Assembly (NCBI RefSeq): GCF_003336755.1
Contig: NZ_QMDI01000005.1
Coordinates: 124,001-188,000 of the forward strand
DNA: 64,000 nt
Direction: 5' to 3'
DNA from: Elioraea thermophila (ex Habib et al. 2022)
GTDB taxonomy: Bacteria; Pseudomonadota; Alphaproteobacteria; Acetobacterales; Acetobacteraceae
Shown piece by piece: positions 1 through 64,000 of the stretch. The position numbers were made by a program, and so were the translations under genes. The notes beneath the pieces are model-generated. The model worked only from the letters and a program-made list of their open reading frames with translations. It did no database searches and was not told where the DNA came from. The first letter of the stretch is position 1. Each line of letters begins with the position of its first letter.

Positions 1-205
1 CCGACACGAGACGTCCTTCGGCGACGGCGGGAGCGGCGGGAAGCCGGCGCGGGTCGCGCAGCGCGGCGAGGAGGTTGGCCGCGAGAGCCGTGACGAACAC
101 CGTCTTGCCGGCCCGCGCGAGGCCGGTGACGGCGAGCCGCACCGTCTCCGTCGGGGCCCCGAGCAGAGACCGCCTGAGCCAGGAGGCGGCCGCCTCGAGT
201 TCCAC
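1..205 (-). CDS. YcjX-family P-loop protein, 5' part
   Basis: About 68 codons of the N-terminal part of a gene that runs off the window start. Reading the minus strand gives VRLAVTGLARAGKTVFVTAL, whose GLARAGKT is a P-loop and closely follows the start of YcjX (DUF463) proteins (RLAVTGLSRSGKT type). YcjX is a predicted nucleotide-binding protein of the envelope-stress neighbourhood in enterics; its role is not settled. The chosen start is a GTG at 205, 20 bp past the stop of the upstream GST gene on the same strand, so the two may be co-transcribed. The reading frame stays open further upstream into the GST gene but offers no good start codon. The family call rests on a short stretch. Confidence 0.6.
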   Translation of the reverse strand, partial: MELEAAASWLRRSLLGAPTETVRLAVTGLARAGKTVFVTALAANLLAALRDPRRLPAAPAVAEGRLVS

Positions 206-225
206 CCGTGGGTCGGGAAGGCGGA

Positions 226-843
226 TCAGGCCGCCTCCCGCATGCCGCGCGCCTTCAAGGCCGCCGGGCGGTTGAGGCAACGCTCGAGCCACGCCTTCGC
301 CCGGGGATAAGGGCCGTAGTCGAAGCCGTTCGCCCAGGAGGTGTAGAGCACCGAGGAGACCTGCAGGTCGGCCGCCGACCAGGCTTCGCCGCAGAGATAA
401 GGGCGGTCGGCCAAATGCTGATCGAGCACGGCGAGGCAGGCGCGCAGCTTCTCGGCCCCCTTCTCGGCCTGGGCCGGGTCGCGCTCCTCGGGTGGGAGGA
501 ACTTCGTGTTGTAGAACCAGGCTCCCTGCGCAGGTTCGGCCTCGGTCGCGGTCCAGAGCGTCCACTGGAACAGGCGGGCCTCGTCCTCGGGCGTCTTCGG
601 CCACAGCGTGCCCGACTTGCGGAACAGGTAGAGGTTGATGGCGAGGCTCTCCCACAGGCAGAGGTCGCCATCGACCAGGACGGGGATCTTGGCGTTGGGG
701 TTGAGCTTGCGGAACGCCTCCGTCTTGCAGCCCTCGCGGTAGTCGGTGGCGACGAGTTCGTAGGGAATGCCCGTCTCCTCGAGCGCAAGGAGGCAGCGGA
801 AGGCGCGCGAGCGGGGGATGCCGTAGAGCTTCACCGGGGACAT
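226..843 (-). CDS. Glutathione S-transferase family protein
   Basis: A 205-residue cytosolic GST-fold protein. The N-terminal thioredoxin-like domain (about residues 1-80) opens MSPVKLYGIPRSRAFRC, with the cis-proline in NAKIPVLVDG and the glutathione-contacting ES pair in LWESLAINLYL. The all-helical C-terminal domain follows, ending in a GEAWSAADLQ N-capping/hydrophobic staple motif typical of GSTs. The length is normal. The start at 843 was chosen because the domain begins immediately; longer in-frame extensions upstream look non-coding. The substrate cannot be inferred. It lies just upstream of the ycjX-like gene on the same strand. Confidence 0.9.
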   Translation of the reverse strand: MSPVKLYGIPRSRAFRCLLALEETGIPYELVATDYREGCKTEAFRKLNPNAKIPVLVDGDLCLWESLAINLYLFRKSGTLWPKTPEDEARLFQWTLWTATEAEPAQGAWFYNTKFLPPEERDPAQAEKGAEKLRACLAVLDQHLADRPYLCGEAWSAADLQVSSVLYTSWANGFDYGPYPRAKAWLERCLNRPAALKARGMREAA

Positions 844-963
844 GGGTCTCTCGTGGTCGTCGGTCTCGGGTGTCGGGGATGCCGCAGAGACTACCCCGGC
901 CCCGCCGCCCGCGTCAGGGGGTAGGGCGTTGCGCCCGGCCCCCACCTCGGCCATCTCCGGGGC

Positions 964-1638
964 GTGACCCTCGCCTCCTCCGGTTTCGCTCTCGATACGA
1001 CTTCGGGCCGGCTGCGCGCCTGGGCGGACGCCCTGTTCGTCGATCACGGCGTGCTGCGGCTGGCTTGGCGCAACCGGGCGGTGGTCGAGGAGGGGCGTCT
1101 GTATCGGGCCAACCAACCACTGCCGTTCCAGCTCGCCGCCGAGGCCCGGCGCGGCATCCGCACCGTGATCAACCTCCGCGGCGTGCGCGACTGCGGCTCC
1201 GACGCGCTCGAGCGCGAGGCCTGCGCGAAGCTCGGGCTCGCCCTGATCGACGCACCGTTCGAGAGCCGTGGTGCCCCGCACAAGGACCGCCTGCTGCGGC
1301 TTGCCACGCTGTTCGAGACCATCGCCTATCCGGCACTGATCCACTGCAAGTCGGGGGCGGACCGGGCGGGGCTGGTCGCCGCCGTCTACCTGCTCCTGCG
1401 CGGGCGGCCCGTGGCGGAGGCCAAGGCGCAGCTCTCGGTCCGCTTCGGCCACATCCGGGCCGGCCGGACGGGGATCCTCGACGCCTTCCTCGAGGCCTAC
1501 GAGCGGGCGCACGGCGAGAGCGGGATCGGCTTCCTCGACTGGGTGCGCGGGCCCTACGACGAGGAGGCGCTGCGGCGCTCCTTCCGCGCGACTCGCGCGG
1601 GCAGCTTCCTCACTGATCGGCTGCTGCGGCGGGAATAG
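964..1638 (+). CDS. Dual-specificity/tyrosine phosphatase-like protein
   Basis: A 224-residue protein with the Cys-phosphatase signature HCKSGADRAG (C-x5-R loop; Cys128 is the predicted nucleophile). It is preceded by IRTVINLRG, the usual beta-strand before the general-acid region of bacterial DSP-like phosphatases, which act on phosphotyrosine or phosphoinositide-like substrates. The start is a GTG at 964. No signal peptide is evident, so it is probably cytoplasmic. Its 3' end overlaps the convergent ABC exporter gene by 29 bp. The physiological substrate is unknown. Confidence 0.8.
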   Translation: MTLASSGFALDTTSGRLRAWADALFVDHGVLRLAWRNRAVVEEGRLYRANQPLPFQLAAEARRGIRTVINLRGVRDCGSDALEREACAKLGLALIDAPFESRGAPHKDRLLRLATLFETIAYPALIHCKSGADRAGLVAAVYLLLRGRPVAEAKAQLSVRFGHIRAGRTGILDAFLEAYERAHGESGIGFLDWVRGPYDEEALRRSFRATRAGSFLTDRLLRRE

Positions 1639-3406
1639 GCTCATCGAGGAAGGCCTGGGCGGCGACCAGGCGGGCATAGGCCCCCCCGGAGGCGAGCAGA
1701 GTGCCGTGGCTGCCGTCCTCGACCACCCGGCCCCCTTCGAGGACGACGATGCGATCGGCCTCGCGCACGGTGGACAGCCGATGCGCGACGATCAGCGTGG
1801 TGCGGCCGCGGCGGATGCGCCCGAGGGCCTCGCGGATGCGCGCCTCCGTCTCGGCATCGAGCGCGCTCGTCGCCTCATCCAGCAGCAGGATGCGCGGGTC
1901 GCGCAACAGCGCCCGGGCGAGCGCGATGCGCTGCCTCTGCCCGCCCGAGAGGGCGAGGCCGCGATCGCCGACGCGGGTGGCGTAGCCCCGCGGCAGGGCG
2001 GCGATGAAGTGATGCGCCTCGGCGAGCCGCGCAGCGCGCTCGACCTCCGCGTCGGATGCGTCCAGGCGGCCGAAGCGGATGTTCGCCGCCACCGTGTCGT
2101 CGAACAGCACCACCTCCTGGCCGACGAAGCCGATGGCGGCGCGCAGCGAGGCGAGGGTGACGTCGCGGAGATCCTGCCCGTCGATCAGCACCGCCCCCTC
2201 GGTCGGGTCGGCGAAGCGGGGCACGAGGTTGAGCAAGGTCGTCTTGCCGGCCCCCGACGCCCCGACGAGCGCGACCGTGGTGCCCGGCTCGATGACGAGG
2301 TCGATGCCCCTGAGCGCAGGGCGGTCGTCGCCGTACGAGAAGGAAACGCCGCGGAATTCGATCCGCCCAGGGCCGGGAGCGAGCGCGCGGGCGCCGGGGC
2401 GATCGACCACCCGGGGCCGTTCGTCGATCAGGACGAAGGCGCGCGCGAGGGCGGCCGCGCCCTCCTGCAAGGCGACCGCGAGCGTGCCGAGGGCGCGCAA
2501 GGGCCGGGCGGCGATCAGCAAGGCGGCGACGAAGCCGGTGAACTGCCCGGCCGAGGCCGCGCCTGAAGCGATGCGCCAGCCGGCGAAGGCGATCACCGCC
2601 GCCACCGCCACCCCGCCCATCGCCTCGAGCAGCGGGTCGACCCGGGCGCGGTTGCGCACCACCCGCATCAGCCGCGCATACCAGGCGCGGAAGGCCTCGC
2701 CCGCCCGCCGACGCTCCACGCCCTCGAGCCCGTAGGCCTTCACCAGCCGCGCGCCGGCCAGGCTTTCCGTCAGCACCGCGGTCACCTCGCCGGCCTGCTC
2801 CTGCTGCGCCTTCGAGGCCTTGCGCATCCGCCGCCCGATCCGCTCGATCGGGATCACCGCGAGCGGGATGGCGAGGGCGGCGGCGAGCGTCATCACCCAA
2901 TCGAGCCAGAGCATGGCGGCGACGAGGGCGATGACGGTCAACGCATCGACGACGCCGGACACCGCGCGGCCCAGGGCTTCGCGCACCACCGCCATGTCAT
3001 TGGTGAAGCGCGAAGCGAGCCGCGCCGGCGGTTCCGCCTGCAACCGGGCGAGATCGGCTCCGAGCAGGCGGTCGAACATCGCGCCCTGCAGCGAGAGGAT
3101 GACGCGCAGCACCACCCCCTGCATGGCCACCGTCTGCGCGTACTGCGCCACAGCCTTGACGCACACCACGGCGACCGCGACCAGCGGCACGAGCCAGACG
3201 ACGCGCCCGTCGCGCGCCTCGAACAGGCGGTAGGCCCAGTCGATGACGAGCGGGTAGAGACCCGTCGCCCCCGACACCACCGCCATCAGGGCGAAGACGA
3301 GAAGGAGCGCGCGCCACTCGTCGTGCGCGTGCTCACGCCAAAGGCGGGCGCCGAGGGAAGCAAGGCGCGGTTCCGGCGCGGAACCATGACCGGCAGGATC
3401 GTTCAT
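1610..3406 (-). CDS. ABC exporter, fused membrane and ATPase domains (MsbA-like)
   Basis: A 598-residue half-transporter. Residues about 1-310 form a six-helix type I exporter domain, including SRFTNDMAVVREALGRAV, the coupling region typical of MsbA/LmrA proteins. The ATPase domain follows, with Walker A GASGAGKTTLLNL, signature LSGGQRQRIALARALL, Walker B ILLLDEATSALD and the H-loop IVAHRLS. It would work as an inner-membrane homodimer; lipid A or lipid flipping is the usual role of this class, but the substrate cannot be proven here. An ATG at 3406 is preferred over an in-frame GTG at 3424 because the latter lacks a ribosome binding site. No lipid A gene is adjacent. Confidence 0.85.
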   Translation of the reverse strand: MNDPAGHGSAPEPRLASLGARLWREHAHDEWRALLLVFALMAVVSGATGLYPLVIDWAYRLFEARDGRVVWLVPLVAVAVVCVKAVAQYAQTVAMQGVVLRVILSLQGAMFDRLLGADLARLQAEPPARLASRFTNDMAVVREALGRAVSGVVDALTVIALVAAMLWLDWVMTLAAALAIPLAVIPIERIGRRMRKASKAQQEQAGEVTAVLTESLAGARLVKAYGLEGVERRRAGEAFRAWYARLMRVVRNRARVDPLLEAMGGVAVAAVIAFAGWRIASGAASAGQFTGFVAALLIAARPLRALGTLAVALQEGAAALARAFVLIDERPRVVDRPGARALAPGPGRIEFRGVSFSYGDDRPALRGIDLVIEPGTTVALVGASGAGKTTLLNLVPRFADPTEGAVLIDGQDLRDVTLASLRAAIGFVGQEVVLFDDTVAANIRFGRLDASDAEVERAARLAEAHHFIAALPRGYATRVGDRGLALSGGQRQRIALARALLRDPRILLLDEATSALDAETEARIREALGRIRRGRTTLIVAHRLSTVREADRIVVLEGGRVVEDGSHGTLLASGGAYARLVAAQAFLDEPIPAAAADQ

Positions 3407-3452
3407 TCGCCCCGCTTCTAGCACCCCAGCGGCGGCGGGGCGCGAGGGGGGC

Positions 3453-3938
3453 TCAGGCGGTGCGGCCGACGGCGTCGCGGTTGCGCTGCCAGACCGCGAG
3501 GTTGAGCGCGGCGGCGAAGCTGACCCAGACGAGGTAGGGCGCCATCAAGGCCGCTGCGGTGAGCGAGATGGGCGCGAACAGCACGATGCAGGCGGCGATG
3601 GAAAGCCAGAGCCCGACCACCTCGACGAAGGCGAGGTCCATCCGGCGCAGGCCGAAGAAGAGCCAGCTCCAGGCCGCATTCAGCGCGAGCTGCACGCCCC
3701 AGACGGCGAGCGGGATCAGGCCACCCGCGAGCCCCGCCGCGCGCCACACCAGCCAGGCGGAGACCGCGATCATCACGTAGAGCACCGACCAGGCGACGGG
3801 GAACAGCCAGTCGGGCGGGGTCCAGGACGGTTTCGACAGCGAATCGTACCACGCCCCCGGCTTGAACACCGCGCCCGTGGTGGCGGCGGCGAAGCAGAGG
3901 AACAGGAACACCGCGAGCGAAACGAGATCGCCGACCAT
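3453..3938 (-). CDS. tspO: TspO/MBR family tryptophan-rich sensory protein
   Basis: A 161-residue, five-helix membrane protein with hallmark TspO segments: KPSWTPPDWLFPVAWSVLY in the first loop and second helix, and QLALNAAWSWLFFGLRRMDL in helix 3. TspO is an outer-membrane or envelope porphyrin-binding protein; in Rhodobacter it tunes tetrapyrrole and photosynthesis gene expression. The length is normal. The start at 3938 puts the first helix (LVSLAVFLFLCFAAATTG) right at the N terminus. The gene is divergent from the DCC-family gene starting at 4023. The link to photosynthesis in this organism is inference from the family and from the bciB candidate at 51.6 kb. Confidence 0.93.
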   Translation of the reverse strand: MVGDLVSLAVFLFLCFAAATTGAVFKPGAWYDSLSKPSWTPPDWLFPVAWSVLYVMIAVSAWLVWRAAGLAGGLIPLAVWGVQLALNAAWSWLFFGLRRMDLAFVEVVGLWLSIAACIVLFAPISLTAAALMAPYLVWVSFAAALNLAVWQRNRDAVGRTA

Positions 3939-4022
3939 GGCCGCGAGGTGGGGGGCGGGTTGGTGGGGTGCAAGGGCGGGCCCGACCCTTGGCCCGATGC
4001 CGCGAGGGGCCATCTCCGACGT

Positions 4023-4400
4023 GTGACGGAGACCTCGCACCGCCCGATCGCCTACTGGGACAGCGCCTGCCCGGTCTGCGCCCGCGAAGTCGCTTGGCTG
4101 CGCGCCCGCCACGGGGGCGAGCGGCTCGCTTGGGTCGATCTCGCCACCTGCGACGAGGCGGCGCTGGGCGGCCTCGATCGCGACCGGGCGCTTGCGCGCA
4201 TGCACGTGCGCCTGCCCGACGGCCGCGTGGTGGCGGGGGCGGCCGCCTTCGCCGTGATCTGGGGATCGATGGGGGGTTGGCTCGGCCGCCTGGGACGGCT
4301 GATCGGCCACCCGCTCGTCCGCCCCGTCGCCGATGTCGCCTACGCGGGGTTCCTCGCGCTCAGGCGGCTGTGGCGGCGGCCTCGGCGAGCCAACGCCTGA
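4023..4400 (+). CDS. DCC family (DUF393) thiol-disulfide oxidoreductase-like protein
   Basis: A 125-residue protein with the family signature near the N terminus: YWDSACPVCAREVAWLR contains the D-x-x-CPxC motif of DCC/YuxK proteins, a thioredoxin-fold group of uncertain substrate. The chosen start is a GTG at 4023, nine codons before the motif; an upstream start at 3948 would add a low-complexity Gly/Pro stretch unlike the family. Its 3' end overlaps the convergent cca gene by 41 bp. The disulfide-exchange role is predicted from the CxxC pair only. Confidence 0.82.
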   Translation: MTETSHRPIAYWDSACPVCAREVAWLRARHGGERLAWVDLATCDEAALGGLDRDRALARMHVRLPDGRVVAGAAAFAVIWGSMGGWLGRLGRLIGHPLVRPVADVAYAGFLALRRLWRRPRRANA

Positions 4401-5556
4401 GCAAAGGCTCGTCCTCCGGGCAGCCCGCCTCCTTCCAGCGCCGTTCCACCGCGCCGAGCACCGCCCCCACCCGGGGCCCCGGCGGGATCCCCAAAGCGAG
4501 CACGTCCGCCCCGCGCAACGGAAACACAGGCCGCGGGGTCGCCGCGGCGATGGCGCGCACGGCCGCCCAATCCCCCGCGAGGCCGGCGGCCTCGGCCAGC
4601 CAAGCCAGGCCGATGATCGTCTCCGCCCCGGCTTCGGCGAGGGCGGCGCGCAAGGCGCGGGGCTCGGTCGGCGGTGCGGGGCCGAGGAAGGCGGCGAGAC
4701 GCTCGGCCTCCGCGCCGGACAGGCGCAGGCGGGCGGCCAGACGCGCGACGTCGGCGCCAGGGGCGAGGGCGGCGAGGCGAAGCAGCGGGTCGGGCGGGGC
4801 GCCGATCGAAGCAAGCCGCGCCAGGCGCTCTGGGTCGGTGGCCTCGGGCAGCACGGCGGCGAGCACGCCCGTTTGCCGCATCAGCCGCACCGCGCCCGAG
4901 GGGTTGGGGGCGGCGAGGATCCGCTTCAGTTCCGACCACACGCGTTCGGCGGAGAGGCTGGCGAGGTTCGGCACATCCGCCGCGATCGCCGCCACCGCGG
5001 CAGGGTCGGGCTCGCCCCGCCCGAAGCGGGCGTGGAAGCGGAAAAAGCGCAGGCCCCTCAGGTGGTCTTCGGCGAGCCGCGTGGCGGGGTCGCCGATGAA
5101 GCGCACCACGCCGCGCGCAAGGTCTTCTTTGCCCCCGAACCAGTCCCAGACGTTGCCGGCGCGATCGAGGTAGAGCGCGTTGAAGGTGAAGTCGCGCCGG
5201 GCGGCATCCTCCCGCCAGTCCTCGGTGAAGGCCACCACGGCATGCCGCCCGTCGGTCGCGACGTCGCGGCGGAGCGAAGTGATTTCGATCGCCCGACCCT
5301 CGACCACCGCCGTCACCGTGCCGTGGTCGAGCCCCGTCGGCACCACCTTGATGCCGTGTTGCGCCAGGGTCCGCATCACCTCCTCGGGCCGGCGGGGAGT
5401 CGCAAGATCGACGTCGGCCACGGGCCTTCCGGCGATGGCGTCGCGCACGCAGCCCCCCACGGCGCGCGCCTCGGGCAGGGCATCGAGCACGCGCGCCACC
5501 GCCGGGTCGGCGAGGAAGGGAGGCGGGGCGATGCGGAAGGCGGGGGGGTCGCTCAT
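4360..5556 (-). CDS. cca: CCA tRNA nucleotidyltransferase
   Basis: A 398-residue class II CCA-adding enzyme or poly(A) polymerase-type nucleotidyltransferase. The head domain has VGGCVRDAIAGRPVADVDLA: the G-rich nucleotide loop, and the DxD pair of the metal site in DVDLA. The RRDFTFNALYLD and DHLRGLRFFRFHARFG motifs that complete the active site follow. The C-terminal neck/body helices lack an HD phosphohydrolase domain, as in most alphaproteobacterial versions. It repairs or completes the 3'-CCA end of tRNAs. The start at 5556 fits the conserved N terminus better than an alternative 36 bp upstream. Confidence 0.93.
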   Translation of the reverse strand: MSDPPAFRIAPPPFLADPAVARVLDALPEARAVGGCVRDAIAGRPVADVDLATPRRPEEVMRTLAQHGIKVVPTGLDHGTVTAVVEGRAIEITSLRRDVATDGRHAVVAFTEDWREDAARRDFTFNALYLDRAGNVWDWFGGKEDLARGVVRFIGDPATRLAEDHLRGLRFFRFHARFGRGEPDPAAVAAIAADVPNLASLSAERVWSELKRILAAPNPSGAVRLMRQTGVLAAVLPEATDPERLARLASIGAPPDPLLRLAALAPGADVARLAARLRLSGAEAERLAAFLGPAPPTEPRALRAALAEAGAETIIGLAWLAEAAGLAGDWAAVRAIAAATPRPVFPLRGADVLALGIPPGPRVGAVLGAVERRWKEAGCPEDEPLLRRWLAEAAATAA

Positions 5557-5564
5557 CGGCCGGC

Positions 5565-5581
5565 TGTCATGCTTCGTGACA
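5565..5581. promoter_or_regulatory. Inverted repeat TGTCA-N7-TGACA
   Basis: In the 100-bp divergent gap between cca (start 5556) and the envelope ABC operon (start 5657), the half-sites TGTCA and TGACA face each other across 7 bp. The arms are those of PpsR/CrtJ operators but the spacing is one base short of TGT-N12-ACA, so identity is doubtful. A second small dyad (CGACT/AGTCG) lies at 5605-5618. Confidence 0.3.
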
Positions 5582-5629
5582 TTTCGATGCATCCTCTCCC
5601 CTGCCGACTCGCCAGTCGAAGGCGTAGTA

Positions 5630-5650
5630 TTCCTCTCGCAACGAGAGGAA
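5630..5650. promoter_or_regulatory. Perfect 9-bp inverted repeat before the envelope ABC operon
   Basis: The arms TTCCTCTCG and CGAGAGGAA are separated by CAA, ending 6 bp before the ATG of the ABC ATPase gene at 5657. In RNA this is a 9-bp stem with a 3-nt loop whose 3' arm carries the GAGAGGAAGGG ribosome binding region, so it could mask translation start. As DNA it could be a repressor operator. No poly-T tract follows, so a terminator is unlikely. Confidence 0.55.
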
Positions 5651-5656
5651 GGGCCG

Positions 5657-6361
5657 ATGCCGGACGCCGTCGTCGCCGAACGGGTGGTGAAACGCTACCG
5701 CGCGGGGGAGGTTGAGGTGACCGCGTTGCGGGGGGTCACCTTCACCCTGCCCGAACGCCGCTTCGCCGCCCTGATCGGGCCCTCGGGCTCGGGCAAGACG
5801 ACGCTCCTCAACATGATCGGCGCGCTCGACCGCCCCTCGGAGGGCCGGCTCGTCGTGCTGGGCGAGGAGGTCGGCCACCTCTCGCGCCGCCAGGCCGCGC
5901 GCTTCCGCGCCGAGCGAATCGGCTTCGTCTTCCAGGACTTCAACCTGATCCCGGTGCTGACGGCAGCCGAGAACGTCGAATACCCGCTGGTGATGGTGCA
6001 GTCCTGGCCGGCGGAGAAGCGGCGCAAGCGGGTGGCCGAGCTTCTCGCCGCGGTCGACATGACGAGCGAGGCGAACAAGCGCCCCGACCAGCTCTCCGGC
6101 GGGCAGAAGCAGCGGGTGGCGATCGCGCGCGCGCTCGCGACCGGGGCGAAGCTCGTGCTCGCCGACGAACCGACCGCCAACCTCGATGGCGAGACGGCAC
6201 AGCGCGTGATCGCGCTGATGCGCCGGATCCGCGACGAGGAGGGGGTGACCTTCCTCTTCTCGACCCACGACCCGCGCATCATCGGCGCGGTCGATACCAT
6301 CCTGCGCATCGAGGACGGTGCAGTGCGCATGGAGGCCCCCAAGGAGGCAGCGCATGCCTAG
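5657..6361 (+). CDS. ABC transporter ATPase, LolD/MacB type
   Basis: A 234-residue ATPase of the LolD/MacB/FtsE class that energises FtsX-type permeases. Seen: Walker A GPSGSGKTTLLN, Q-loop FVFQDFNLIPVLTAAENVEY, signature LSGGQKQRVAIARAL, Walker B LVLADEPTANLD and switch histidine FLFSTHDPRII. The phrase TAAENVEYPL and the TANLD ending are typical of this subclass. It is the first gene of a four-gene unit; its stop overlaps the permease start by 8 bp, which supports translational coupling. The transported substrate is probably a lipid or lipoprotein, judging from the partner genes. Confidence 0.92.
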   Translation: MPDAVVAERVVKRYRAGEVEVTALRGVTFTLPERRFAALIGPSGSGKTTLLNMIGALDRPSEGRLVVLGEEVGHLSRRQAARFRAERIGFVFQDFNLIPVLTAAENVEYPLVMVQSWPAEKRRKRVAELLAAVDMTSEANKRPDQLSGGQKQRVAIARALATGAKLVLADEPTANLDGETAQRVIALMRRIRDEEGVTFLFSTHDPRIIGAVDTILRIEDGAVRMEAPKEAAHA

Positions 6362-7598
6362 GGTGATCCTGCTCGCCGCGCGCAACCTGACGCGGCTCTG
6401 GCGACGCAGCCTGCTGACGGGAGGGCTGGTCGCGATCGGCGTGGTCGCGGTGCTGCTGTTCGTCGCCGCCGCCGGCTCCTTCAAGGCGATGATGATCGGC
6501 CAGATCACGGACTCCTACCTGGGCCACCTACAGGTGCATCGCCGCGGCTACGTAGCGGCGGTGGAGACGCTGCCCTTGCACCTCAACATGTCGGCCCGTC
6601 AGGCGCGCACGGTGGAGGAGGTGGCGGGAACGATCCCGGAGATCGTCGCCATCGCGCCGCGCGTGAAGTTCGGCGCCCTGTTCTCCAACTTCAACGAGAC
6701 GACCAACATCCGCATCAACGGCATCGACCCCGCGCGCGAGCTGCGCGTCGCCCCCGCCCTGCCCGACCGCTTCCTGCGCGGCGAACGCGAGGGCCTGCTC
6801 GAGCGCGGCGAGATCCTGGTTCCCGAACTGCTCGCGCGCGGCCTGAACGTGCAGGTCGGCGACAGCGTGGTGCTGATCGCGACCAACCGCGACGGGTCGG
6901 TGAACGGGCGCACGCTGAAGGTGCGCGCGATCATCGCCGGCGTGACCGGCCCGGGCGGGCGCGACGGGTACATCCACATCGACGATGCGCGCGCCATCCT
7001 GCGCAGCCCCGAGGCGGAGGTGAGCGAATTCGTGCTGCGCGCGCGCGACCTCGACGCCATCCCGCGCGCCGCCGCGGCGCTGGAAACCGCCTTCGCCGCC
7101 CGCGCGCCGGAGGGTCAGCGACCGCCCTTCGAGGTGCATCCGTGGGAGCGTCTCTCTCCCTTCGCCGCCATCGCCAACATGATCGACGTCATGGCTTTAG
7201 GGATCCGCGTGCTGCTGATTGCGATCGTCCTGGTGGCGGTGATGAACGTGATGATCATGGCCGTCTACGAGCGCATCCGCGAGATCGGCACCATTGCCGC
7301 CATGGGCACGCCGCCCGGCCGCATCCTCGGCCTCTTCCTCGCCGAAGGCTTCCTGTTGGGGGCGGTCGGGGTGGCGATCGGCATCGGGCTGGCTTACGGC
7401 GCGGTCGCCCTGCTCAACGTCTTCCCCGTCACCTTCTCCTTCGGCCAGCAGACGGGGCTCCTGCTTCGCCCCACCCTGCCGGCCGAGGAGGTGCTGCTGG
7501 TCGGCGGCATCGTGCTCGCGGTCGCGATCCTCGCCGCGCTGCAGCCGGCGTGGAAGGCGGCACGGCTCGACCCGATCCTGGCACTCCGCCACGTCTGA
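6354..7598 (+). CDS. ABC transporter permease, FtsX/LolC-E type
   Basis: A 414-residue inner-membrane permease with the LolC/LolE/MacB topology. One helix lies near the N terminus (about residues 18-40), then a periplasmic domain of about 240 residues (MacB_PCD-like) and three C-terminal helices (about 285-310, 330-360 and 385-405). The cytoplasmic loop YERIREIGTIAAMGTPPGRI is the conserved coupling loop of FtsX permeases. It pairs with the ATPase encoded just upstream. Only one permease gene is present, so the complex would be a homodimer, unlike the enteric LolCE heterodimer. Confidence 0.9.
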   Translation: MPRVILLAARNLTRLWRRSLLTGGLVAIGVVAVLLFVAAAGSFKAMMIGQITDSYLGHLQVHRRGYVAAVETLPLHLNMSARQARTVEEVAGTIPEIVAIAPRVKFGALFSNFNETTNIRINGIDPARELRVAPALPDRFLRGEREGLLERGEILVPELLARGLNVQVGDSVVLIATNRDGSVNGRTLKVRAIIAGVTGPGGRDGYIHIDDARAILRSPEAEVSEFVLRARDLDAIPRAAAALETAFAARAPEGQRPPFEVHPWERLSPFAAIANMIDVMALGIRVLLIAIVLVAVMNVMIMAVYERIREIGTIAAMGTPPGRILGLFLAEGFLLGAVGVAIGIGLAYGAVALLNVFPVTFSFGQQTGLLLRPTLPAEEVLLVGGIVLAVAILAALQPAWKAARLDPILALRHV

Positions 7599-7639
7599 CC
7601 GCACCCCGTGCCCGCCGCCCTCGATCCGGAGACGAACCG

Positions 7640-8407
7640 ATGACCGAGCGGAACCTTTCCCGTCGCGCCCTGCTCGCCGGCCCCGCCTTCCTTGCGCTCG
7701 CTCCAGCCGGCGGCCTGTCCGCCTCCGAGGAGGCGCAGGCGCTGCTGCGCGAGGTCGACCGCAACCTCGAGCCCGCCTCCTACGAGATGTACCGCAAGAT
7801 CATCAACATCGAGCCTTCGGGCGCGCGCAAGGAGTTCGTCCTCTACTCGGCGAAGAAGGGGCGCGATCGCGTGGTCGCGGTGTTCCTCTCGCCTGCCTCG
7901 GAGAAGGGCCGGTCCACCCTCCGCGTGGGCGAGAACATGTGGCTCTACATCCCCGAGGTCGGGCGGCCGGTGCGCATCACCTCGTTGCAGTCCGTCATCG
8001 GTGGTGTGTTCAACAACAGCGACATCCTGCGCGTCGATTACGACGAGGAGTATCGCGCCGAGCGGATGGAGCGCGACGGGGCGGAGATCCTGTTGCACCT
8101 GAAGGCGAAGACCGATCAGGTGGCGTATGATCGGCTGAAGATGTGGGTGGATCCGGCGCGGAAGTTGCCCACGCGCATCGACTGTCACGCCGCCGACGGC
8201 CTGCTGGTGAAGACGCTGAAGTTTTCGCAGGTGAAGAGTTTCGGCGGCGGCATCACTCGCCCCGCGCAGATCGACACCGAAAGCCCGCTCTTCCGCGGCC
8301 ATCGCTCGGTTATGCTGTTCGACGGCATCCGCGCGCGCGACCTGCCGGACGAGGCCTTCACGCTCGCTTTCCTGCCGCGGGTCGAAAGTCTGCGCGGCGG
8401 GGCCTAA
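7640..8407 (+). CDS. Outer-membrane lipoprotein-sorting (LolA-like) periplasmic protein
   Basis: A 255-residue protein with a twin-arginine type leader (NLSRRALLAGPAFLALAP, predicted cleavage near GLSA/SEE). The mature region matches the LolA-like family (outer membrane lipoprotein-sorting protein): RKEFVLYSAKKGRDRVVAVF, ENMWLYIPEVGRPVRI, and a beta-rich core with a basic/acidic alternation. Proteins of this fold carry lipids or acyl chains across the periplasm. It lies 41 bp after the FtsX permease and 7 bp before the beta-barrel gene, so it probably links the inner-membrane transporter to the outer membrane. A Tat leader on a LolA-like carrier is less usual than a Sec leader. Confidence 0.82.
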   Translation: MTERNLSRRALLAGPAFLALAPAGGLSASEEAQALLREVDRNLEPASYEMYRKIINIEPSGARKEFVLYSAKKGRDRVVAVFLSPASEKGRSTLRVGENMWLYIPEVGRPVRITSLQSVIGGVFNNSDILRVDYDEEYRAERMERDGAEILLHLKAKTDQVAYDRLKMWVDPARKLPTRIDCHAADGLLVKTLKFSQVKSFGGGITRPAQIDTESPLFRGHRSVMLFDGIRARDLPDEAFTLAFLPRVESLRGGA

Positions 8408-8414
8408 TCGCCGC

Positions 8415-9719
8415 GTGCGGGCCCGCCTCGTTTTCGCCGCCGCCCTCCTCCTCGCTCCCCAAGCGGCGGCGCAGGAGGCCTTCACCTTCTCGATCGAGGA
8501 GGTGGCGCAGAAGCCCTTCGAGTGGGGCGGCTATGCGGAACTGAAGTCGGACTGGACGCGCTGGCGCACCGAAAGCCCGTTCCGACGTCTCGCCCGCCCC
8601 GGCGGCCAGCCCGCCACCTCGCTTCGCCTGCAGCCGGGGCTGACGCTGAACGGCATCCTCCGCCAGGGTCCCTTTCGCCTCGTCGCCTCCGGCAACATCA
8701 CCTACCTCGCGGATTCGACCGATGTCGGGCGGGGAGATGCCCTGCTGTACGAGAGCTACGGGCTTGCCGAATGGGCGCCGGGCAACGCGGTCGCCTTCGG
8801 CAAGCGCGTGCTGCGCTGGTCGAAGTCCTATGCCTTCCAGCCGGTGGGCTTCGTCGAACGGGCGCGCGATCCGACCGACCCGGACGCGGCGCGCGAAGGT
8901 TACTGGATGGGCACCCTCGAACTCACGCGCAGCTTCGCCGAGGCGGGCCCTCTGCGCACGCTCGGCGCGACCGCCGTCTTGCTTCCCGTCAGCCCGGCCT
9001 TCAACCGGGAGTTCGCCGCCGATCGCGGACTGAACGCCGCGCTTCGCCTGACCGCCCTGGTCGCCGATACCGATCTCGACCTCTACGCCTTCACCGGGGA
9101 TTCGCGGGCCAATCGGCTAGGCATCGGGGCGGGGCGCAACCTGCTGGCGGAACTCGTCGTCTACGGCGAGGCCGCCTGGACGGCGGAGGAACCGCGCCCG
9201 GTGGTGCTGGATCGCGCCACGGGGCGCATGGGGCGGATCACCACGGGCGGCATCGCCGGGTTCGTTGGCCTGCGCTGGCAGGCACCCACCGACACCACGG
9301 TGATCCTCGAATACCTGCACAACGGGACGGGGATCCGCCCGCAGGAGTTCGCCGACGCGCTCGCCCTGATCGACCGCGCGGGGGATCGGCTGGAGGCCGG
9401 GCTGCCGCCCGCACCGGGCGACGAGGTGGCGCGGCGCCTCGCCCGCGCCTACCAGCGCCCGCAGCCCCTGCGGGACTACCTCTATCTGCGCGTGTCGCAC
9501 AAGGAGCCCTGGGGGCTCCTCTACGTCACGCCCGCCTTCACCGCGATCGTCGATGCGGCGAACGGGTCGGCCACGCTGCAGCCTGAGGTGTCCTATACCG
9601 GCTTCACCAATCTCGAGCTTCGCCTGCGCGCACAGGCGACCGTGGGTGAGCGGGAGAGCGACTTCGGTGCGCGTGCGGCGCGCGCGCGGGTGGAGTTCCG
9701 CCTCCGCGCCTTCTTCTGA
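8415..9719 (+). CDS. Outer-membrane beta-barrel protein of the envelope ABC system
   Basis: A 434-residue exported protein. It has a Sec signal peptide (RLVFAAALLLAPQAAAQ, cleavage predicted near residue 20), then FEWGGYAELKSDWTRW and a long run of alternating hydrophobic/aromatic strands. It ends VEFRLRAFF; the C-terminal aromatic is the usual BAM recognition signal of beta-barrels. It resembles no named porin that I can identify. The GTG start at 8415 comes 8 bp after the LolA-like gene and makes it the last gene of the unit. The role as an outer-membrane acceptor or channel for the ABC/LolA-like pair is inference from gene order. Confidence 0.7.
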   Translation: MRARLVFAAALLLAPQAAAQEAFTFSIEEVAQKPFEWGGYAELKSDWTRWRTESPFRRLARPGGQPATSLRLQPGLTLNGILRQGPFRLVASGNITYLADSTDVGRGDALLYESYGLAEWAPGNAVAFGKRVLRWSKSYAFQPVGFVERARDPTDPDAAREGYWMGTLELTRSFAEAGPLRTLGATAVLLPVSPAFNREFAADRGLNAALRLTALVADTDLDLYAFTGDSRANRLGIGAGRNLLAELVVYGEAAWTAEEPRPVVLDRATGRMGRITTGGIAGFVGLRWQAPTDTTVILEYLHNGTGIRPQEFADALALIDRAGDRLEAGLPPAPGDEVARRLARAYQRPQPLRDYLYLRVSHKEPWGLLYVTPAFTAIVDAANGSATLQPEVSYTGFTNLELRLRAQATVGERESDFGARAARARVEFRLRAFF

Positions 9720-9724
9720 CCCCT

Positions 9725-10006
9725 CTATCGCGCCGGCCCGCCCGGCACGATCCGCCCGCCCTCGATTCGCGCGGGCGCATAGGTCTCGCCGGGCTTCATC
9801 GCGCGGAAGTCGGCGAACAGCATCAGCCCGACCGCGACCAGCACCACGCCGACGAAGGACAGCACCACCCACGGCACGTCGCGCCAGGCGATCGCGGACT
9901 CGCTCTCGCCGTTCGCCTCCGCCGCGCGGCGCACCAGGAACAGCCAGCCGAAATACAGCACGAAGGGAATGAGGAAGAGCAGCACCCCCTGGATGACGCC
10001 GCGCAT
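9725..10006 (-). CDS. Small membrane protein, DUF6111 family
   Basis: A 93-residue protein with two predicted helices (about residues 5-25, VIQGVLLFLIPFVLYFGWLF, and 47-67, VVLSFVGVVLVAVGLMLFA), joined by a charged loop. The C-terminal GETYAPARIEGGRIVPG is characteristic of the alphaproteobacterial DUF6111 group, whose function is unknown. It lies 8 bp after the Nudix gene in the same direction, so it is the last member of the DUF1285-Nudix-DUF6111 unit. It faces the beta-barrel gene convergently with a 5-bp gap. Confidence 0.7.
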   Translation of the reverse strand: MRGVIQGVLLFLIPFVLYFGWLFLVRRAAEANGESESAIAWRDVPWVVLSFVGVVLVAVGLMLFADFRAMKPGETYAPARIEGGRIVPGGPAR

Positions 10007-10014
10007 GGAACCGG

Positions 10015-10614
10015 TCACACCTCCCGCAGGACGATGGCGAAGGAAGCAAGGATCGCGGCCGTCGCCCCCCAGATCACGTGGCGATCGTGCGGCACCACCC
10101 AAACGCGGGGGCGTCGGCTGCCGTAGGCCGCGCCGTCCTCGAGCCTGGGCCCCAGCGCGGGGTCGGTGAGCTGGGTGAGGGGCAATTCGAACACCTCCGC
10201 CACCTCGCGCGGGTCGGGCCGCGGCGAAAAGGGCGGCGTGACCAGCCCGACGACGGGAGTCACCCGAAACCCCGTGCCGGTGAACACGCCGGGCAGCCGG
10301 CCGATGATTTCGATCGTCTCGCGGGCGAGCCCGACCTCCTCCTCGGCCTCGCGCAGAGCGGCCGCTTCGGGCGAGGGGTCGTGCGCCTCGATCCGCCCGC
10401 CCGGCAGGCTCACCTGCCCCGCATGGGCGGAGAGGGTCGCCGTGCGCAGGGTGAGCAGGATGGTGGGTTCCGGGTGCAGGACGACGGGAACCAGCACCGC
10501 CGCCGCCCGCGCCGCGGACGGGTCGGCGCCCGGCGGTGGCTCGAGCACCGGGAGCGCCCGGCTCAAACACCCGGGCTCGGTGCGCAGCCGGGCGGCGATC
10601 GGATGGAGCGTCAC
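10015..10614 (-). CDS. Nudix hydrolase, CoA pyrophosphatase type
   Basis: A 199-residue enzyme with the NuCoA signature before the Nudix box (ILLTLRTATLSAHAGQVSL), followed by the Nudix box itself with LPGGRIE and the catalytic REAEEEVGL. Members cleave CoA or CoA esters to 4'-phosphopantetheine and 3',5'-ADP. The GTG start overlaps the stop of the DUF1285 gene (GTGA), showing tight coupling. In many alphaproteobacteria this DUF1285-Nudix pair lies beside moxR and cca-like genes, as here. Confidence 0.88.
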   Translation of the reverse strand: MTLHPIAARLRTEPGCLSRALPVLEPPPGADPSAARAAAVLVPVVLHPEPTILLTLRTATLSAHAGQVSLPGGRIEAHDPSPEAAALREAEEEVGLARETIEIIGRLPGVFTGTGFRVTPVVGLVTPPFSPRPDPREVAEVFELPLTQLTDPALGPRLEDGAAYGSRRPRVWVVPHDRHVIWGATAAILASFAIVLREV

Positions 10615-11276
10615 GGCTCCCCCGCCGGGCCGAGCACGAAGAACCGACCGCAGGACCACACGCCGAGCACCCGCTCGCCGTGCACCGTCTCCGGCACGGC
10701 GAGGGCGACCAGCTCGTAATAGACCGCGCGCTCGATCCGCGCCTCGATCGGAAACCGGCCCTGTCCCTCCCGCACGCGGAGATACGGCGTGGGCAGGCAG
10801 GTGACGAGGTCGTGCGCAACCCGAATCGGGTGCGCGGGCCCCGCCTCGATCAGCTCGTCCACGTTGGTGCGGAACGACAGCACCTGGCGTTCGCCTTCCC
10901 CCGCGACGAAGAGTTCGACCGCGACGAAGGGCGCATCGTCCACCGTGATGCGCCCGCGCTCGGCCGGCGTCACCAGCCAGTATGAACCATCCGCCTCCCG
11001 CGTCAGGCAGGAGGCGAACAGGCAGACGAGCGCCTTGCGGCGGATGGGGCTGCCTTCGTAGAGCCAAGTGCCGTCGCGGCGGATGCGGATCGCGACATCG
11101 CCGCAGAAGACAGGCGCGCGTTCGCTGCGCGCGTGAGGCGGCGTCAGCCTGAGCCCCGGGATGGGCGAACGGTCGCCGCCGTCGGCCGATCGGTTCGGCT
11201 CCACGCGCTCATGCGCCGATCGCATCAGGAAAGACACCGCCGAAGCACCGCCCTGTTCCCGCTCGTCCTTCGCCAT
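10611..11276 (-). CDS. DUF1285 domain protein
   Basis: A 221-residue cytoplasmic protein recognisable as DUF1285 from CGDVAIRIRRDGTWLYEGSPI and the later VTPAERGRITVDDAPFVAVE, the two conserved blocks of this family of double beta-barrel proteins of unknown role. The start at 11276 (MAKDE) is my choice; an ATG at 11225 is possible because the first 20 residues look unconserved. It is the first gene of the three-gene unit with the Nudix hydrolase and DUF6111, and is divergent from moxR. Confidence 0.8.
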   Translation of the reverse strand: MAKDEREQGGASAVSFLMRSAHERVEPNRSADGGDRSPIPGLRLTPPHARSERAPVFCGDVAIRIRRDGTWLYEGSPIRRKALVCLFASCLTREADGSYWLVTPAERGRITVDDAPFVAVELFVAGEGERQVLSFRTNVDELIEAGPAHPIRVAHDLVTCLPTPYLRVREGQGRFPIEARIERAVYYELVALAVPETVHGERVLGVWSCGRFFVLGPAGEP

Positions 11277-11380
11277 CGGCCGCGCGTCACGTCCGCGTGA
11301 CCCTCGGAGCCGCGAGGTTCCGACACGACGGCATATAGGTAGCATCGCGGGTGCGCGTGTAGAGGCCAGGGAGAAACCGC

Positions 11381-12396
<1,016 letters not shown>

Positions 12397-12400
<4 letters not shown>

Positions 12401-13302
12401 AACATCCCGAGGCGCCGGCCGCCTCCGCGCGGCGCGCCGAACAGCTTGCCGCCCGTCTTCCTCCCCTTCTCGTCGCGGCGGAGCGGGTCGCCGCCACCGT
12501 CGCGCAGGGCGTGCATGGGCGGCGCCGGGTCGGGCAGGGCGACAGTTTCTGGCAGTTCCGCCCCTTCCTCGCCGGCGACCCCGTCTCGCGCATCGACTGG
12601 CGGCAATCGGCGAAGAGCGACCGCACCTTCGTGCGCGAGACGGAGTGGGAAGCCGCGCAGAGCGTGTGGCTGTGGCGCGACGCCTCGGCCGGGATGCGCT
12701 GGCGCTCGAGCCCCCGCCTGCCCGAGAAGGCGGAGCGGGCGGAACTCCTCCTGCTCGCCCTCGCCTCGCTGCTGTTGCGCGGCGGCGAACGCGTGGCGCT
12801 GCTCGGGCTCGGCATGCGGCCCGTGTCGGGGCGGGGCATGATCGAACTCCTCGCCCAGGCCGTCGCCCGGCGCGGTGATCCCGGCACGCTCTCGCCGCTT
12901 CCCCCCGCCGCGCCCCTGCCCGCCCATGCCCGGGTGGTGCTGATCGGCGACTTCCTCTCCCCGCTCGATGCGGTGCAGGCGGCGATCGGCCGCCTCGCCG
13001 CCATTCCGGTCTCGGGGCATCTCCTGCAGGTGCTCGACCCGGCGGAGGAGGTTCTCCCATTCCGCGGTCGGGTCCGGTTCGAGGGGCTCGCGCGCGAGGG
13101 GGCGGCGCTGATCGGCAAGGTCGAGGGGATCCGCGCGGACTATCAGGCGCGGCTCGCCGCCCATCAGGAGGGGCTGAAGGCGATCGCCGCCGCCGCCGGC
13201 TGGTCCTTCGCCACGCATCGCACCGACCATGCGCCGGAGACGGCCCTGATGGGCCTCTACCTGGCGCTGGCGCCGGACCGCGTCCGCGGCCGGGCGGCGT
13301 GA
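12397..13302 (+). CDS. DUF58 domain protein
   Basis: A 301-residue protein with the DUF58 core GQGDSFWQFRPFLAGDPVSR and the IDWRQSAKSD stretch (consensus R-x-Y-x-x-G-D-x-x-R-x-I-D-W). A degenerate VWA-like fold follows (VWLWRDASAGM, then VVLIGDFLSPLD). No membrane helix is seen, so it is probably cytoplasmic. It overlaps moxR by ATGA and is followed after 13 bp by the BatA-like gene. Known families imply that it is the client of MoxR; its own activity is unknown. Confidence 0.9.
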
Positions 13303-13315
13303 GAGCGGCGCGCGC

Positions 13316-16027
13316 ATGATCGAGGCCCTCGCCGGCGTCACCTTCGCCTATCCCTGGCTGCTGGCGGCACTCGCCCTGTTGCCGGTGCTGATCTGGCTGC
13401 TGCGCGTCACCCCGCCCGCACCGAAGCAGCAGGTCTTTCCGGCGGTGCGGCTCCTGCTCGGGCTGGAGCGGCGTGAGGAAACCTCCGCCCGCACGCCGTG
13501 GTGGCTGCTGCTGTTGCGGATCCTCGCCGCGGCCTGCGTCATCCTCGGCCTCGCCCGACCGGTCCTTGACGGTGGCCGCTCGCTCGCGGGCTCAGGCCCC
13601 CTCCTGGTCGTGGTCGATGACGGCTGGGCCTCCGGCCCGCAGTGGGAAGCGCGGATGAGCGCGCTCGATGCCGCGCTCGGCGAGGCGGAGCGGGCGGGGC
13701 GTCCGGTCGCGCTGCTCACCACCGCGCCCTCCGAGCAGGGCGCTTCCCCGGCCGTCACCGCCGTCATGCCGGCGGCCGACCTGCGCGAGCGGGTCGCCGC
13801 GCTGCGCCCCCTGCCTTGGGCGCCCGATCGGGCGGCGGCGGCACGGGCGCTCGAGCGCGCCGAACTGCGCGGCGCCTCCGTGCTCTGGCTCGCCGACGGT
13901 CTCGTCCACGGCGAGGCTGAGGCCGAGCGCGACTTCGCTGCGCGCCTCGCCGCACTCGGTCCCGTCACCGTCGTCGCCCCGGCCGTGCCGGCGCCCGCCC
14001 TGCTCGCCCCACGCTCGGAGCCGGGAGGGATCATCGCCCGCGTCGCCGCCGTGCCGGCCGAGACGGAGCGGCGCGTCGCCGTGCTCGCCCGCACGGCAGA
14101 CCAGCGCACCCTCGCCCGCGTCGAGCTCGTCATCCCGCCTGGGGCAGGCGACGCCGAAGCCGAGATCGCGCTGCCGCCCGAACAGCGCAACGCGCTCGCC
14201 GCCCTCGTCATCGAGGACGTCGCCTCGGCCGGCGCGGTCGCGCTGCTCGACGAGCGCTGGCGCCGCCGCCCCGTCGGCCTGATCGCGGGCTCGGCCGAGA
14301 CCGCCGACCAACCGCTGATCGGCGAGCTCTATTACGTCGATCGCGCCCTCGTCCCGTTCGCGGAACTGCGCCGGGGCACGGTGCGCGATCTCCTCGCCCG
14401 CGAGATCGCGGCGATCGTGCTCGCCGACGTGGACACGCTCACCCCGGCCGACCAGGCCCTGCTCGCGCGCTGGATCGAGCAAGGCGGCGTGCTGATCCGT
14501 TTCGCCGGGCCACGCACGGCAGCCCGTCCCGACGACTTGCTTCCGGTGCGGCTGCGCGCGGGCGACCGCCAATTGGGCGGCGCCCTCTCCTGGCAGCAAC
14601 CGGCTTCGCTCGCCCCCTTCCCCGAGGACAGCCCCTTCGCCGGCCTCGCCGTGCCGGACGACGTGCGCATCGCCCGCCAGGTGCTGGCCGAACCCGCGTT
14701 CGATCTAACGCGCAAGACCTGGGCCCGGCTCACCGACGGCACGCCGCTGGTCACGGGCGAACGGCGCGGGCGCGGCACGGTGGTGCTCTTTCACGTCACC
14801 GCCAACACCGATTGGTCGAACCTCCCCCTCTCCGGCCTGTTCGTCGCGATGCTGGAGCGTCTGATTCGCCTCGGGGTCGGGGTGGCGGCAACGGGAGACG
14901 CCGTGCTGCCGCCGCTCGAGACGCTGGACGGGTTCGGCCGGCTCGGCGCCCCGCCGCCCCTCGCCGCCGGACTCGCCGCCTCCGCCATCGCCAGCACCGC
15001 GCCCTCGCCGCGGCATCCGCCCGGCTTCTACGGTGCGGAGGCGGCGCGCACCGCGCTCAACCTTGGCGGCACGCTGGACCGTCTCGCCCCGCTCGCGCTT
15101 CCCGCCGGTGCTTCGGTGCAGCGACTGGGCGAAGCCCCGCTCGCCCGCGACCTTCGCCCCTGGCTGCTCGGCGCGGCACTTCTCTTGCTCAGCCTCGATC
15201 TCATCATCGCGCTCTGGCTGCGCGGCCTGCTGCGTGCCCCCGCACCTGCCCGCGCCGCCGCCCCGGCCGCGATCGCCCTCCTCCTCGTCGCCGCCGCCGC
15301 GCCGGCCTCGGCGCAGGTCGACCCGATGCGCGCCGCCCTCGAGACGCGGCTTGCTTTCGTCGTCACCGGCTCGCCGGAGGTCGATCGCGTCTCGCGCGCG
15401 GGCCTGATCGGCCTCACCGACTTCGTCAATCGGCGCACCGCGACCAACCTCGCCGAGCCGATGGGGGTGCGGCCCGGGCTCGACGAGCTCTCCTTCTTCC
15501 CCCTCCTCTACTGGCCGGTGACGGCCGACCAGCCCTCGCCCGACGAGCGTGCGATCGAGGCGCTCAACGCCTTCATGCGCGACGGCGGCATCATCGTGTT
15601 CGACACCCGCGACGCCGGGCTCGGGCGGGGGATGAACGCGGGGGCCTCGGCCGCCCTGCAGCGCCTGACACGGGGGCTCGCCATCCCCGAACTCCATCCC
15701 GTGCCGGCCGACCACGTGCTGACGCGCGCCTTCTACCTGCTGTCCGACTTCCCCGGCCGCTACATCGGCGGGCAGACCTGGGTGCAACGGCACGAGGACA
15801 GGGCGAACGACAGCGTGAGCCCGGTGGTGATCGGCGCCAACGACTGGGCGGCGGCCTGGGCGGTGGACGAGGCCGGGCGCAACCCCTACGCCACGGTGCC
15901 GGGCGGGGCACGGCAGCGCCTGCTCGCCTACCGCTTCGGGGTCAATCTCGTGATGTACGCGCTCACCGGCAACTACAAGGGCGACCAGGTGCACGTGCCG
16001 ATCATCCTCGAGCGTCTCGGGCAGTAG
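13316..16027 (+). CDS. BatA-type membrane protein with C-terminal DUF4159
   Basis: A 903-residue membrane protein. The N-terminal BatA domain starts FAYPWLLAALALLPVLIWLL with a second helix at about residues 61-82. A periplasmic middle part (about 90-600) has a VWA-like and GATase-like look (RFAGPRTAARPDDLLPVRL). Helices near 620-640 and 648-668 follow, and then the C-terminal DUF4159 domain (about 680-903: LSFFPLLYWPVTADQPSP, GGIIVFDTRD). BatA-like proteins partner MoxR/DUF58. The DUF4159 domain probably binds a ligand or partner in the periplasm. The length is typical for alphaproteobacterial versions. Confidence 0.85.
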   Translation: MIEALAGVTFAYPWLLAALALLPVLIWLLRVTPPAPKQQVFPAVRLLLGLERREETSARTPWWLLLLRILAAACVILGLARPVLDGGRSLAGSGPLLVVVDDGWASGPQWEARMSALDAALGEAERAGRPVALLTTAPSEQGASPAVTAVMPAADLRERVAALRPLPWAPDRAAAARALERAELRGASVLWLADGLVHGEAEAERDFAARLAALGPVTVVAPAVPAPALLAPRSEPGGIIARVAAVPAETERRVAVLARTADQRTLARVELVIPPGAGDAEAEIALPPEQRNALAALVIEDVASAGAVALLDERWRRRPVGLIAGSAETADQPLIGELYYVDRALVPFAELRRGTVRDLLAREIAAIVLADVDTLTPADQALLARWIEQGGVLIRFAGPRTAARPDDLLPVRLRAGDRQLGGALSWQQPASLAPFPEDSPFAGLAVPDDVRIARQVLAEPAFDLTRKTWARLTDGTPLVTGERRGRGTVVLFHVTANTDWSNLPLSGLFVAMLERLIRLGVGVAATGDAVLPPLETLDGFGRLGAPPPLAAGLAASAIASTAPSPRHPPGFYGAEAARTALNLGGTLDRLAPLALPAGASVQRLGEAPLARDLRPWLLGAALLLLSLDLIIALWLRGLLRAPAPARAAAPAAIALLLVAAAAPASAQVDPMRAALETRLAFVVTGSPEVDRVSRAGLIGLTDFVNRRTATNLAEPMGVRPGLDELSFFPLLYWPVTADQPSPDERAIEALNAFMRDGGIIVFDTRDAGLGRGMNAGASAALQRLTRGLAIPELHPVPADHVLTRAFYLLSDFPGRYIGGQTWVQRHEDRANDSVSPVVIGANDWAAAWAVDEAGRNPYATVPGGARQRLLAYRFGVNLVMYALTGNYKGDQVHVPIILERLGQ

Positions 16028-16031
16028 CGCG

Positions 16032-18119
16032 ATGGACGGCACCCGCACTCTCGCGGCGATCGCCTTCGACCCGCTGCTGCCGACCCCGCTGTTCGCCGCG
16101 CTGGCCGCTCTCGCCGGCCTCGCCGTGGGGCTTGCGCTGTGGCGTCGCGCGCGGGGGGCGTGGTTCCGCGCCTTCGCCGCCGCCGTGCTGCTGCTCGCCC
16201 TCGCCAACCCGCGGCTGGTGCAGGAGACGCGGCGGTCGCTCCCCGACATCGCCGTGCTGCTGGTGGATCAGACCGCCTCGCAGCGCGTGGGCGAACGGAT
16301 GGCGTTGGCGGACGCCGCCCGACGCACGCTCGAGGAGAAGGCGCGCACTCTCGATGCGCTCGAACTCCGCACCGTGGTGGTACCCGAGGCGGGGGCGAAC
16401 GGCACCCGGCTGTTCGAGGCGCTTGGCCGGGCTTTGGCCGAAGTGCCCCGCGGGCGGCTCGCCGGCACCATCGCCATCACCGACGGCCAGATCCACGACG
16501 TGCCGGAGGAGGCGGAAGCGATCGCGCGCGCCACCGGTGGTGCCCCCTTCCATTTGCTGCTGACCGGCCGGCGCGGCGAGACCGACCGTCGCGTGCGCAT
16601 CCTCGAGGCCCCGCCCTTCGGCATCGTCGGCCGCAGCGTCGAGATCCGCCTGGTGGTGGAAGACCTCGGCACCGCGGGCGGGGCGGAGAGCGTGACCATC
16701 ACGCAGCGGCGCGACGGCGAACCGCCGCGCCAGGCGCGGATCCGCCTCGGTGAGCCGCACACCATCCGCCTGCCGATCGAACGCGCCGGCCAGACCGTGC
16801 TGGAGATCGAGGCCGAGGCCCTGCCCGGCGAGGTGTCGCTGCTGAACAACCGTGCGGTGGTCGCGGTGAACGGCGTGCGGGACCGGCTGCGCGTCCTGCT
16901 GGTGTCCGGCGAACCGCATGCCGGCCAGCGCACCTGGCGGCGGTTGCTGAAGGCCGACCCGAACGTCGATCTCGTGCACTTCACCATCCTCCGCCCGCCG
17001 GAGAAGGACGACCTCACGCCGCTGTCGGAACTCGCGTTGATCGCCTTCCCGGTGCGCGAACTCTTTCAGGTGAAGCTGCGCGAGTTCGACCTCATCATCT
17101 TCGACCGCTTCGCCAATCGCGGCATCCTGCCGCCCTCCTATCTGCGCAACATCGCCGAGTATGTGCGGGGCGGCGGCGGGCTCTTCCTGTCGGTCGGGCC
17201 CGAGTACGTCGGTCCCGTGTCCCTGTTCAACACGCCGCTCGGCCAGGTGCTGCCGGCGAGCCCGACGGGGCGCATCGGCGAGGCGCCGTTCCGCGCCCGC
17301 GTCAGCGAGGTCGGCGCCCGCCACCCGATCACCGCCGCCCTGCCGGGGGCGAATGCTGGCGAGGCCGACGCCGCTTGGGGCCGCTGGTATAGGCGCATCG
17401 ACGTCGCTTCGCCGCGCGGACAGGTGCTGATGACGGGTCCGGCCGGCGAGCCCCTCCTGATCGCCGACCGGGTGGGCGAGGGCCGGGTCGCGCTCCTGCT
17501 CACCGACCAGATCTGGCTGTGGAGCCGCAACCACGACGGCGGCGGGCCGCAGGCCGAAGTGCTGCGCCGTGCCGCGCACTGGCTGATGAAGGAGCCCGAT
17601 CTCGAGGAGGAGGATCTGCGTGCCCGGGTCGAGGGCGAGCGGATCGTGGTCGAGCGCCGCAGCCTCGGCGAAGCACCGCCGCCCTCGCTGACCGTCACCG
17701 CTCCCTCCGGCGAGACGCGCACCCTCGCCCTCGAAACGCTGGCGCCCGGCCGCGCCGGGGCCGAAATGCTCGCCGACCAGCCGGGGGTGTGGCGCATCGC
17801 CGACGGCACGCGCCTCGCCTTCGCCGCGGTGGGTGCCGGCAACCCGCGCGAGTTCCTCGACCTGCGCGCCCTGGCCGAACCGGCCGCCGCCGTGGTGCAG
17901 CGGTCGGGCGGCGCGGTCGCCTGGCTTGCCGACCAAGTTCCCGACCTTCGCCGCGTGGCGGCCGGTCGCCCGGCGCGCGGCCCGGGGTGGATCGGGCTGA
18001 AGCGGAACCGCGACCACGTCGTCACCGGCGTGTCCGATCTGCCACTGATGCCGCCTTGGGCGGCGCTGGTGCTGATCCTCGGCGCCGCGGTGGTCGCCTG
18101 GCGGCGCGAGGGGCAGTGA
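16032..18119 (+). CDS. Membrane-anchored GATase-like protein of the MoxR operon
   Basis: A 695-residue protein with two N-terminal helices (about residues 18-36 and 44-62), a VWA-like segment (DIAVLLVDQTASQRVGERM), beta-sandwich repeats, and a class I glutamine-amidotransferase-like domain (about 285-460: RVLLVSGEPHAGQRTWRRLL, YVRGGGGLFLSVGPEYVGP) without an evident catalytic Cys. A single C-terminal helix (WAALVLILGAAVVAW) follows. It starts 4 bp after the BatA/DUF4159 gene and completes the standard MoxR-DUF58-DUF4159-GATase set. It is probably a periplasmic scaffold with unknown substrate. Confidence 0.82.
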   Translation: MDGTRTLAAIAFDPLLPTPLFAALAALAGLAVGLALWRRARGAWFRAFAAAVLLLALANPRLVQETRRSLPDIAVLLVDQTASQRVGERMALADAARRTLEEKARTLDALELRTVVVPEAGANGTRLFEALGRALAEVPRGRLAGTIAITDGQIHDVPEEAEAIARATGGAPFHLLLTGRRGETDRRVRILEAPPFGIVGRSVEIRLVVEDLGTAGGAESVTITQRRDGEPPRQARIRLGEPHTIRLPIERAGQTVLEIEAEALPGEVSLLNNRAVVAVNGVRDRLRVLLVSGEPHAGQRTWRRLLKADPNVDLVHFTILRPPEKDDLTPLSELALIAFPVRELFQVKLREFDLIIFDRFANRGILPPSYLRNIAEYVRGGGGLFLSVGPEYVGPVSLFNTPLGQVLPASPTGRIGEAPFRARVSEVGARHPITAALPGANAGEADAAWGRWYRRIDVASPRGQVLMTGPAGEPLLIADRVGEGRVALLLTDQIWLWSRNHDGGGPQAEVLRRAAHWLMKEPDLEEEDLRARVEGERIVVERRSLGEAPPPSLTVTAPSGETRTLALETLAPGRAGAEMLADQPGVWRIADGTRLAFAAVGAGNPREFLDLRALAEPAAAVVQRSGGAVAWLADQVPDLRRVAAGRPARGPGWIGLKRNRDHVVTGVSDLPLMPPWAALVLILGAAVVAWRREGQ

Positions 18120-18150
18120 CCTCGGGCGGCGTCGGCTCTAGGGTCGCGCC

Positions 18151-18681
18151 ATGCGCACCGTTTCTCGCCTGATCGCCCTGCTGTTTGCCCTCGCGGCCGC
18201 CATCGGCCCCGCCGCCGCCCAGCAACGGGCGGAACCGCACCAGGCGCCCACCAACCCGACGCAGGCGCTGTTCGATGCCATCAATCTCGGCGACCTCGAC
18301 GAGGTGCGGGCCGCCGTCGCCGCCGGGGCCAACATCGCAGCGCGCAACGTGCTCGGCCTCACCCCGCTCGACTTGGCACTCGATCTCGGCCAGACGGACA
18401 TCGCCTTCTTCCTCATGTCGCTCGGGCGGGCGCCGACCCGGGCGCAACCGCCCGAGCCCGCCGCGCCGCGCGCGCCGGCACCCATCCCGCCCGTGGCGGG
18501 ACGTGGGCAGGCCCGGCCCGTGCCAGTGCCGGTGACCCCTGCGCCGGCCGCCGCCGTGCCCACCGCGCCGTTGTGGCGTGGCGATGGCGGTGCGCCCGTG
18601 CCCGAAGCCGGGTTCCTCGGTTTCGATGCCGGCCGCCCCGCGGGGGCGAGGCCGCCGGCAGCGGATCGGCCGCGCGGCTGA
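18151..18681 (+). CDS. Exported ankyrin-repeat protein
   Basis: A 176-residue protein with a Sec signal peptide (LIALLFALAAAIGPAAAQ) and two ankyrin-like repeats at about residues 40-100 (ALFDAINLGDLDEVRAAVAA, NVLGLTPLDLALDLGQTDI). A long Pro/Ala-rich tail follows, low in complexity. Ankyrin repeats mediate protein binding; the partner is unknown. It lies 31 bp after the GATase-like gene and may be the last gene of the MoxR operon. Confidence 0.75.
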   Translation: MRTVSRLIALLFALAAAIGPAAAQQRAEPHQAPTNPTQALFDAINLGDLDEVRAAVAAGANIAARNVLGLTPLDLALDLGQTDIAFFLMSLGRAPTRAQPPEPAAPRAPAPIPPVAGRGQARPVPVPVTPAPAAAVPTAPLWRGDGGAPVPEAGFLGFDAGRPAGARPPAADRPRG

Positions 18682-18922
18682 GCCGCAGCGCGTCGATCAC
18701 TCCATCATCCCGCTGGCTCGGACGAATGGATCGCGTCTCGGCGATGCGAGCCGCCCTGAGGTCCCCGCTCAGCGGCAAGCGGCCCGGCCGCACTGGCTGC
18801 CGGCACTGACCCCAAGTCAGCGTGCCTTGGCCGGCCGCCCGGCGCGACGCTCCCGCGAAGGAACCCCTCCCTACCCCCGTGCGGCGAACCGCGCAGGACG
18901 CAGCAAGCGGGCGATGCCGCGC

Positions 18923-19660
18923 CTAGCGAGGCCGACCGCCCTCCTCGTCGCGGCCGCGCCGGCCATAGTCGGCGAAGCGGCGCAGCACCTCCGCCATCTC
19001 CGCCTCATCGAGCAGGACCGGCGCGCCGACGCTGCGCACGACAGCGTATTGTTTGGCGAGGATTTCCACCTCGTGCGCCCGCGCGACCGCCTCCTCGAGA
19101 TCGCGCCCGAGCGCGACCACGCCGTGATTGGCGAGCAGGCACGCCATGCGTCCTTCGAGCGCGCGCAAAGCCGCCTGCGACAGCGCTTCGGTGCCGAAGG
19201 TGGCATACGTGGCGCACGGGATGTCGGTCCCACCTGCGATCGCCACCATGTAGTGGAAGGCCGGGATCGGGCTACGCAGGCAGGACAGCGCCGTCGCGTA
19301 GGTCGAGTGCGTGTGGACGACGGCGCCGATCTCCGGGCGCGCCGCCAGCAGGTCGCGGTGCAGGCGCCACTCCGTCGACGGCCGCGCCGCCCCTCGCCAC
19401 GAGCCGTCCTCGCGCATCGCCACCACGTCGTCCTCGGCCAAGGCGCCGAGGGGGGCGCCGGAGGCGGTGATGAGCAGGCCGCCGTCGCGCCGTACCGACA
19501 CGTTGCCCGAAGTGCCCTGTGTGAGCCCGAGTTCCGCCAGGCGATGGCAGGCGCGCACCAGCGCGCGCCGCAGGGCCTCCTCAGCTTCCCGTCGTTCCGA
19601 CATGTGCGACGCGTTCCGCCTTCTGCCGATGCCGAAGTCCAGCAGGAGGGAGCCCGCCAT
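18923..19660 (-). CDS. Class II aldolase/adducin family protein
   Basis: A 245-residue enzyme of the L-fuculose-phosphate aldolase group. Seen: GTSGNVSVRRDGGLLITASG (phosphate-binding GN-S-R), the zinc ligands in VVHTHSTYATAL, and the later LANHGVVALG third histidine. Substrates range over sugar phosphates and methylthioribulose-1-phosphate; none can be chosen here. The start at 19660 is backed by GGAGG eight bases upstream and by a TGATG overlap with the diguanylate cyclase stop; an internal ATG at 19603 would remove 19 unconserved residues. Confidence 0.85.
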   Translation of the reverse strand: MAGSLLLDFGIGRRRNASHMSERREAEEALRRALVRACHRLAELGLTQGTSGNVSVRRDGGLLITASGAPLGALAEDDVVAMREDGSWRGAARPSTEWRLHRDLLAARPEIGAVVHTHSTYATALSCLRSPIPAFHYMVAIAGGTDIPCATYATFGTEALSQAALRALEGRMACLLANHGVVALGRDLEEAVARAHEVEILAKQYAVVRSVGAPVLLDEAEMAEVLRRFADYGRRGRDEEGGRPR

Positions 19661-21339
19661 CAGCGGACCTCCAGCACAGCCGGTCGCGCCTGCTGCGCGC
19701 TATCGATCCCGTCGATCACCACGCGATTCCGTCCTCCCGCCTTGGCGGCATAGGCCGCGCGATCGGCGGCGGCAAGCAGAGCCTTGGCATCGCCGAGGCT
19801 GGTCGGCACCGCGGCCGCGGCACCGACCGAAACGGTGACGACACCGTGCGGCGACCGCTCGTGCAGGATCATCAGGTCGGCGACGGCTGACCGCGCTCGC
19901 TCGCCGACCTTTGCCGCGCCTACGGCGTCCGCCCCCGGCAGAAGGATGGCGAATTCCTCGCCGCCGAGACGCGCGACCAGGTCGTTCGGGCGGAGCGGCA
20001 AGGCGGAGAGCGCGTGGGCGACACGGACGAGGCAGCGATCGCCCTCCAGGTGGCCGTAGGTGTCGTTGAACCACTTGAAGTGATCGACGTCGATGATGAG
20101 GAGGCCGAAGGGTTCCCCCGTCTGCCGCCCCCGCTCCCAGGCCTGGGCGAGGGCGGCGTCGAAAGCGCGACGGTTGGCGATGCCCGTCAGCGGGTCGCGC
20201 TGGGCGAGATCGGCGAGCCGGCGATTGATCTCGGAGAGCGACGCCTCACGGCGGAGGATCTCGTCCACCATGCGGGCGAAGGCGCGGCGCAACGTCTCGA
20301 GTTCGCCGAACAGGGGCCCGCGCGGCAGGGCGGTCGGTCGGCCTCCCTCCTCCACCTCCTCGGCCGAGCGCGCAAGGGCGAGCAGGGGCAGGACAACCAC
20401 GCGCCGTGCGGCGAGAACGGACAACCCGGCGCCCAGGAGCGCGACGCCGATCATCAGCGCAAGCACATCGCGGAACCGGGCATTCGCCGGTTTCGTCACC
20501 ACTTCGAGAGGCTCAGTGAGAACAATGCGGATCCCGCCCGTGAGCAGCGGAGTGAGACCGGCGATCAGGCTCGTGCCGCCCTCTTCCCGCATGATCTGAA
20601 CCGGGGCGCCACCGTCGCGATGGGGCCGCAAAGCGATGGTCTGCCCTTTTCGCTTCCGGTCCGGCCACGCCGCCACGATGCGGTTGTCGCGATCGACGAG
20701 GAACACTTCGATGGTGGGGTCGTCCAGCGATGAGGGGTCGGTGACGATCTCCCCCAAGCGACGCGCCAGACCGTCGATGTCGAGGGCGGCGGCGATGATC
20801 GCGGGCTCGTCTCCCCGGCCGGGCAGAGCGGCGCTCGGGCCGAGGCGGCGTGCCACCGGCAGCACGAGCATGGCCGCGGTGCGCGCCACCAGGGGCTCGC
20901 CCACCGAGAGGGAGTCCTGTTCGCGCGCCCGTTGGATGTATGGCCGATCCGACAGGTCGATGCCGTGCCCGCGCCCGGAGGAGGAGCAGATCACCCGCCC
21001 GTCCCGCCCGAGCAGGAGAGAGCTCATGACGAAGGGATGGGAATCGACTTCGCGACGCAACAGCGCCTCGCACGAGGCCCGATCCCCGGACGCCAGGGAC
21101 ACGAGCGTCGGCTCGACGGCAAGGCTGCGTTCGACCGCGAGCAACATCTGGCCATAGAGGCCTGAGCCGAGCTGGGCCCCCTGCGCCAGCCGGTCGGCGG
21201 CGCGGGACACCACCTCGTCGCGCGAAGCGGCGGCGAACCACCACGCAAGCAGGAGGGTCGGCAACAGGGCGAGCAGAATGAGCCCCGCCACCGCCAACCC
21301 GACGCCGCCCAGACGGCCTGAACCCCGTGCGTCGATCAC
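19660..21339 (-). CDS. Membrane-bound diguanylate cyclase with periplasmic sensor
   Basis: A 559-residue protein. TM1 is at about residues 12-36, then a periplasmic Cache-like sensor (about 40-285, with ICSSSGRGHGIDLSDRPYI), TM2 (about 290-312), a HAMP-like linker and a GGDEF domain (about 385-545). The active site reads GGEEF. RPND five residues upstream is the RxxD inhibitory I-site, so product inhibition by c-di-GMP is expected. DPLTGIANRRAF is the canonical start of the GGDEF domain. It synthesises c-di-GMP from GTP. The start is a GTG at 21339, whose ribosome site lies in a hairpin. Confidence 0.93.
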   Translation of the reverse strand: MIDARGSGRLGGVGLAVAGLILLALLPTLLLAWWFAAASRDEVVSRAADRLAQGAQLGSGLYGQMLLAVERSLAVEPTLVSLASGDRASCEALLRREVDSHPFVMSSLLLGRDGRVICSSSGRGHGIDLSDRPYIQRAREQDSLSVGEPLVARTAAMLVLPVARRLGPSAALPGRGDEPAIIAAALDIDGLARRLGEIVTDPSSLDDPTIEVFLVDRDNRIVAAWPDRKRKGQTIALRPHRDGGAPVQIMREEGGTSLIAGLTPLLTGGIRIVLTEPLEVVTKPANARFRDVLALMIGVALLGAGLSVLAARRVVVLPLLALARSAEEVEEGGRPTALPRGPLFGELETLRRAFARMVDEILRREASLSEINRRLADLAQRDPLTGIANRRAFDAALAQAWERGRQTGEPFGLLIIDVDHFKWFNDTYGHLEGDRCLVRVAHALSALPLRPNDLVARLGGEEFAILLPGADAVGAAKVGERARSAVADLMILHERSPHGVVTVSVGAAAAVPTSLGDAKALLAAADRAAYAAKAGGRNRVVIDGIDSAQQARPAVLEVR

Positions 21340-21344
21340 GCCCT

Positions 21345-21366
21345 TCTCCCCGACCGAGTCGGGAGA
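21345..21366 (-). promoter_or_regulatory. Hairpin covering the ribosome binding site of the diguanylate cyclase
   Basis: On the transcribed (minus) strand the arm TCTCCC pairs with GGGAGA and an inner GAC pairs with GTC, with one bulged base and a 3-nt loop. The 3' arm holds the GGAG Shine-Dalgarno located 6 nt before the GTG start at 21339, so the stem would hide it. The layout is seen directly; control of translation is inferred. Confidence 0.5.
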
Positions 21367-21438
21367 ATGAAACGACCCTCCGGTTAACGATCGGCGAAGG
21401 CCGCTCCGTGCCGCCGCCCCGGCGGCGCTAATACCGCG

Positions 21439-22482
21439 TCAGCCACCCGTCCGCACGCGCTCGCGGGCAAGGAGGCCCTGCGCGATCAACGCCTCGGCGA
21501 TCTGCACCGCGTTCAGCGCCGCCCCCTTGCGCAGGTTGTCGGCCACACACCAGAAGGCGAGGCCATTCGGCACGGTCGGGTCCTTGCGCAGGCGCGAGAC
21601 GAAGACGTCGTCCTCGCCGGCCGCCTCGATGGGGGTGACGTAGCCGCCGTCCTCGCGGCGATCCACCACGCTCACCCCCGGGGCGCGCCGCAGCGCCTCG
21701 CGCGCCTCCGCCACCGTGATCGGGCGCTCGAACTCGACATGCACCGCCTCGGCATGGCCGACGAAGACGGGAACGCGCACGCAGGTGGCGATCACCGCGA
21801 TGTCGGGATCCAGGATCTTCCGCGTCTCCACCGCCATCTTCCACTCCTCCTTGGTCGCGCCGTCGTCGAGGAAGCGGTCGATGTGCGGGATGACGTTGAA
21901 CGCGATCGGCTTGGTGAACTGCTGCGGCGTCGCGGGGTCGTTGACGAAGACACCCTTGGTCTGGGCGTAGAGCTCGTCCATCGCCTCCTTGCCCGCACCC
22001 GAGACCGACTGGTAGGTCGCCACCGACACCCGCTTGACCCGCGCGAGGTCGTGCAGGGGCTTCAGCGCCACCACCATCTGGATGGTGGAGCAGTTCGGGT
22101 TGGCGATGATGTTGCGCTTGCGGAAGCCGGCGAGCGCTTGAGGGTTCACTTCCGGCACCACGAGCGGCACGTCGGGCTCCATGCGGAAGTGGCTGGTGTT
22201 GTCGATCACCACGCAGCCGGCGGCCGCGGCACGGGGCGCATGTTCGGCCGAGACCGCAGCACCTGGGCTGAACAGGCCGATGTCGATGCCGCGGAAGTCG
22301 AAGGTCTCGAGGTTGCGTACCGTCAGCGTGCGATGCTCGCCGTAGCTCACCGGCTGCCCGGCGGAGCGGCCGGAGGCGAGCGCGACCACCTCGTCGGCCG
22401 GAAAGTTGCGCTCGGCGAGGGTCTTCAGCATCTCGCGCCCGACCGCGCCCGTCGCCCCGACCACAGCGACCCGATAGCCCAT
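21439..22482 (-). CDS. asd: Aspartate-semialdehyde dehydrogenase
   Basis: A 347-residue enzyme reducing aspartyl-4-phosphate to aspartate-4-semialdehyde with NADPH, the branch point to lysine/diaminopimelate, threonine and methionine. Seen: N-terminal Rossmann motif VAVVGATGAVGREML, the active-site Cys in NIIANPNCSTIQMVVAL, the base region YQSVSGAGKEAMDEL, and the CVRVPVFVGHAEAVHVE segment with Arg and His substrate ligands. The length matches the Gram-negative form. The EamA gene is 41 bp upstream on the same strand. Confidence 0.96.
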   Translation of the reverse strand: MGYRVAVVGATGAVGREMLKTLAERNFPADEVVALASGRSAGQPVSYGEHRTLTVRNLETFDFRGIDIGLFSPGAAVSAEHAPRAAAAGCVVIDNTSHFRMEPDVPLVVPEVNPQALAGFRKRNIIANPNCSTIQMVVALKPLHDLARVKRVSVATYQSVSGAGKEAMDELYAQTKGVFVNDPATPQQFTKPIAFNVIPHIDRFLDDGATKEEWKMAVETRKILDPDIAVIATCVRVPVFVGHAEAVHVEFERPITVAEAREALRRAPGVSVVDRREDGGYVTPIEAAGEDDVFVSRLRKDPTVPNGLAFWCVADNLRKGAALNAVQIAEALIAQGLLARERVRTGG

Positions 22483-22523
22483 CGCCCGCTCCTCCGTCCC
22501 ACCCGGCCGAAACCGCGCGACTG

Positions 22524-23477
22524 TTAGGGGCGGGGCGGGGCCGGTGCAAGCGGCCGAGCCTGCGCCGGCGGCAGGGCGGAGGCGAGGATGACGCCGAGGG
22601 TGAGGATCGCGATGCCGGCGGTCTCCATCAGCGACGGCACCTCGCCGAGGGCGATGATGCCGAACACCGCGGTCAAGGTCGGAGTCAGGGCGCCGACCGC
22701 CGCCGCCCGCGTCGCCCCGACCAGAACCAAGCCCCGGTTGAACAGGATCACCGAGACGGTCGCGCCGAGCACGCCGTGCAGCAGGCCCTGCACCGCCACC
22801 TCCCAAGGCGGCGCGGCAAGAAAACGGGGGCCGACGAGGAGGAGATAGGGTAGCGAAAACGCGACGGCCGAACCGACGACGGAGAGCGTGACCGCATCGA
22901 GCACGCCGACGCGCGCACCCCGCACGGCCACCGTGTAGGCCGCCCAGAGAAGCCCTGCCGCCGTGAACAGCAAGTGGCCGATCCAGGCCTGCAGCCCCCA
23001 AATCCCATCCAGGCTCGCCAGCACGATCGCCGCCGCCCCCGCCGCGATCAGCGCGAGCCCGGCGAGGCGGCGTCGCGGCAGCGGCTCGCCGATCAGCGCC
23101 CAGGCGAGGAAACCGGTGAACACGGCGCCGAGCGGGCTCGTCATCGCTCCCCCGTGCGCGGCAGGGGCGAAGGCGAGCCCGCCCGTGTTGCACAGCGAGA
23201 AAGCAAAACCGGAGCCGAGCACCACGCCGGCGAGAGCCACGGGCTTGACCCGCCACAGGGCCAGCCCCCGCCGCAGCGCGTGCGGGGCCATCAGCCCTGC
23301 CGCGACCAGGAAGCGCAGCGCGACGATGTCGGCCGTGCCGAGGCTCGCCTCGAGGAAAAGGAACCGGGTGCCGACCGCCCAGCCGGCCCAGATCGCCACC
23401 GCGGCGACGAGCGCGGCCCAGCCGAGGATCGCCTCGCGGGACGAGGCCCCGGCTTGGCGGGGCACGAAACCGGACAC
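22524..23477 (-). CDS. EamA/DMT-family transporter
   Basis: A 317-residue inner-membrane protein with about ten helices arranged as two EamA repeats (about residues 18-150 and 165-295). Typical signatures are TADIVALRFLVAAGL in repeat 1 and MTSPLGAVFTGFLAWALIGE at its end, matched by GALTPTLTAVFGIIALGEVP in repeat 2. Such carriers export metabolites or amino acids. The start is a GTG at 23477. It lies between the TAXI gene and asd in one direction. Confidence 0.88.
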   Translation of the reverse strand: MSGFVPRQAGASSREAILGWAALVAAVAIWAGWAVGTRFLFLEASLGTADIVALRFLVAAGLMAPHALRRGLALWRVKPVALAGVVLGSGFAFSLCNTGGLAFAPAAHGGAMTSPLGAVFTGFLAWALIGEPLPRRRLAGLALIAAGAAAIVLASLDGIWGLQAWIGHLLFTAAGLLWAAYTVAVRGARVGVLDAVTLSVVGSAVAFSLPYLLLVGPRFLAAPPWEVAVQGLLHGVLGATVSVILFNRGLVLVGATRAAAVGALTPTLTAVFGIIALGEVPSLMETAGIAILTLGVILASALPPAQARPLAPAPPRP

Positions 23478-23523
23478 GCCGGGGAAAAGGGGCCAGCCCG
23501 AGCGCGACCGGCCCCGAACCCGA

Positions 23524-24519
23524 TCAGGCGGCGACCAGGTTGTCCGGGATGCGGTGGCCGTTCTCGCGGAACCAGCGCGCCGCCCCGGGGTGGAAGGGCA
23601 GGAAGCTGTTCTTGCCCACGTTCTCCGGCACCGTCTCGCGCGCCGCCGCCACCGCCTGCACCATCGCCGCGTTCTGCGTCATCACCGCCTTGACGATCTC
23701 GTAGACGAGATCCTCCGGCAGAGAGCGGTGGCAGACCGCGAAGTTGAACATGCCGACGATGGTCATCGGCCCCGGAACCGAACGGTAGGTGCCGGCCGGG
23801 ATCGTGCCCTTGGAGAGCTCCGGCATCGCCTTGGTGATGGTTTCGGCCTGAGCGTCGGTGAAGCCGAAGATGCGCACCTGCTGGCTCGTTTCGATCTCGC
23901 TGAAGGACGGGATCGGCGCGCCGGCGGCGAAGCAGAAGCAGTCGAGCAGCCCGTCGGCGAGCTGCCCGGTGAGGTCGGAGGCGGAAGCGAACCGGATCGC
24001 GGAGGGTGTGACGCCGAGAGTGCGCAGGATCAGCGGATAATAGGTGCCCGGCGTGCCGCCGCGCGGCCCCACACCGACGGAGCGGCCGTTCAGCTGGCTG
24101 TGGTCGGAGATGCCCGACCGCGCCAGGGCGACCGCATGGAACGGCGTGTCGTACATCGGAAAGAGGGCGCGGATGTCGCGGAAGCGGTTGCCCTGCGTCC
24201 ACTCGCCCGTGCCTTCCCAGGCCTGCAGGGCGACCCCCATGGTGACCATGCCGAGCTCGATCTGCCGCGTCTGCAGCAGCACGATGTTCTGGTTCGGGCC
24301 CTGGGTGGTGCGGTAGCTGATGTTCACCCCCGTCGCCGCCTGGACGAGCTGGCCCCAGGCCGGGCCGTAGATGGCGTAGGTGCCGCCCGGCGCGGCCGTG
24401 CCCATGGTGAGGGCCCGCGGCCAGGTGGGGTTGCGCGGCTGGCCCCACACGGCAGGGGCGGCGAGCCCCGAACCGAGCAGGCCGGACGAGACGAGCAGCG
24501 TGCGGCGGTTGATCGCCAT
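23524..24519 (-). CDS. TAXI-family TRAP transporter solute-binding protein
   Basis: A 331-residue periplasmic binding protein with an Arg-Arg leader (INRRTLLVSSGLLGSGLAAP, Tat-like; cleavage near AVWG/Q). The TAXI family is recognised from GTAAPGGTYAIYGPAWGQLV and the glycine-rich VGVGPRGGTPGTYYPLILRT. TAXI proteins deliver organic acids to fused TRAP permeases. No TRAP permease gene lies next to it in this window, so it is an orphan here; its closest transport neighbours are ABC genes with which it should not directly work. Confidence 0.87.
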   Translation of the reverse strand: MAINRRTLLVSSGLLGSGLAAPAVWGQPRNPTWPRALTMGTAAPGGTYAIYGPAWGQLVQAATGVNISYRTTQGPNQNIVLLQTRQIELGMVTMGVALQAWEGTGEWTQGNRFRDIRALFPMYDTPFHAVALARSGISDHSQLNGRSVGVGPRGGTPGTYYPLILRTLGVTPSAIRFASASDLTGQLADGLLDCFCFAAGAPIPSFSEIETSQQVRIFGFTDAQAETITKAMPELSKGTIPAGTYRSVPGPMTIVGMFNFAVCHRSLPEDLVYEIVKAVMTQNAAMVQAVAAARETVPENVGKNSFLPFHPGAARWFRENGHRIPDNLVAA

Positions 24520-24616
24520 GGCGTGACCTCCCTCGAGAGAGCGGCGGGCGGTGCGCCGCCGGATCGTGTTTCCCAGCGCACAGATTGGGCGAACCGAGCC
24601 GCCCGGGAAAGGGGGC

Positions 24617-25645
24617 TCACGCATCCGGCAGCCTCCAGGGCGCAGGTGGCACGGCGGAAAGCCGGACCACGTCGCCCGGCCGAGGAGAGGCGCCGGTCGT
24701 CTCCAGCGTGATCGGGCCCGCCGCCGCCCCCGCGACCACGACGCGGACGCGATCGCCGAGGAAGAACGCCGCCTCGACCCGCCCCGTGAGCGTGCCCTCG
24801 GGGTCGAGGCGGAGCTCCTCGGGGCGGGCGGCGGCAAGGACGGGACCCGGCGCGAGCCCGTTCGCAGGCAGGCTGCCGCCGTGGAGATGCAGCTTTCCGT
24901 CGCGCACCTCGCCCGCCAGCACGTTCAGCGTGCCGACGAATTCGGCGACAAAGCGCGTGGCGGGGCGGCGGTAGATCTCCTCGGGCGCGCCCACCTGCTC
25001 CACCCGCCCCGCGCGCATCACCGCCACCCGATCGCCGAGCGCCATCGCCTCCGCCTGGTCATGGGTGACGAAGACCGCGGTGATGCCGAGCTCGCGCAAC
25101 AGGCCGGCGAGTTCGACGCGCAACTCCTCGCGCAGCTTGGCATCCAGCGCCGTAAGCGGTTCGTCGAGCAGCAGCACCGCGGGTTCGACCGCGAGGGCGC
25201 GGGCGAGTGCCACGCGCTGCCGCTGGCCGCCCGAGAGCTGATCGACCCTGCGGTGCGCGAGTTCGGGGATGCGCATCATCGCAAGCCAGCGGGAGACGCG
25301 CGCCTCCCGTTCCGCGCGGGGAACGTTGCGCAGCCTGAGGCCGTAGCCGACGTTGCCGGCGACGTCGAGGTTCGGAAAGAGGGCGTAGGACTGGAACACC
25401 ATCCCGACGTTGCGCCGCTCGATCGGGGTGTCCGTCACGTCGCGGCCGTCGAACAGCACGCGCCCGGGGCGATCGGGCCGGACAAGGCCCGCGATGAGGC
25501 GCAACAGCGTGGTCTTGCCGCAGCCAGAAGGGCCGAGCACGGCGAGCGTCTCGCCCGGGTTGATGGCGAGATCGGTGGGAAGCAGCGCCCGCGTGCCGTC
25601 GGCGTGGGTGAAGGCGCAGGCGCGAAGGTCGACGGCGATACTCAT
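24617..25645 (-). CDS. ABC importer ATPase (PotA/FbpC type)
   Basis: A 342-residue ATPase with a C-terminal regulatory (TOBE-type) domain. Seen: Walker A GPSGCGKTTLLRL, Q-loop MVFQSYALFPNLDVAGNVGY, signature LSGGQRQRVALARAL, Walker B VLLLDEPLTALD and H-loop FVTHDQAEAMALGDRV. The QSYALFPNLDV form is typical of polyamine, iron and thiamine importers. Its start overlaps the upstream permease stop as ATGA. It completes a SBP-permease-permease-ATPase operon with no membrane-domain fusion. Confidence 0.93.
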   Translation of the reverse strand: MSIAVDLRACAFTHADGTRALLPTDLAINPGETLAVLGPSGCGKTTLLRLIAGLVRPDRPGRVLFDGRDVTDTPIERRNVGMVFQSYALFPNLDVAGNVGYGLRLRNVPRAEREARVSRWLAMMRIPELAHRRVDQLSGGQRQRVALARALAVEPAVLLLDEPLTALDAKLREELRVELAGLLRELGITAVFVTHDQAEAMALGDRVAVMRAGRVEQVGAPEEIYRRPATRFVAEFVGTLNVLAGEVRDGKLHLHGGSLPANGLAPGPVLAAARPEELRLDPEGTLTGRVEAAFFLGDRVRVVVAGAAAGPITLETTGASPRPGDVVRLSAVPPAPWRLPDA

Positions 25646-26448
25646 CGCGTCGGCGCGAGACCGAAGGCGCGGTCGGAGGCCCACTGGAGGGCGACGAGCA
25701 GGGGAATGAGGAGGATGAGGAAGACGAGGGTGAAGGCCGAGCCGATTTCGAGCCGCATCGAGGCGTAGGAGTCCGCGAGCCCCACGGGCAGAGTCATGGT
25801 GAAGGGCGTGTGCAGCATCAGCGTCATGTTGAACTCGCCCAAGGAGAGGGTGAGGACCATCAGGCTGCCCGCCAGGATGCCGGGGGCGGCGTTCGGCAAC
25901 ACGACGGTGCGGAACCGGGCGAGAAGCCCGGCGCCGAGCGAGCGCGCCGCCTCCTCGAGCGTCGGGAGATCGACTGCCAGCATCACGGCCAGGGTCGATC
26001 GCACCATGAAGGGGAGCGTGAACAACACGTGCCCGACCAGGATGAAACTCCAATGCGTGCGGAAATCCCCCACCGCCCCCCAGGCGAGGATGAGCGCGAG
26101 GCCGGTCGCGATGCCGGGGATGGCCACGGGGATCACCAACGCCTCCTCGGCGAGCCGCGCGACCCGCCCCGAATGACGCGCCAGCGCGTAGGCGACCGGC
26201 ACGCCGAGCAGAAGGGTCGAGACCAGCGTGGCGAGCGCGATGCCGACCGAAAGCCCGATGGTGTGGGCGTAAAGGTCGAGCACGCGCTCGACCCAGACGA
26301 GAGTGACGCCGCTCGCGATGATGCCGCGCTGATAGTTCACCGTGACGCCCGCGAGCACGGAGAGCACGACGGGAAAGATGAGGAAGACCGCGACGAGGAC
26401 CGTGAACGCGAGGCCCGCCGCGAACCCCGCGCCGCGACGACGCGTCAT
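25642..26448 (-). CDS. ABC importer permease 2
   Basis: A 268-residue inner-membrane subunit with six predicted helices and the EAA coupling loop EEAARSLGAGLLARFRTVVLP, which docks the ATPase. This is the PotC/second-FbpB-half class. It overlaps permease 1 upstream and the ATPase downstream by 4 bp each, so the three proteins are made from one message. Confidence 0.92.
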   Translation of the reverse strand: MTRRRGAGFAAGLAFTVLVAVFLIFPVVLSVLAGVTVNYQRGIIASGVTLVWVERVLDLYAHTIGLSVGIALATLVSTLLLGVPVAYALARHSGRVARLAEEALVIPVAIPGIATGLALILAWGAVGDFRTHWSFILVGHVLFTLPFMVRSTLAVMLAVDLPTLEEAARSLGAGLLARFRTVVLPNAAPGILAGSLMVLTLSLGEFNMTLMLHTPFTMTLPVGLADSYASMRLEIGSAFTLVFLILLIPLLVALQWASDRAFGLAPTR

Positions 26449-27263
26449 CCCGCCGCCGCCACCGCACCACCCGCAGCCGTGCGCGCGGCCGCGAGCACGG
26501 CCCAGGTGATGGCGCCGAGCAGGAAGGAAAGCGCGGCGGCGACCGCGATGTTCGCCCCCACGGTGAACTCGGCGTAGATCACCATCGGCAGCACGTCGAT
26601 GCGCGTCGCCAGGGTGAAGGCGGTGCCGAACGCACCCATGGCGGTGGCGAAACAGATCGCGCCGGCGGCGAGGAAGGCGCCCTTGAGCCCAGGCAAGATC
26701 ACGTCGCGCACGACGGCCCACGGCGAGGCGCCGAGCGAGCGTGCCGCCTCCTCGAGCGCGGGGTCGAGCTTCTCGGCCGCCGCCATCACGGTCAGCACCG
26801 TGCGCGGGATGGAGAAGTAGAGATAGCCCACGAACAACCCGGCGAGCGAGTAGGCGAAGACGAGACGCTCGCCGGTGAGCGCGAGCGTCACTTCGCCGAT
26901 CACGCCCTGCCGGCCGGCGAGCAGGATCACCATGAAGCCGATGACCACACCGGGGAAGGCGAGCGGCAGGGTGAGGAAGGCGGTGAGCAGCCTCCGGCCG
27001 CGGAACCGGTTCCGCGCCAGGAACACGCCGGCGATGCCGGAGATGACGAGGGTGGCCGCGGTGACCGAGGCCGCGAGCGCCACCGTCTTCCAGAGGCTCG
27101 CGAGGTAGCGGTCGTCGGTGAGGATGATCGCGTAGGTCGCCCAGCCCTCGGGCCCCGTCGCGCCGGTGCGCAGCATCAGCGCGAGGGGCAGGAGGAAGAA
27201 GGCGGCGAGGAAGGCGATCGCCGGGGCGACCAGGAGAGCGAGGGCGAGCCGGTCGCGGCCCAT
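26445..27263 (-). CDS. ABC importer permease 1
   Basis: A 272-residue permease (PotB class) with six predicted helices. The first is ALLVAPAIAFLAAFFLLPLA, and the coupling loop is EEAARSLGASPWAVVRDVIL. It follows the binding-protein gene after a 157-bp gap and overlaps permease 2 by 4 bp. The set resembles iron(III), putrescine/spermidine or aminoethylphosphonate importers; the permease alone does not separate them. Confidence 0.92.
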   Translation of the reverse strand: MGRDRLALALLVAPAIAFLAAFFLLPLALMLRTGATGPEGWATYAIILTDDRYLASLWKTVALAASVTAATLVISGIAGVFLARNRFRGRRLLTAFLTLPLAFPGVVIGFMVILLAGRQGVIGEVTLALTGERLVFAYSLAGLFVGYLYFSIPRTVLTVMAAAEKLDPALEEAARSLGASPWAVVRDVILPGLKGAFLAAGAICFATAMGAFGTAFTLATRIDVLPMVIYAEFTVGANIAVAAALSFLLGAITWAVLAAARTAAGGAVAAAG

Positions 27264-27272
27264 CGCGGGGGC

Positions 27273-27371
27273 TCAGCGACGGCGGCGGAAGCGGGCGGAA
27301 AGCCTGCGCAGGAACGGACGACGCCGGCGAACGGGCGGCAGGGGGGGCAGTTCGTCGAACAACGCGATCAT
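27273..27371 (-). CDS. Possible very small basic protein
   Basis: A 32-codon frame between the binding-protein and permease genes of the importer operon, read MIALFDELPPLPPVRRRRPF then an Arg-rich tail. The strongly basic C terminus could be a real micro-protein, but no Shine-Dalgarno precedes the ATG and Arg-rich runs arise by chance in GC-rich DNA. Kept only because the 157-bp gap is otherwise unexplained. Confidence 0.2.
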   Translation of the reverse strand: MIALFDELPPLPPVRRRRPFLRRLSARFRRRR

Positions 27372-27420
27372 GCCGGAACGGGAGCGTGGCGATGGCGCAA
27401 CGGTGTGGTCGGGGAACGGT

Positions 27421-28446
27421 TCAGGCGCCGACTTCCGCGCGGTAGCGCGCGACCGCCGCATCTTGGGTGGCGACCATGCGCGCGATGTCCACGGGCTTGG
27501 CGCGGGCGTACTCGGAGGCCGGCAGGAAGCGCGCGGCGACCTCCGCCGGCAGGGCGACGTTCGGGCGCGCGGGCCGGAGATAGGCGTTCGCCCAAATCCG
27601 CTGCCCCTCGTCGGAGAGGGTGAAGTCGAGCACGCGCTTGCCATTCTCGGGGTTCGGGCCGTTCGCGACCAGGCCCATGATGTAGGGGAAGCTGATCGTG
27701 CCTTCCTTCGGCAGCACGAAACGGCAAGGGGCACGGTCGGTGAACTGCGCGCGCATGGCGTTGAAGTCGTAGTCGAACAGGATCGGGATCTCGCCGGACA
27801 CGACGCGAGCGTAGGCCGTCTGAGTGGGGATGATCGGATTGTTCGCCTTCAGTTGCGCGAAGAAGCGGATGCCGGGGCTGAAGTCGTCGTAGGAGCCGCC
27901 GAGGGCGAGGTTGACGGCGAAGAGACCCACCTGGCCGACGGCGGCCGAGACCGGGTTCAGGTAGCCCACCTTGCCGCGATAGCGGGGGTCGAGCAGGTCC
28001 TGCCAGCCGGACGGGACCGGAACGTTCCGCCCGAGCGCCTCGGTGTTGACGAAGAGGCCCAGGGTGCCGGAGTGGATGGCGAACCAGTACCCTTGAGGGT
28101 CCTTCATCCCCTCGGGCACCTCCTCGATCAGCTTCGGGAAGTAGGGCGCAAGCACCCCCGCCTCGACCGCACGCGGACCGAAATTGCCGCCAAAATACGC
28201 GACATCGGCGACGGGCTTCGCCTTCTCCGCGATCAGCGCGGCCAGCGTCTGGCCCGAGTTCTTGTTGTCGTGCGGCATGATGATGCCGAGCCGGTCGCGG
28301 ATTGCGCGGAGCGCCGAGGCCCAGTCGGCCCATTCGGGCGGGCAGTTGTAGCAGACGGCGCGATTGCCCTGCGCAGCAGCGGGCGTGCGCAGGGCCGAGG
28401 CAGCGGCGAGCACGGCGGGGGCGGCGAGCAGCGCGCGGCGACGCAT
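27421..28446 (-). CDS. ABC importer periplasmic solute-binding protein
   Basis: A 341-residue family 1 extracellular binding protein with a leader MRRRALLAAPAVLAAASAL, cleaved near AAA/Q. The two-lobe body contains VPSGWQDLLDPRYRGKVGY, the hinge-side motif of iron/polyamine-type binding proteins, and the closing block ANGPNPENGKRVLDFTLSDE. The start at 28446 has AGGAG seven bases upstream; an ATG 27 bp earlier lacks one. It is the first gene of the importer operon. The ligand is not deducible: no Tyr-rich iron site is obvious. Confidence 0.9.
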   Translation of the reverse strand: MRRRALLAAPAVLAAASALRTPAAAQGNRAVCYNCPPEWADWASALRAIRDRLGIIMPHDNKNSGQTLAALIAEKAKPVADVAYFGGNFGPRAVEAGVLAPYFPKLIEEVPEGMKDPQGYWFAIHSGTLGLFVNTEALGRNVPVPSGWQDLLDPRYRGKVGYLNPVSAAVGQVGLFAVNLALGGSYDDFSPGIRFFAQLKANNPIIPTQTAYARVVSGEIPILFDYDFNAMRAQFTDRAPCRFVLPKEGTISFPYIMGLVANGPNPENGKRVLDFTLSDEGQRIWANAYLRPARPNVALPAEVAARFLPASEYARAKPVDIARMVATQDAAVARYRAEVGA

Positions 28447-28636
28447 GGGGCATCTCCTGTGGCGACGCCGCATGCCTAGCCGGCGAGCGCGACAGCCGCG
28501 TTGCGCTTTCGTGACGGAATGATGAAGTCGCGCGAGCGCGAATGTCTCGGCGCGGATGTCAGCGTCTCGTCATCGGCCCTTCATCGGCGGTCAACGCTTG
28601 GTGTTGCACAACCGGGGCGTGTCAGCGGAGTTCGCC
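28447..28636. other. Start of the 454-bp gap between the importer operon and secA
   Basis: With the possible small gene at 28637-28846, this forms the gap between the divergent importer operon and the 3' end of secA. It must hold the minus-strand promoter of the binding-protein gene. Only a short GTTG/CAAC dyad at about 28610-28619 is visible; I cannot place -10/-35 boxes with confidence. Confidence 0.4.
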
Positions 28637-28846
28637 ATGACCTTCGTTCACCGCCCGCTCGCCGAGACCTTGGCCGCCACGCTGCTCGGCGCGCCGTATC
28701 GGCTGCCGCAGCGGACCACGGTGATTCATGGCGCCACGGCTTCACCCGCGCAGGATGACGCGGCGACGTGCGCCTCGGCGGCCGAGCCGGGATCGGCAAG
28801 TGCCAGCCGCACGGAGCCGAAGGCGGAGCCGACCGCAGCGCGCTGA
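28637..28846 (+). CDS. Possible small protein
   Basis: A 69-codon frame starting MTFVHRPLAETLAATLLGAP with GGAG six bases before its ATG. The C-terminal half is Ala/Ser/Glu-rich and disordered-looking. No family is recognised. It is the only plus-strand frame with a good ribosome site in the gap between the importer operon and secA. A short GC dyad followed by six T at 28875-28890 lies downstream. Expression and reality are uncertain. Confidence 0.35.
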   Translation: MTFVHRPLAETLAATLLGAPYRLPQRTTVIHGATASPAQDDAATCASAAEPGSASASRTEPKAEPTAAR

Positions 28847-28900
28847 ACCCCACGAGGCCTCTTACGCTGCCGCCCGCGCGCGGTTTTTTCGCGCCTTGGG

Positions 28901-31648
<2,748 letters not shown>

Positions 31649-31729
31649 GCGATCAGGCGTCCTCGGGTTGCGTGCGGTCTCATCCGCCGTCGGGCCGGCG
31701 ATGGCAATCACGTCGCGGCGGCCCCGACG

Positions 31730-31744
31730 ATCGCCATTCGGGCG
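31730..31744. repeat. 15-bp direct repeat, copy 1
   Basis: ATCGCCATTCGGGCG, repeated exactly at 31856-31870, 126 bp apart, both within the gap between secA and the prenyltransferase pseudogene. Confidence 0.7.
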
Positions 31745-31855
31745 TCGGGCCGAGCGGCACGTCGGGTGCTTAGTCGCGCTTCCCCGGCAGCGTCAATGCA
31801 CGGCTCCGCTACGCCGCGGCGAAGACGGACGGCGACCGGAATGGGCGACACCGCC

Positions 31856-31870
31856 ATCGCCATTCGGGCG
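31856..31870. repeat. 15-bp direct repeat, copy 2
   Basis: Second exact copy of ATCGCCATTCGGGCG; the first is at 31730-31744. The function is unknown. Confidence 0.7.
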
Positions 31871-32009
31871 CGCCACAATCACGGACGACTGTAGGCGCCC
31901 TGCCCACCAATCTGCTTTACCAGAGCGAAAGTAAGATGCTCATTGTTTTTCGTCCCGTCCCCTTCTTAAAGGTTGCTTAGCAGGTCAGCGTGCATAGGGC
32001 ACCTCGCAA

Positions 32010-33546
32010 GTGACGAGTTATGATTGGGATTCTCGCGGCATGGTTGCAGGCGCATTATCGCTCGCGAAAGGGAGGCCGGACGAAGTCGAACCTTCGGCCG
32101 TACCGCTCACCAACGCCGTATGCCTCCCGCTCTGTGTCGATCTCGACGGCACGCTGCTGCGCACGAATATCCTCGTCGAGGGGCTGGTCCGCCTTGGTCT
32201 CGGCCGGCGCCTCGCCCAGGCGGCGTTGGCGCTGGCACGCGGGCGCGCCGCGTTCAAGGCGGCGGTGGCGGAGCGTGCGCCGGTCCACCGGTCGCGCCTG
32301 CCGTACCACCAGTCACTCCTCGCCTAGCTCGCGGAGCAGAAGCGGGGCGGCCGTCGGCTCGTGCTGGCGACGGCGGCGAACGAACGGGTCGCGCATGCGA
32401 TCGCCGACCATCTCGGCCTGTTCGACGAGGTGATCGCGTCCGGCACGGAGCACAACCTCGAGGGTTCGGCGAAGGCGGCCGCCGTGGTCGCCCGGTTCGG
32501 CGAAAGGGGCTTCTCCTATGCCGGGGACAGCGCCGCGGGCGCCGCGGTCTGGCGGCAGGCAGGAGCCGCCGTGCTGGTTGGCCCGGCGGCGCGCCGGCCG
32601 CCTCCCCTTCGCCCTCGGTTGCTGTCGAGGCTCGGTTCGACGATGGTCGCGGCGAAGCGTTGCGCCATGCAGTGCGCGCGCTCCGGCGACACCAGTGGTC
32701 GAAGAACCTGCTCGTCTTCGTGCCGCTGATCGCTGCCGGCCAGTTCGACGACTGTTCTGGCTGGCTGCCATCGGCGCCTTCCTCGCCTTCTGTGCCGCCG
32801 CTTCGGCAGTCTACTTGGTCAACGACCTCACCGACCTCGACGCCGACCGGTCGCATGCGACGAAGCGCCATCGCCCGTTCGCCTCCGGCGCGCTGCCGCT
32901 GTCCTGGGGCGTAGCGCTCGCGCCCGTCCTCGGCCTGGTCGCCATCCTCGTCGCGGCCCTGCTCGACGTCCTGCCGCACCTCGTCCTCTATGGCGCCGCC
33001 TCGAGCCTCTCTTCCGCCGTGTTGAAGACGTTGCCGCTGGTCGACGTCTTCACCCTCTCCGCCGTCTACGGCCTGCGCATGATCGCGGGCGGGGCGGCCA
33101 GCGGCCATCCGGTGTCGAAGTGGCTGTTCGCCTTCTCCGGCTTCCTCTTCCTGGGCCTCGCCCTGATGAAGCGCGTCGCCGAACTGGGGGCCCGGCAGGG
33201 CAACGGATACGTCGCGCGACGCGGCTACATGGGCGGTGATCGTGAGATGCTCGCCCTGTTTGGGGTGGCGTCCGCGTTCTCGGCCGCGATCGTGCTTGCC
33301 CTGTTCATGCAGTCCGCCACCGCCGAGGAGCGCTTTCCCTCTCCTCTCCTCCTGTTTGGTCTTGGTCCACTCGCGCTGTTCTGGCTCTGCCGGATGTGGC
33401 TCTCCACCGCCCGCGGCCACATGCTGGAAGATCCGATCGTCTACGCGGCGAAGGACTGGGTGAGTTGGCTGGTGGTCGCGGCGGCCGTGGTCCTGCTCCT
33501 TTCTGCCCGGTCGGGCCTGACGAGCGCATCGACGATCGCCGTCTGA
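32010..33546 (+). pseudogene. Broken HAD-UbiA prenyltransferase (decaprenyl-phosphate phosphoribosyltransferase-like)
   Basis: The remains of one gene are spread over three frames. The first piece carries a HAD-type start, LCVDLDGTLLRTNILVEGLV, interrupted by an in-frame TAG at 32325-32327 where homologues would have Trp (LLA-stop-LAEQKRGGRR). HAD continues to about 32,590. A first frameshift (about 32,585-32,640) leads to RALRRHQWSKNLLVFVPLIA, the start of the UbiA domain. A second shift near 32,752 leads to AVYLVNDLTDLDADRSHATK (NDxxDxxxD prenyl-diphosphate site) and VYGLRMIAGGAASGHPVSKW. Both shifts behave as single-base losses. The intact form would make a polyprenyl-linked pentose for cell-wall polysaccharide. 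It cannot give full-length protein unless the sequence is wrong. Confidence 0.85.
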
Positions 33547-33658
33547 GCGTAGGCTTTCCGCCAAGATCTCGGCTGCCGGATTCGATCTCCTACCGCAAGC
33601 CAGCGTTCAGCATGCGATCTGGTCTTGTCCCGCAGCATCGAAGTGAGCGGAGCACCGA

Positions 33659-34966
33659 ATGCAAACAGGAAGAATTGGCCTGAACTCCCTGTTCAATGTC
33701 TTTTCCTTTGCCACATCCGCGCTCGTGGCGGTCCTCGTTTGGCTACTCTCCGGATCGATGCGTGATACTTCACTCTCGGCGGAGTTGACATCCGTCAATG
33801 TCTATTTCGAGTCGGACATACCCTTCACCCTTCGATTTTGGGTCGTGGGGTCCGTCCCGGCTGCCACGAGCAACGTGGTCCACCCCCTGTACGGGGCGGT
33901 CACGTGGTTCGGAGGCGCCGTATCCCGCCACGCGGGCCTTCCGATCGGGTTGTCGCTCAGAGCCTTGCTCAGCGCTTCGGCTACGCTTTCGGCCGTGCTC
34001 ATGGCATGGACGGCACGTGGGGTCGGTGCGTCTCCGTTTGCCGCCGCCCTGACTGTCGCGACGGCCGCAGCGACGGCGGCGTTCACGCATTGGGCGAGCG
34101 CCATCGAACATTTTGCATTGTCCATACCGACAATTGCTCTGCCTTTCTCTGTGTTAGCAATTACGGGCTCAAATAACTTTGTGACATGGGTCCTCATAGA
34201 TTGTCTTTCTGGCAGCATGACAATCACCAACGCCGTCAGTGGCGGGATTTCTGCGCTCCTTCGGCTCGGCTGGAGCCGTGCGATCGTAGTAACATTTGGT
34301 GGCATCTCCCTTCTTGCCACCTTGAATTTCTTTTGGACTGCGCAATTGACATCACTCGCTGCGTCTTCGCTGCTCAAAAATTTTTTTCTTGATCAAAGAA
34401 CACCTGCTTGTGTTCACACACGACCTTGGAGCTGCCGGAAGCAGCCCCCGAGCATGGAACAAGCCTTATCCCTTTTCGCTATCTGATCGTATCGCAGCCC
34501 TCCTGATCTACACGGTCGTCGCGCCGCCCCCCAACTTCGCAACAACAATTATTTGCCGCCATACTCTCCGGCCATCGTCGACTATGATTCGGCGCCGCTC
34601 CTGTCGCTCGGCGTCAGCGGCATGCTCGCCGCGGCGTGCTTCGGCGCTCTCGCTGTGCTCGGTGTCGTCTCCGCGGCCCGCTCGCCACGCCGCGACGTTG
34701 CCGTCGCCGCGATCGGCTTTCTGCTCTTCCACACGGCATTCCATTTGGTCTGGGGCGAGATCGTCCTCCTCTACGTGGCGCATGCCGTGCCCTCCCTCGC
34801 CGCCATCGTCGCCTTCGCCCTCGCCGGGCCCTGGCGCCGCGCCGCCACTGCCCTCGCCCTCGCCTTCGTCCTGGTCGGCGGCCCACACAACATCGCCCGG
34901 TTCCGCGAGGCCGCCGACCTCGCCACCCTCATCGCCCGCATCAACCGCGTCGGCGCCGAACCATAA
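33659..34966 (+). pseudogene. Broken polytopic glycosyltransferase-like membrane protein
   Basis: Starts MQTGRIGLNSLFNVFSFATS, with several predicted helices and VNVYFESDIPFTLRFWVVGS (a loop seen in large membrane glycosyltransferase-like proteins), then runs to about 34,380. There a run of seven T shifts the frame by +1; removing one T restores NFFLIKEHLLVFTHDLGAAG. A run of six C at 34527-34532 then lacks one base; adding one C restores PPPQLRNNNYLPPYSPAIVD, and the original frame continues to a stop at 34966. The two shifts cancel. The first 900 bp are AT-richer than the neighbours, the last 400 bp are not. It sits beside the broken UbiA gene, so both may come from one polysaccharide locus. 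Confidence 0.75.
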
Positions 34967-35059
34967 GCCCCGCCTCCGAGGCGTCCTCTGCCGCGCTTGC
35001 GGCGTGCCCCGCGCGGGCCCATGATCCCGCCGCTGCGCCGCAACCCGAGAGCCGTTCCC

Positions 35060-35899
35060 ATGCCCCGACACGCCGCGCTCGCCGCCCTGGTGGCGACGAT
35101 CCTCCTCGCTGCCGGAAGCCCCGCCCCGGCCCAACTGCAGCCCACCGCCTCCGACCCCGTCGTCGCGCGCGTGGACGGGACCGAAATCCGACTTTCCGAC
35201 GTCACCGAAGCCGCCCGCCGCTTGCCCGAACAGTTCCAGGGCATGCCGCCGCAGATCCTCTACCCTCTCTTGATCGACCAGCTGATCAGCGAAACGGTCG
35301 TCACCCAGGCGGGGCGGCGCGAACGCCTGCACGAGGCGCCGGAACTGCGCCGCCAACTCGCCCGGCTGGAGGATCGGCTGATCCAGCAGGCCCTGATCGC
35401 GCGCGAGATCGACGCCAAGGTCACCGACGAGGTGCTGCGCGAACGCTACCGCCGCGAGATCGCCGACAAGCCGGCTGAGGCCGAGGTGCGCGCCCGCCAC
35501 ATCCTGCTCGCCACCGAAACGGAAGCGCGCGCCGTGCTGGCCGAACTCGCCCGCGGAGCGGACTTCGCCGCCCTTGCCCGGGAGAGGAGCCGCGGCCCCG
35601 GCGCGGCGGAAGGTGGCGATTTGGGCTTCTTCAAGCGCGACGAGATGCCCGAGGCCTTCGCCGAGGCCGCCTTCGCCCTCGCCCCCGGCCAGGTCTCGCC
35701 CGCCCCGGTGCGCACGCAGTTCGGTTGGCACGTGATCAAGGTCGAGGAACGGCGCGAACAGCCCCGCCCCAGCTTCGAGGAGGCGCGGGAGGACCTCCGT
35801 CGCGCCGCCGCCGAAGAGGCGGCCGAGGCGTTGATCGAACGCCTGCGCGCCGCCGCCCGCATCGAACGCTTCGGCCTGGACGGCTCGCCGCTGCGCTGA
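35060..35899 (+). CDS. Periplasmic parvulin-type peptidyl-prolyl isomerase
   Basis: A 279-residue protein with a Sec signal (ALAALVATILLAAGSPAPAQ), an N-terminal SurA-like chaperone part (RVDGTEIRLSDVTEAARRLP), and a parvulin domain (about residues 130-225) with EVRARHILLATETEARAVLA, GGDLGFFKRDEMPEAFAEAA and TQFGWHVIKVEERREQPRPS, all standard PpiC motifs. It helps outer-membrane protein folding. The start at 35060 gives a proper signal peptide; starts further upstream do not. In many alphaproteobacteria this gene lies next to secA and argJ, as it does here apart from the intervening pseudogenes. Confidence 0.92.
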   Translation: MPRHAALAALVATILLAAGSPAPAQLQPTASDPVVARVDGTEIRLSDVTEAARRLPEQFQGMPPQILYPLLIDQLISETVVTQAGRRERLHEAPELRRQLARLEDRLIQQALIAREIDAKVTDEVLRERYRREIADKPAEAEVRARHILLATETEARAVLAELARGADFAALARERSRGPGAAEGGDLGFFKRDEMPEAFAEAAFALAPGQVSPAPVRTQFGWHVIKVEERREQPRPSFEEAREDLRRAAAEEAAEALIERLRAAARIERFGLDGSPLR

Positions 35900-35929
35900 C
35901 CCCGCGCCCACTTCGCCCGCCTGCCCCCG

Positions 35930-37159
35930 ATGGCAAACGCCGTCTCGCCCCTCGCCGTCCCGCTCCCCCCCCTGCCGCCGATCGCCGGCGTCACCCTCGG
36001 CGCCACCGCCGCCGGCATCCGCTACCGCGGGCGGGACGACGTGATGATGATGGCCTTCGCCCCGGGCACCGCGGTCGCCGGCGTGTTCACGCGCAACCGC
36101 TGCCCCGGCGCGCCGATCGACTGGTGCCGCGCCGCCCTCGCCGCGGGCCGCGCGCGGGCTCTCGTCGTCAATGCCGGCAACGCCAACGTCTTCACCGGCC
36201 GGCTCGGCCGCGAAGCGTGCGACCGCACCGCCCGCGCCGCCGCCGACCTTCTCGGCTGCCGCCCGCGCGAGGTGTTCCTCGCCTCCACCGGCGTCATCGG
36301 CCAGCTCTTGCCGGTCGAGAAGATCGAGGCCGTCCTGCCCGACCTGGCGCGAAGTCTGACGGCGGATGCTTGGGAGCGTGCCGCGCGGGCGATCATGACC
36401 ACCGATACCTTCCCGAAAGGAGCGGTGCGCACGGCGCGCATCGGCGACACGGCCGTCACCATCGCCGGCATCGCCAAGGGCAGCGGCATGATCGCGCCCG
36501 ATCTCGCCACCATGCTCTGTTTCCTCGCCACCGACGCGAAGATTCCCGCCCCCGCCTTGCAGCGCCTGCTCGCGCGCGGGGTGGAGCGCTCGTTCAACCG
36601 CACCACGGTCGATTCCGACACCTCGACCTCGGATACGGTGCTGCTGTTCGCCACCGGCCAGGCGAAACACCCGCGCGTGCCGGCGCAAGGGGGCCCTCTC
36701 CTGCGCGATTTCGCCCGCGCCCTGAACGAGGTGCTGCAGGATCTCGCCCTCGCCGTGGTGCGCGACGGCGAAGGGGCACAGAAGCTGATCCGCATCGACG
36801 TCTCAGGCGCAACCTCGCCGCGCTCGGCCAAGCGCGTGGCTCTTGCCATCGCCAACTCGCCCCTGGTGAAGACGGCGATCGCCGGCGAGGATGCGAACTG
36901 GGGCCGCATCGTGATGGCGGTGGGCAAGGCGGGGGAACCCGCCGATCGCGACCGGCTTTCGGTCGCCATCGGCGGGGTGTGGATGGCGCGCGACGGCTCG
37001 GTCGTGCCCGACTATGACGAGACGCCGGTGGTTGCGCACATGAAGGGGCGCGAGATCGCGATCGCGGTCGATCTCGGCCTCGGCCGCGGCCGCGCCACCG
37101 TCTGGACCTGCGATCTGACGCACGGCTACATCGACATCAATGGCAGCTACCGGAGCTGA
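35930..37159 (+). CDS. argJ: Bifunctional ornithine acetyltransferase/N-acetylglutamate synthase
   Basis: A 409-residue enzyme of arginine synthesis that transfers acetyl from N-acetylornithine to glutamate. The family-defining self-cleavage site is clear: KGSGMIAPDLATML, with cleavage between Ala193 and Thr194 to give alpha and beta chains; Thr194 is the nucleophile. Other signatures are ALVVNAGNANVFTG and the beta-chain NRTTVDSDTSTSDTVLLFA. It ends GYIDINGSYRS, the usual ArgJ C terminus. It follows the parvulin gene after 30 bp. Confidence 0.97.
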   Translation: MANAVSPLAVPLPPLPPIAGVTLGATAAGIRYRGRDDVMMMAFAPGTAVAGVFTRNRCPGAPIDWCRAALAAGRARALVVNAGNANVFTGRLGREACDRTARAAADLLGCRPREVFLASTGVIGQLLPVEKIEAVLPDLARSLTADAWERAARAIMTTDTFPKGAVRTARIGDTAVTIAGIAKGSGMIAPDLATMLCFLATDAKIPAPALQRLLARGVERSFNRTTVDSDTSTSDTVLLFATGQAKHPRVPAQGGPLLRDFARALNEVLQDLALAVVRDGEGAQKLIRIDVSGATSPRSAKRVALAIANSPLVKTAIAGEDANWGRIVMAVGKAGEPADRDRLSVAIGGVWMARDGSVVPDYDETPVVAHMKGREIAIAVDLGLGRGRATVWTCDLTHGYIDINGSYRS

Positions 37160-37160
37160 C

Positions 37161-38150
37161 GTGCTGCAGCCGCGGGCGGAGCAAGGGGCGGCGCTCGTCA
37201 GCGACCGTCTCCGCTTGCGCCCGATCCGCGCCGACGATGCTGCCCTCCTGCACCGCCTGATCAACGACTGGGACGTCGCACGCCACCTCGGCGCCGTTCC
37301 CTTTCCCTATCCGCGCGCCGAGCTCGAGGCGTGGATCGCGCGCACGGCGGAGGATCGCGCGGCGGGACGCGCCTGGCATCTCGCCATTGCCACGCGCGAG
37401 GACGATCGACCGATCGGGGTGGCGGCGCTCACGCGCGAGGAGGCGCGAACGGCGCGGCTCGGCTACTGGATCGGGCGCCCATTCTGGCGCCAGGGCTATG
37501 CCCGCGAGGCCGCGGGGCGTCTCGTTCGCCACGCCTTCGATGATCTCGGCTTCGAAACACTCGTCGCCTACGTCGCCGACGACAACGACGCCTCCGTGCG
37601 CGTGCTGGAACGGCTCGGCTTTCGCTTCACCCACGAGGCGGAACACGACTTCCTCTCCCGCGGCGGCGCCTTCCCGGTGCGCTGGTTCCGCCTCACCCGC
37701 GCGGACGCCCTGCGTGCCGCGGGCTTCGGCGCCGGCGCACCCGGCGTGGCGCGCCCGCTCGTACTCGTCGCCGCCGTTGCCCTGATCGATGCCGACGGCC
37801 GCGTCCTCCTCGCCCGCCGCCCGCAGGGCAAGGCGCTCGCCGGACTTTGGGAATTTCCGGGCGGCAAGCTGCGCGAAGGCGAGACGCCCGAGGCCGCGCT
37901 GATCCGCGAACTCGCCGAGGAGCTCGGCATCGACGTCGCCGCCTCGTGCCTCGCCCCCTTCGCCTTCGCAAGCCACGCCTACGAAACGTTCCACCTCCTG
38001 ATGCCGCTCTATCTCTGCCGGCGCTGGCGCGGTGTGGTGAAGCCGCTCGAGGGGCAGGAGCTCGCCTGGGTGAAGCCGAACAGGCTCGCCGAATATCCCA
38101 TGCCGCCAGCCGACGTGCCGCTCGTCGCCATGTTGAGGGATTACCTGTGA
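37161..38150 (+). CDS. GNAT acetyltransferase fused to a MutT-type Nudix hydrolase
   Basis: A 329-residue two-domain protein. Residues about 12-180 are a GNAT domain (SDRLRLRPIRADDAALLHRL; acetyl-CoA loop RQGYAREAAGRLVRHAF; DDNDASVRVLERLGF). Residues about 195-325 are a Nudix domain with LWEFPGGKLREGETPEAAL followed by IRELAEELGID, the G-x5-E-x7-RE-x-x-EE-x-G box of MutT, which sanitises 8-oxo-dGTP. Alphaproteobacterial relatives usually encode these as neighbouring genes; here they are one frame without a stop. The GTG start at 37161 has GGAG five bases before it; an ATG at 37140 overlaps argJ and has no ribosome site. Confidence 0.88.
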   Translation: MLQPRAEQGAALVSDRLRLRPIRADDAALLHRLINDWDVARHLGAVPFPYPRAELEAWIARTAEDRAAGRAWHLAIATREDDRPIGVAALTREEARTARLGYWIGRPFWRQGYAREAAGRLVRHAFDDLGFETLVAYVADDNDASVRVLERLGFRFTHEAEHDFLSRGGAFPVRWFRLTRADALRAAGFGAGAPGVARPLVLVAAVALIDADGRVLLARRPQGKALAGLWEFPGGKLREGETPEAALIRELAEELGIDVAASCLAPFAFASHAYETFHLLMPLYLCRRWRGVVKPLEGQELAWVKPNRLAEYPMPPADVPLVAMLRDYL

Positions 38151-38920
38151 CCACGCCCGACCCGCGCCCGACCGCGGCGATCATCATCATCGGCGACGAG
38201 GTGCTGTCGGGCCGAACGCACGACTCGAATCTCCCCTATCTCGCGCGACGCCTGGGCGAATTGGGCATTCGCCTGGTCGAAGCGCGCGTGGTGCCGGATC
38301 AGCGGGAGGCGATCGTGCGCGCGGTGAACGAGCTGCGCGCACGCAACGATTACGTCTTCACCACGGGTGGCATCGGCCCCACCCACGACGACATCACCGC
38401 GGAAAGCATCGCGGCGGCCTTCGGCGTGCCGTGGGAGCGCAACGAGGAGGCTTGGCGCATTCTTGCCGAGGACTACGCCAAGCGCGGCGTGGAGTTCAAC
38501 GAAGCCCGCCAGCGGATGGCGATGATGCCGCGCGGGGCAACGCTCGTGCGTTGCGAGGCGGTGGCGGCGCCCGGGTTCCGCATCGGCAACGTGTTCGTCT
38601 TCGCCGGCGTGCCGCGCATCATGCAGTCGATGTTCGAGGCGGTGGCACCGACGCTGGCGGGCGGGCCGCCCACGGTGAGCCGCACGGTACACGCCATCGG
38701 CGCGCTTGAGGGACAGATCGCAAAGCGCCTTGCCGCCATTCAGGCCGAGCACCCGACGGTCGCCATCGGCAGTTATCCGTTCTACCGCGACCCGGGTGGG
38801 GTCGCGATCGTCGCGCGCGGCACCGACCGCGCGGCGGTGGATGCCGCGATCGCTGCCGTCAGCGCGATGTTCCGCGACTTCGGCTTCGAACCCCGAGAGG
38901 GCGAACCGCCACCTGCATGA
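38147..38920 (+). CDS. CinA-like molybdopterin-binding domain protein
   Basis: A 257-residue protein consisting of the N-terminal CinA/MoaB-like domain only: AAIIIIGDEVLSGRTHDSNL, FTTGGIGPTHDDITAESIAA and PGFRIGNVFVFAGVPRIMQS are its conserved blocks. It lacks the C-terminal nicotinamide-nucleotide amidase domain of full CinA, as in many alphaproteobacteria. Such short forms are annotated as competence/damage-inducible protein A but may act as pyrophosphatases on nucleotide cofactors. The GTG start overlaps the GNAT-Nudix stop (GTGA). Confidence 0.85.
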   Translation: MTTPDPRPTAAIIIIGDEVLSGRTHDSNLPYLARRLGELGIRLVEARVVPDQREAIVRAVNELRARNDYVFTTGGIGPTHDDITAESIAAAFGVPWERNEEAWRILAEDYAKRGVEFNEARQRMAMMPRGATLVRCEAVAAPGFRIGNVFVFAGVPRIMQSMFEAVAPTLAGGPPTVSRTVHAIGALEGQIAKRLAAIQAEHPTVAIGSYPFYRDPGGVAIVARGTDRAAVDAAIAAVSAMFRDFGFEPREGEPPPA

Positions 38921-38964
38921 AGGGGGGCACGCTCCCGCGCCGCCCTCGCCCCCTCGCTTCTCGC

Positions 38965-41900
38965 TCAGTCGCCGGCCGCGGCGAGCTCCCGCTCGGTGGC
39001 GAGCGGCACCGGCAAGTACCGCACGAAGTCCTTCGGCACGACCTGCCAGAACCGGTCGCGCTCGCGCTCCCAGTCGTTGAGCAAGGACGCGGCGAAGCGG
39101 CTGTTCGTCTCCGTCACGTGGCGGGCGATCAGGTCGCGCAGCACCCCCTCCCAGTGCGGATGCGTAAGCCGCTGCCACAGCACGTGCTCGGGGTTGATCC
39201 GCTTCGGCAACACGTCCTCGGGGTCGTAGACGAAGGCCATGCCGCCGGTCATGCCGGCGGCGAAATTGTCGCCGACCGCCCCGAGGATGACGCAGGTGCC
39301 GCCCGTCATGTACTCGCAGCCGTTCGCCCCGCAGCCTTCGACAACGGCGATCGCCCCCGAGTTGCGCACGGCGAAGCGCTCGCCCGCTTGGCCAGCGGCA
39401 AACAGGTAGCCCGCGGTCGCGCCGTACAGCACGGTGTTGCCGATGATGGTGTTCTCGTTCGACCGCAGGGTGGAGGACGGAGCTTGGCGGACGACGATGG
39501 TGGCACCCGACAGTCCCTTGCCCACATAGTCGTTGGCGTCGCCGAACACCTCGAGCTTCAGCCCCTGCACGGCGAAGGCGCCGAGCGATTGCCCCGCCGA
39601 CCCGCGCAGCCGCACCGTAATGTGGCCGGGTGCCAACCCCTTCATGCCGAAGCGACGCACGATCTTGGAGGAGAGCTTGGCACCGATCGCGCGGTAGGTG
39701 TTCCGGATGTTGTACTGCAGCTGCATCTTCTCGCCGTCCTGGAAGAGCGGGGCGGCGTCGGCGATCATCTGGGCATCCAGGGTCTCCGGCACCTCGTTTC
39801 GTCCCTGTAGCGTGCAGTACGGCGCGTAGGGCCCCGGGTCGGCCTGCACGAGGAGGGGGTTGAGGTCGAGGTCGTCGAGATGTTCGCCCCCGCGCGACAC
39901 CTGCTTCAGCAGGTCCGTGCGGCCGACCACCTCCTCGAGGCGGCGGAAGCCCAAGGAGGCGAGGATCTCGCGGACCTCCTCGGCGATGAAGGAGAAGAGG
40001 TTGATCACCTTCTCCGGCGTGCCCTCGAACTTGGCGCGCAGCCGTTCGTCCTGCGTGCAGATGCCGACGGGGCAGGTGTTGGAGTGGCACTGCCGCACCA
40101 TGATGCAGCCCATGGCGATCAGCGAGGCGGTGCCGATGCCGAATTCCTCCGCCCCCAGCATCGCCGCAATCACCACGTCGCGTCCGGTCTTGATGCCGCC
40201 ATCCGTGCGCAGCTTCACGCGATGGCGAAGCCGGTTCAGCATCAGCACCTGGTGCGTCTCGGACAGACCCATCTCCCACGGCGAGCCCGCGTACTTGATG
40301 GAACTCTGCGGGCTCGCGCCGGTGCCGCCGACATGGCCGGAGATCAGGATCACGTCGGCCATCGCCTTCGCCACCCCGGCGGCGATGGTGCCGATCCCCG
40401 ATCGCGCCACCAGCTTCACGCAGACCTGGGCATCCGGGTTGATCTGCTTGAGGTCGTAGATGAGCTGGGCGAGGTCCTCGATCGAGTAGATGTCGTGGTG
40501 CGGTGGGGGCGAAATGAGCGCGATCCCCGGCGTCGAGTGCCGAAGCCGGGCGATCACCTCGCTCACCTTGAACCCCGGCAGCTGGCCCCCTTCGCCGGGC
40601 TTGGCACCTTGCGCGATCTTGATCTCGATCTCGCGGCAGTTGTTCAGGTACTCGGCGGTGACGCCGAAGCGTCCCGAGGCCACCTGCTTGATCGCCGAGT
40701 TCGCGTTGTCGCCGTTCGGCCGCGGCTTGGCGCGCGCAGGGTCCTCACCGCCTTCGCCCGAATCCGACTTCGCACCGATCCGGTTCATCGCGATCGACAG
40801 CGTCTCGTGCGCCTCGGGGCTGAGCGCGCCGAAGGAGATGCCGGGCGAGACGAGGCGGCGGCGGAGTTCCGTCACCGATTCGACTTCCTCCACCGGGATC
40901 GGCTTGCGGCCCTCGGTCTTGAAGTCGAGCAGGTCGCGCAGCGCGATGGGCGGAAGTTTGCGGACGGCCTCGGTGTAGCGCTTGTAGGTCTGGTAGCTGT
41001 CCGTGGCCACCGCCTGCTGAAGCAGATGGATCAGGTTGCCGGCGAAGGCGTGCGCCTCGCCGGAGCGGCGAAGCTTGTAGAGCCCGCCGACAGGGAGCGT
41101 GACCGCCTCCTCCGCCCAGGCCTTGCGGTGCAGCGCGATGACCTTGCGCGCGATCCCGGAGAGGCCGATGCCCGAGATCCGGCTCTGCATGCCGGGGAAG
41201 AACTCGGCAACGAGGGCGCGCGACAGCCCGATCGCCTCGAAATTGTACCCACCGCGATACGACGACAGCACGCCGATGCCCATCTTGCTCATGATCTTGA
41301 GCAGGCCCTTGTCGAGCGCCTTCTTGTAGCGGGCGAGCGCCGTCTTGAGCGGCATGTCGCCGAACAGGCCGCGGCGATGGCGATCCGCGATGCACTCCTG
41401 CGCGAGCCACGGATTGACCGTGGTCGCCCCAACACCGATCAGCACGGCCACGGAATGAACATCGAGGGCTTCGGAGGAGCGCACGTTGAGCGACGTGAAG
41501 GTGCGCAAGGACTGGCGCACGAGGTGCGTGTGCACGCCACCCGCAGCCAGCACCATCGGGATCGCGCAGCGATCGCGCCCCACGCGCTCGTCGGTGAGGA
41601 TGACGTGGGCGGCGCCGGCGCGCACGCCCTCCTCGGCCTCGCGACGGATGCGGTCGATGGCGCGGCGAAGCCCGGCCTCGCCCTCGGCGGGGTCGAAGGT
41701 GCAGTCGACCTCGACCGCGGAGGCACCCATGTAGGCGCGCATCGCCTCGAACTCGGCGTTCGTCAGCACGGGGCTCTCGAGGGCGAGCATGTCGCACTGC
41801 GAGGGGTCCTCATCCAGAATGTTGCCGAGATTGCCGAGGCGCGTCTTCAGCGTCATCACCCGCGTCTCGCGCAAGGAATCGATCGGCGGGTTGGTGACTT

Positions 41901-43512
41901 GGCTGAACATCTGCCGGAAATAGTGCGACAGCGGCCGGTACTGATCCGACAGCACGGCGAGCGGCGTGTCGTCGCCCATCGAGCCGACCGCCTCGTCGGC
42001 GTTCTCCACCATCGGGTGGAGGATCATCTCGAGCTCCTCGAGCGAGAGCCCGGCCGAGACCTGATGGCGGCGCAGGGTTTCGCCGGAGAGGCGAACGGGT
42101 TCCTGTGCTTCCGCCTTGATCAGCGCATCGAGGTGGGTGGTGCGCTTGACCCAAGCGCGGAAGTCCCGCCGCGCGGCGAGCATGTCCTTGAGCGCGGTGT
42201 CGTCGTAGAACTTGCCTTCGTCGAGATCGACCGCGATGCACTGGCCGGGGCCGACCCGTCCCTTGCGGACGATCTCGTCCTCACGCAGCTTCACCATGCC
42301 GGTCTCGGAACCGACGACCAGCAGCCCGTCCTGCGTGATGGTGTAACGCATGGGACGAAGCCCGTTGCGGTCCATGCCGGCGATCACCCACCGCCCGTCG
42401 GTGCCGCAGATCGCCGCCGGGCCGTCCCACGGCTCCATCACGGCGTTGCAGTAGAGGAACAATGCCCGGTGCGCCTCCGGCATGGTGGCGTTGTTGCCGA
42501 TGCTCTCCGGAATCATCAGCGCCTTCGCCATCGGCGCGTCGCGCCCCGCGCGCACCAGGAGCTCGAACACGTTGTCGAGGATCGCGGTGTCGGACCCGCC
42601 GGCCTGGATCACCGGCTTGATGTCGTCGAGATAGGGGTCGAGCAGAGGCGAGGCGAGCCGCGTCTCGTGGCTCTTCATCCAGTTCACGTTGCCGGCGAGC
42701 GTGTTGATCTCGCCGTTGTGCGCGATCATGCGGAAGGGCTGCGCGAGACGCCAGGTGGGGAAGGTGTTGGTCGAATAGCGCTGGTGATAGATCGCGAAGC
42801 GCGAGACGAAGCGCGGATCGAGCAGGTCCGGGTAGAACTCGGTCAGCGCCTGGGCGAGGAACATGCCCTTGTAGATGACCGAGCGGGCCGAGAGGCTGCA
42901 GATGTAGAGATCGGGCACCTGAGCGGCGATCGCCGCCTTCTCGATACGCCGGCGGATCACGTACAGATCGCGCTCGATGGTGTCGATCGCACGCTGCTGC
43001 GGGTCGAACAGCAGGATCTGCTCGATCTCGGGCCGTGTCGCGTTCGCCTTCTCGCCGATGCAGGAGACGTCGATCGGCACCTGGCGCCAGCCGTAGATGC
43101 CGTAGCCGAAGGCGAGCACCTCCGTCTCGACGATCTGCCGGCACCGTTCCTGTGCCGAGAGGTCCGTCTTCGGCAGGAACACCTGACCGACGATGATCGG
43201 CCCGGGCTTCAGCCGGTCGCCGCCGCGCACCACGGCCTCGGCGAAGAAGTCGTGCGGAATCTCGACGTGGATGCCTGCGCCGTCGCCGGTCTTGCCGTCG
43301 GCATCCACCGCGCCGCGGTGCCACAGCGCCTTCAGCGCATCGATGCCGGCCTGCACCACCGCGCGCGAGGGCTTGCCGTCGATGGCGGCGATCAGTCCGA
43401 CACCGCAGGAATCGTGTTCGGTGAGATCAACACCGGCGCGCGCCAGGCGCGCCGCATTGTCCGACCAGGCGGAGACGAAGTCGTCACCCGTTTCGCGGAT
43501 CATGCCGTCCAT
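38965..43512 (-). CDS. gltB: Glutamate synthase (NADPH), large chain
   Basis: A 1515-residue subunit that makes two glutamates from glutamine plus 2-oxoglutarate. Class II amidotransferase domain: Cys36 in HDSCGVGLIAAIDG becomes the N-terminal nucleophile after removal of a 36-residue propeptide. A central domain follows, then the FMN-binding synthase domain with GGTGASPQSSIKYAGSPWEM and the [3Fe-4S] cysteines of MVRQCHSNTCPVGICTQDER, and finally the GXGXG beta-helix domain (EGCGANGCEYMTGGTCVILG). The length is standard. It is the third gene of a gltD-DUF2059-gltB unit. Confidence 0.97.
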   Translation of the reverse strand: MDGMIRETGDDFVSAWSDNAARLARAGVDLTEHDSCGVGLIAAIDGKPSRAVVQAGIDALKALWHRGAVDADGKTGDGAGIHVEIPHDFFAEAVVRGGDRLKPGPIIVGQVFLPKTDLSAQERCRQIVETEVLAFGYGIYGWRQVPIDVSCIGEKANATRPEIEQILLFDPQQRAIDTIERDLYVIRRRIEKAAIAAQVPDLYICSLSARSVIYKGMFLAQALTEFYPDLLDPRFVSRFAIYHQRYSTNTFPTWRLAQPFRMIAHNGEINTLAGNVNWMKSHETRLASPLLDPYLDDIKPVIQAGGSDTAILDNVFELLVRAGRDAPMAKALMIPESIGNNATMPEAHRALFLYCNAVMEPWDGPAAICGTDGRWVIAGMDRNGLRPMRYTITQDGLLVVGSETGMVKLREDEIVRKGRVGPGQCIAVDLDEGKFYDDTALKDMLAARRDFRAWVKRTTHLDALIKAEAQEPVRLSGETLRRHQVSAGLSLEELEMILHPMVENADEAVGSMGDDTPLAVLSDQYRPLSHYFRQMFSQVTNPPIDSLRETRVMTLKTRLGNLGNILDEDPSQCDMLALESPVLTNAEFEAMRAYMGASAVEVDCTFDPAEGEAGLRRAIDRIRREAEEGVRAGAAHVILTDERVGRDRCAIPMVLAAGGVHTHLVRQSLRTFTSLNVRSSEALDVHSVAVLIGVGATTVNPWLAQECIADRHRRGLFGDMPLKTALARYKKALDKGLLKIMSKMGIGVLSSYRGGYNFEAIGLSRALVAEFFPGMQSRISGIGLSGIARKVIALHRKAWAEEAVTLPVGGLYKLRRSGEAHAFAGNLIHLLQQAVATDSYQTYKRYTEAVRKLPPIALRDLLDFKTEGRKPIPVEEVESVTELRRRLVSPGISFGALSPEAHETLSIAMNRIGAKSDSGEGGEDPARAKPRPNGDNANSAIKQVASGRFGVTAEYLNNCREIEIKIAQGAKPGEGGQLPGFKVSEVIARLRHSTPGIALISPPPHHDIYSIEDLAQLIYDLKQINPDAQVCVKLVARSGIGTIAAGVAKAMADVILISGHVGGTGASPQSSIKYAGSPWEMGLSETHQVLMLNRLRHRVKLRTDGGIKTGRDVVIAAMLGAEEFGIGTASLIAMGCIMVRQCHSNTCPVGICTQDERLRAKFEGTPEKVINLFSFIAEEVREILASLGFRRLEEVVGRTDLLKQVSRGGEHLDDLDLNPLLVQADPGPYAPYCTLQGRNEVPETLDAQMIADAAPLFQDGEKMQLQYNIRNTYRAIGAKLSSKIVRRFGMKGLAPGHITVRLRGSAGQSLGAFAVQGLKLEVFGDANDYVGKGLSGATIVVRQAPSSTLRSNENTIIGNTVLYGATAGYLFAAGQAGERFAVRNSGAIAVVEGCGANGCEYMTGGTCVILGAVGDNFAAGMTGGMAFVYDPEDVLPKRINPEHVLWQRLTHPHWEGVLRDLIARHVTETNSRFAASLLNDWERERDRFWQVVPKDFVRYLPVPLATERELAAAGD

Positions 43513-43526
43513 GGTCGTCGTTCCTC

Positions 43527-44027
43527 TCAGTAGCGCAGCCCGCGCAGCCGCGCATCGCGCGACTGGGCGAGGGTCTCTTCAGCCACTTTCCGCACCCAGC
43601 CCGGGCTTTCCCGCTCGATCTCGAAGGCGACGAGCTGGAGCGCGCCCTCCAGCCGCTGATCGAGCCGCAATTCGAGGAAACGGCGGATCAGCGACAGCTC
43701 CTCCGCCGTGAAGCCGCGCAACAGGGGTTGCGCCGCCAGCTGCAGGAGCTCGTCGAGCCTCCGCCCGATCGCCGGCATGATCGCGGCCTCCACCGCATGG
43801 CGGATGTCGGCCTCGCGCCCGGGGTTGCGCTCGCGCAAGTAGGCCTGAAGCTGTTCGGCGAGCTGGGGCGCACCGTCGCGGATCTGATCGACGAGGCCGG
43901 TGATGGCGAGGATGCGCTTCGCCTCCTCCTCGGCATTCGGCGTCTGGGCGGCGAGCGGTTGCGCGAGCGCGACGCTCAACGCGATCGCGGCGAGGAGCCA
44001 GCGCGATCCGTTCCGGAATGGGATCAT
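43527..44027 (-). CDS. DUF2059 domain exported protein
   Basis: A 166-residue protein with a Sec leader (WLLAAIALSVALAQPLAAQ) and a helical DUF2059 body, a periplasmic family of unknown function (LQAYLRERNPGREADIRHAV, FTAEELSLIRRFLELRL). The start overlaps the gltD stop (ATGA) and the end is 14 bp before gltB, so it is made from the glutamate synthase message. There is no evident enzymatic link to GltBD. Confidence 0.8.
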   Translation of the reverse strand: MIPFRNGSRWLLAAIALSVALAQPLAAQTPNAEEEAKRILAITGLVDQIRDGAPQLAEQLQAYLRERNPGREADIRHAVEAAIMPAIGRRLDELLQLAAQPLLRGFTAEELSLIRRFLELRLDQRLEGALQLVAFEIERESPGWVRKVAEETLAQSRDARLRGLRY

Positions 44028-45472
44028 TCCGCCGCAACCGCGAGGGCGGGACGCGCGCCGGCGTGGGCCGCGATCCAGGCGTGCATCTCGGCCGCCGCGT
44101 CGCGCCCGTCGCGGATGGCCCACACCACGAGCGAGGCGCCGCGCACGATGTCGCCGGCGGCGAACACGCCCGGGAGGGAGGTCATCATCGTGCGGTGATC
44201 GACCTTGATCGTGCCCCAGCGCGTGACCGCGAGCGATGGTTCGTTGAACAGGGTCGGCAGATCCTCGGGGTCGAAGCCGAGAGCCTTGATCACGAGATCG
44301 GCCTCCAGGGTGAAGGAGGAGCCGGGAATGGGCTCGACCTGCTGCCGCCCGGTGGCGTCGGGCAAGCCGAGGTGCATGCGCACGGCACGCACCGCGCGCA
44401 CATGGCCGTCGCCGAGGAAGGCCTCCGGCGAGGCGAGCCAGACGAAGCGCACGCCCTCTTCCTCGGCGTGGTTCACCTCGCGCACCGAGCCAGGCATGTT
44501 GGCGCGATCGCGGCGATAGAGACAGGTCACGGACGCCGCGCCTTGGCGGATGGCGGTGCGCACGCAGTCCATCGCGGTGTCGCCGCCGCCGATCACCACC
44601 ACGCGCTTGCCGGCCGCGTTCAGCCGCCCGTCATCGAAGCCCGGCGCGGTGTCGCCGAGCCCCTTGCGGTTGGAGGCCGTGAGGTACTCGAGCGCCGGCA
44701 CGATGCCGGCGAGCCCAGCACCGGGCCCGCCGATGTCGCGCGCCTTGTAAACCCCGGTCGCGATCAGCACCGCGTCATGGCGGGCGCGCAGTTCGGCCAG
44801 CGAAACGTCCTTGCCGACCGTGCAGCCGAGGTGGAACACGATCCCGCCGTCCTCGAACTGGCGCCAGCGCCGCAGCACCACCGCCTTCTCCAGCTTGAAG
44901 TTGGGAATGCCGTAGATCATCAGCCCACCGACGCGGTCGTAGCGGTCGTAGACGTGCACCGCGTAGCCCTTGCGCCGCAGCCGTTCGGCGGCGGCGAGGC
45001 CGGCCGGCCCCGCGCCGATGATGCCGACGGAGTAGGGGAGTTCACGGGAGGGTTTCGGCGGCTTGACCCAGCCCTTCTCCCAGGCGGTGTCGGTGATGTA
45101 GCGCTCGACCGCGCCGATGGTCACGCTCGCGAAGCCCTTTTCGATCACGCAATGGCCTTCGCAGAGCCTGTCCTGCGGGCAGACCCGGCCGCAGATTTCG
45201 GGGAAGGTGTTGGTGGCGGCGGCGACCTCGTAGGCCTCCTCGAGCCGGCCTTCGGCGGTCAGCTTCAGCCAGTCGGGGATGTTGTTGCCGAGCGGGCAAT
45301 GCACCTGGCAGAAGGGCACGCCGCACTGGCTGCAGCGCGAGGCCTGTTCGGCCGCACGCTCGGCCGAAAACGCGCGGTAGATTTCGTCCCAGTCATGCGC
45401 CCGCGCTTCCGCCGGCCGCTTGTCCGGCGTGCGCTGCGGCGTGGAGACGAACTTCAGCATCCGTTCGGCCAT
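44024..45472 (-). CDS. gltD: Glutamate synthase (NADPH), small chain
   Basis: A 482-residue NADPH-oxidising subunit feeding electrons to GltB. Seen: two N-terminal [4Fe-4S] cysteine clusters (CSQCGVPFCQVHCPLG and CGRVCPQDRLCEGHC), the FAD Rossmann motif GIIGAGPAGLAAAERL, the NADPH motif VVVIGGGDTAMDCVRTA, and the closing GVFAAGDIVRGASLVVWAI. The start at 45472 matches family length; an ATG 105 bp upstream gives a non-conserved Arg/Pro-rich extension. gltD precedes gltB here, the reverse of the enteric order. Confidence 0.96.
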   Translation of the reverse strand: MAERMLKFVSTPQRTPDKRPAEARAHDWDEIYRAFSAERAAEQASRCSQCGVPFCQVHCPLGNNIPDWLKLTAEGRLEEAYEVAAATNTFPEICGRVCPQDRLCEGHCVIEKGFASVTIGAVERYITDTAWEKGWVKPPKPSRELPYSVGIIGAGPAGLAAAERLRRKGYAVHVYDRYDRVGGLMIYGIPNFKLEKAVVLRRWRQFEDGGIVFHLGCTVGKDVSLAELRARHDAVLIATGVYKARDIGGPGAGLAGIVPALEYLTASNRKGLGDTAPGFDDGRLNAAGKRVVVIGGGDTAMDCVRTAIRQGAASVTCLYRRDRANMPGSVREVNHAEEEGVRFVWLASPEAFLGDGHVRAVRAVRMHLGLPDATGRQQVEPIPGSSFTLEADLVIKALGFDPEDLPTLFNEPSLAVTRWGTIKVDHRTMMTSLPGVFAAGDIVRGASLVVWAIRDGRDAAAEMHAWIAAHAGARPALAVAAE

Positions 45473-45710
45473 GCCCGTTCCCTCGCTCGATCCGCGTCGG
45501 CGGGGCGGACGGCCGGAGCCGGCCCCGTCGGGCGGGAGGCCCGGTCTCGCCGGGGCCAGCGTCTTATATGTCCTCAAGCTGGCCTGGACGAGACAGAATC
45601 GAACAATCAGGTCCGATCCGGACCCTCATGGCAGGGTCGCGCCCGAGTTCTGACACAGTGTGGGCCGCCCAGCCACCGGCGCCTCGGGTGATCGGGCCGA
45701 ATTGGACCTT

Positions 45711-46667
45711 TCAGGCCGCCGCCGGCGCCCGCGGCCCCCCGCGGCGAAAGCGCGCGAGATAGGTGGGCACGATCGCCTCCACCGCCTTCGGTGTGATGCC
45801 GAGATCGGCGAGTGTCAGCGCGCCGGGCGAGACCACATTGTCGCGCTGCAGCAGGATCAGCTGATCGCGCGTCAACAAGGGCTTGGGCAGGAGTTCGAAC
45901 AGCCGCGCCTGCAGCGCACCGACCGAATAGGGGATGGAGATCAGGAAGCGCTTCCGCCCCGTCGTGCGCAGGATGAACTCGAGGATCTCCCGGAAGGTGT
46001 AGATCCTCGGCCCACCGAGTTCGTAGGTGTTGCCGGCGGCTTCGGCGCGATCGAGCGCGGCCATCGCCGCCTCCGCCACGTCGCCGACATAGACGGGTTG
46101 GAACCGGGTGGTGCCGCCGCCGAACAGCGGCAGGGCAGGCAGGACCTGGGCGAGGGCGGCGAACTGGTTGAAGAAGTCGTCCTCGGGGCCGAACACGATC
46201 GAGGGGCGCAGCACGACCGCGGCGGGGTAGGCAGCCCGCAGCGCCGCCTCGCCTTCCGCCTTGGTGCGGGCGTAGACCGAGGGGCTGGCCGGATCCGCCC
46301 CGATGGCCGAGACATGCACGACGTGCTTGGCCCCGGCCGTCGCCGCCGCCCGGCCGATGCGGCCCGGCGCCTCGGCATGCAGCGCCCGGAAGGTCTGGCT
46401 CCCGGTCTCGTAGAGGATGCCTACGCAGTTGACGACGACCTCGGCCCCCGCCACCAGGGCGGCAACGGCGGCGGCGTCGCGCACCGAGGCCGCCATCGGC
46501 ACGATCTGACCCAAATTGCCCATCGGCTTGAGGAAGTTGGCGCGATCGGGGTCGCGCACGCCGACGCGCACGATGTAGCCCCGCTGCGCGAGCCGCTTGA
46601 CGATGTAGCGCCCGACGAAGCCGGAGCCGCCGAACACCGTCGCCACCTTGCGCTCCTCGGCCACCAT
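45711..46667 (-). CDS. NDUFA9-like NAD(P)-dependent epimerase/oxidoreductase
   Basis: A 318-residue atypical short-chain dehydrogenase of the complex-I NDUFA9 subfamily. The N terminus ATVFGGSGFVGRYIVKRLAQ is its dinucleotide-binding loop, followed by VVNCVGILYETGSQTFRALH and VVLRPSIVFGPEDDFFNQFA, all hallmarks of the group. The Tyr-x3-Lys pair is present as YARTKAEGE. Bacterial members bind NADPH and may act in quinone or respiratory-complex assembly; an exact reaction is not known. The 238-bp gap to gltD holds a 6-bp GC hairpin (45610-45624) without a T tract. Confidence 0.88.
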   Translation of the reverse strand: MVAEERKVATVFGGSGFVGRYIVKRLAQRGYIVRVGVRDPDRANFLKPMGNLGQIVPMAASVRDAAAVAALVAGAEVVVNCVGILYETGSQTFRALHAEAPGRIGRAAATAGAKHVVHVSAIGADPASPSVYARTKAEGEAALRAAYPAAVVLRPSIVFGPEDDFFNQFAALAQVLPALPLFGGGTTRFQPVYVGDVAEAAMAALDRAEAAGNTYELGGPRIYTFREILEFILRTTGRKRFLISIPYSVGALQARLFELLPKPLLTRDQLILLQRDNVVSPGALTLADLGITPKAVEAIVPTYLARFRRGGPRAPAAA

Positions 46668-46791
46668 CCCGCGTTCCTCCTCAGCCGTTCGCGCGGTGCA
46701 TAAGGGGGTCGCAGCCGGCGCGGCAAGGCCGCCTCGGGCCGTTGACGCCGCCGTCCCGGGGCTCTATGCACACGCGCTCGCCAGAGCCCGT

Positions 46792-46878
46792 GCCCAGGTG
46801 GCGGAACTGGTAGACGCGCAGGTTTCAGGTACCTGTGGCCGCGAGGCCGTGGAAGTTCGAGTCTTCTCCTGGGCACCA
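46792..46878 (+). tRNA. tRNA-Leu (CAG)
   Basis: 87 nt including an encoded CCA. The acceptor stem is GCCCAGG/CCTGGGC and the anticodon stem is CAGGT/ACCTG around loop TTCAGGT (anticodon CAG). It has a long variable arm typical of class II tRNAs and a T-loop TTCGAGT. It lies 25 bp upstream of the RNase D-like gene on the same strand. Confidence 0.95.
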
Positions 46879-46903
46879 GGCGACCCTCCGCCGCGAGACC
46901 GGC

Positions 46904-47554
46904 ATGGACACGCTCTTCCTCGGTGGCGCCACCGTCCACCTGCATCGGCACGACTTGCCGCCCGGTCTCGATCTCGGCCCCGTGATCGCCGTCGATACCG
47001 AGACGATGGGGCTCAACCCGCATCGCGACCGGCTCTGCCTCGTCCAGCTTTCCGCCGGCGACGGGGTGGCGCACCTCGTCCAGCTCATCCCGCCCGCCTT
47101 GGGCGGGCGAGGGGCGGACTGCCCGAACCTGAAGGCCCTGCTCGCCGACCCCACACGCCTCAAGCTGTTCCATTTCGCGCGCTTCGATCTCGCGATCCTG
47201 CGCCACGCCCTCGGCGTCGCCGCCGCGCCTTGCTGGTGCACCAAGGTGGCCGCCAAGCTCACCCGCACCTTCACCGACCGGCACGGACTGAAGGATCTCT
47301 GCCGCGACCTGTTGGGGATCGAACTCTCCAAGCAGCAGCAATCCTCCGACTGGGGAGCGGTCGATCTCTCGCCGGAACAGCTCGCTTATGCCGCCTCCGA
47401 CGTGCTGCACCTGCATGCGTTGAAAGCCAGGCTCGAGGGCCTGCTCGAGCGGGAGGGACGGCTCGCGCTCGCCGAGGCGTGCTTCCGCTTCCTGCCCGCC
47501 CGCGCCGAACTCGATCTCTTGGGCTTCGACTCACCCGACCTGTTCGAACACTGA
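46904..47554 (+). CDS. RNase D-like 3'-5' exonuclease
   Basis: A 216-residue DEDD exonuclease domain without an HRDC tail. Catalytic residues are seen in VIAVDTETMGL (Exo I, D and E), FHFARFDLAIL (Exo II, D) and YAASDVLHL (Exo III, Y-x3-D, DEDDy type). Such short proteins trim tRNA 3' ends or structured RNA. Its gene starts 25 bp after tRNA-Leu, so the two may share a transcript. The start at 46904 was chosen because earlier frames read through the tRNA. Confidence 0.9.
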   Translation: MDTLFLGGATVHLHRHDLPPGLDLGPVIAVDTETMGLNPHRDRLCLVQLSAGDGVAHLVQLIPPALGGRGADCPNLKALLADPTRLKLFHFARFDLAILRHALGVAAAPCWCTKVAAKLTRTFTDRHGLKDLCRDLLGIELSKQQQSSDWGAVDLSPEQLAYAASDVLHLHALKARLEGLLEREGRLALAEACFRFLPARAELDLLGFDSPDLFEH

Positions 47555-47569
47555 GCGCAGCGCCCTCGC

Positions 47570-48589
47570 TCAGGCCGCGACGAGGGCCATGCCGGCGAGG
47601 CCGATGAACGCCGTTTCGGCGACCATGAGCAGGATCGCCGGCCGCCCGACCTCGACGAGCGAGGCAAGCGACGTCTTCACCCCGAGCGCGGCGATGGAGA
47701 CGACGATGCACCAGCGCGACGCATCGGCGAGCAGCGCCTGAACCGCGCGCGGCACGGCTCCAGCGCTGTTGGCCGCGACCAGAGCCAGGAAGACGAGCAG
47801 GAAGGCGGGCAGGAGCGGGGGGCGCTTCGTCCCCATCGTCGCCTCGCTCGTCACCCGTCGGCTGACCAGCGCGACGACGAACACCACCGGCACAAGCAGG
47901 GCGACGCGGAGCATCTTCACCACCGTCGCCGCCGTGCCGGCCTCGGCCGAGACGCTGAAGCCGGCGCCCACCACCTGTGCGACATCGTGGATGGTGGCGC
48001 CCAGAAACACGCCCGCCGTGCGGTCGTCGAAGCCGAGCACGCCGGTGAGCACGGGGTAGAGCACCATCGCCACGGTGGAGAGCGTGGTCACGCCCACGAT
48101 GGTGAAGGCGGTGTCGCGCTCCGCCCCCGCGCGCGGCGGCAGCACGGAGGCGATCGCCACCGCCGCCGATGCGCCGCAGATGGCGACCGCCCCGGCGGTG
48201 AGGGTACCGAACGCGGCGCCGAGCCCCATCGCGCGCGCAAGCACGAGGCCGAACAGGATGGTCGCGGCAACGATCAGCGCGACCGACGCGAACGTGCCCC
48301 ACCCGAGCCCCGCCACTTCGTCGAGCGTGATGCGCGCGCCGAGCAGCGCCACCCCGACCCGCAGCACGGCACGCGACGCGAAGCCAAGCCCCGGCGCGAA
48401 CCATGCTTCGGCGCCGAGGAAGTTGAACGCCATGCCGATGAGGAGCGCGAACAGCACCACCGGCCCGCCATGGGTGCCCGAAATGAACGCGGCGGCGAGC
48501 GCGACGACCAGAGCGAAGGCCACGCCGGGCAGGAGGGGAGCCAAGCGGTTGACCAGGAGCGAGGAAGAGAGGTGCGGTCGGCGCAGCAT
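47570..48589 (-). CDS. YeiH-family putative sulfate/anion exporter
   Basis: A 339-residue inner-membrane protein with about ten predicted helices (UPF0324/YeiH family). Diagnostic blocks are GVALLGARITLDEVAGLGWG, AVAICGASAAVAIASVL and GATIHDVAQVVGAGFSVS. YeiH relatives are annotated as putative sulfate exporters, based on weak evidence. The ATG at 48589 is preferred over a GTG at 48610. It is convergent with the RNase D-like gene. Confidence 0.88.
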   Translation of the reverse strand: MLRRPHLSSSLLVNRLAPLLPGVAFALVVALAAAFISGTHGGPVVLFALLIGMAFNFLGAEAWFAPGLGFASRAVLRVGVALLGARITLDEVAGLGWGTFASVALIVAATILFGLVLARAMGLGAAFGTLTAGAVAICGASAAVAIASVLPPRAGAERDTAFTIVGVTTLSTVAMVLYPVLTGVLGFDDRTAGVFLGATIHDVAQVVGAGFSVSAEAGTAATVVKMLRVALLVPVVFVVALVSRRVTSEATMGTKRPPLLPAFLLVFLALVAANSAGAVPRAVQALLADASRWCIVVSIAALGVKTSLASLVEVGRPAILLMVAETAFIGLAGMALVAA

Positions 48590-48728
48590 GGTCGGGGCGC
48601 GGTTATGCACGAAGCGGCGGCCAGCAGGACCGCCTCACCCATTCCGCCGCGGCCGCAGCGAAACCCTCATCACGGGGCGAAAACGCCGTCGCTGCGACAG
48701 CAATCATTCACCGCAAGTCGCCGTGAGA

Positions 48729-48818
48729 TGGCGGAGGGGGTGGGATTCGAACCCACGGTACGGAAACCCGTACACCGGTTTTCGAGACCGGCCCGTTCGA
48801 CCGCTCCGGCACCCCTCC
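48729..48818 (-). tRNA. tRNA-Ser (CGA)
   Basis: 90 nt with encoded CCA. On the minus strand the acceptor stem is GGAGGGG/CCCCTCC, and the anticodon stem is CCGGT/ACCGG around loop CTCGAAA (anticodon CGA). It has a long variable arm (TGTACGGGTTTCCGTAC) typical of tRNA-Ser and T-loop GGTTCGAATCC. It lies between the yeiH-like gene and secF. Confidence 0.95.
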
Positions 48819-48902
48819 GAAACCCGCGCGCTCCTACACCGGCGCATCCGCCCGCGCAACGGAGCCCCTCGGCAGCCCAGCCCCGTCGCTTCCGTGCGAC
48901 CG

Positions 48903-49847
48903 TCAGCCGGCCGACCCCGCCGGCGCCGCCGGCGCCTCGACCCCGCGGCGCAGCCTGTGCTCGCCCAACAGCAGCACGATCGGCGAGGCGATGAAGATCG
49001 AGGACGAGGTGCCGACCACGATGCCGAACAGCATCGTCCAGGCGAAGCCTTCGACCGAACCCGTGGTCAGCAGCGCGAGCGGCAGCACGGTGAGGAAGGT
49101 GGTGGCCGAGGTGCCGATGGTGCGCGACAGCGTCTCGTTGATCGACAGGTCCATCAGCTCGCGCAATGGCATCGTCTTGTACTTGCGGAGGTTCTCCCGC
49201 ATGCGGTCGTACACGACGACCTTGTCGTTCACGCTGTAGCCGATGATGGTGAGCAGGGCGGCGACGGTGGCGAGGTCGAACTCGATCTGCGTCAGCGCGA
49301 GGAACCCGACCGCCTTGGTGACGTCGAGCACCAGCGTGACGACGGCACCGACCGCGAACTGCCATTCGAAGCGGAACCAGATGTAGAGCAGGATGGCGAG
49401 CAGCGCCATGCCGAGCGCGGTCATGCCGGCGACGAAAAGTTCGGCCGACACCCGGCTGCCCACCGCCTCGACGCGCACCACGCGCGCCCCCGGGATCGAC
49501 TGTTCGAGGGCGGAACGGACGGCGGCGACCGCGCGCTGCTGTGCGGCTTCGTCCGGCTGCGCCTCCATCCGCACCAGCACCTCGGAGGGGCTGCCGAATT
49601 GCTGCAGCGAAGCACCTCCCACACCCGCTTCGGCGATCGCGGCGCGCATCGCCGGGAAATCAGCCGGGCCTTGCGTGCGCACCTCGAGCACGATGCCGCC
49701 CTTGAAGTCGATGCCCCAATTGAGCCCCGGCCAGACCGCCAGCACGAGCGAGGCAAGCGAAATCAGCGCGGACAGCGCGAGGCCCACATGGCGCCCCCGC
49801 ATGAACGGGATCTTGGTACCGTCGGGAACCAGGCGAAGCAGCGGCAT
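48903..49847 (-). CDS. secF: Protein translocase subunit SecF
   Basis: A 314-residue membrane protein of the SecDF complex, which uses proton motive force to pull secreted proteins into the periplasm. Six helices are predicted. The first periplasmic strand is NWGIDFKGGIVLEVR; the conserved membrane core is ATVAALLTIIGYSVNDKVVV followed by YDRMRENLRKYK, and LSRTIGTSATTFLTVLPLAL is the closing motif. It lies 13 bp after secD. Confidence 0.97.
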   Translation of the reverse strand: MPLLRLVPDGTKIPFMRGRHVGLALSALISLASLVLAVWPGLNWGIDFKGGIVLEVRTQGPADFPAMRAAIAEAGVGGASLQQFGSPSEVLVRMEAQPDEAAQQRAVAAVRSALEQSIPGARVVRVEAVGSRVSAELFVAGMTALGMALLAILLYIWFRFEWQFAVGAVVTLVLDVTKAVGFLALTQIEFDLATVAALLTIIGYSVNDKVVVYDRMRENLRKYKTMPLRELMDLSINETLSRTIGTSATTFLTVLPLALLTTGSVEGFAWTMLFGIVVGTSSSIFIASPIVLLLGEHRLRRGVEAPAAPAGSAG

Positions 49848-49860
49848 GGCCGGCCCTCCC

Positions 49861-51462
49861 TCAAACCGGCAGGGCGGCGGGCCTGCGCCCGCGATACCAC
49901 TGCACCATCAGGAGACGGACGAACACCAGGGCGGAGAACATCGAACAGACGATGCCCACCGAGATGGTGACCGCGAAGCCGCGCACCGGCCCCGAACCGA
50001 AGGCGTAGAGCATCGCCATCGCGAACAGCGTGGTCAGGTTGCTGTCGAGGATGGTTGCGTAGGCGCGTTTGAACCCGGCCTCCATCGCATTGAGCGGCGT
50101 GCGTCCGCGCTTGACCTCCTCGCGGATGCGCTCGTTGATCAGGATGTTCGCATCCACCGCCATGCCGAGCGTGAGCAGGATGCCGGCGATACCCGGAAGA
50201 GTGAGTGTGGCCTCCATCAGCGACAGGGCGGCGAGCAGCAGGATCATGTTGACCACGAGCGCCACCACCGCGAAGGCGCCGAACAGGCCGTAGAACAGCA
50301 GCATCCAGGCGACGACGAGGACGAAACCGATGGCGAGCGCGATCATGCCGGCCCGGATCGCGTCCGCCCCCAGCTCAGGCCCCACCGTGCGTTCCTCCAC
50401 CACCGTAAGCGGGGCCGGCAGCGCGCCGGCGCGCAGCAGGACCGCGAGGTCGTTGGCGGAGGCGGCGGTGAAGTTGCCGCTGATCTGACCCCGCCCGCCG
50501 GTGATCGGTTCGCGGATGACGGGGGCGGTGATCACCTTGTCGTCGAGCACGATGGCGAAGGGGCGCCCGACGTTGTTGCGCGTGACTTCGGCGAAGCGTC
50601 GCGTGCCGATCGAATCGAAGCTGAAATTGACCACCCACTCGCCGGTCTGCGGGTTCTGCCCCGCCCGTGCATCCGTCAGATTGGCGCCATCCACCTCGAC
50701 CCGACGGCGCACGGCGTAGCGTTCGGGCGCACCACCGCGGCCGCGATCGCCCTCGAGGAACATCACCCCCGGCGGTGGCGTGCGCGCGGTGACGTCCGCC
50801 GTCTCGTCCAACAGGTGGAAGGTCATGCGGGCCGTCTTGCCGATCAGCTGCTTGATCCGCTCCGGGTCCTGCACGCCGGGGAGCTGGACGAGAATGCGGT
50901 TCGCACCCTGGCGCGCGATCAGCGGATCGACCACGCCCGTCTCGTCGATGCGGCGGCGAATGATCTCGATCGATTGCTGCACGGCTTGCGTCGCCTTCTC
51001 GCGCAACAACGGTTCGGAGAGGGCGAGGGTGACGAGGCCGTCGGGCGTGGCGGTGACCTCCAGGTCGGGCTGCTGCGCGCCCATCCCGGTGGTGATCGGG
51101 TTGGCGAGCTCGCGCAGGAGCCTGAGCGCCTCCGGCGCGCGGGAGGGGTCGGTGAGACGCAAGGTGACGGCGCGGTCGGCGGCGGCGAGGTTGGTGTAGC
51201 CGATGCCCGCACCGCGCAGCCGTGTGCGCGCCCCGTCCGCGATGTTGTCGAGGCGCTCGCGGATCACCGCAGCCATGTCGACCTCGAGGAGGAGGTAGGA
51301 GCCGCCCTTGAGGTCGAGCCCGAGGTGGATCTGTCGCCAGGGCAGCCACTCCGCGGCGGCCCCGAGCCGCGCCTTGTCCACGAAGGACGGCACGGCGAGC
51401 AGGGCGGCGAGCAGGATGCCGCCGACGATCGAGGCGATCTTCCACGGCGCGAAGTACATCAT
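49861..51462 (-). CDS. secD: Protein translocase subunit SecD
   Basis: A 533-residue partner of SecF. After the first helix comes IHLGLDLKGGSYLLLEVDM, the P1 periplasmic domain with IDETGVVDPLIARQGANRIL, the conserved RAGALPAPLTVVEERTVGPE before helix 2, and the RND-like core GMAVDANILINERIREEVKR with its essential Asp-x-Asn. The length is normal. No yajC gene precedes it here, unlike many genomes; the 160 bp upstream belong to the divergent bciB candidate. Confidence 0.97.
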   Translation of the reverse strand: MMYFAPWKIASIVGGILLAALLAVPSFVDKARLGAAAEWLPWRQIHLGLDLKGGSYLLLEVDMAAVIRERLDNIADGARTRLRGAGIGYTNLAAADRAVTLRLTDPSRAPEALRLLRELANPITTGMGAQQPDLEVTATPDGLVTLALSEPLLREKATQAVQQSIEIIRRRIDETGVVDPLIARQGANRILVQLPGVQDPERIKQLIGKTARMTFHLLDETADVTARTPPPGVMFLEGDRGRGGAPERYAVRRRVEVDGANLTDARAGQNPQTGEWVVNFSFDSIGTRRFAEVTRNNVGRPFAIVLDDKVITAPVIREPITGGRGQISGNFTAASANDLAVLLRAGALPAPLTVVEERTVGPELGADAIRAGMIALAIGFVLVVAWMLLFYGLFGAFAVVALVVNMILLLAALSLMEATLTLPGIAGILLTLGMAVDANILINERIREEVKRGRTPLNAMEAGFKRAYATILDSNLTTLFAMAMLYAFGSGPVRGFAVTISVGIVCSMFSALVFVRLLMVQWYRGRRPAALPV

Positions 51463-51602
51463 GGCGCGAGGCGCACTCCCGGTCGGGGGCCGGGCGAGAG
51501 GGCCCGCCCGGCACGTGCGCGTGGTATGCCCCCGGGGGCGGGGCGAGGCAACGCCGCTCGCCCACGGGTGAAGGGCGCGGCGACGCTGGCCTTGAGCGCG
51601 AG

Positions 51603-51620
51603 TGTCAGGCTAGCCTGACA
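51603..51620. promoter_or_regulatory. Perfect 18-bp palindrome, PpsR/CrtJ-type operator
   Basis: TGTCAGGCTAGCCTGACA reads the same on both strands and fits the PpsR/CrtJ consensus TGT-N12-ACA with the preferred flanking CA/TG (TGTCA-N8-TGACA). It ends 2 bp before the ATG of the BciB-type gene and lies in the divergent gap with secD. PpsR/CrtJ represses photosynthesis genes under oxygen. Match to the motif is seen; binding is inferred. Confidence 0.75.
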
Positions 51621-51622
51621 GA

Positions 51623-52864
51623 ATGGACAGCCGCCCGCCGCGCGAGGGGCCCTGGGGCCCGGGGGTCGAAACCATACCCCTGCGCGCCGCCCCGTATCGC
51701 GACCTCTGCACCGACTGCGGGGTGTCGCGGCTTGCCGACGCCAAGGCCTGCGGGACCGCCTGCCAGTTCATCCGTCCCGACTATGCGGGGCTCGAGGCGG
51801 CAGTGCATGGCCGAGCGCGCGATCCGGCACGGGCGGATGAAGACCATTTCGGCGTCTTCCTTCGCCTCGTGCGGGCCCGCCTGCGCGCGCCCCGCCCGGG
51901 CGCGCAGTGGACGGGCATCGCGACCCGGCTGGCCGAACGCCTGCTCGAGACGGGGATGGTCGAGGCGGTGCTCACCGTCGCCCCCGACCCGGATGACCGC
52001 TGGCGCCCCGTGCCGGTGCTGGTGACGCGGGCCGAGGGCATGGCCGCCTGCCGCGGCATGCGCATGGGCTATGCGCCGCTCCTTGCCCTGCTCGAACCCG
52101 CTCTCGCGCGCGGCCATCGCCGCCTCGCCGTCATCGGCATTCCCTGCCAGGTCTACGCCCTGCGCGCGCTGGAACGGCGCCTCGGGCTCGAGCGTCTCTA
52201 TGTCATCGGCACGCCCTGTTCGGACAATACGACGACGGAGAACTTCCACCGCTTCCTCGCCAACCTCGACGAGGACCCTTGTTCCATCACATACCTCGAG
52301 TTCCGCGCCGACATGCTGGTCGAGCTCCGTTACGCGGATGGGCGGGTGCGCACGATCCCGTTCCTGATGCTGCCGATCGCCGACCTGCCGGCCGATTTCT
52401 TCCCCCTCACCTGCCGCACCTGTGTCGATTACGTGAATGCGCTCGCCGATCTCGTCGTCGGCTACATGGGGGGAGAGGGGCGGCAGTGGCTGATCATGCG
52501 CAACGCACGCGGCGAGGCGTTGCTCGACTTGCTCGGCGACGAGGTGGAGCTCGGCGCCCCGACCGATCGCGGCAGGCGCGACGGCCCGGTGAAGGCGTTT
52601 CTCGAGAACACGCGCCGTGCGGCGGGGGGGCTTCCGTTGCGGCGGATGCCGAAGTGGCTCAGGCCCATCGTCGGCCGGATCATGCCCCTTGTGGCGCCGA
52701 AGGGGCTCGAGTTCGCGCGTGCGCGGGTGGAGATGAAGGCGATCGAGACGGCGCTCCTCGTGCCGCGCGCGCGGCCCAGGCGCGTGCGGCACATGGTGCC
52801 GCCGCATGTGTGGCGGCTGGTGGCGCGATACGGGATTCAACCGCCGGATCGGCCTTCGGGCTGA
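51623..52864 (+). CDS. bciB: FrhB-family 3,8-divinyl chlorophyllide 8-vinyl reductase (BciB type)
   Basis: A 413-residue iron-sulfur flavoprotein of the coenzyme F420 hydrogenase beta-subunit (FrhB) family. N-terminal cysteines C29, C32, C43 and C47 (LCTDCGVSRLADAKACGTAC) probably hold a [4Fe-4S] cluster. The core has LAVIGIPCQVYALRALERRL, YVIGTPCSDNTTTENFHRFL and PLTCRTCVDYVNALADLVVG, which match my recollection of BciB-type 8-vinyl reductases acting in bacteriochlorophyll synthesis. The perfect PpsR-type operator just upstream supports this over other FrhB proteins such as F420-dependent dehydrogenases. No other bch gene is in the window. The gene has no ribosome site beyond the operator, so it may be leaderless. 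Confidence 0.75.
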   Translation: MDSRPPREGPWGPGVETIPLRAAPYRDLCTDCGVSRLADAKACGTACQFIRPDYAGLEAAVHGRARDPARADEDHFGVFLRLVRARLRAPRPGAQWTGIATRLAERLLETGMVEAVLTVAPDPDDRWRPVPVLVTRAEGMAACRGMRMGYAPLLALLEPALARGHRRLAVIGIPCQVYALRALERRLGLERLYVIGTPCSDNTTTENFHRFLANLDEDPCSITYLEFRADMLVELRYADGRVRTIPFLMLPIADLPADFFPLTCRTCVDYVNALADLVVGYMGGEGRQWLIMRNARGEALLDLLGDEVELGAPTDRGRRDGPVKAFLENTRRAAGGLPLRRMPKWLRPIVGRIMPLVAPKGLEFARARVEMKAIETALLVPRARPRRVRHMVPPHVWRLVARYGIQPPDRPSG

Positions 52865-52873
52865 GGGAGGCCG

Positions 52874-54658
52874 TCAGCGGCGGGCTTCCAGTGACCTGAT
52901 CGCCGCCTCGATGCGGGCGCGCGCGACGGCGCCGATGTGATCGGCCACGCCGTTGGAGAGGAGCCAGCCGCCGATCGGCAGCCGACCCAGCCCCAGACGA
53001 TGCAAGACGCGGCGAAGACGCGGCGTTAGGTCACCGCCGAGCACACTCAGGTGCCGCAAGTCACGGGCGTCTCGCGGATCGTCGAATGGCCAGGGCGGCT
53101 GTTGGACGTGCCCAAGATGGTGCTGGACGATGGGAATGATCTGGACCCCCTGAACACCTTTGTAGTCTTCGATCTTTCGAGGAGGAAAATAATCGCGAAC
53201 GAGGGGGTGGTTCACGGGCATGGTGAAGTGCCGGCGCAGCCATCCCCGCATGTTCCAGCGCCCAAGCAGAAAGTCGTGCAGGCGAAGCGCGGGGTGAAGA
53301 AAGCCGAGGAAGGCTTCGAGCCCAGAGCCGCAGAGCGCGTCCTCGCCCCAGTACTCGTGGTCTTGCCTCGCCGAGCTCTCGCGTTTTGGGAGAAAGAGAT
53401 GACGGCTCGCGACGTCGTCCCGCGACGCCAGGAGGAGTTCCGAGGCGGAGTAGCGCCCGTGCGCCACCAGGGCGCCGATCAACCGCCCCCCAACCGAGAT
53501 GACGTCCCCGGGCGGTGTCCAGGCCGGGGCAGCGGCACCGGCGGCGAGCGGGCTGATGATCACGATCGCCGCCTGGGCCTTGCTTTCGTCGCGCTCCAGC
53601 ACCCCGCCCAACCCCGCCATGCGGTCGTGCACGAGCCGAAACGGACTGTTGTTCAAGGCACCGCCGTCGACGGCGACATACGTGTAGTCCTGGTCGAGTC
53701 GTTCGTCCGCGGGCCAATCCGGCTCGAGTAGGGCAGGCTCGAACACGCGCGCGCCGGCGGCACCATCCGCCGTTCTGGCCGATGGAACCATGACGGCGCG
53801 CCAATGGTAGTGCGCGTAGGGGCGGCTCAAGGTCACCGCCGGAAACACCACCGGAAACGCGCCGGAGGCGCGCGCATGGCGGGCGAGCGTGGTCCACCAC
53901 CCGTTCGACGCGTAGGGCAGCCTCGCATCGATGAAAAACTCATCGGAGCGGGGACGATCACTGTCCTTACGCTCCTTACGCTGATCCTTGGGTGGATCCT
54001 TGCTACCCAACACGAAGGTGACGTGATCGGCGTGCGAGACGAAGCGTGTACTCCGCGGGTTGTTGTTGGCATCCGGCCGCAACGACAGTCGGTAGGGAAC
54101 GCCGCGCAGGTTCGTTAGCGTCATCAGCACGCGAAACGGGTCGCGGATCCAGGGCCGCTCGACCTCCCCTGCGCCGTGCCAACGGAGCAAGGCGGCCATC
54201 GCGTTCTCGATCGCTTTCGCGGCCAGAATGCTCTCGACTGAGCGGCGGCTGTCGGCAAGGTCATCGCGGACCAGCATGTCACGCGCATCGAGCGCGTTGA
54301 CCCAGAGATCGAAGAACGGATTGCCGGGCGTCGCGCCGTAGGGAAACTTCCGGCGTGCGGCGCGCATCATCAGCGCGGCGCACACCGCGCCGCCCGAGGC
54401 CCCGCCGGCGATCTCGATGACGACGCGATGTCGGGGCACCGCCTCGCCGGCGTCCTTCGCGGCCTGCCAAGCGTCCAGCACCTCGAACAGCGCATCGAGC
54501 GCTCCGGCCGTCCAGGCGCCAGCGGAGACGGTGCCGTCCAGCACCAGACCGAGCCGAAAGAGATCCGGTTCAGGTCGTTCGACGAGCGGCCTGCGGAGTT
54601 CGTCTAGAATGTCCCGCCGGTCCGCTTCTGAAAGCCGACGCTCCGCCGATCCGACCAT
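52874..54658 (-). CDS. Patatin-like phospholipase
   Basis: A 594-residue protein with a patatin fold in the N-terminal part. The nucleophile elbow GGASGG (G-x-S-x-G) is at about residue 92, and the catalytic Asp lies in VAVDGGALNNSPF (DGG). The oxyanion loop, normally DGGGxRG, reads LDGTVSAGAWTAGALDAL. The 594-residue size exceeds a bare patatin domain, and the remainder (about 380-594) has no recognised fold. It would hydrolyse phospholipid or acyl esters. It shares a 9-bp convergent gap with the BciB candidate. Confidence 0.78.
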   Translation of the reverse strand: MVGSAERRLSEADRRDILDELRRPLVERPEPDLFRLGLVLDGTVSAGAWTAGALDALFEVLDAWQAAKDAGEAVPRHRVVIEIAGGASGGAVCAALMMRAARRKFPYGATPGNPFFDLWVNALDARDMLVRDDLADSRRSVESILAAKAIENAMAALLRWHGAGEVERPWIRDPFRVLMTLTNLRGVPYRLSLRPDANNNPRSTRFVSHADHVTFVLGSKDPPKDQRKERKDSDRPRSDEFFIDARLPYASNGWWTTLARHARASGAFPVVFPAVTLSRPYAHYHWRAVMVPSARTADGAAGARVFEPALLEPDWPADERLDQDYTYVAVDGGALNNSPFRLVHDRMAGLGGVLERDESKAQAAIVIISPLAAGAAAPAWTPPGDVISVGGRLIGALVAHGRYSASELLLASRDDVASRHLFLPKRESSARQDHEYWGEDALCGSGLEAFLGFLHPALRLHDFLLGRWNMRGWLRRHFTMPVNHPLVRDYFPPRKIEDYKGVQGVQIIPIVQHHLGHVQQPPWPFDDPRDARDLRHLSVLGGDLTPRLRRVLHRLGLGRLPIGGWLLSNGVADHIGAVARARIEAAIRSLEARR

Positions 54659-54747
54659 CGCCGACCCTCCCCCAAGCCATCGGGCAGCGAGGCTAGGAAA
54701 GCGGCGGACCGTCCTTCAACCCGAACCACATTGCGGAGAACCGATGC

Positions 54748-55392
54748 TCAAGCCGCCTCGGCTCGGCGCAGCGGCACCGCGAAGCCGCGCTGCACCGCGG
54801 GCCGCCCCATCATCCGCTGATACCACGCCTGCACGTTCGGATAGTCCTCCAGGCTCACCCGGTGCCGCTCGTGCCGCCACGCCCAGCCGAGGATGGCGAA
54901 ATCGGCGATCGAAGGCTCGCCCTCCGTCGCCACGAACTCCCGCCCCGCCAGCCGCCGATCAATCACGCCGTAGAGCCGATTGGTCTCCTTCTGATAGCGC
55001 TCGAGCGGGTGACGCCGGTCGGCCTCGTTCTCCACCAGGAGGTAGGCGTGCACCTGGCCCGGCATCGGGCCGAATCCGCCCACCTGCCACATCAGCCACT
55101 CCCACACCGGCACCCGCGCGCGCAGCTCCTTGGGCAGGAACCTGCCGGTCTTCTCGGCAAGATAAAGCAGGATCGCCCCGCTCTCGAACACGCTGATCGG
55201 CGCTCCCCCGGGCCCGTCGTGGTCGACGATGGCGGGGATCTTGTTGTTCGGGCTGATCTTCAGGAACTCGGGCGCGAACTGCTCGCCTTTGGTGATGTCG
55301 ACGATGTGCACGCGGTAGGGCAGGCCCATCTCCTCGAGCGCAACGGTGATCTTGCGGCCGTTCGGGGTGTCGAAGGCGTAGAGGTCGATCAT
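54748..55392 (-). CDS. Glutathione S-transferase (YghU/Ure2p-like)
   Basis: A 214-residue GST. The N-terminal domain starts MIDLYAFDTPNGRKITVALE, with the TPNG motif of the disulfide-bond oxidoreductase (YghU/YfcG) group, followed by SPNNKIPAIVDHDGPGG and the ES pair in SVFESGAILLYLAEKTGRFL. Members bind two glutathiones and reduce disulfides. The start at 55392 was chosen because the domain begins at once. It is divergent from selO. Confidence 0.9.
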   Translation of the reverse strand: MIDLYAFDTPNGRKITVALEEMGLPYRVHIVDITKGEQFAPEFLKISPNNKIPAIVDHDGPGGAPISVFESGAILLYLAEKTGRFLPKELRARVPVWEWLMWQVGGFGPMPGQVHAYLLVENEADRRHPLERYQKETNRLYGVIDRRLAGREFVATEGEPSIADFAILGWAWRHERHRVSLEDYPNVQAWYQRMMGRPAVQRGFAVPLRRAEAA

Positions 55393-55490
55393 CGTGGTCT
55401 CCGGGGGTCGAAGCGCGACGCACCCTAACCAAGGCCACGCATGGGACAAGCCCTTGCGGCGGAAATCCCGAGTGCCATAGTCGGATAGCC

Positions 55491-57014
55491 ATGGACGCCT
55501 CGGCCGCCCCGCCCCTCACCCAGCCGCGCAAGGCGGACCCAGGGATTTCGTTCGACAACACCTATGCCCGCCTGCCCGCGCGCTTCTATGCCCGCCTTCC
55601 CCCCACCCCGGTCGCCGAACCCACGCTGATCGCGCTGAACGAGGGCCTCTGCCGCAGCTTGGGCATCGACCCCGAGGCGGTGGACGAGACGACCTGGGCG
55701 GCGATCCTCGCCGGCAATCGCCTGCCCGCCGGGGCTGAGCCGCTCGCCCAGGCCTATGCCGGGCATCAGTTCGGCGTCTTCGTCCCCTCGCTCGGCGACG
55801 GGCGGGCGATCCTGCTCGGCGAGGTGGTGGGCACGGACGGCGTGCGGCGCGACCTCCAGCTGAAGGGCTCGGGCCGCACCCCCTTCTCGCGCATGGGCGA
55901 CGGCCGTGCGCCGTTGGGCCCCGTGCTGCGGGAGTTCCTGGTTTCCGAAGCCATGGCCGCCCTCGGCATCCCCACCACGCGCAGCCTCGCCGCGGTCGCT
56001 TCCGGCGAGGCGGTCTATCGCGACCGCGTGCTGCCCGGGGGGGTGCTGACGCGCGTCGCCTCCTCCCACCTCCGGGTCGGCACGTTCCAGTACTTCGCCG
56101 CGCGGAACGATATCGAGGCGGTGCGACTCCTCGCCGATTACGCGATCGCCCGCCACGACCCAGACCTGGCGGACATGCCCGCCCCGGAACGCTACCGCGC
56201 CTTCCTCGAGCGCGTCGCGCTCCGCCAGGCCGACCTCGTCGCCGCTTGGCTGATGGTCGGCTTCGTGCACGGGGTGATGAACACCGACAACTGCGCGATC
56301 TCCGGCGAAACGATCGATTTCGGCCCCTGCGCCTTCCTCGACGCCTATGAGCCGGGCGCGGTGTTTTCCTCGATCGACCATGGCGGGCGCTACGCCTACG
56401 CCAACCAGCCGCGGATCGCGGCTTGGAACCTCGCCCGGCTCGCCGACTGTTTGCTTCCCCTGCTCGCCGAGCCACAGGAGGAGGCGATCGCGATCGCCGA
56501 GGACGCCCTCGCCGCCTTCGGCGAACGCTTCCGCACCGCATATCGTGCGGGAATCGTGCGCAAGATCGGGATTGCGCGCCCGCGCGAGGGCGACGCCGAA
56601 CTCGCCGCCGATCTGCTGGCACGAATGGCGGAGAACGGGGCGGATTTCACCCTCACCTTCCGCCGCCTGGCCGAGGCCGTAGGCGACCCGGCGGCCGACG
56701 GAGCGATCCGCCCGCTGTTCGCCGACCCTGCGGCCTTCGATTCTTGGGCAGAACGGTGGCGGGCGCGGCTTGTCGAGGAGGGCCCAGCGGAGGAGGTGGC
56801 GGCGCGGATGAAGCGCACCAACCCCGCGGTGATCCCGCGCAATCACCTGGTCGAGGGGGCGATCGCGGCGGCGGTGGAGCGCGGCGACCTCGGCCCCTTC
56901 GCTTGCCTGCACGCGGCGCTGATCGACCCTTACGCCGACCGCACGCCGGACGACCGCTACACCCTGCCGCCCGCGCCGCACGAACGCGTCACGGTCACCT
57001 TCTGTGGCACCTGA
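55491..57014 (+). CDS. selO: Protein adenylyltransferase SelO (YdiU)
   Basis: A 507-residue pseudokinase that transfers AMP to Ser, Thr or Tyr of proteins, linked to redox stress. Seen: start SFDNTYARLPARFYARL, the LAQAYAGHQFGVFVPSLGDG block, nucleotide-binding LQLKGSGRTPFSRMGDGRAP, VGFVHGVMNTDNCAISGETI, and DFGPCAFLDAY with the metal Asp. The C terminus ends TVTFCGT, keeping the conserved Cys (Sec in animals) two residues from the end. The length is normal for the family. Confidence 0.95.
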   Translation: MDASAAPPLTQPRKADPGISFDNTYARLPARFYARLPPTPVAEPTLIALNEGLCRSLGIDPEAVDETTWAAILAGNRLPAGAEPLAQAYAGHQFGVFVPSLGDGRAILLGEVVGTDGVRRDLQLKGSGRTPFSRMGDGRAPLGPVLREFLVSEAMAALGIPTTRSLAAVASGEAVYRDRVLPGGVLTRVASSHLRVGTFQYFAARNDIEAVRLLADYAIARHDPDLADMPAPERYRAFLERVALRQADLVAAWLMVGFVHGVMNTDNCAISGETIDFGPCAFLDAYEPGAVFSSIDHGGRYAYANQPRIAAWNLARLADCLLPLLAEPQEEAIAIAEDALAAFGERFRTAYRAGIVRKIGIARPREGDAELAADLLARMAENGADFTLTFRRLAEAVGDPAADGAIRPLFADPAAFDSWAERWRARLVEEGPAEEVAARMKRTNPAVIPRNHLVEGAIAAAVERGDLGPFACLHAALIDPYADRTPDDRYTLPPAPHERVTVTFCGT

Positions 57015-57041
57015 CGACCGTGGCGGCAGATGCCCTCGCGG

Positions 57042-57767
57042 TCAACCCGCTTGCGCCGGGGCAGGGCTCCACTGCGCGTTCAGCTTGTAACCCCCGCCCT
57101 CGGTGACGAGCAGGCGCACGTTGGACGGATCGGGCTCGATCTTCTGACGCAGACGATAGATGTGCGTCTCCAGCGTGTGCGTCGTGACGTTGGCGTTGTA
57201 GCCCCACACCTCGTTCAGCAGCACCTGGCGCTGCACCGGCTTGTTGTTGGCGCGATAGAGATATTTCAGGATCGCGGCCTCCTTCTCGGTCAGCCGGATC
57301 TTGCGGTTCTTCGTCGGCTCGATCAGCAGCTTGGCGGCCGGGCGGAAGGTGTAGGGCCCGATCGAGAACACCGCATCGTCGGAGTTGTCGAAGATCGCGA
57401 GGTGCCGGCGCAGCCGCGCGAGCAGCTCGCCGTAGCGGAACGGCTTGACGATGTAGTCGTTGGCGCCTGCGGTGAGCCCCTTGATCGTGTCGGCCTCGGT
57501 GTCCGCCCCCGTCAGCATGATGATCGGCACCTTGATGCCGGCCTTGCGCACCTTCTCGGTGAACTCCCGCCCATCGCCGTCCGGCAGGCCGACGTCGAGC
57601 AGGATCGCATCCACCCGCGCGTCCTTGCCGGTGAGGATCGCCTCCGCCTCGGCGAGCGAGCCGGCCTCCAGGGGTTCGAACTCGCCCTCGCCCTTCAATT
57701 GTTCGGCAAGGGTGGCGCGCAGGGCGCGGTCGTCGTCGACGATCAGGATGGGTCTGGCGAGCGCCAT
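57042..57767 (-). CDS. OmpR/PhoB-type response regulator
   Basis: A 241-residue two-domain regulator. The receiver domain has the acidic pocket VDDD (residues 10-13), phospho-acceptor Asp58 in LLDVGLPDGDG and the conserved Lys in IVKPFRYGELL. The C-terminal winged helix (about 135-230) includes RLTEKEAAILKYLYRA and THTLETHIYRLRQKIEPD. No sensor kinase gene adjoins, so its partner is elsewhere. Targets are unknown. It is convergent with selO and divergent from ribA. Confidence 0.93.
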   Translation of the reverse strand: MALARPILIVDDDRALRATLAEQLKGEGEFEPLEAGSLAEAEAILTGKDARVDAILLDVGLPDGDGREFTEKVRKAGIKVPIIMLTGADTEADTIKGLTAGANDYIVKPFRYGELLARLRRHLAIFDNSDDAVFSIGPYTFRPAAKLLIEPTKNRKIRLTEKEAAILKYLYRANNKPVQRQVLLNEVWGYNANVTTHTLETHIYRLRQKIEPDPSNVRLLVTEGGGYKLNAQWSPAPAQAG

Positions 57768-58014
57768 GGCTCAGCATGTCCTCCGGCTTGAGATGCGGCA
57801 GAATGCCAGCGCATGGGCGAGGGCGGCAAGGAAGGGCTCCCCTCGCCCGCGCGCCACGCCCCCTGGCGAGGTGCGCAGCTTCCCCCGATATCTGAGCACG
57901 GAGCACGTTCGGCGCTCCGTTCCGACGGTTTTTCGCAACTGTCTCCGGCCTGCCATGATGGCGCCCCTTTCGCGGCGCCGTCTTGGTGGCTGACAGCAGA
58001 CGGACTGGAGGGTC

Positions 58015-59178
58015 ATGCGCACCATCTCGCCGCTCGCCGCCTCTCCCGCCGCCGCCACCACCGCCCAGTGCGCCGGGGAACGCCGCCTCAGGCAGGTGCA
58101 TCGTGCTGTGGCGGAACTGCGCCGCGGCGCGCCGGCTCTTCTGGCGACGGCCGACGGCGGCTGGCTCGTCGCAGCTGCCGAACTCGCCGGCCTGGCGGCG
58201 CTCGACTGCCTGGCCCGGCTGGGGCGCGAGCCGGCAGTGCTGCTGCTTGCCCCGACGCGGGCGGCGGCGGTGCTGCACCGCCCCGCCCCCGGGGCGGCGG
58301 ATGATCCCGCCGTCGCGCTCCGTCTCCCCGCCGGCGTCACGCCGGCCGTGCTGCGCTCCCTGGCCGACCCGACCGCCGAGCCCGTGCCGTTCCGTCCCGA
58401 ACCCGTGTCGCCGCCGCCGCAGCCGGTCGGGGCGGCGGCGATCGCGCTCGCCAAGCTCGCCCGCCTGTTGCCCGCCGTACTGGTCGCCCCGGCCGCGGCC
58501 GACGGCGACCTCGGTCGTTTCGCGCAATCGCACGACCTCGTCGTCGTGCCGGGCGAGGACGTGCTCGGCTACCCGGACACGGTGGCCGCCACCCTCACGC
58601 GGGTGGCGGAGGCGCGCGTGCCGACAGAGGATGCGCGGGAACTCCGCATCATCGCCTTCCGCCCGGCCGACGGCGGCACCGAACACCTCGCCATGGTGGT
58701 GGGCGACCCTTGGGCCGACGGTCAGGCCCCGCTCATACGCCTGCACAGCGAGTGCTTCACCGGCGACCTGCTCGGGTCGCTCCGCTGCGATTGCGGGCCA
58801 CAGTTGCGCGGTGCCCTCGCCCGCATGCAGGAGGAAGGGGCGGGGGTGCTGCTCTATCTCGCGCAGGAGGGGCGGGGGATCGGCCTCGTCAACAAGCTGC
58901 GCGCCTACACGCTGCAGGATCAGGGGGCGGATACGCTCGAGGCCAACACCCGCCTCGGCTACGGGCCGGACGAGCGCAACTTCCTCATCGCCACCGCCAT
59001 GCTGCGCGAACTGGGCCTCTCGCGCGTCCGCCTGCTCACCAACAACCCGGACAAGGTCGAGGCGCTGGCCGCCTGCGGGGTCGAGGTGGTGGCGCGGGTG
59101 CCGCACGCCTTCCCGGCCAACGAGCACAACGTGCGCTACCTTGCCACCAAGGCGGAGCGGTTCGGCCACCTGTTCTGA
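58015..59178 (+). CDS. ribA: GTP cyclohydrolase II with degenerate N-terminal RibB-like domain
   Basis: A 387-residue protein. Residues about 190-387 are GTP cyclohydrolase II, the first step of riboflavin synthesis: the zinc ligands in RLHSECFTGDLLGSLRCDCG, the GTP-site EGRGIGLVNKLRAYTLQDQG and the end NEHNVRYLATKAERFGHLF. Residues about 25-180 resemble RibB (DHBP synthase): AAELAGLAALDCLARLG aligns with its helix after the active loop, but the acidic DDExRENEGD loop is gone (ATADGGW instead), so this half is probably inactive. The start at 58015 has GGAGGG upstream. Confidence 0.88.
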   Translation: MRTISPLAASPAAATTAQCAGERRLRQVHRAVAELRRGAPALLATADGGWLVAAAELAGLAALDCLARLGREPAVLLLAPTRAAAVLHRPAPGAADDPAVALRLPAGVTPAVLRSLADPTAEPVPFRPEPVSPPPQPVGAAAIALAKLARLLPAVLVAPAAADGDLGRFAQSHDLVVVPGEDVLGYPDTVAATLTRVAEARVPTEDARELRIIAFRPADGGTEHLAMVVGDPWADGQAPLIRLHSECFTGDLLGSLRCDCGPQLRGALARMQEEGAGVLLYLAQEGRGIGLVNKLRAYTLQDQGADTLEANTRLGYGPDERNFLIATAMLRELGLSRVRLLTNNPDKVEALAACGVEVVARVPHAFPANEHNVRYLATKAERFGHLF

Positions 59179-59314
59179 TGCGCTGACGGCGCCAATCCGT
59201 TCCGCCGGGAAGGATTTGCCCGGCAGGAGCGGGCGAGCGCGCCGGTGCGCCGGCAGACGAACCGCAGTCGCCTGGGATCGAGGCACCGGCACGACAGTTG
59301 CTGCCCATCAGGGC

Positions 59315-59932
59315 ATGAGCATCGAGGCAGCCTGGTCGCGCTTCACGCCGGCGCACGCCATCTCGCCGCCCGGGCTTCGCCCGGCGCCGGACGGCGGCCC
59401 CCCCTTGCGCGAGGACGAGGCGGTGCCGATGCCGGCCGAGCTCTCCTTCGGCGCCTTCCTCGCCAACCTCAACCCGCTGCATCACATCCCGGTGGTGGGC
59501 TGGATTTACCGCGCGGTCACGGGCGAGACCGCGCACCCGGCGTTTCGCGGCCTCGGCGGCTTCCTGTTCGGCGGGCCGATCGGCGCGATCGTCTCCGCCG
59601 TCACGGCCATGGTCGAGACGATCGTCTCCGGCCGGACCGAGGCAGGCGGCGTGGTGGCGAAGGCGGAACCGACTGCCCCCGGCCCGATCGCCTCCCCATC
59701 GCCGGATGCAGCACCGGCGGGGCCGCTTGCCGCCCGGCTCGGCGCCCGCGCGCACCCTGCCCCTGCCCAGGCTGCGCTGCCGACGCTGGCGGCCGCCAAA
59801 TCTCCTGCCCCGGCCGCCGGCGACCCCGAGTTCGCGCAGAAGATGCTGCGCGGGCTCGAGGCTTACGAGCGCACCTTGCGCGCCCGCCAGGGTCTGCCGC
59901 CGCCCGAGCCCGCGCGGCCGGCCGGCTCCTGA
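59315..59932 (+). CDS. Conserved alphaproteobacterial protein of unknown function
   Basis: A 205-residue protein. The conserved core is FLANLNPLHHIPVVGWIYRA, then the glycine-rich hydrophobic GFLFGGPIGAIVSAVTAMVE, which could be a membrane-associated segment. The last 90 residues are Ala/Pro-rich with a final basic helix. Similar NPLxHIP-YRxxTG proteins occur widely in Rhodospirillales and relatives without a known function. It follows ribA after 136 bp, in the same direction. No SD is clear for the start at 59315. Confidence 0.7.
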   Translation: MSIEAAWSRFTPAHAISPPGLRPAPDGGPPLREDEAVPMPAELSFGAFLANLNPLHHIPVVGWIYRAVTGETAHPAFRGLGGFLFGGPIGAIVSAVTAMVETIVSGRTEAGGVVAKAEPTAPGPIASPSPDAAPAGPLAARLGARAHPAPAQAALPTLAAAKSPAPAAGDPEFAQKMLRGLEAYERTLRARQGLPPPEPARPAGS

Positions 59933-59942
59933 GCCGGCGCGC

Positions 59943-60344
59943 TCAGGCCAAGCGCTTGCTCACGTTCGCCCCCTCGGACAGCGCCCGGTTCACCGGGCAG
60001 CGACCGGCGATCTCGAGGATGCGCGCCCTCTGCTCGTCGTCGAGCGCGCCCTCGAGCGCGATCGCCACCTCGAAGGAGTGCTTCGGGTGCTCCTCGCGAA
60101 AACTGACGGTCACGCTCACGCGCGCCAGCGGCCAGCCCTTGCGCTGCACGTACATGCGGATCGTCTGCGCGGTGCAGGAGGCGAGCGCCGCGGCGAGGAT
60201 CTGGAACGGCGTGGGGCCGGTGTCCTTGCCGCCGAGCGCCTCCGGCTGATCCGCCGTCAGCACGTGCCGCTCCGCAACGATGATCTGGCCGAAGGGGCCG
60301 AGCCCGGATTCGCCGCTGACCACCGTTCCCGTCTTGCCGCTCAT
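59943..60344 (-). CDS. OsmC-family peroxide-resistance protein
   Basis: A 133-residue OsmC/Ohr-like protein. The two redox cysteines are visible in LASCTAQTIRMYVQRKGWPL and AGRCPVNRAL, as in OsmC (thiol-dependent organic peroxide reductase). The N-terminal strand region GQIIVAERHVLTADQPEALG is also typical. The length is normal. It is convergent with the unknown gene at 59.3 kb. Confidence 0.88.
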   Translation of the reverse strand: MSGKTGTVVSGESGLGPFGQIIVAERHVLTADQPEALGGKDTGPTPFQILAAALASCTAQTIRMYVQRKGWPLARVSVTVSFREEHPKHSFEVAIALEGALDDEQRARILEIAGRCPVNRALSEGANVSKRLA

Positions 60345-60410
60345 GCGCCCTTTCCTTCGCGGTTGCGAAGGCAGCGTTAGCCGGCCGCACCGCCGGCGGC
60401 AAGCGGGGGC

Positions 60411-61277
60411 TCAGGGCCAGCGCACCTCGGGCGGCAGGCTCATCAGGATCGCCTCCGGGTTGCCGCCGGTCTTCAGCCCGAACACCGTGCCGCGATCGTA
60501 GAGCAGGTTGAACTCGACGTAGCGTCCGCGCCGGACGAGCTGGCGTTCGCGTTCCTCCGCCGTCCAGGGCTCGTGCATGCGCCGGCGCACGATCGCCGGA
60601 TAGACTTCGAGGAAGGCAAGCCCGACGTCGCGGGTGAAGGCGAAGTCCCGCGCCCAGTCGCCGCTATCGAGGTAGTCGTAGAAGATGCCCCCCACGCCGC
60701 GCGGTTCGTTGCGGTGTGGCAGGAAGAAGTAGCGATCGCACCACTCCTTGAACTTCGGATAGTAGCTGGGGTCGTGGCGATCGCAGGCTTGGCGGTAGGC
60801 GGCGTGGAAGGTCTCCTTGTCCTCGGCCGTCTCGGGCGTCTCGAGCAGCATCGGGGTGAGATCGCCGCCGCCGCCGAACCACGATTTGGTGGTCACGATC
60901 ATCCGCGTGTTCATATGCGCGGCCGGCACGCGCGGGCTGCGCAGATGGGCGACAAGCGAGATGCCCGACGCCCAGAACCGCCCGTCCTCCTCCGCCCCCG
61001 GGATCTGGCGACGGAACTCCTCCGAGAACTCGCCCCAGACGGTGGAGACGTTCACCCCCACCTTCTCGAACACCCGCCCGCGCATCACGCTCATCACCCC
61101 GCCGCCGCCGCCCGGCCTGTCCCAAGCGGTGCGGACGAACCGACCCGGCGGCAGATCGGCGTGCGGGCCGGCGGCGAGTTCGTCCTCGATCGCCTCGAAG
61201 GCGGCGCAGATGCGGTCGCGCAGCTCCTCGAACCAAGCGCGGGCGGCCTCCTTGCGGGCATCGAGCACGGGCGTCAT
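60411..61277 (-). CDS. hemF: Oxygen-dependent coproporphyrinogen III oxidase
   Basis: A 288-residue enzyme making protoporphyrinogen IX from coproporphyrinogen III with O2, on the shared route to heme and bacteriochlorophyll. Seen: [40 protein letters not shown] with the conserved His, [20 protein letters not shown] and [20 protein letters not shown] near the C terminus. It is divergent from petABC, sharing a 284-bp control region. An oxygen-dependent enzyme fits aerobic growth. Confidence 0.96.
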
Positions 61278-61380
61278 GCGGCGACGATCCCTCGCGCCCC
61301 GGCGAGCGTCAACCGCCTTGCCCCCTTGCGAAGCGGCGGAGCGCGCCCAGGCTTAGGAGTGGCGCGCGTCGGCAGGGCGT

Positions 61381-61408
61381 TGCCGGCCGGCGGCCCGCTG
61401 GTATATGG
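61381..61408 (+). promoter_or_regulatory. Possible sigma-70-type promoter of petABC
   Basis: TTGCCG at 61381-61386, a 16-bp spacer, and TATATG at 61403-61408, facing petA, in the 284-bp gap between the divergent hemF and petA genes. It would give a 5' leader of about 145 nt. Confidence 0.4.
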
Positions 61409-61515
61409 CGAGGCTGGCAGACGGGGCGGGTCCTCTCTGTACGGCCGGCGAAGGGGAGAGCGCGGGGCTGCAGCGCAAACGCGCTCGTTTCGGCTTGCCT
61501 CGCCACGCGTTACGT

Positions 61516-61538
61516 TCCCGGCCGCCTGCCGGCCGGGA
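61516..61538 (+). promoter_or_regulatory. 9-bp hairpin in the petA leader
   Basis: The arms TCCCGGCCG and CGGCCGGGA enclose a 5-nt loop, 23 bp before the petA ATG at 61562. The stem is perfect. The ribosome site (GAGGAGCGACAGGGA) lies just downstream and is not paired. It could stabilise the message or limit read-through, but has no T tract. Confidence 0.45.
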
Positions 61539-61561
61539 CAACCGAGGAGCGACAGGGAACG

Positions 61562-62113
61562 ATGGCAGACACTCTCCCCCAGAGCGGCGCCGCCGCCGAA
61601 GAGGCGACCCGCCGCGACTTCCTCTCCCTCACCACCACCGCCGTCGCTGCGGTCGGCGTTGCGGCCTTCGCCTGGCCGTTCATCGACAGCATGAATCCGG
61701 CCGCCGACACCCTCGCCGTCGCCTCGACCGAGGTCGATCTCGCCCCCATCGCCGAGGGCATGGCGATCACCGTCATGTGGCGCGGCAAGCCGATCTTCAT
61801 CCGCCACCGCACGGCGGAGGACATTCGGCTCGCCCGCGAAACCCCGCTTTCCGCCTTGCCCGATCCGCAGCGCGACCAGGATCGGGTGCAGAAGGACCAG
61901 TGGCTGATCATGGTCGGCATCTGCACGCATCTCGGCTGCGTGCCGCTCGGCCAGCGCCCGACCGACAACAAGGGCGAGTATGGTGGCTGGTTCTGCGTCT
62001 GCCACGGCAGCCACTACGACACCTCGGGCAGGATCAGGAAGGGCCCCGCCCCGCGGAACCTTGAGATTCCGCCCTACACCTTCACATCCGACACCACGAT
62101 CCGGATCGGCTGA
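61562..62113 (+). CDS. petA: Ubiquinol-cytochrome c reductase, Rieske iron-sulfur subunit
   Basis: A 183-residue Rieske protein of the cytochrome bc1 complex. It has a Tat-type anchor ([20 protein letters not shown]) that stays as the membrane helix. The [2Fe-2S] ligands lie in [10 protein letters not shown] (box I) and CVCHGSHYD (box II), each giving one Cys and one His plus the disulfide pair. It takes electrons from ubiquinol at the Qo site. petB follows after 12 bp. Confidence 0.97.
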
Positions 62114-62125
62114 GGAGCACGCTCC

Positions 62126-63391
62126 ATGGTCGGACTGCACAAGAGCGAGATGAAGAACCCGGTGGTGCGCTGGATCGACGAGCGCCTGCCGGTGTTCACC
62201 CTGATGGACAAGGAATATTCGAAGTTCCCGGTGCCGCGGAACCTCACCTACATGTGGAGCTTCGGCGGCATGGCGATGGTCATCCTGATGATGATGATCG
62301 TCACCGGCATCTTCCTCGCCATGTTCTACATTCCGCACACCGCGCACGCCTTCGACTCGGTCGAGCGCATCATGCGGGACGTGAATTACGGCTGGCTGAT
62401 CCGCTACCTGCACTCGAACGGGGCCAGCATGTTCTTCATCGTGGTCTACATCCACACCTTCCGCGGCCTCTACTACGGGTCCTACAAGCATCCGCGCGAA
62501 CTGCTGTGGATCCTCGGCGTCGTCATCCTGCTCCTGATGATGGGCACGGCCTTCATGGGCTACGTGCTGCCCTGGGGGCAGATGAGCTTCTGGGGTGCCA
62601 CCGTGATCACCAACATGGTGAGCGCGGTGCCGTGGGTGGGTGATGCGCTGGTGGTGTGGCTCTGGGGCGGCTTCGCGGTCGACAACCCGACTCTGACCCG
62701 CTTCTACAGCCTGCACTATCTGCTGCCGTTCGCGATCGTCGGCGTGGTGTTCCTGCACATCGTCGCCCTGCACATCACCTCGTCGAACAATCCGCTCGGG
62801 GTCGAGCCGAAGGGCCCGCAGGACACCATCCCCTTCCACCCCTACATGACGATCAAGGACAGCTTCGCGATCCTGCTGTTCTTCATCTTCTACTTCGTCT
62901 TCGTCTTCTTCTACCCGAATTACCTCGGGCACCCGGACAACTACATTCCGGCCGACCCGCTGGTGACGCCGCCGCACATCGTGCCGGAGTGGTACTTCCT
63001 GCCCTTCTACGCGATCCTGCGCGCGGTGCCGGACAAGCTGGGCGGTGTGGTGCTGATGTTCGCCTCGATCGCCATCCTGTTCGTGCTGCCCTGGCTCGAC
63101 ACCAGCCCCGTGCGGTCGATGAAGTTCCGCCCGCTGGCGCGCCCCTTCTTCTGGGCCTTCGTCGGCTCCTGCCTGCTGCTCGGCTACGTCGGGGCGCAGC
63201 CGGCGGAAGGGATCTGGGTGCCGCTCGCCCGCGTCGGCACGGCGTACTACTTCGCCTACTTCCTCGTCATCCTGCCCCTCCTCGGCAAGCTCGAGACGCC
63301 GCTGCCGCTGCCCACCTCCATCTCCGAGCGCGTGCTGGGTGGCGGCCCCGTGCCGGCGGCGGTGGCGGCGAAGCCGATGGAGAAGGCCTGA
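62126..63391 (+). CDS. petB: Ubiquinol-cytochrome c reductase, cytochrome b subunit
   Basis: A 421-residue integral subunit with eight or nine helices carrying two b hemes. Seen: [20 protein letters not shown] and the Qo-site [20 protein letters not shown], with [20 protein letters not shown] between. A normal alphaproteobacterial length. Its stop overlaps the petC start (TGATG), which supports coupled translation. Confidence 0.98.
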
Positions 63392-64000
63392 TGCGCAGCT
63401 TGCGTTCCCTCCTCGGCGGGCTCTTCGGCGCGGCACTCGCCGCGGGGCTCGCCGCTTCGGCCTTCGCCGCCGGCGAGGCGCCGACCCCGCCGCGGCAGAA
63501 CTGGTCGTTCAGCGGGGTGTTCGGCACCTTCGACCGGGCCGCGGCGCAGCGGGGCTTGCTCGTCTACAAGCAGGTCTGCGCCTCGTGCCACGGGCTGAAG
63601 CGGGTGGCGTATCGCAACCTCGCCGCGATCGGGCTGTCCGAGGAGGAGATCCGCGCTCTGGCGGCCGAGATCATGGTCGTCGACGGGCCGAACGACGAGG
63701 GCCAGATGTTCGAGCGGCCCGGCCGCCCGTCCGATCGGTTCCGCTCGCCCTTCCCGAACGAGCAGGCGGCGCGGGCGGCGAACAACGGCGCCTATCCGGT
63801 CGACCTGTCCTTGATCACCAAGGCGCGTCTCGGTGGCGCGGACTACCTTTATGCCCTGCTCACCGGCTATCGCGATGAACCCCCGCCGGGGGTTGCGGTG
63901 CTCGAGGGTCTGCACTGGAACGACTACTTCCCGGGGCATTGGATCGCCATGGCTCGCCCGCTCTATGACGACATGGTGGAGTACCCCGACGGGACGAAGG
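63391..64000 (+). CDS. petC: Ubiquinol-cytochrome c reductase, cytochrome c1 subunit, 5' part
   Basis: The first 203 codons of cytochrome c1, cut by the window end. A signal peptide (SLLGGLFGAALAAGLAASAF) is followed by the heme-binding CASCH in YKQVCASCHGLKRVAYRNLA and the later YLYALLTGYRDEPPPGVAVL. The C-terminal membrane anchor and Met ligand lie beyond 64000. It passes electrons from the Rieske protein to soluble cytochrome c. Confidence 0.96.
   Translation, partial: MRSLRSLLGGLFGAALAAGLAASAFAAGEAPTPPRQNWSFSGVFGTFDRAAAQRGLLVYKQVCASCHGLKRVAYRNLAAIGLSEEEIRALAAEIMVVDGPNDEGQMFERPGRPSDRFRSPFPNEQAARAANNGAYPVDLSLITKARLGGADYLYALLTGYRDEPPPGVAVLEGLHWNDYFPGHWIAMARPLYDDMVEYPDGTK

What the first reader, a model, noticed from the sequence alone, without database searches (positions are those of the whole stretch)
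51603..51620. Perfect PpsR/CrtJ-type operator at the start of a BciB-like gene
The 18-bp palindrome matches TGT-N12-ACA with the favoured CA/TG flanks and lies 2 bp from the ATG of an FrhB-family gene resembling divinyl chlorophyllide 8-vinyl reductase. No other bch/crt gene is in the window, so a dispersed photosynthesis gene may be under PpsR control outside a photosynthesis gene cluster. Operator and start are so close that transcription may be leaderless or the site may act as a roadblock.
Basis: partly seen in the sequence, partly recalled or inferred. Interest (0 to 1): 0.75.

Follow-up and report, generated by a model that had tools for sequence, protein, structure and literature searches.

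The report
PpsR operator inside leaderless bciB promoter
A stray bacteriochlorophyll gene, far from the main photosynthesis genes, carries its own on/off switch site for the light- and oxygen-linked repressor PpsR, placed exactly on the promoter so that repressor and RNA polymerase would compete; a modest, well-supported addition to a known regulatory system.

Summary
The palindrome TGTCAGGCTAGCCTGACA at 51603-51620 is real and ends 2 bp before the ATG (51623) of a 413-aa BciB-type 8-vinyl reductase gene. The genome has a phototroph's gene set: ppsR, a neighbouring B12-binding aerR-like gene, bch, crt, reaction-centre and antenna genes. TGT-N12-ACA alone is noise (163 sites; reversed-pattern control 153), but the strict form TGTMA-N8-TKACA occurs only five times in 3.03 Mb (control 0). 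The other four lie at bchF, crtD/crtE and, in tandem, the puc-type antenna genes. With a matrix built from published R. sphaeroides PpsR sites, this site scores 20.7 bits, within the range of those sites. Site and 2-bp gap are kept in the only other genus member found with bciB.

Comparison adds a mechanism: a TAGCCT -10 hexamer lies inside the palindrome, 6 nt before ATG. TAGSCT 6-8 nt before ATG recurs in the closest bciB loci (9 of 101; about 0.2 expected), and the same genome's bchC promoter holds a PpsR-like site with its -10 in identical register. Most likely PpsR represses a leaderless bciB promoter by covering its -10. New member of a known kind; no binding or transcription data.

The parts
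51603..51620 (.). PpsR/CrtJ-type operator TGTCAGGCTAGCCTGACA (perfect palindrome, TGTCA-N8-TGACA)
   Evidence: 20.7 bits with a matrix from R. sphaeroides ChIP-seq sites, next best in the window 12.8; conserved in G004 with one changed spacer base
51611..51616 (+). probable -10 hexamer TAGCCT, inside the palindrome, 6 nt before ATG
   Evidence: TAGSCT 6-8 nt before ATG in 9 of 101 distinct bciB loci, about 0.2 expected; alignment of the closest loci; same register as TAGACT in the own bchC lower PpsR-like site
51587..51592 (+). weak candidate -35 TGGCCT, 18-bp spacer to the -10
   Evidence: CGCTGGCC is kept in G004 where neighbouring bases differ; TGGACG lies at the same 18-bp spacing in L012, L036, L122 and L123; inference
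51611..51613 (+). in-frame stop TAG upstream of the gene; with no GTG/TTG before the CTDCG motif it makes ATG 51623 the only standard start
   Evidence: sequence
51623..52864 (+). bciB-type 8-vinyl reductase gene (413 aa, FrhB_FdhB_N/C); the A of ATG is also the predicted transcription start
   Evidence: 8 cysteines (29, 32, 43, 47, 175, 199, 264, 267) in all of 100 homologues
49861..51462 (-). secD, divergent neighbour; 140 bp between its start and the operator
   Evidence: Pfam SecD domains
52874..54658 (-). patatin-like phospholipase, convergent neighbour, ordinary
   Evidence: PF01734

Best explanation
The palindrome is a PpsR/CrtJ operator built into the -10 region of a leaderless promoter for a dispersed bciB gene. 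When PpsR binds (expected under oxidising and/or bright-light conditions, modulated by the AerR-like protein encoded beside ppsR), it covers the TAGCCT -10 hexamer and the start point, so RNA polymerase cannot form an open complex and the 8-vinyl reductase is not made. When PpsR repression is lifted, transcription starts at or within 1-2 nt of the A of ATG 51623 and BciB is made together with the bch, crt and puc genes that carry the same operator. Shown here: the site, its regulon-like distribution, its conservation in G004, the phototrophic gene set, the BciB assignment and the conserved -10/ATG spacing. Inferred: PpsR binding, direction of control, the transcription start, and the enzyme's activity.
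For: ppsR is present full length with its HTH_8 domain, beside a B12-binding aerR-like gene. The strict motif gives 5 sites in the genome, control 0; the others lie at bchF, at crtD/crtE and, in tandem, upstream of the LH antenna genes and pucC-like gene. The score of 20.7 bits is within the 13-28 of the published R. sphaeroides sites; own bchC, crtD, bchF and puc sites score 21-25 at best (matrix from PMC4344238 Table 2). G004, the only other genus member found with bciB, has TGTCAGGCTAGGCTGACA at the same 2-bp distance although the DNA just upstream has diverged. BciB co-occurs with the reaction centre (24 of 52 against 1 of 98, p about 2e-12) and was found in no genome with BciA. TAGSCT lies 6-8 nt before ATG in 9 of 101 loci against 0.2 expected. 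The own bchC lower site CGTCAAGT-TAGACT-GACA has the same register as TGTCAGGC-TAGCCT-GACA. Precedents: the R. capsulatus bchC lower palindrome spans -21 to -4 over the -10 (PMC5362033); D. shibae bchF motif 1 overlaps the -10 and start (PMC10890935). PpsR-like sites of at least 14 bits recur upstream of bciB in several other lineages (8 of 105 loci including a duplicate, about 1.2 expected).
Against: No binding, expression or start-site data. In the own genome the bchC, crtD and puc sites are tandem, 7-8 bp apart, and PpsR is known to bind such pairs cooperatively; here there is one site and no partner nearby. Strong PpsR sites without regulation are known (RSP_2095 and RSP_3000 in R. sphaeroides, PMC4344238). 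The R. sphaeroides ChIP list holds no 8-vinyl reductase gene of the BciA or BciB type. The -35 is weak. Most bciB loci of other genera lack such a site.
Confidence: 0.8

Rival explanations
1. PpsR binds the site, but acts as a roadblock or in some other way on a transcript that starts further upstream, rather than by covering the -10.
For: The site is next to the start codon; a 140-bp gap to secD leaves room for an upstream promoter. CrtJ can also act as an activator (abstract of PMC9144470).
Against: No Shine-Dalgarno-like sequence is seen before the ATG, an in-frame stop lies inside the palindrome, and TAGSCT sits 6-8 nt before ATG in the closest loci; the -10 register equals that of the own bchC promoter.
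Confidence: 0.1
2. The palindrome is the operator of another regulator and only resembles a PpsR site.
For: Perfect inverted repeats are used by many repressor families; the GC-rich core GGCTAGCC differs from the mostly AT-richer cores of the other own sites; it is solitary.
Against: All five strict matches in the genome lie at photosynthesis genes; the matrix score is in the range of published sites; the two genes flanking bciB are secD and a patatin-like gene, not a regulator.
Confidence: 0.06
3. Chance palindrome with no function.
For: About 1.8 perfect 18-bp palindromes are expected per 64 kb of such DNA, and 0.94 strict motifs per genome by base composition.
Against: It would have to fall by chance 2 bp before a bacteriochlorophyll gene, in the register of a -10, and be kept in G004 where flanking DNA has changed.
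Confidence: 0.03
4. The gene is an FrhB-family enzyme that does something other than 8-vinyl reduction (for example the plant HCAR reaction, or an unrelated redox role).
For: The best solved relative is HCAR, and no curated equivalog model for BciB matched.
Against: Near-restriction to genomes with reaction centres and no overlap with BciA; HCAR acts in the plant chlorophyll b-to-a conversion and is proposed to derive from BciB (PMC4214422). Even an HCAR-like activity would leave the operator finding standing.
Confidence: 0.07

Closest known systems
R. capsulatus bchC promoter with two CrtJ palindromes (PMC5362033)
   Same: Palindrome TGT-N12-ACA over the -10; the lower site spans -21 to -4, here -20 to -3 if the A of ATG is +1.
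   Different: bchC has a second site over the -35; here the site is single. bchC is a photosynthesis-cluster gene; in the own genome bchC has a leader with a Shine-Dalgarno-like GGGAGG, whereas bciB would be leaderless.
Dinoroseobacter shibae bchF promoter with PpsR motifs 1 and 2 (PMC10890935)
   Same: Motif 1 overlaps the -10 and start point; repression by blocking RNA polymerase is the model there too.
   Different: Several sites; the nearest is about 28-30 bp from the translation start.
R. sphaeroides PpsR regulon by ChIP-seq (PMC4344238)
   Same: Same operator consensus; targets bch, crt and puc.
   Different: No BciA/BciB-type 8-vinyl reductase gene is in that list; this site would add that step to the regulon.
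BciB-type 8-vinyl reductases (Synechocystis slr1923, Chloroherpeton Ctha_1208; PMC4214422) and plant HCAR (PDB 5dqr)
   Same: FrhB N and C domains; related to HCAR along nearly its whole length.
   Different: Proteobacterial member; activity untested here.

Membership tests
PpsR/CrtJ operator | TGT-N12-ACA, preferably TGTCA-N8-TGACA | tested here: met
   20.7 bits
PpsR/CrtJ operator | cognate PpsR encoded in the genome | tested here: met
   TIGR02040 493 bits, cut-off 275
PpsR/CrtJ operator | same motif at known PpsR targets of that genome | tested here: met
   bchF, bchC, crtD/crtE, puc-type antenna genes
PpsR/CrtJ operator | position over promoter elements | tested here: met
   covers a predicted -10; comparative evidence only
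PpsR/CrtJ operator | tandem pair for cooperative binding (usual, not obligatory) | tested here: not met
   no second site of 6 bits or more between 51201 and 52200
PpsR/CrtJ operator | binding by PpsR and regulation by ppsR | not testable with these tools
   needs gel shift, ChIP, a mutant
BciB 8-vinyl reductase | FrhB_FdhB N and C domains | tested here: met
   PF04422, PF04432
BciB 8-vinyl reductase | closer to BciB/HCAR than to F420-linked FrhB | tested here: met
   238 bits to HCAR, 60 bits to the next; F420 models far under their cut-offs
BciB 8-vinyl reductase | conserved cysteines for Fe-S clusters | tested here: met
   eight cysteines in all of 100 homologues; not compared ligand by ligand with a structure
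BciB 8-vinyl reductase | occurs in (B)Chl-making organisms, in place of BciA | tested here: met
   24 of 25 BciB genomes have PF00124; none has BciA
BciB 8-vinyl reductase | reduces the C8-vinyl group | not testable with these tools
   needs a mutant with pigment analysis
Leaderless transcript | 5' end at the start codon | tested here: inconclusive
   indirect: -10 6 nt before ATG, conserved spacing; no start-site data

The most novel reading that the evidence does not exclude
In one lineage of phototrophic Acetobacteraceae (Rubritepida-like genomes and the window's genus), a leaderless bciB promoter has been placed under PpsR more than once or at shifting positions: a degenerate site TGTC-N10-GACG over the -35 in L012, L036, L122 and L123, and a perfect single site over the -10 in G000 and G004. 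This would make bciB a case of operator turnover inside a fixed core promoter, with one solitary palindrome sufficient for control of a leaderless gene.
Probability: 0.35. Interest if true: 0.5.

Novelty: new member of a known kind. Interest (0 to 1): 0.4.

Why it matters
The R. sphaeroides PpsR regulon mapped by ChIP-seq has no BciA/BciB-type 8-vinyl reductase gene in it. Here a dispersed copy of that step is tied to the regulator by an operator merged with a core promoter, which shows how a gene outside the cluster can be brought under photosynthesis control. It also gives a small, clean test promoter (single site, leaderless start) for the question whether PpsR needs paired sites.

Tried and rejected
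TGT-N12-ACA as a genome-wide signal: rejected, no clear excess over the reversed pattern. Palindrome perfection as evidence: rejected, 1.8 expected per 64 kb. A second, tandem site: not found. Conservation of the site in all bciB loci: not found; most of 80 loci lack TGT-N12-ACA upstream. bciB inside photosynthesis clusters elsewhere: only 7 of 80 loci have a related cluster gene within the fetched flanks. TTGAGC at 51592 as -35: rejected, not kept in G004 and 13 bp from the -10. Structure prediction was not run, since the sequence match to HCAR sufficed. The careful tree did not finish; the quick tree was used.

Full report
What is there. TGTCAGGCTAGCCTGACA lies at 51603-51620, followed by GA and the ATG at 51623 of a 413-aa reading frame. 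An in-frame TAG (51611-51613) sits inside the palindrome and no GTG or TTG precedes the CTDCG motif, so ATG 51623 is the only standard start. Upstream, 140 bp away, is divergent secD; downstream a convergent patatin-like gene.

Chance. Neither palindromicity nor TGT-N12-ACA is significant alone. The strict form TGTMA-N8-TKACA is: five in the 3.03-Mb genome, none for the reversed pattern, 0.94 expected by composition. Their places are C2:788690 (bchF, with the aerR-like gene and ppsR alongside), C2:877289 (crtD; divergent polyprenyl synthase, crtE-like), C6:225647 and 225672 (tandem, upstream of two LHC antenna genes and a pucC-like gene), and this site. The pucC-like label rests on position and sequence look alone; no NCBIfam model matched. 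A matrix from 15 of the PpsR ChIP-seq sites of R. sphaeroides (PMC4344238) gives 20.7 bits here, the next best in the window 12.8, and 17-25 bits at bchF, bchC, crtD and puc of the same genome.

The host. G000 has ppsR (493 bits, full length, HTH_8), a B12-binding neighbour (aerR-like), bchP, bchF, bchB, bchH, bchL and acsF, and two reaction-centre genes at C2:867-869 kb. Photosynthesis genes are thus in at least two blocks on C2, antenna genes on C6, and bciB on C5. The nearest named bciB loci are Rubritepida and Roseomonas-type Acetobacteraceae; a genus name is not established.

The protein. FrhB N and C domains; by far the best solved relative is plant HCAR, itself proposed to descend from BciB. 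Eight cysteines are invariant in 100 homologues. In 150 genomes of the family, BciB is in 25; 24 of those are among the 52 with a reaction centre over cut-off, the exception being an 80%-complete assembly (p about 2e-12). BciA was found in 7 genomes (an eighth match is only 31% identical) and never with BciB; among reaction-centre genomes the lack of overlap has p about 0.02. Within the genus, BciB is only in G000 and G004; the two complete relatives G002 and G006 have neither BciB nor a BciA match, and in G001 and G002 another gene stands where bciB stands here.

Conservation of the operator. In G004 the gene (89% identical over the part on the contig) is preceded by TGTCAGGCTAGGCTGACA with the same 2-bp gap, although adjacent upstream DNA has changed. 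Outside the genus, sites of at least 14 bits are over-represented upstream of bciB: 8 of 105 loci in all, G004 counted twice, about 1.2 expected. So bciB is a sporadic but recurrent candidate PpsR target.

Promoter. TAGSCT stands 6-8 nt before an ATG in 9 of 101 distinct bciB loci, where about 0.2 were expected. They include G000, G004 and the four loci that form a 99%-supported clade with the window protein (L012, L036, L122, L123). In those four, TGGACG lies 18 bp upstream of the -10, inside an 18-mer TGTC-N10-GACG; TGT-N12-ACG is a reported PpsR site form in Rubrivivax pucB (PMC4452267). In G000 and G004 that -35 element is absent and the palindrome lies on the -10 instead. The own bchC promoter reads CGTCAAGT-TAGACT-GACA, the same register as TGTCAGGC-TAGCCT-GACA here. 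With the A of ATG as +1 the operator spans -20 to -3; the lower CrtJ palindrome of R. capsulatus bchC spans -21 to -4 (PMC5362033). Leaderless mRNAs make up 7% of mapped mRNAs in the alphaproteobacterium Methylorubrum (PMC9320726), so a leaderless start is not exceptional.

Mechanism. PpsR bound at 51603-51620 would cover the -10 and start point and block RNA polymerase; release would give a leaderless bciB mRNA in step with the other photosynthesis genes. Shown: sequence, distribution, conservation, gene set. Inferred: binding, sign of regulation, start point, enzyme activity. The main oddity is that the site is single, while bchC, crtD and puc of this genome have pairs 7-8 bp apart (the second crtD site is weak, 11.7 bits). 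A cautionary precedent is that two strong PpsR-bound sites in R. sphaeroides showed no effect on expression.

Verdict. Observation confirmed; interpretation supported in the main. A new target for a known regulator with a tidy promoter architecture; not a new kind of system.

Noticed in passing
L042:7237-8508 and L079:7194-8312: A ppsR-like gene (40% identical to the own PpsR) lies directly downstream of bciB, on the opposite strand; L079 also has a strong PpsR-like site (25.5 bits) before bciB.
   Followed up: partly
G002 and G006 (same genus, 100% complete): ppsR is present in both, and reaction-centre genes were found in G006 (G002 not checked), yet neither has BciB nor a BciA match; 8-vinyl reduction may rest on the BchXYZ (COR) enzyme.
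   Followed up: partly
G066:C64:86573-87772 (L123): The bciB frame of this genome holds one TAG by the search; a broken end, an assembly error or a match running past the stop.
   Followed up: no
G004:C240:687-704, G006:C133:2499-2516, G006:C320:4550-4567: Further strict PpsR motifs in relatives whose target genes were not identified.
   Followed up: no
window 26999-27016: The only other perfect 18-bp palindrome of the window, CGCGGAACCGGTTCCGCG.
   Followed up: no
G000:C2:788494-788535: A PpsR-like site whose right arm forms TTGACA, 18 bp before TAGCCT, reading towards bchF: supports TAGCCT as a -10 in this genome.
   Followed up: partly
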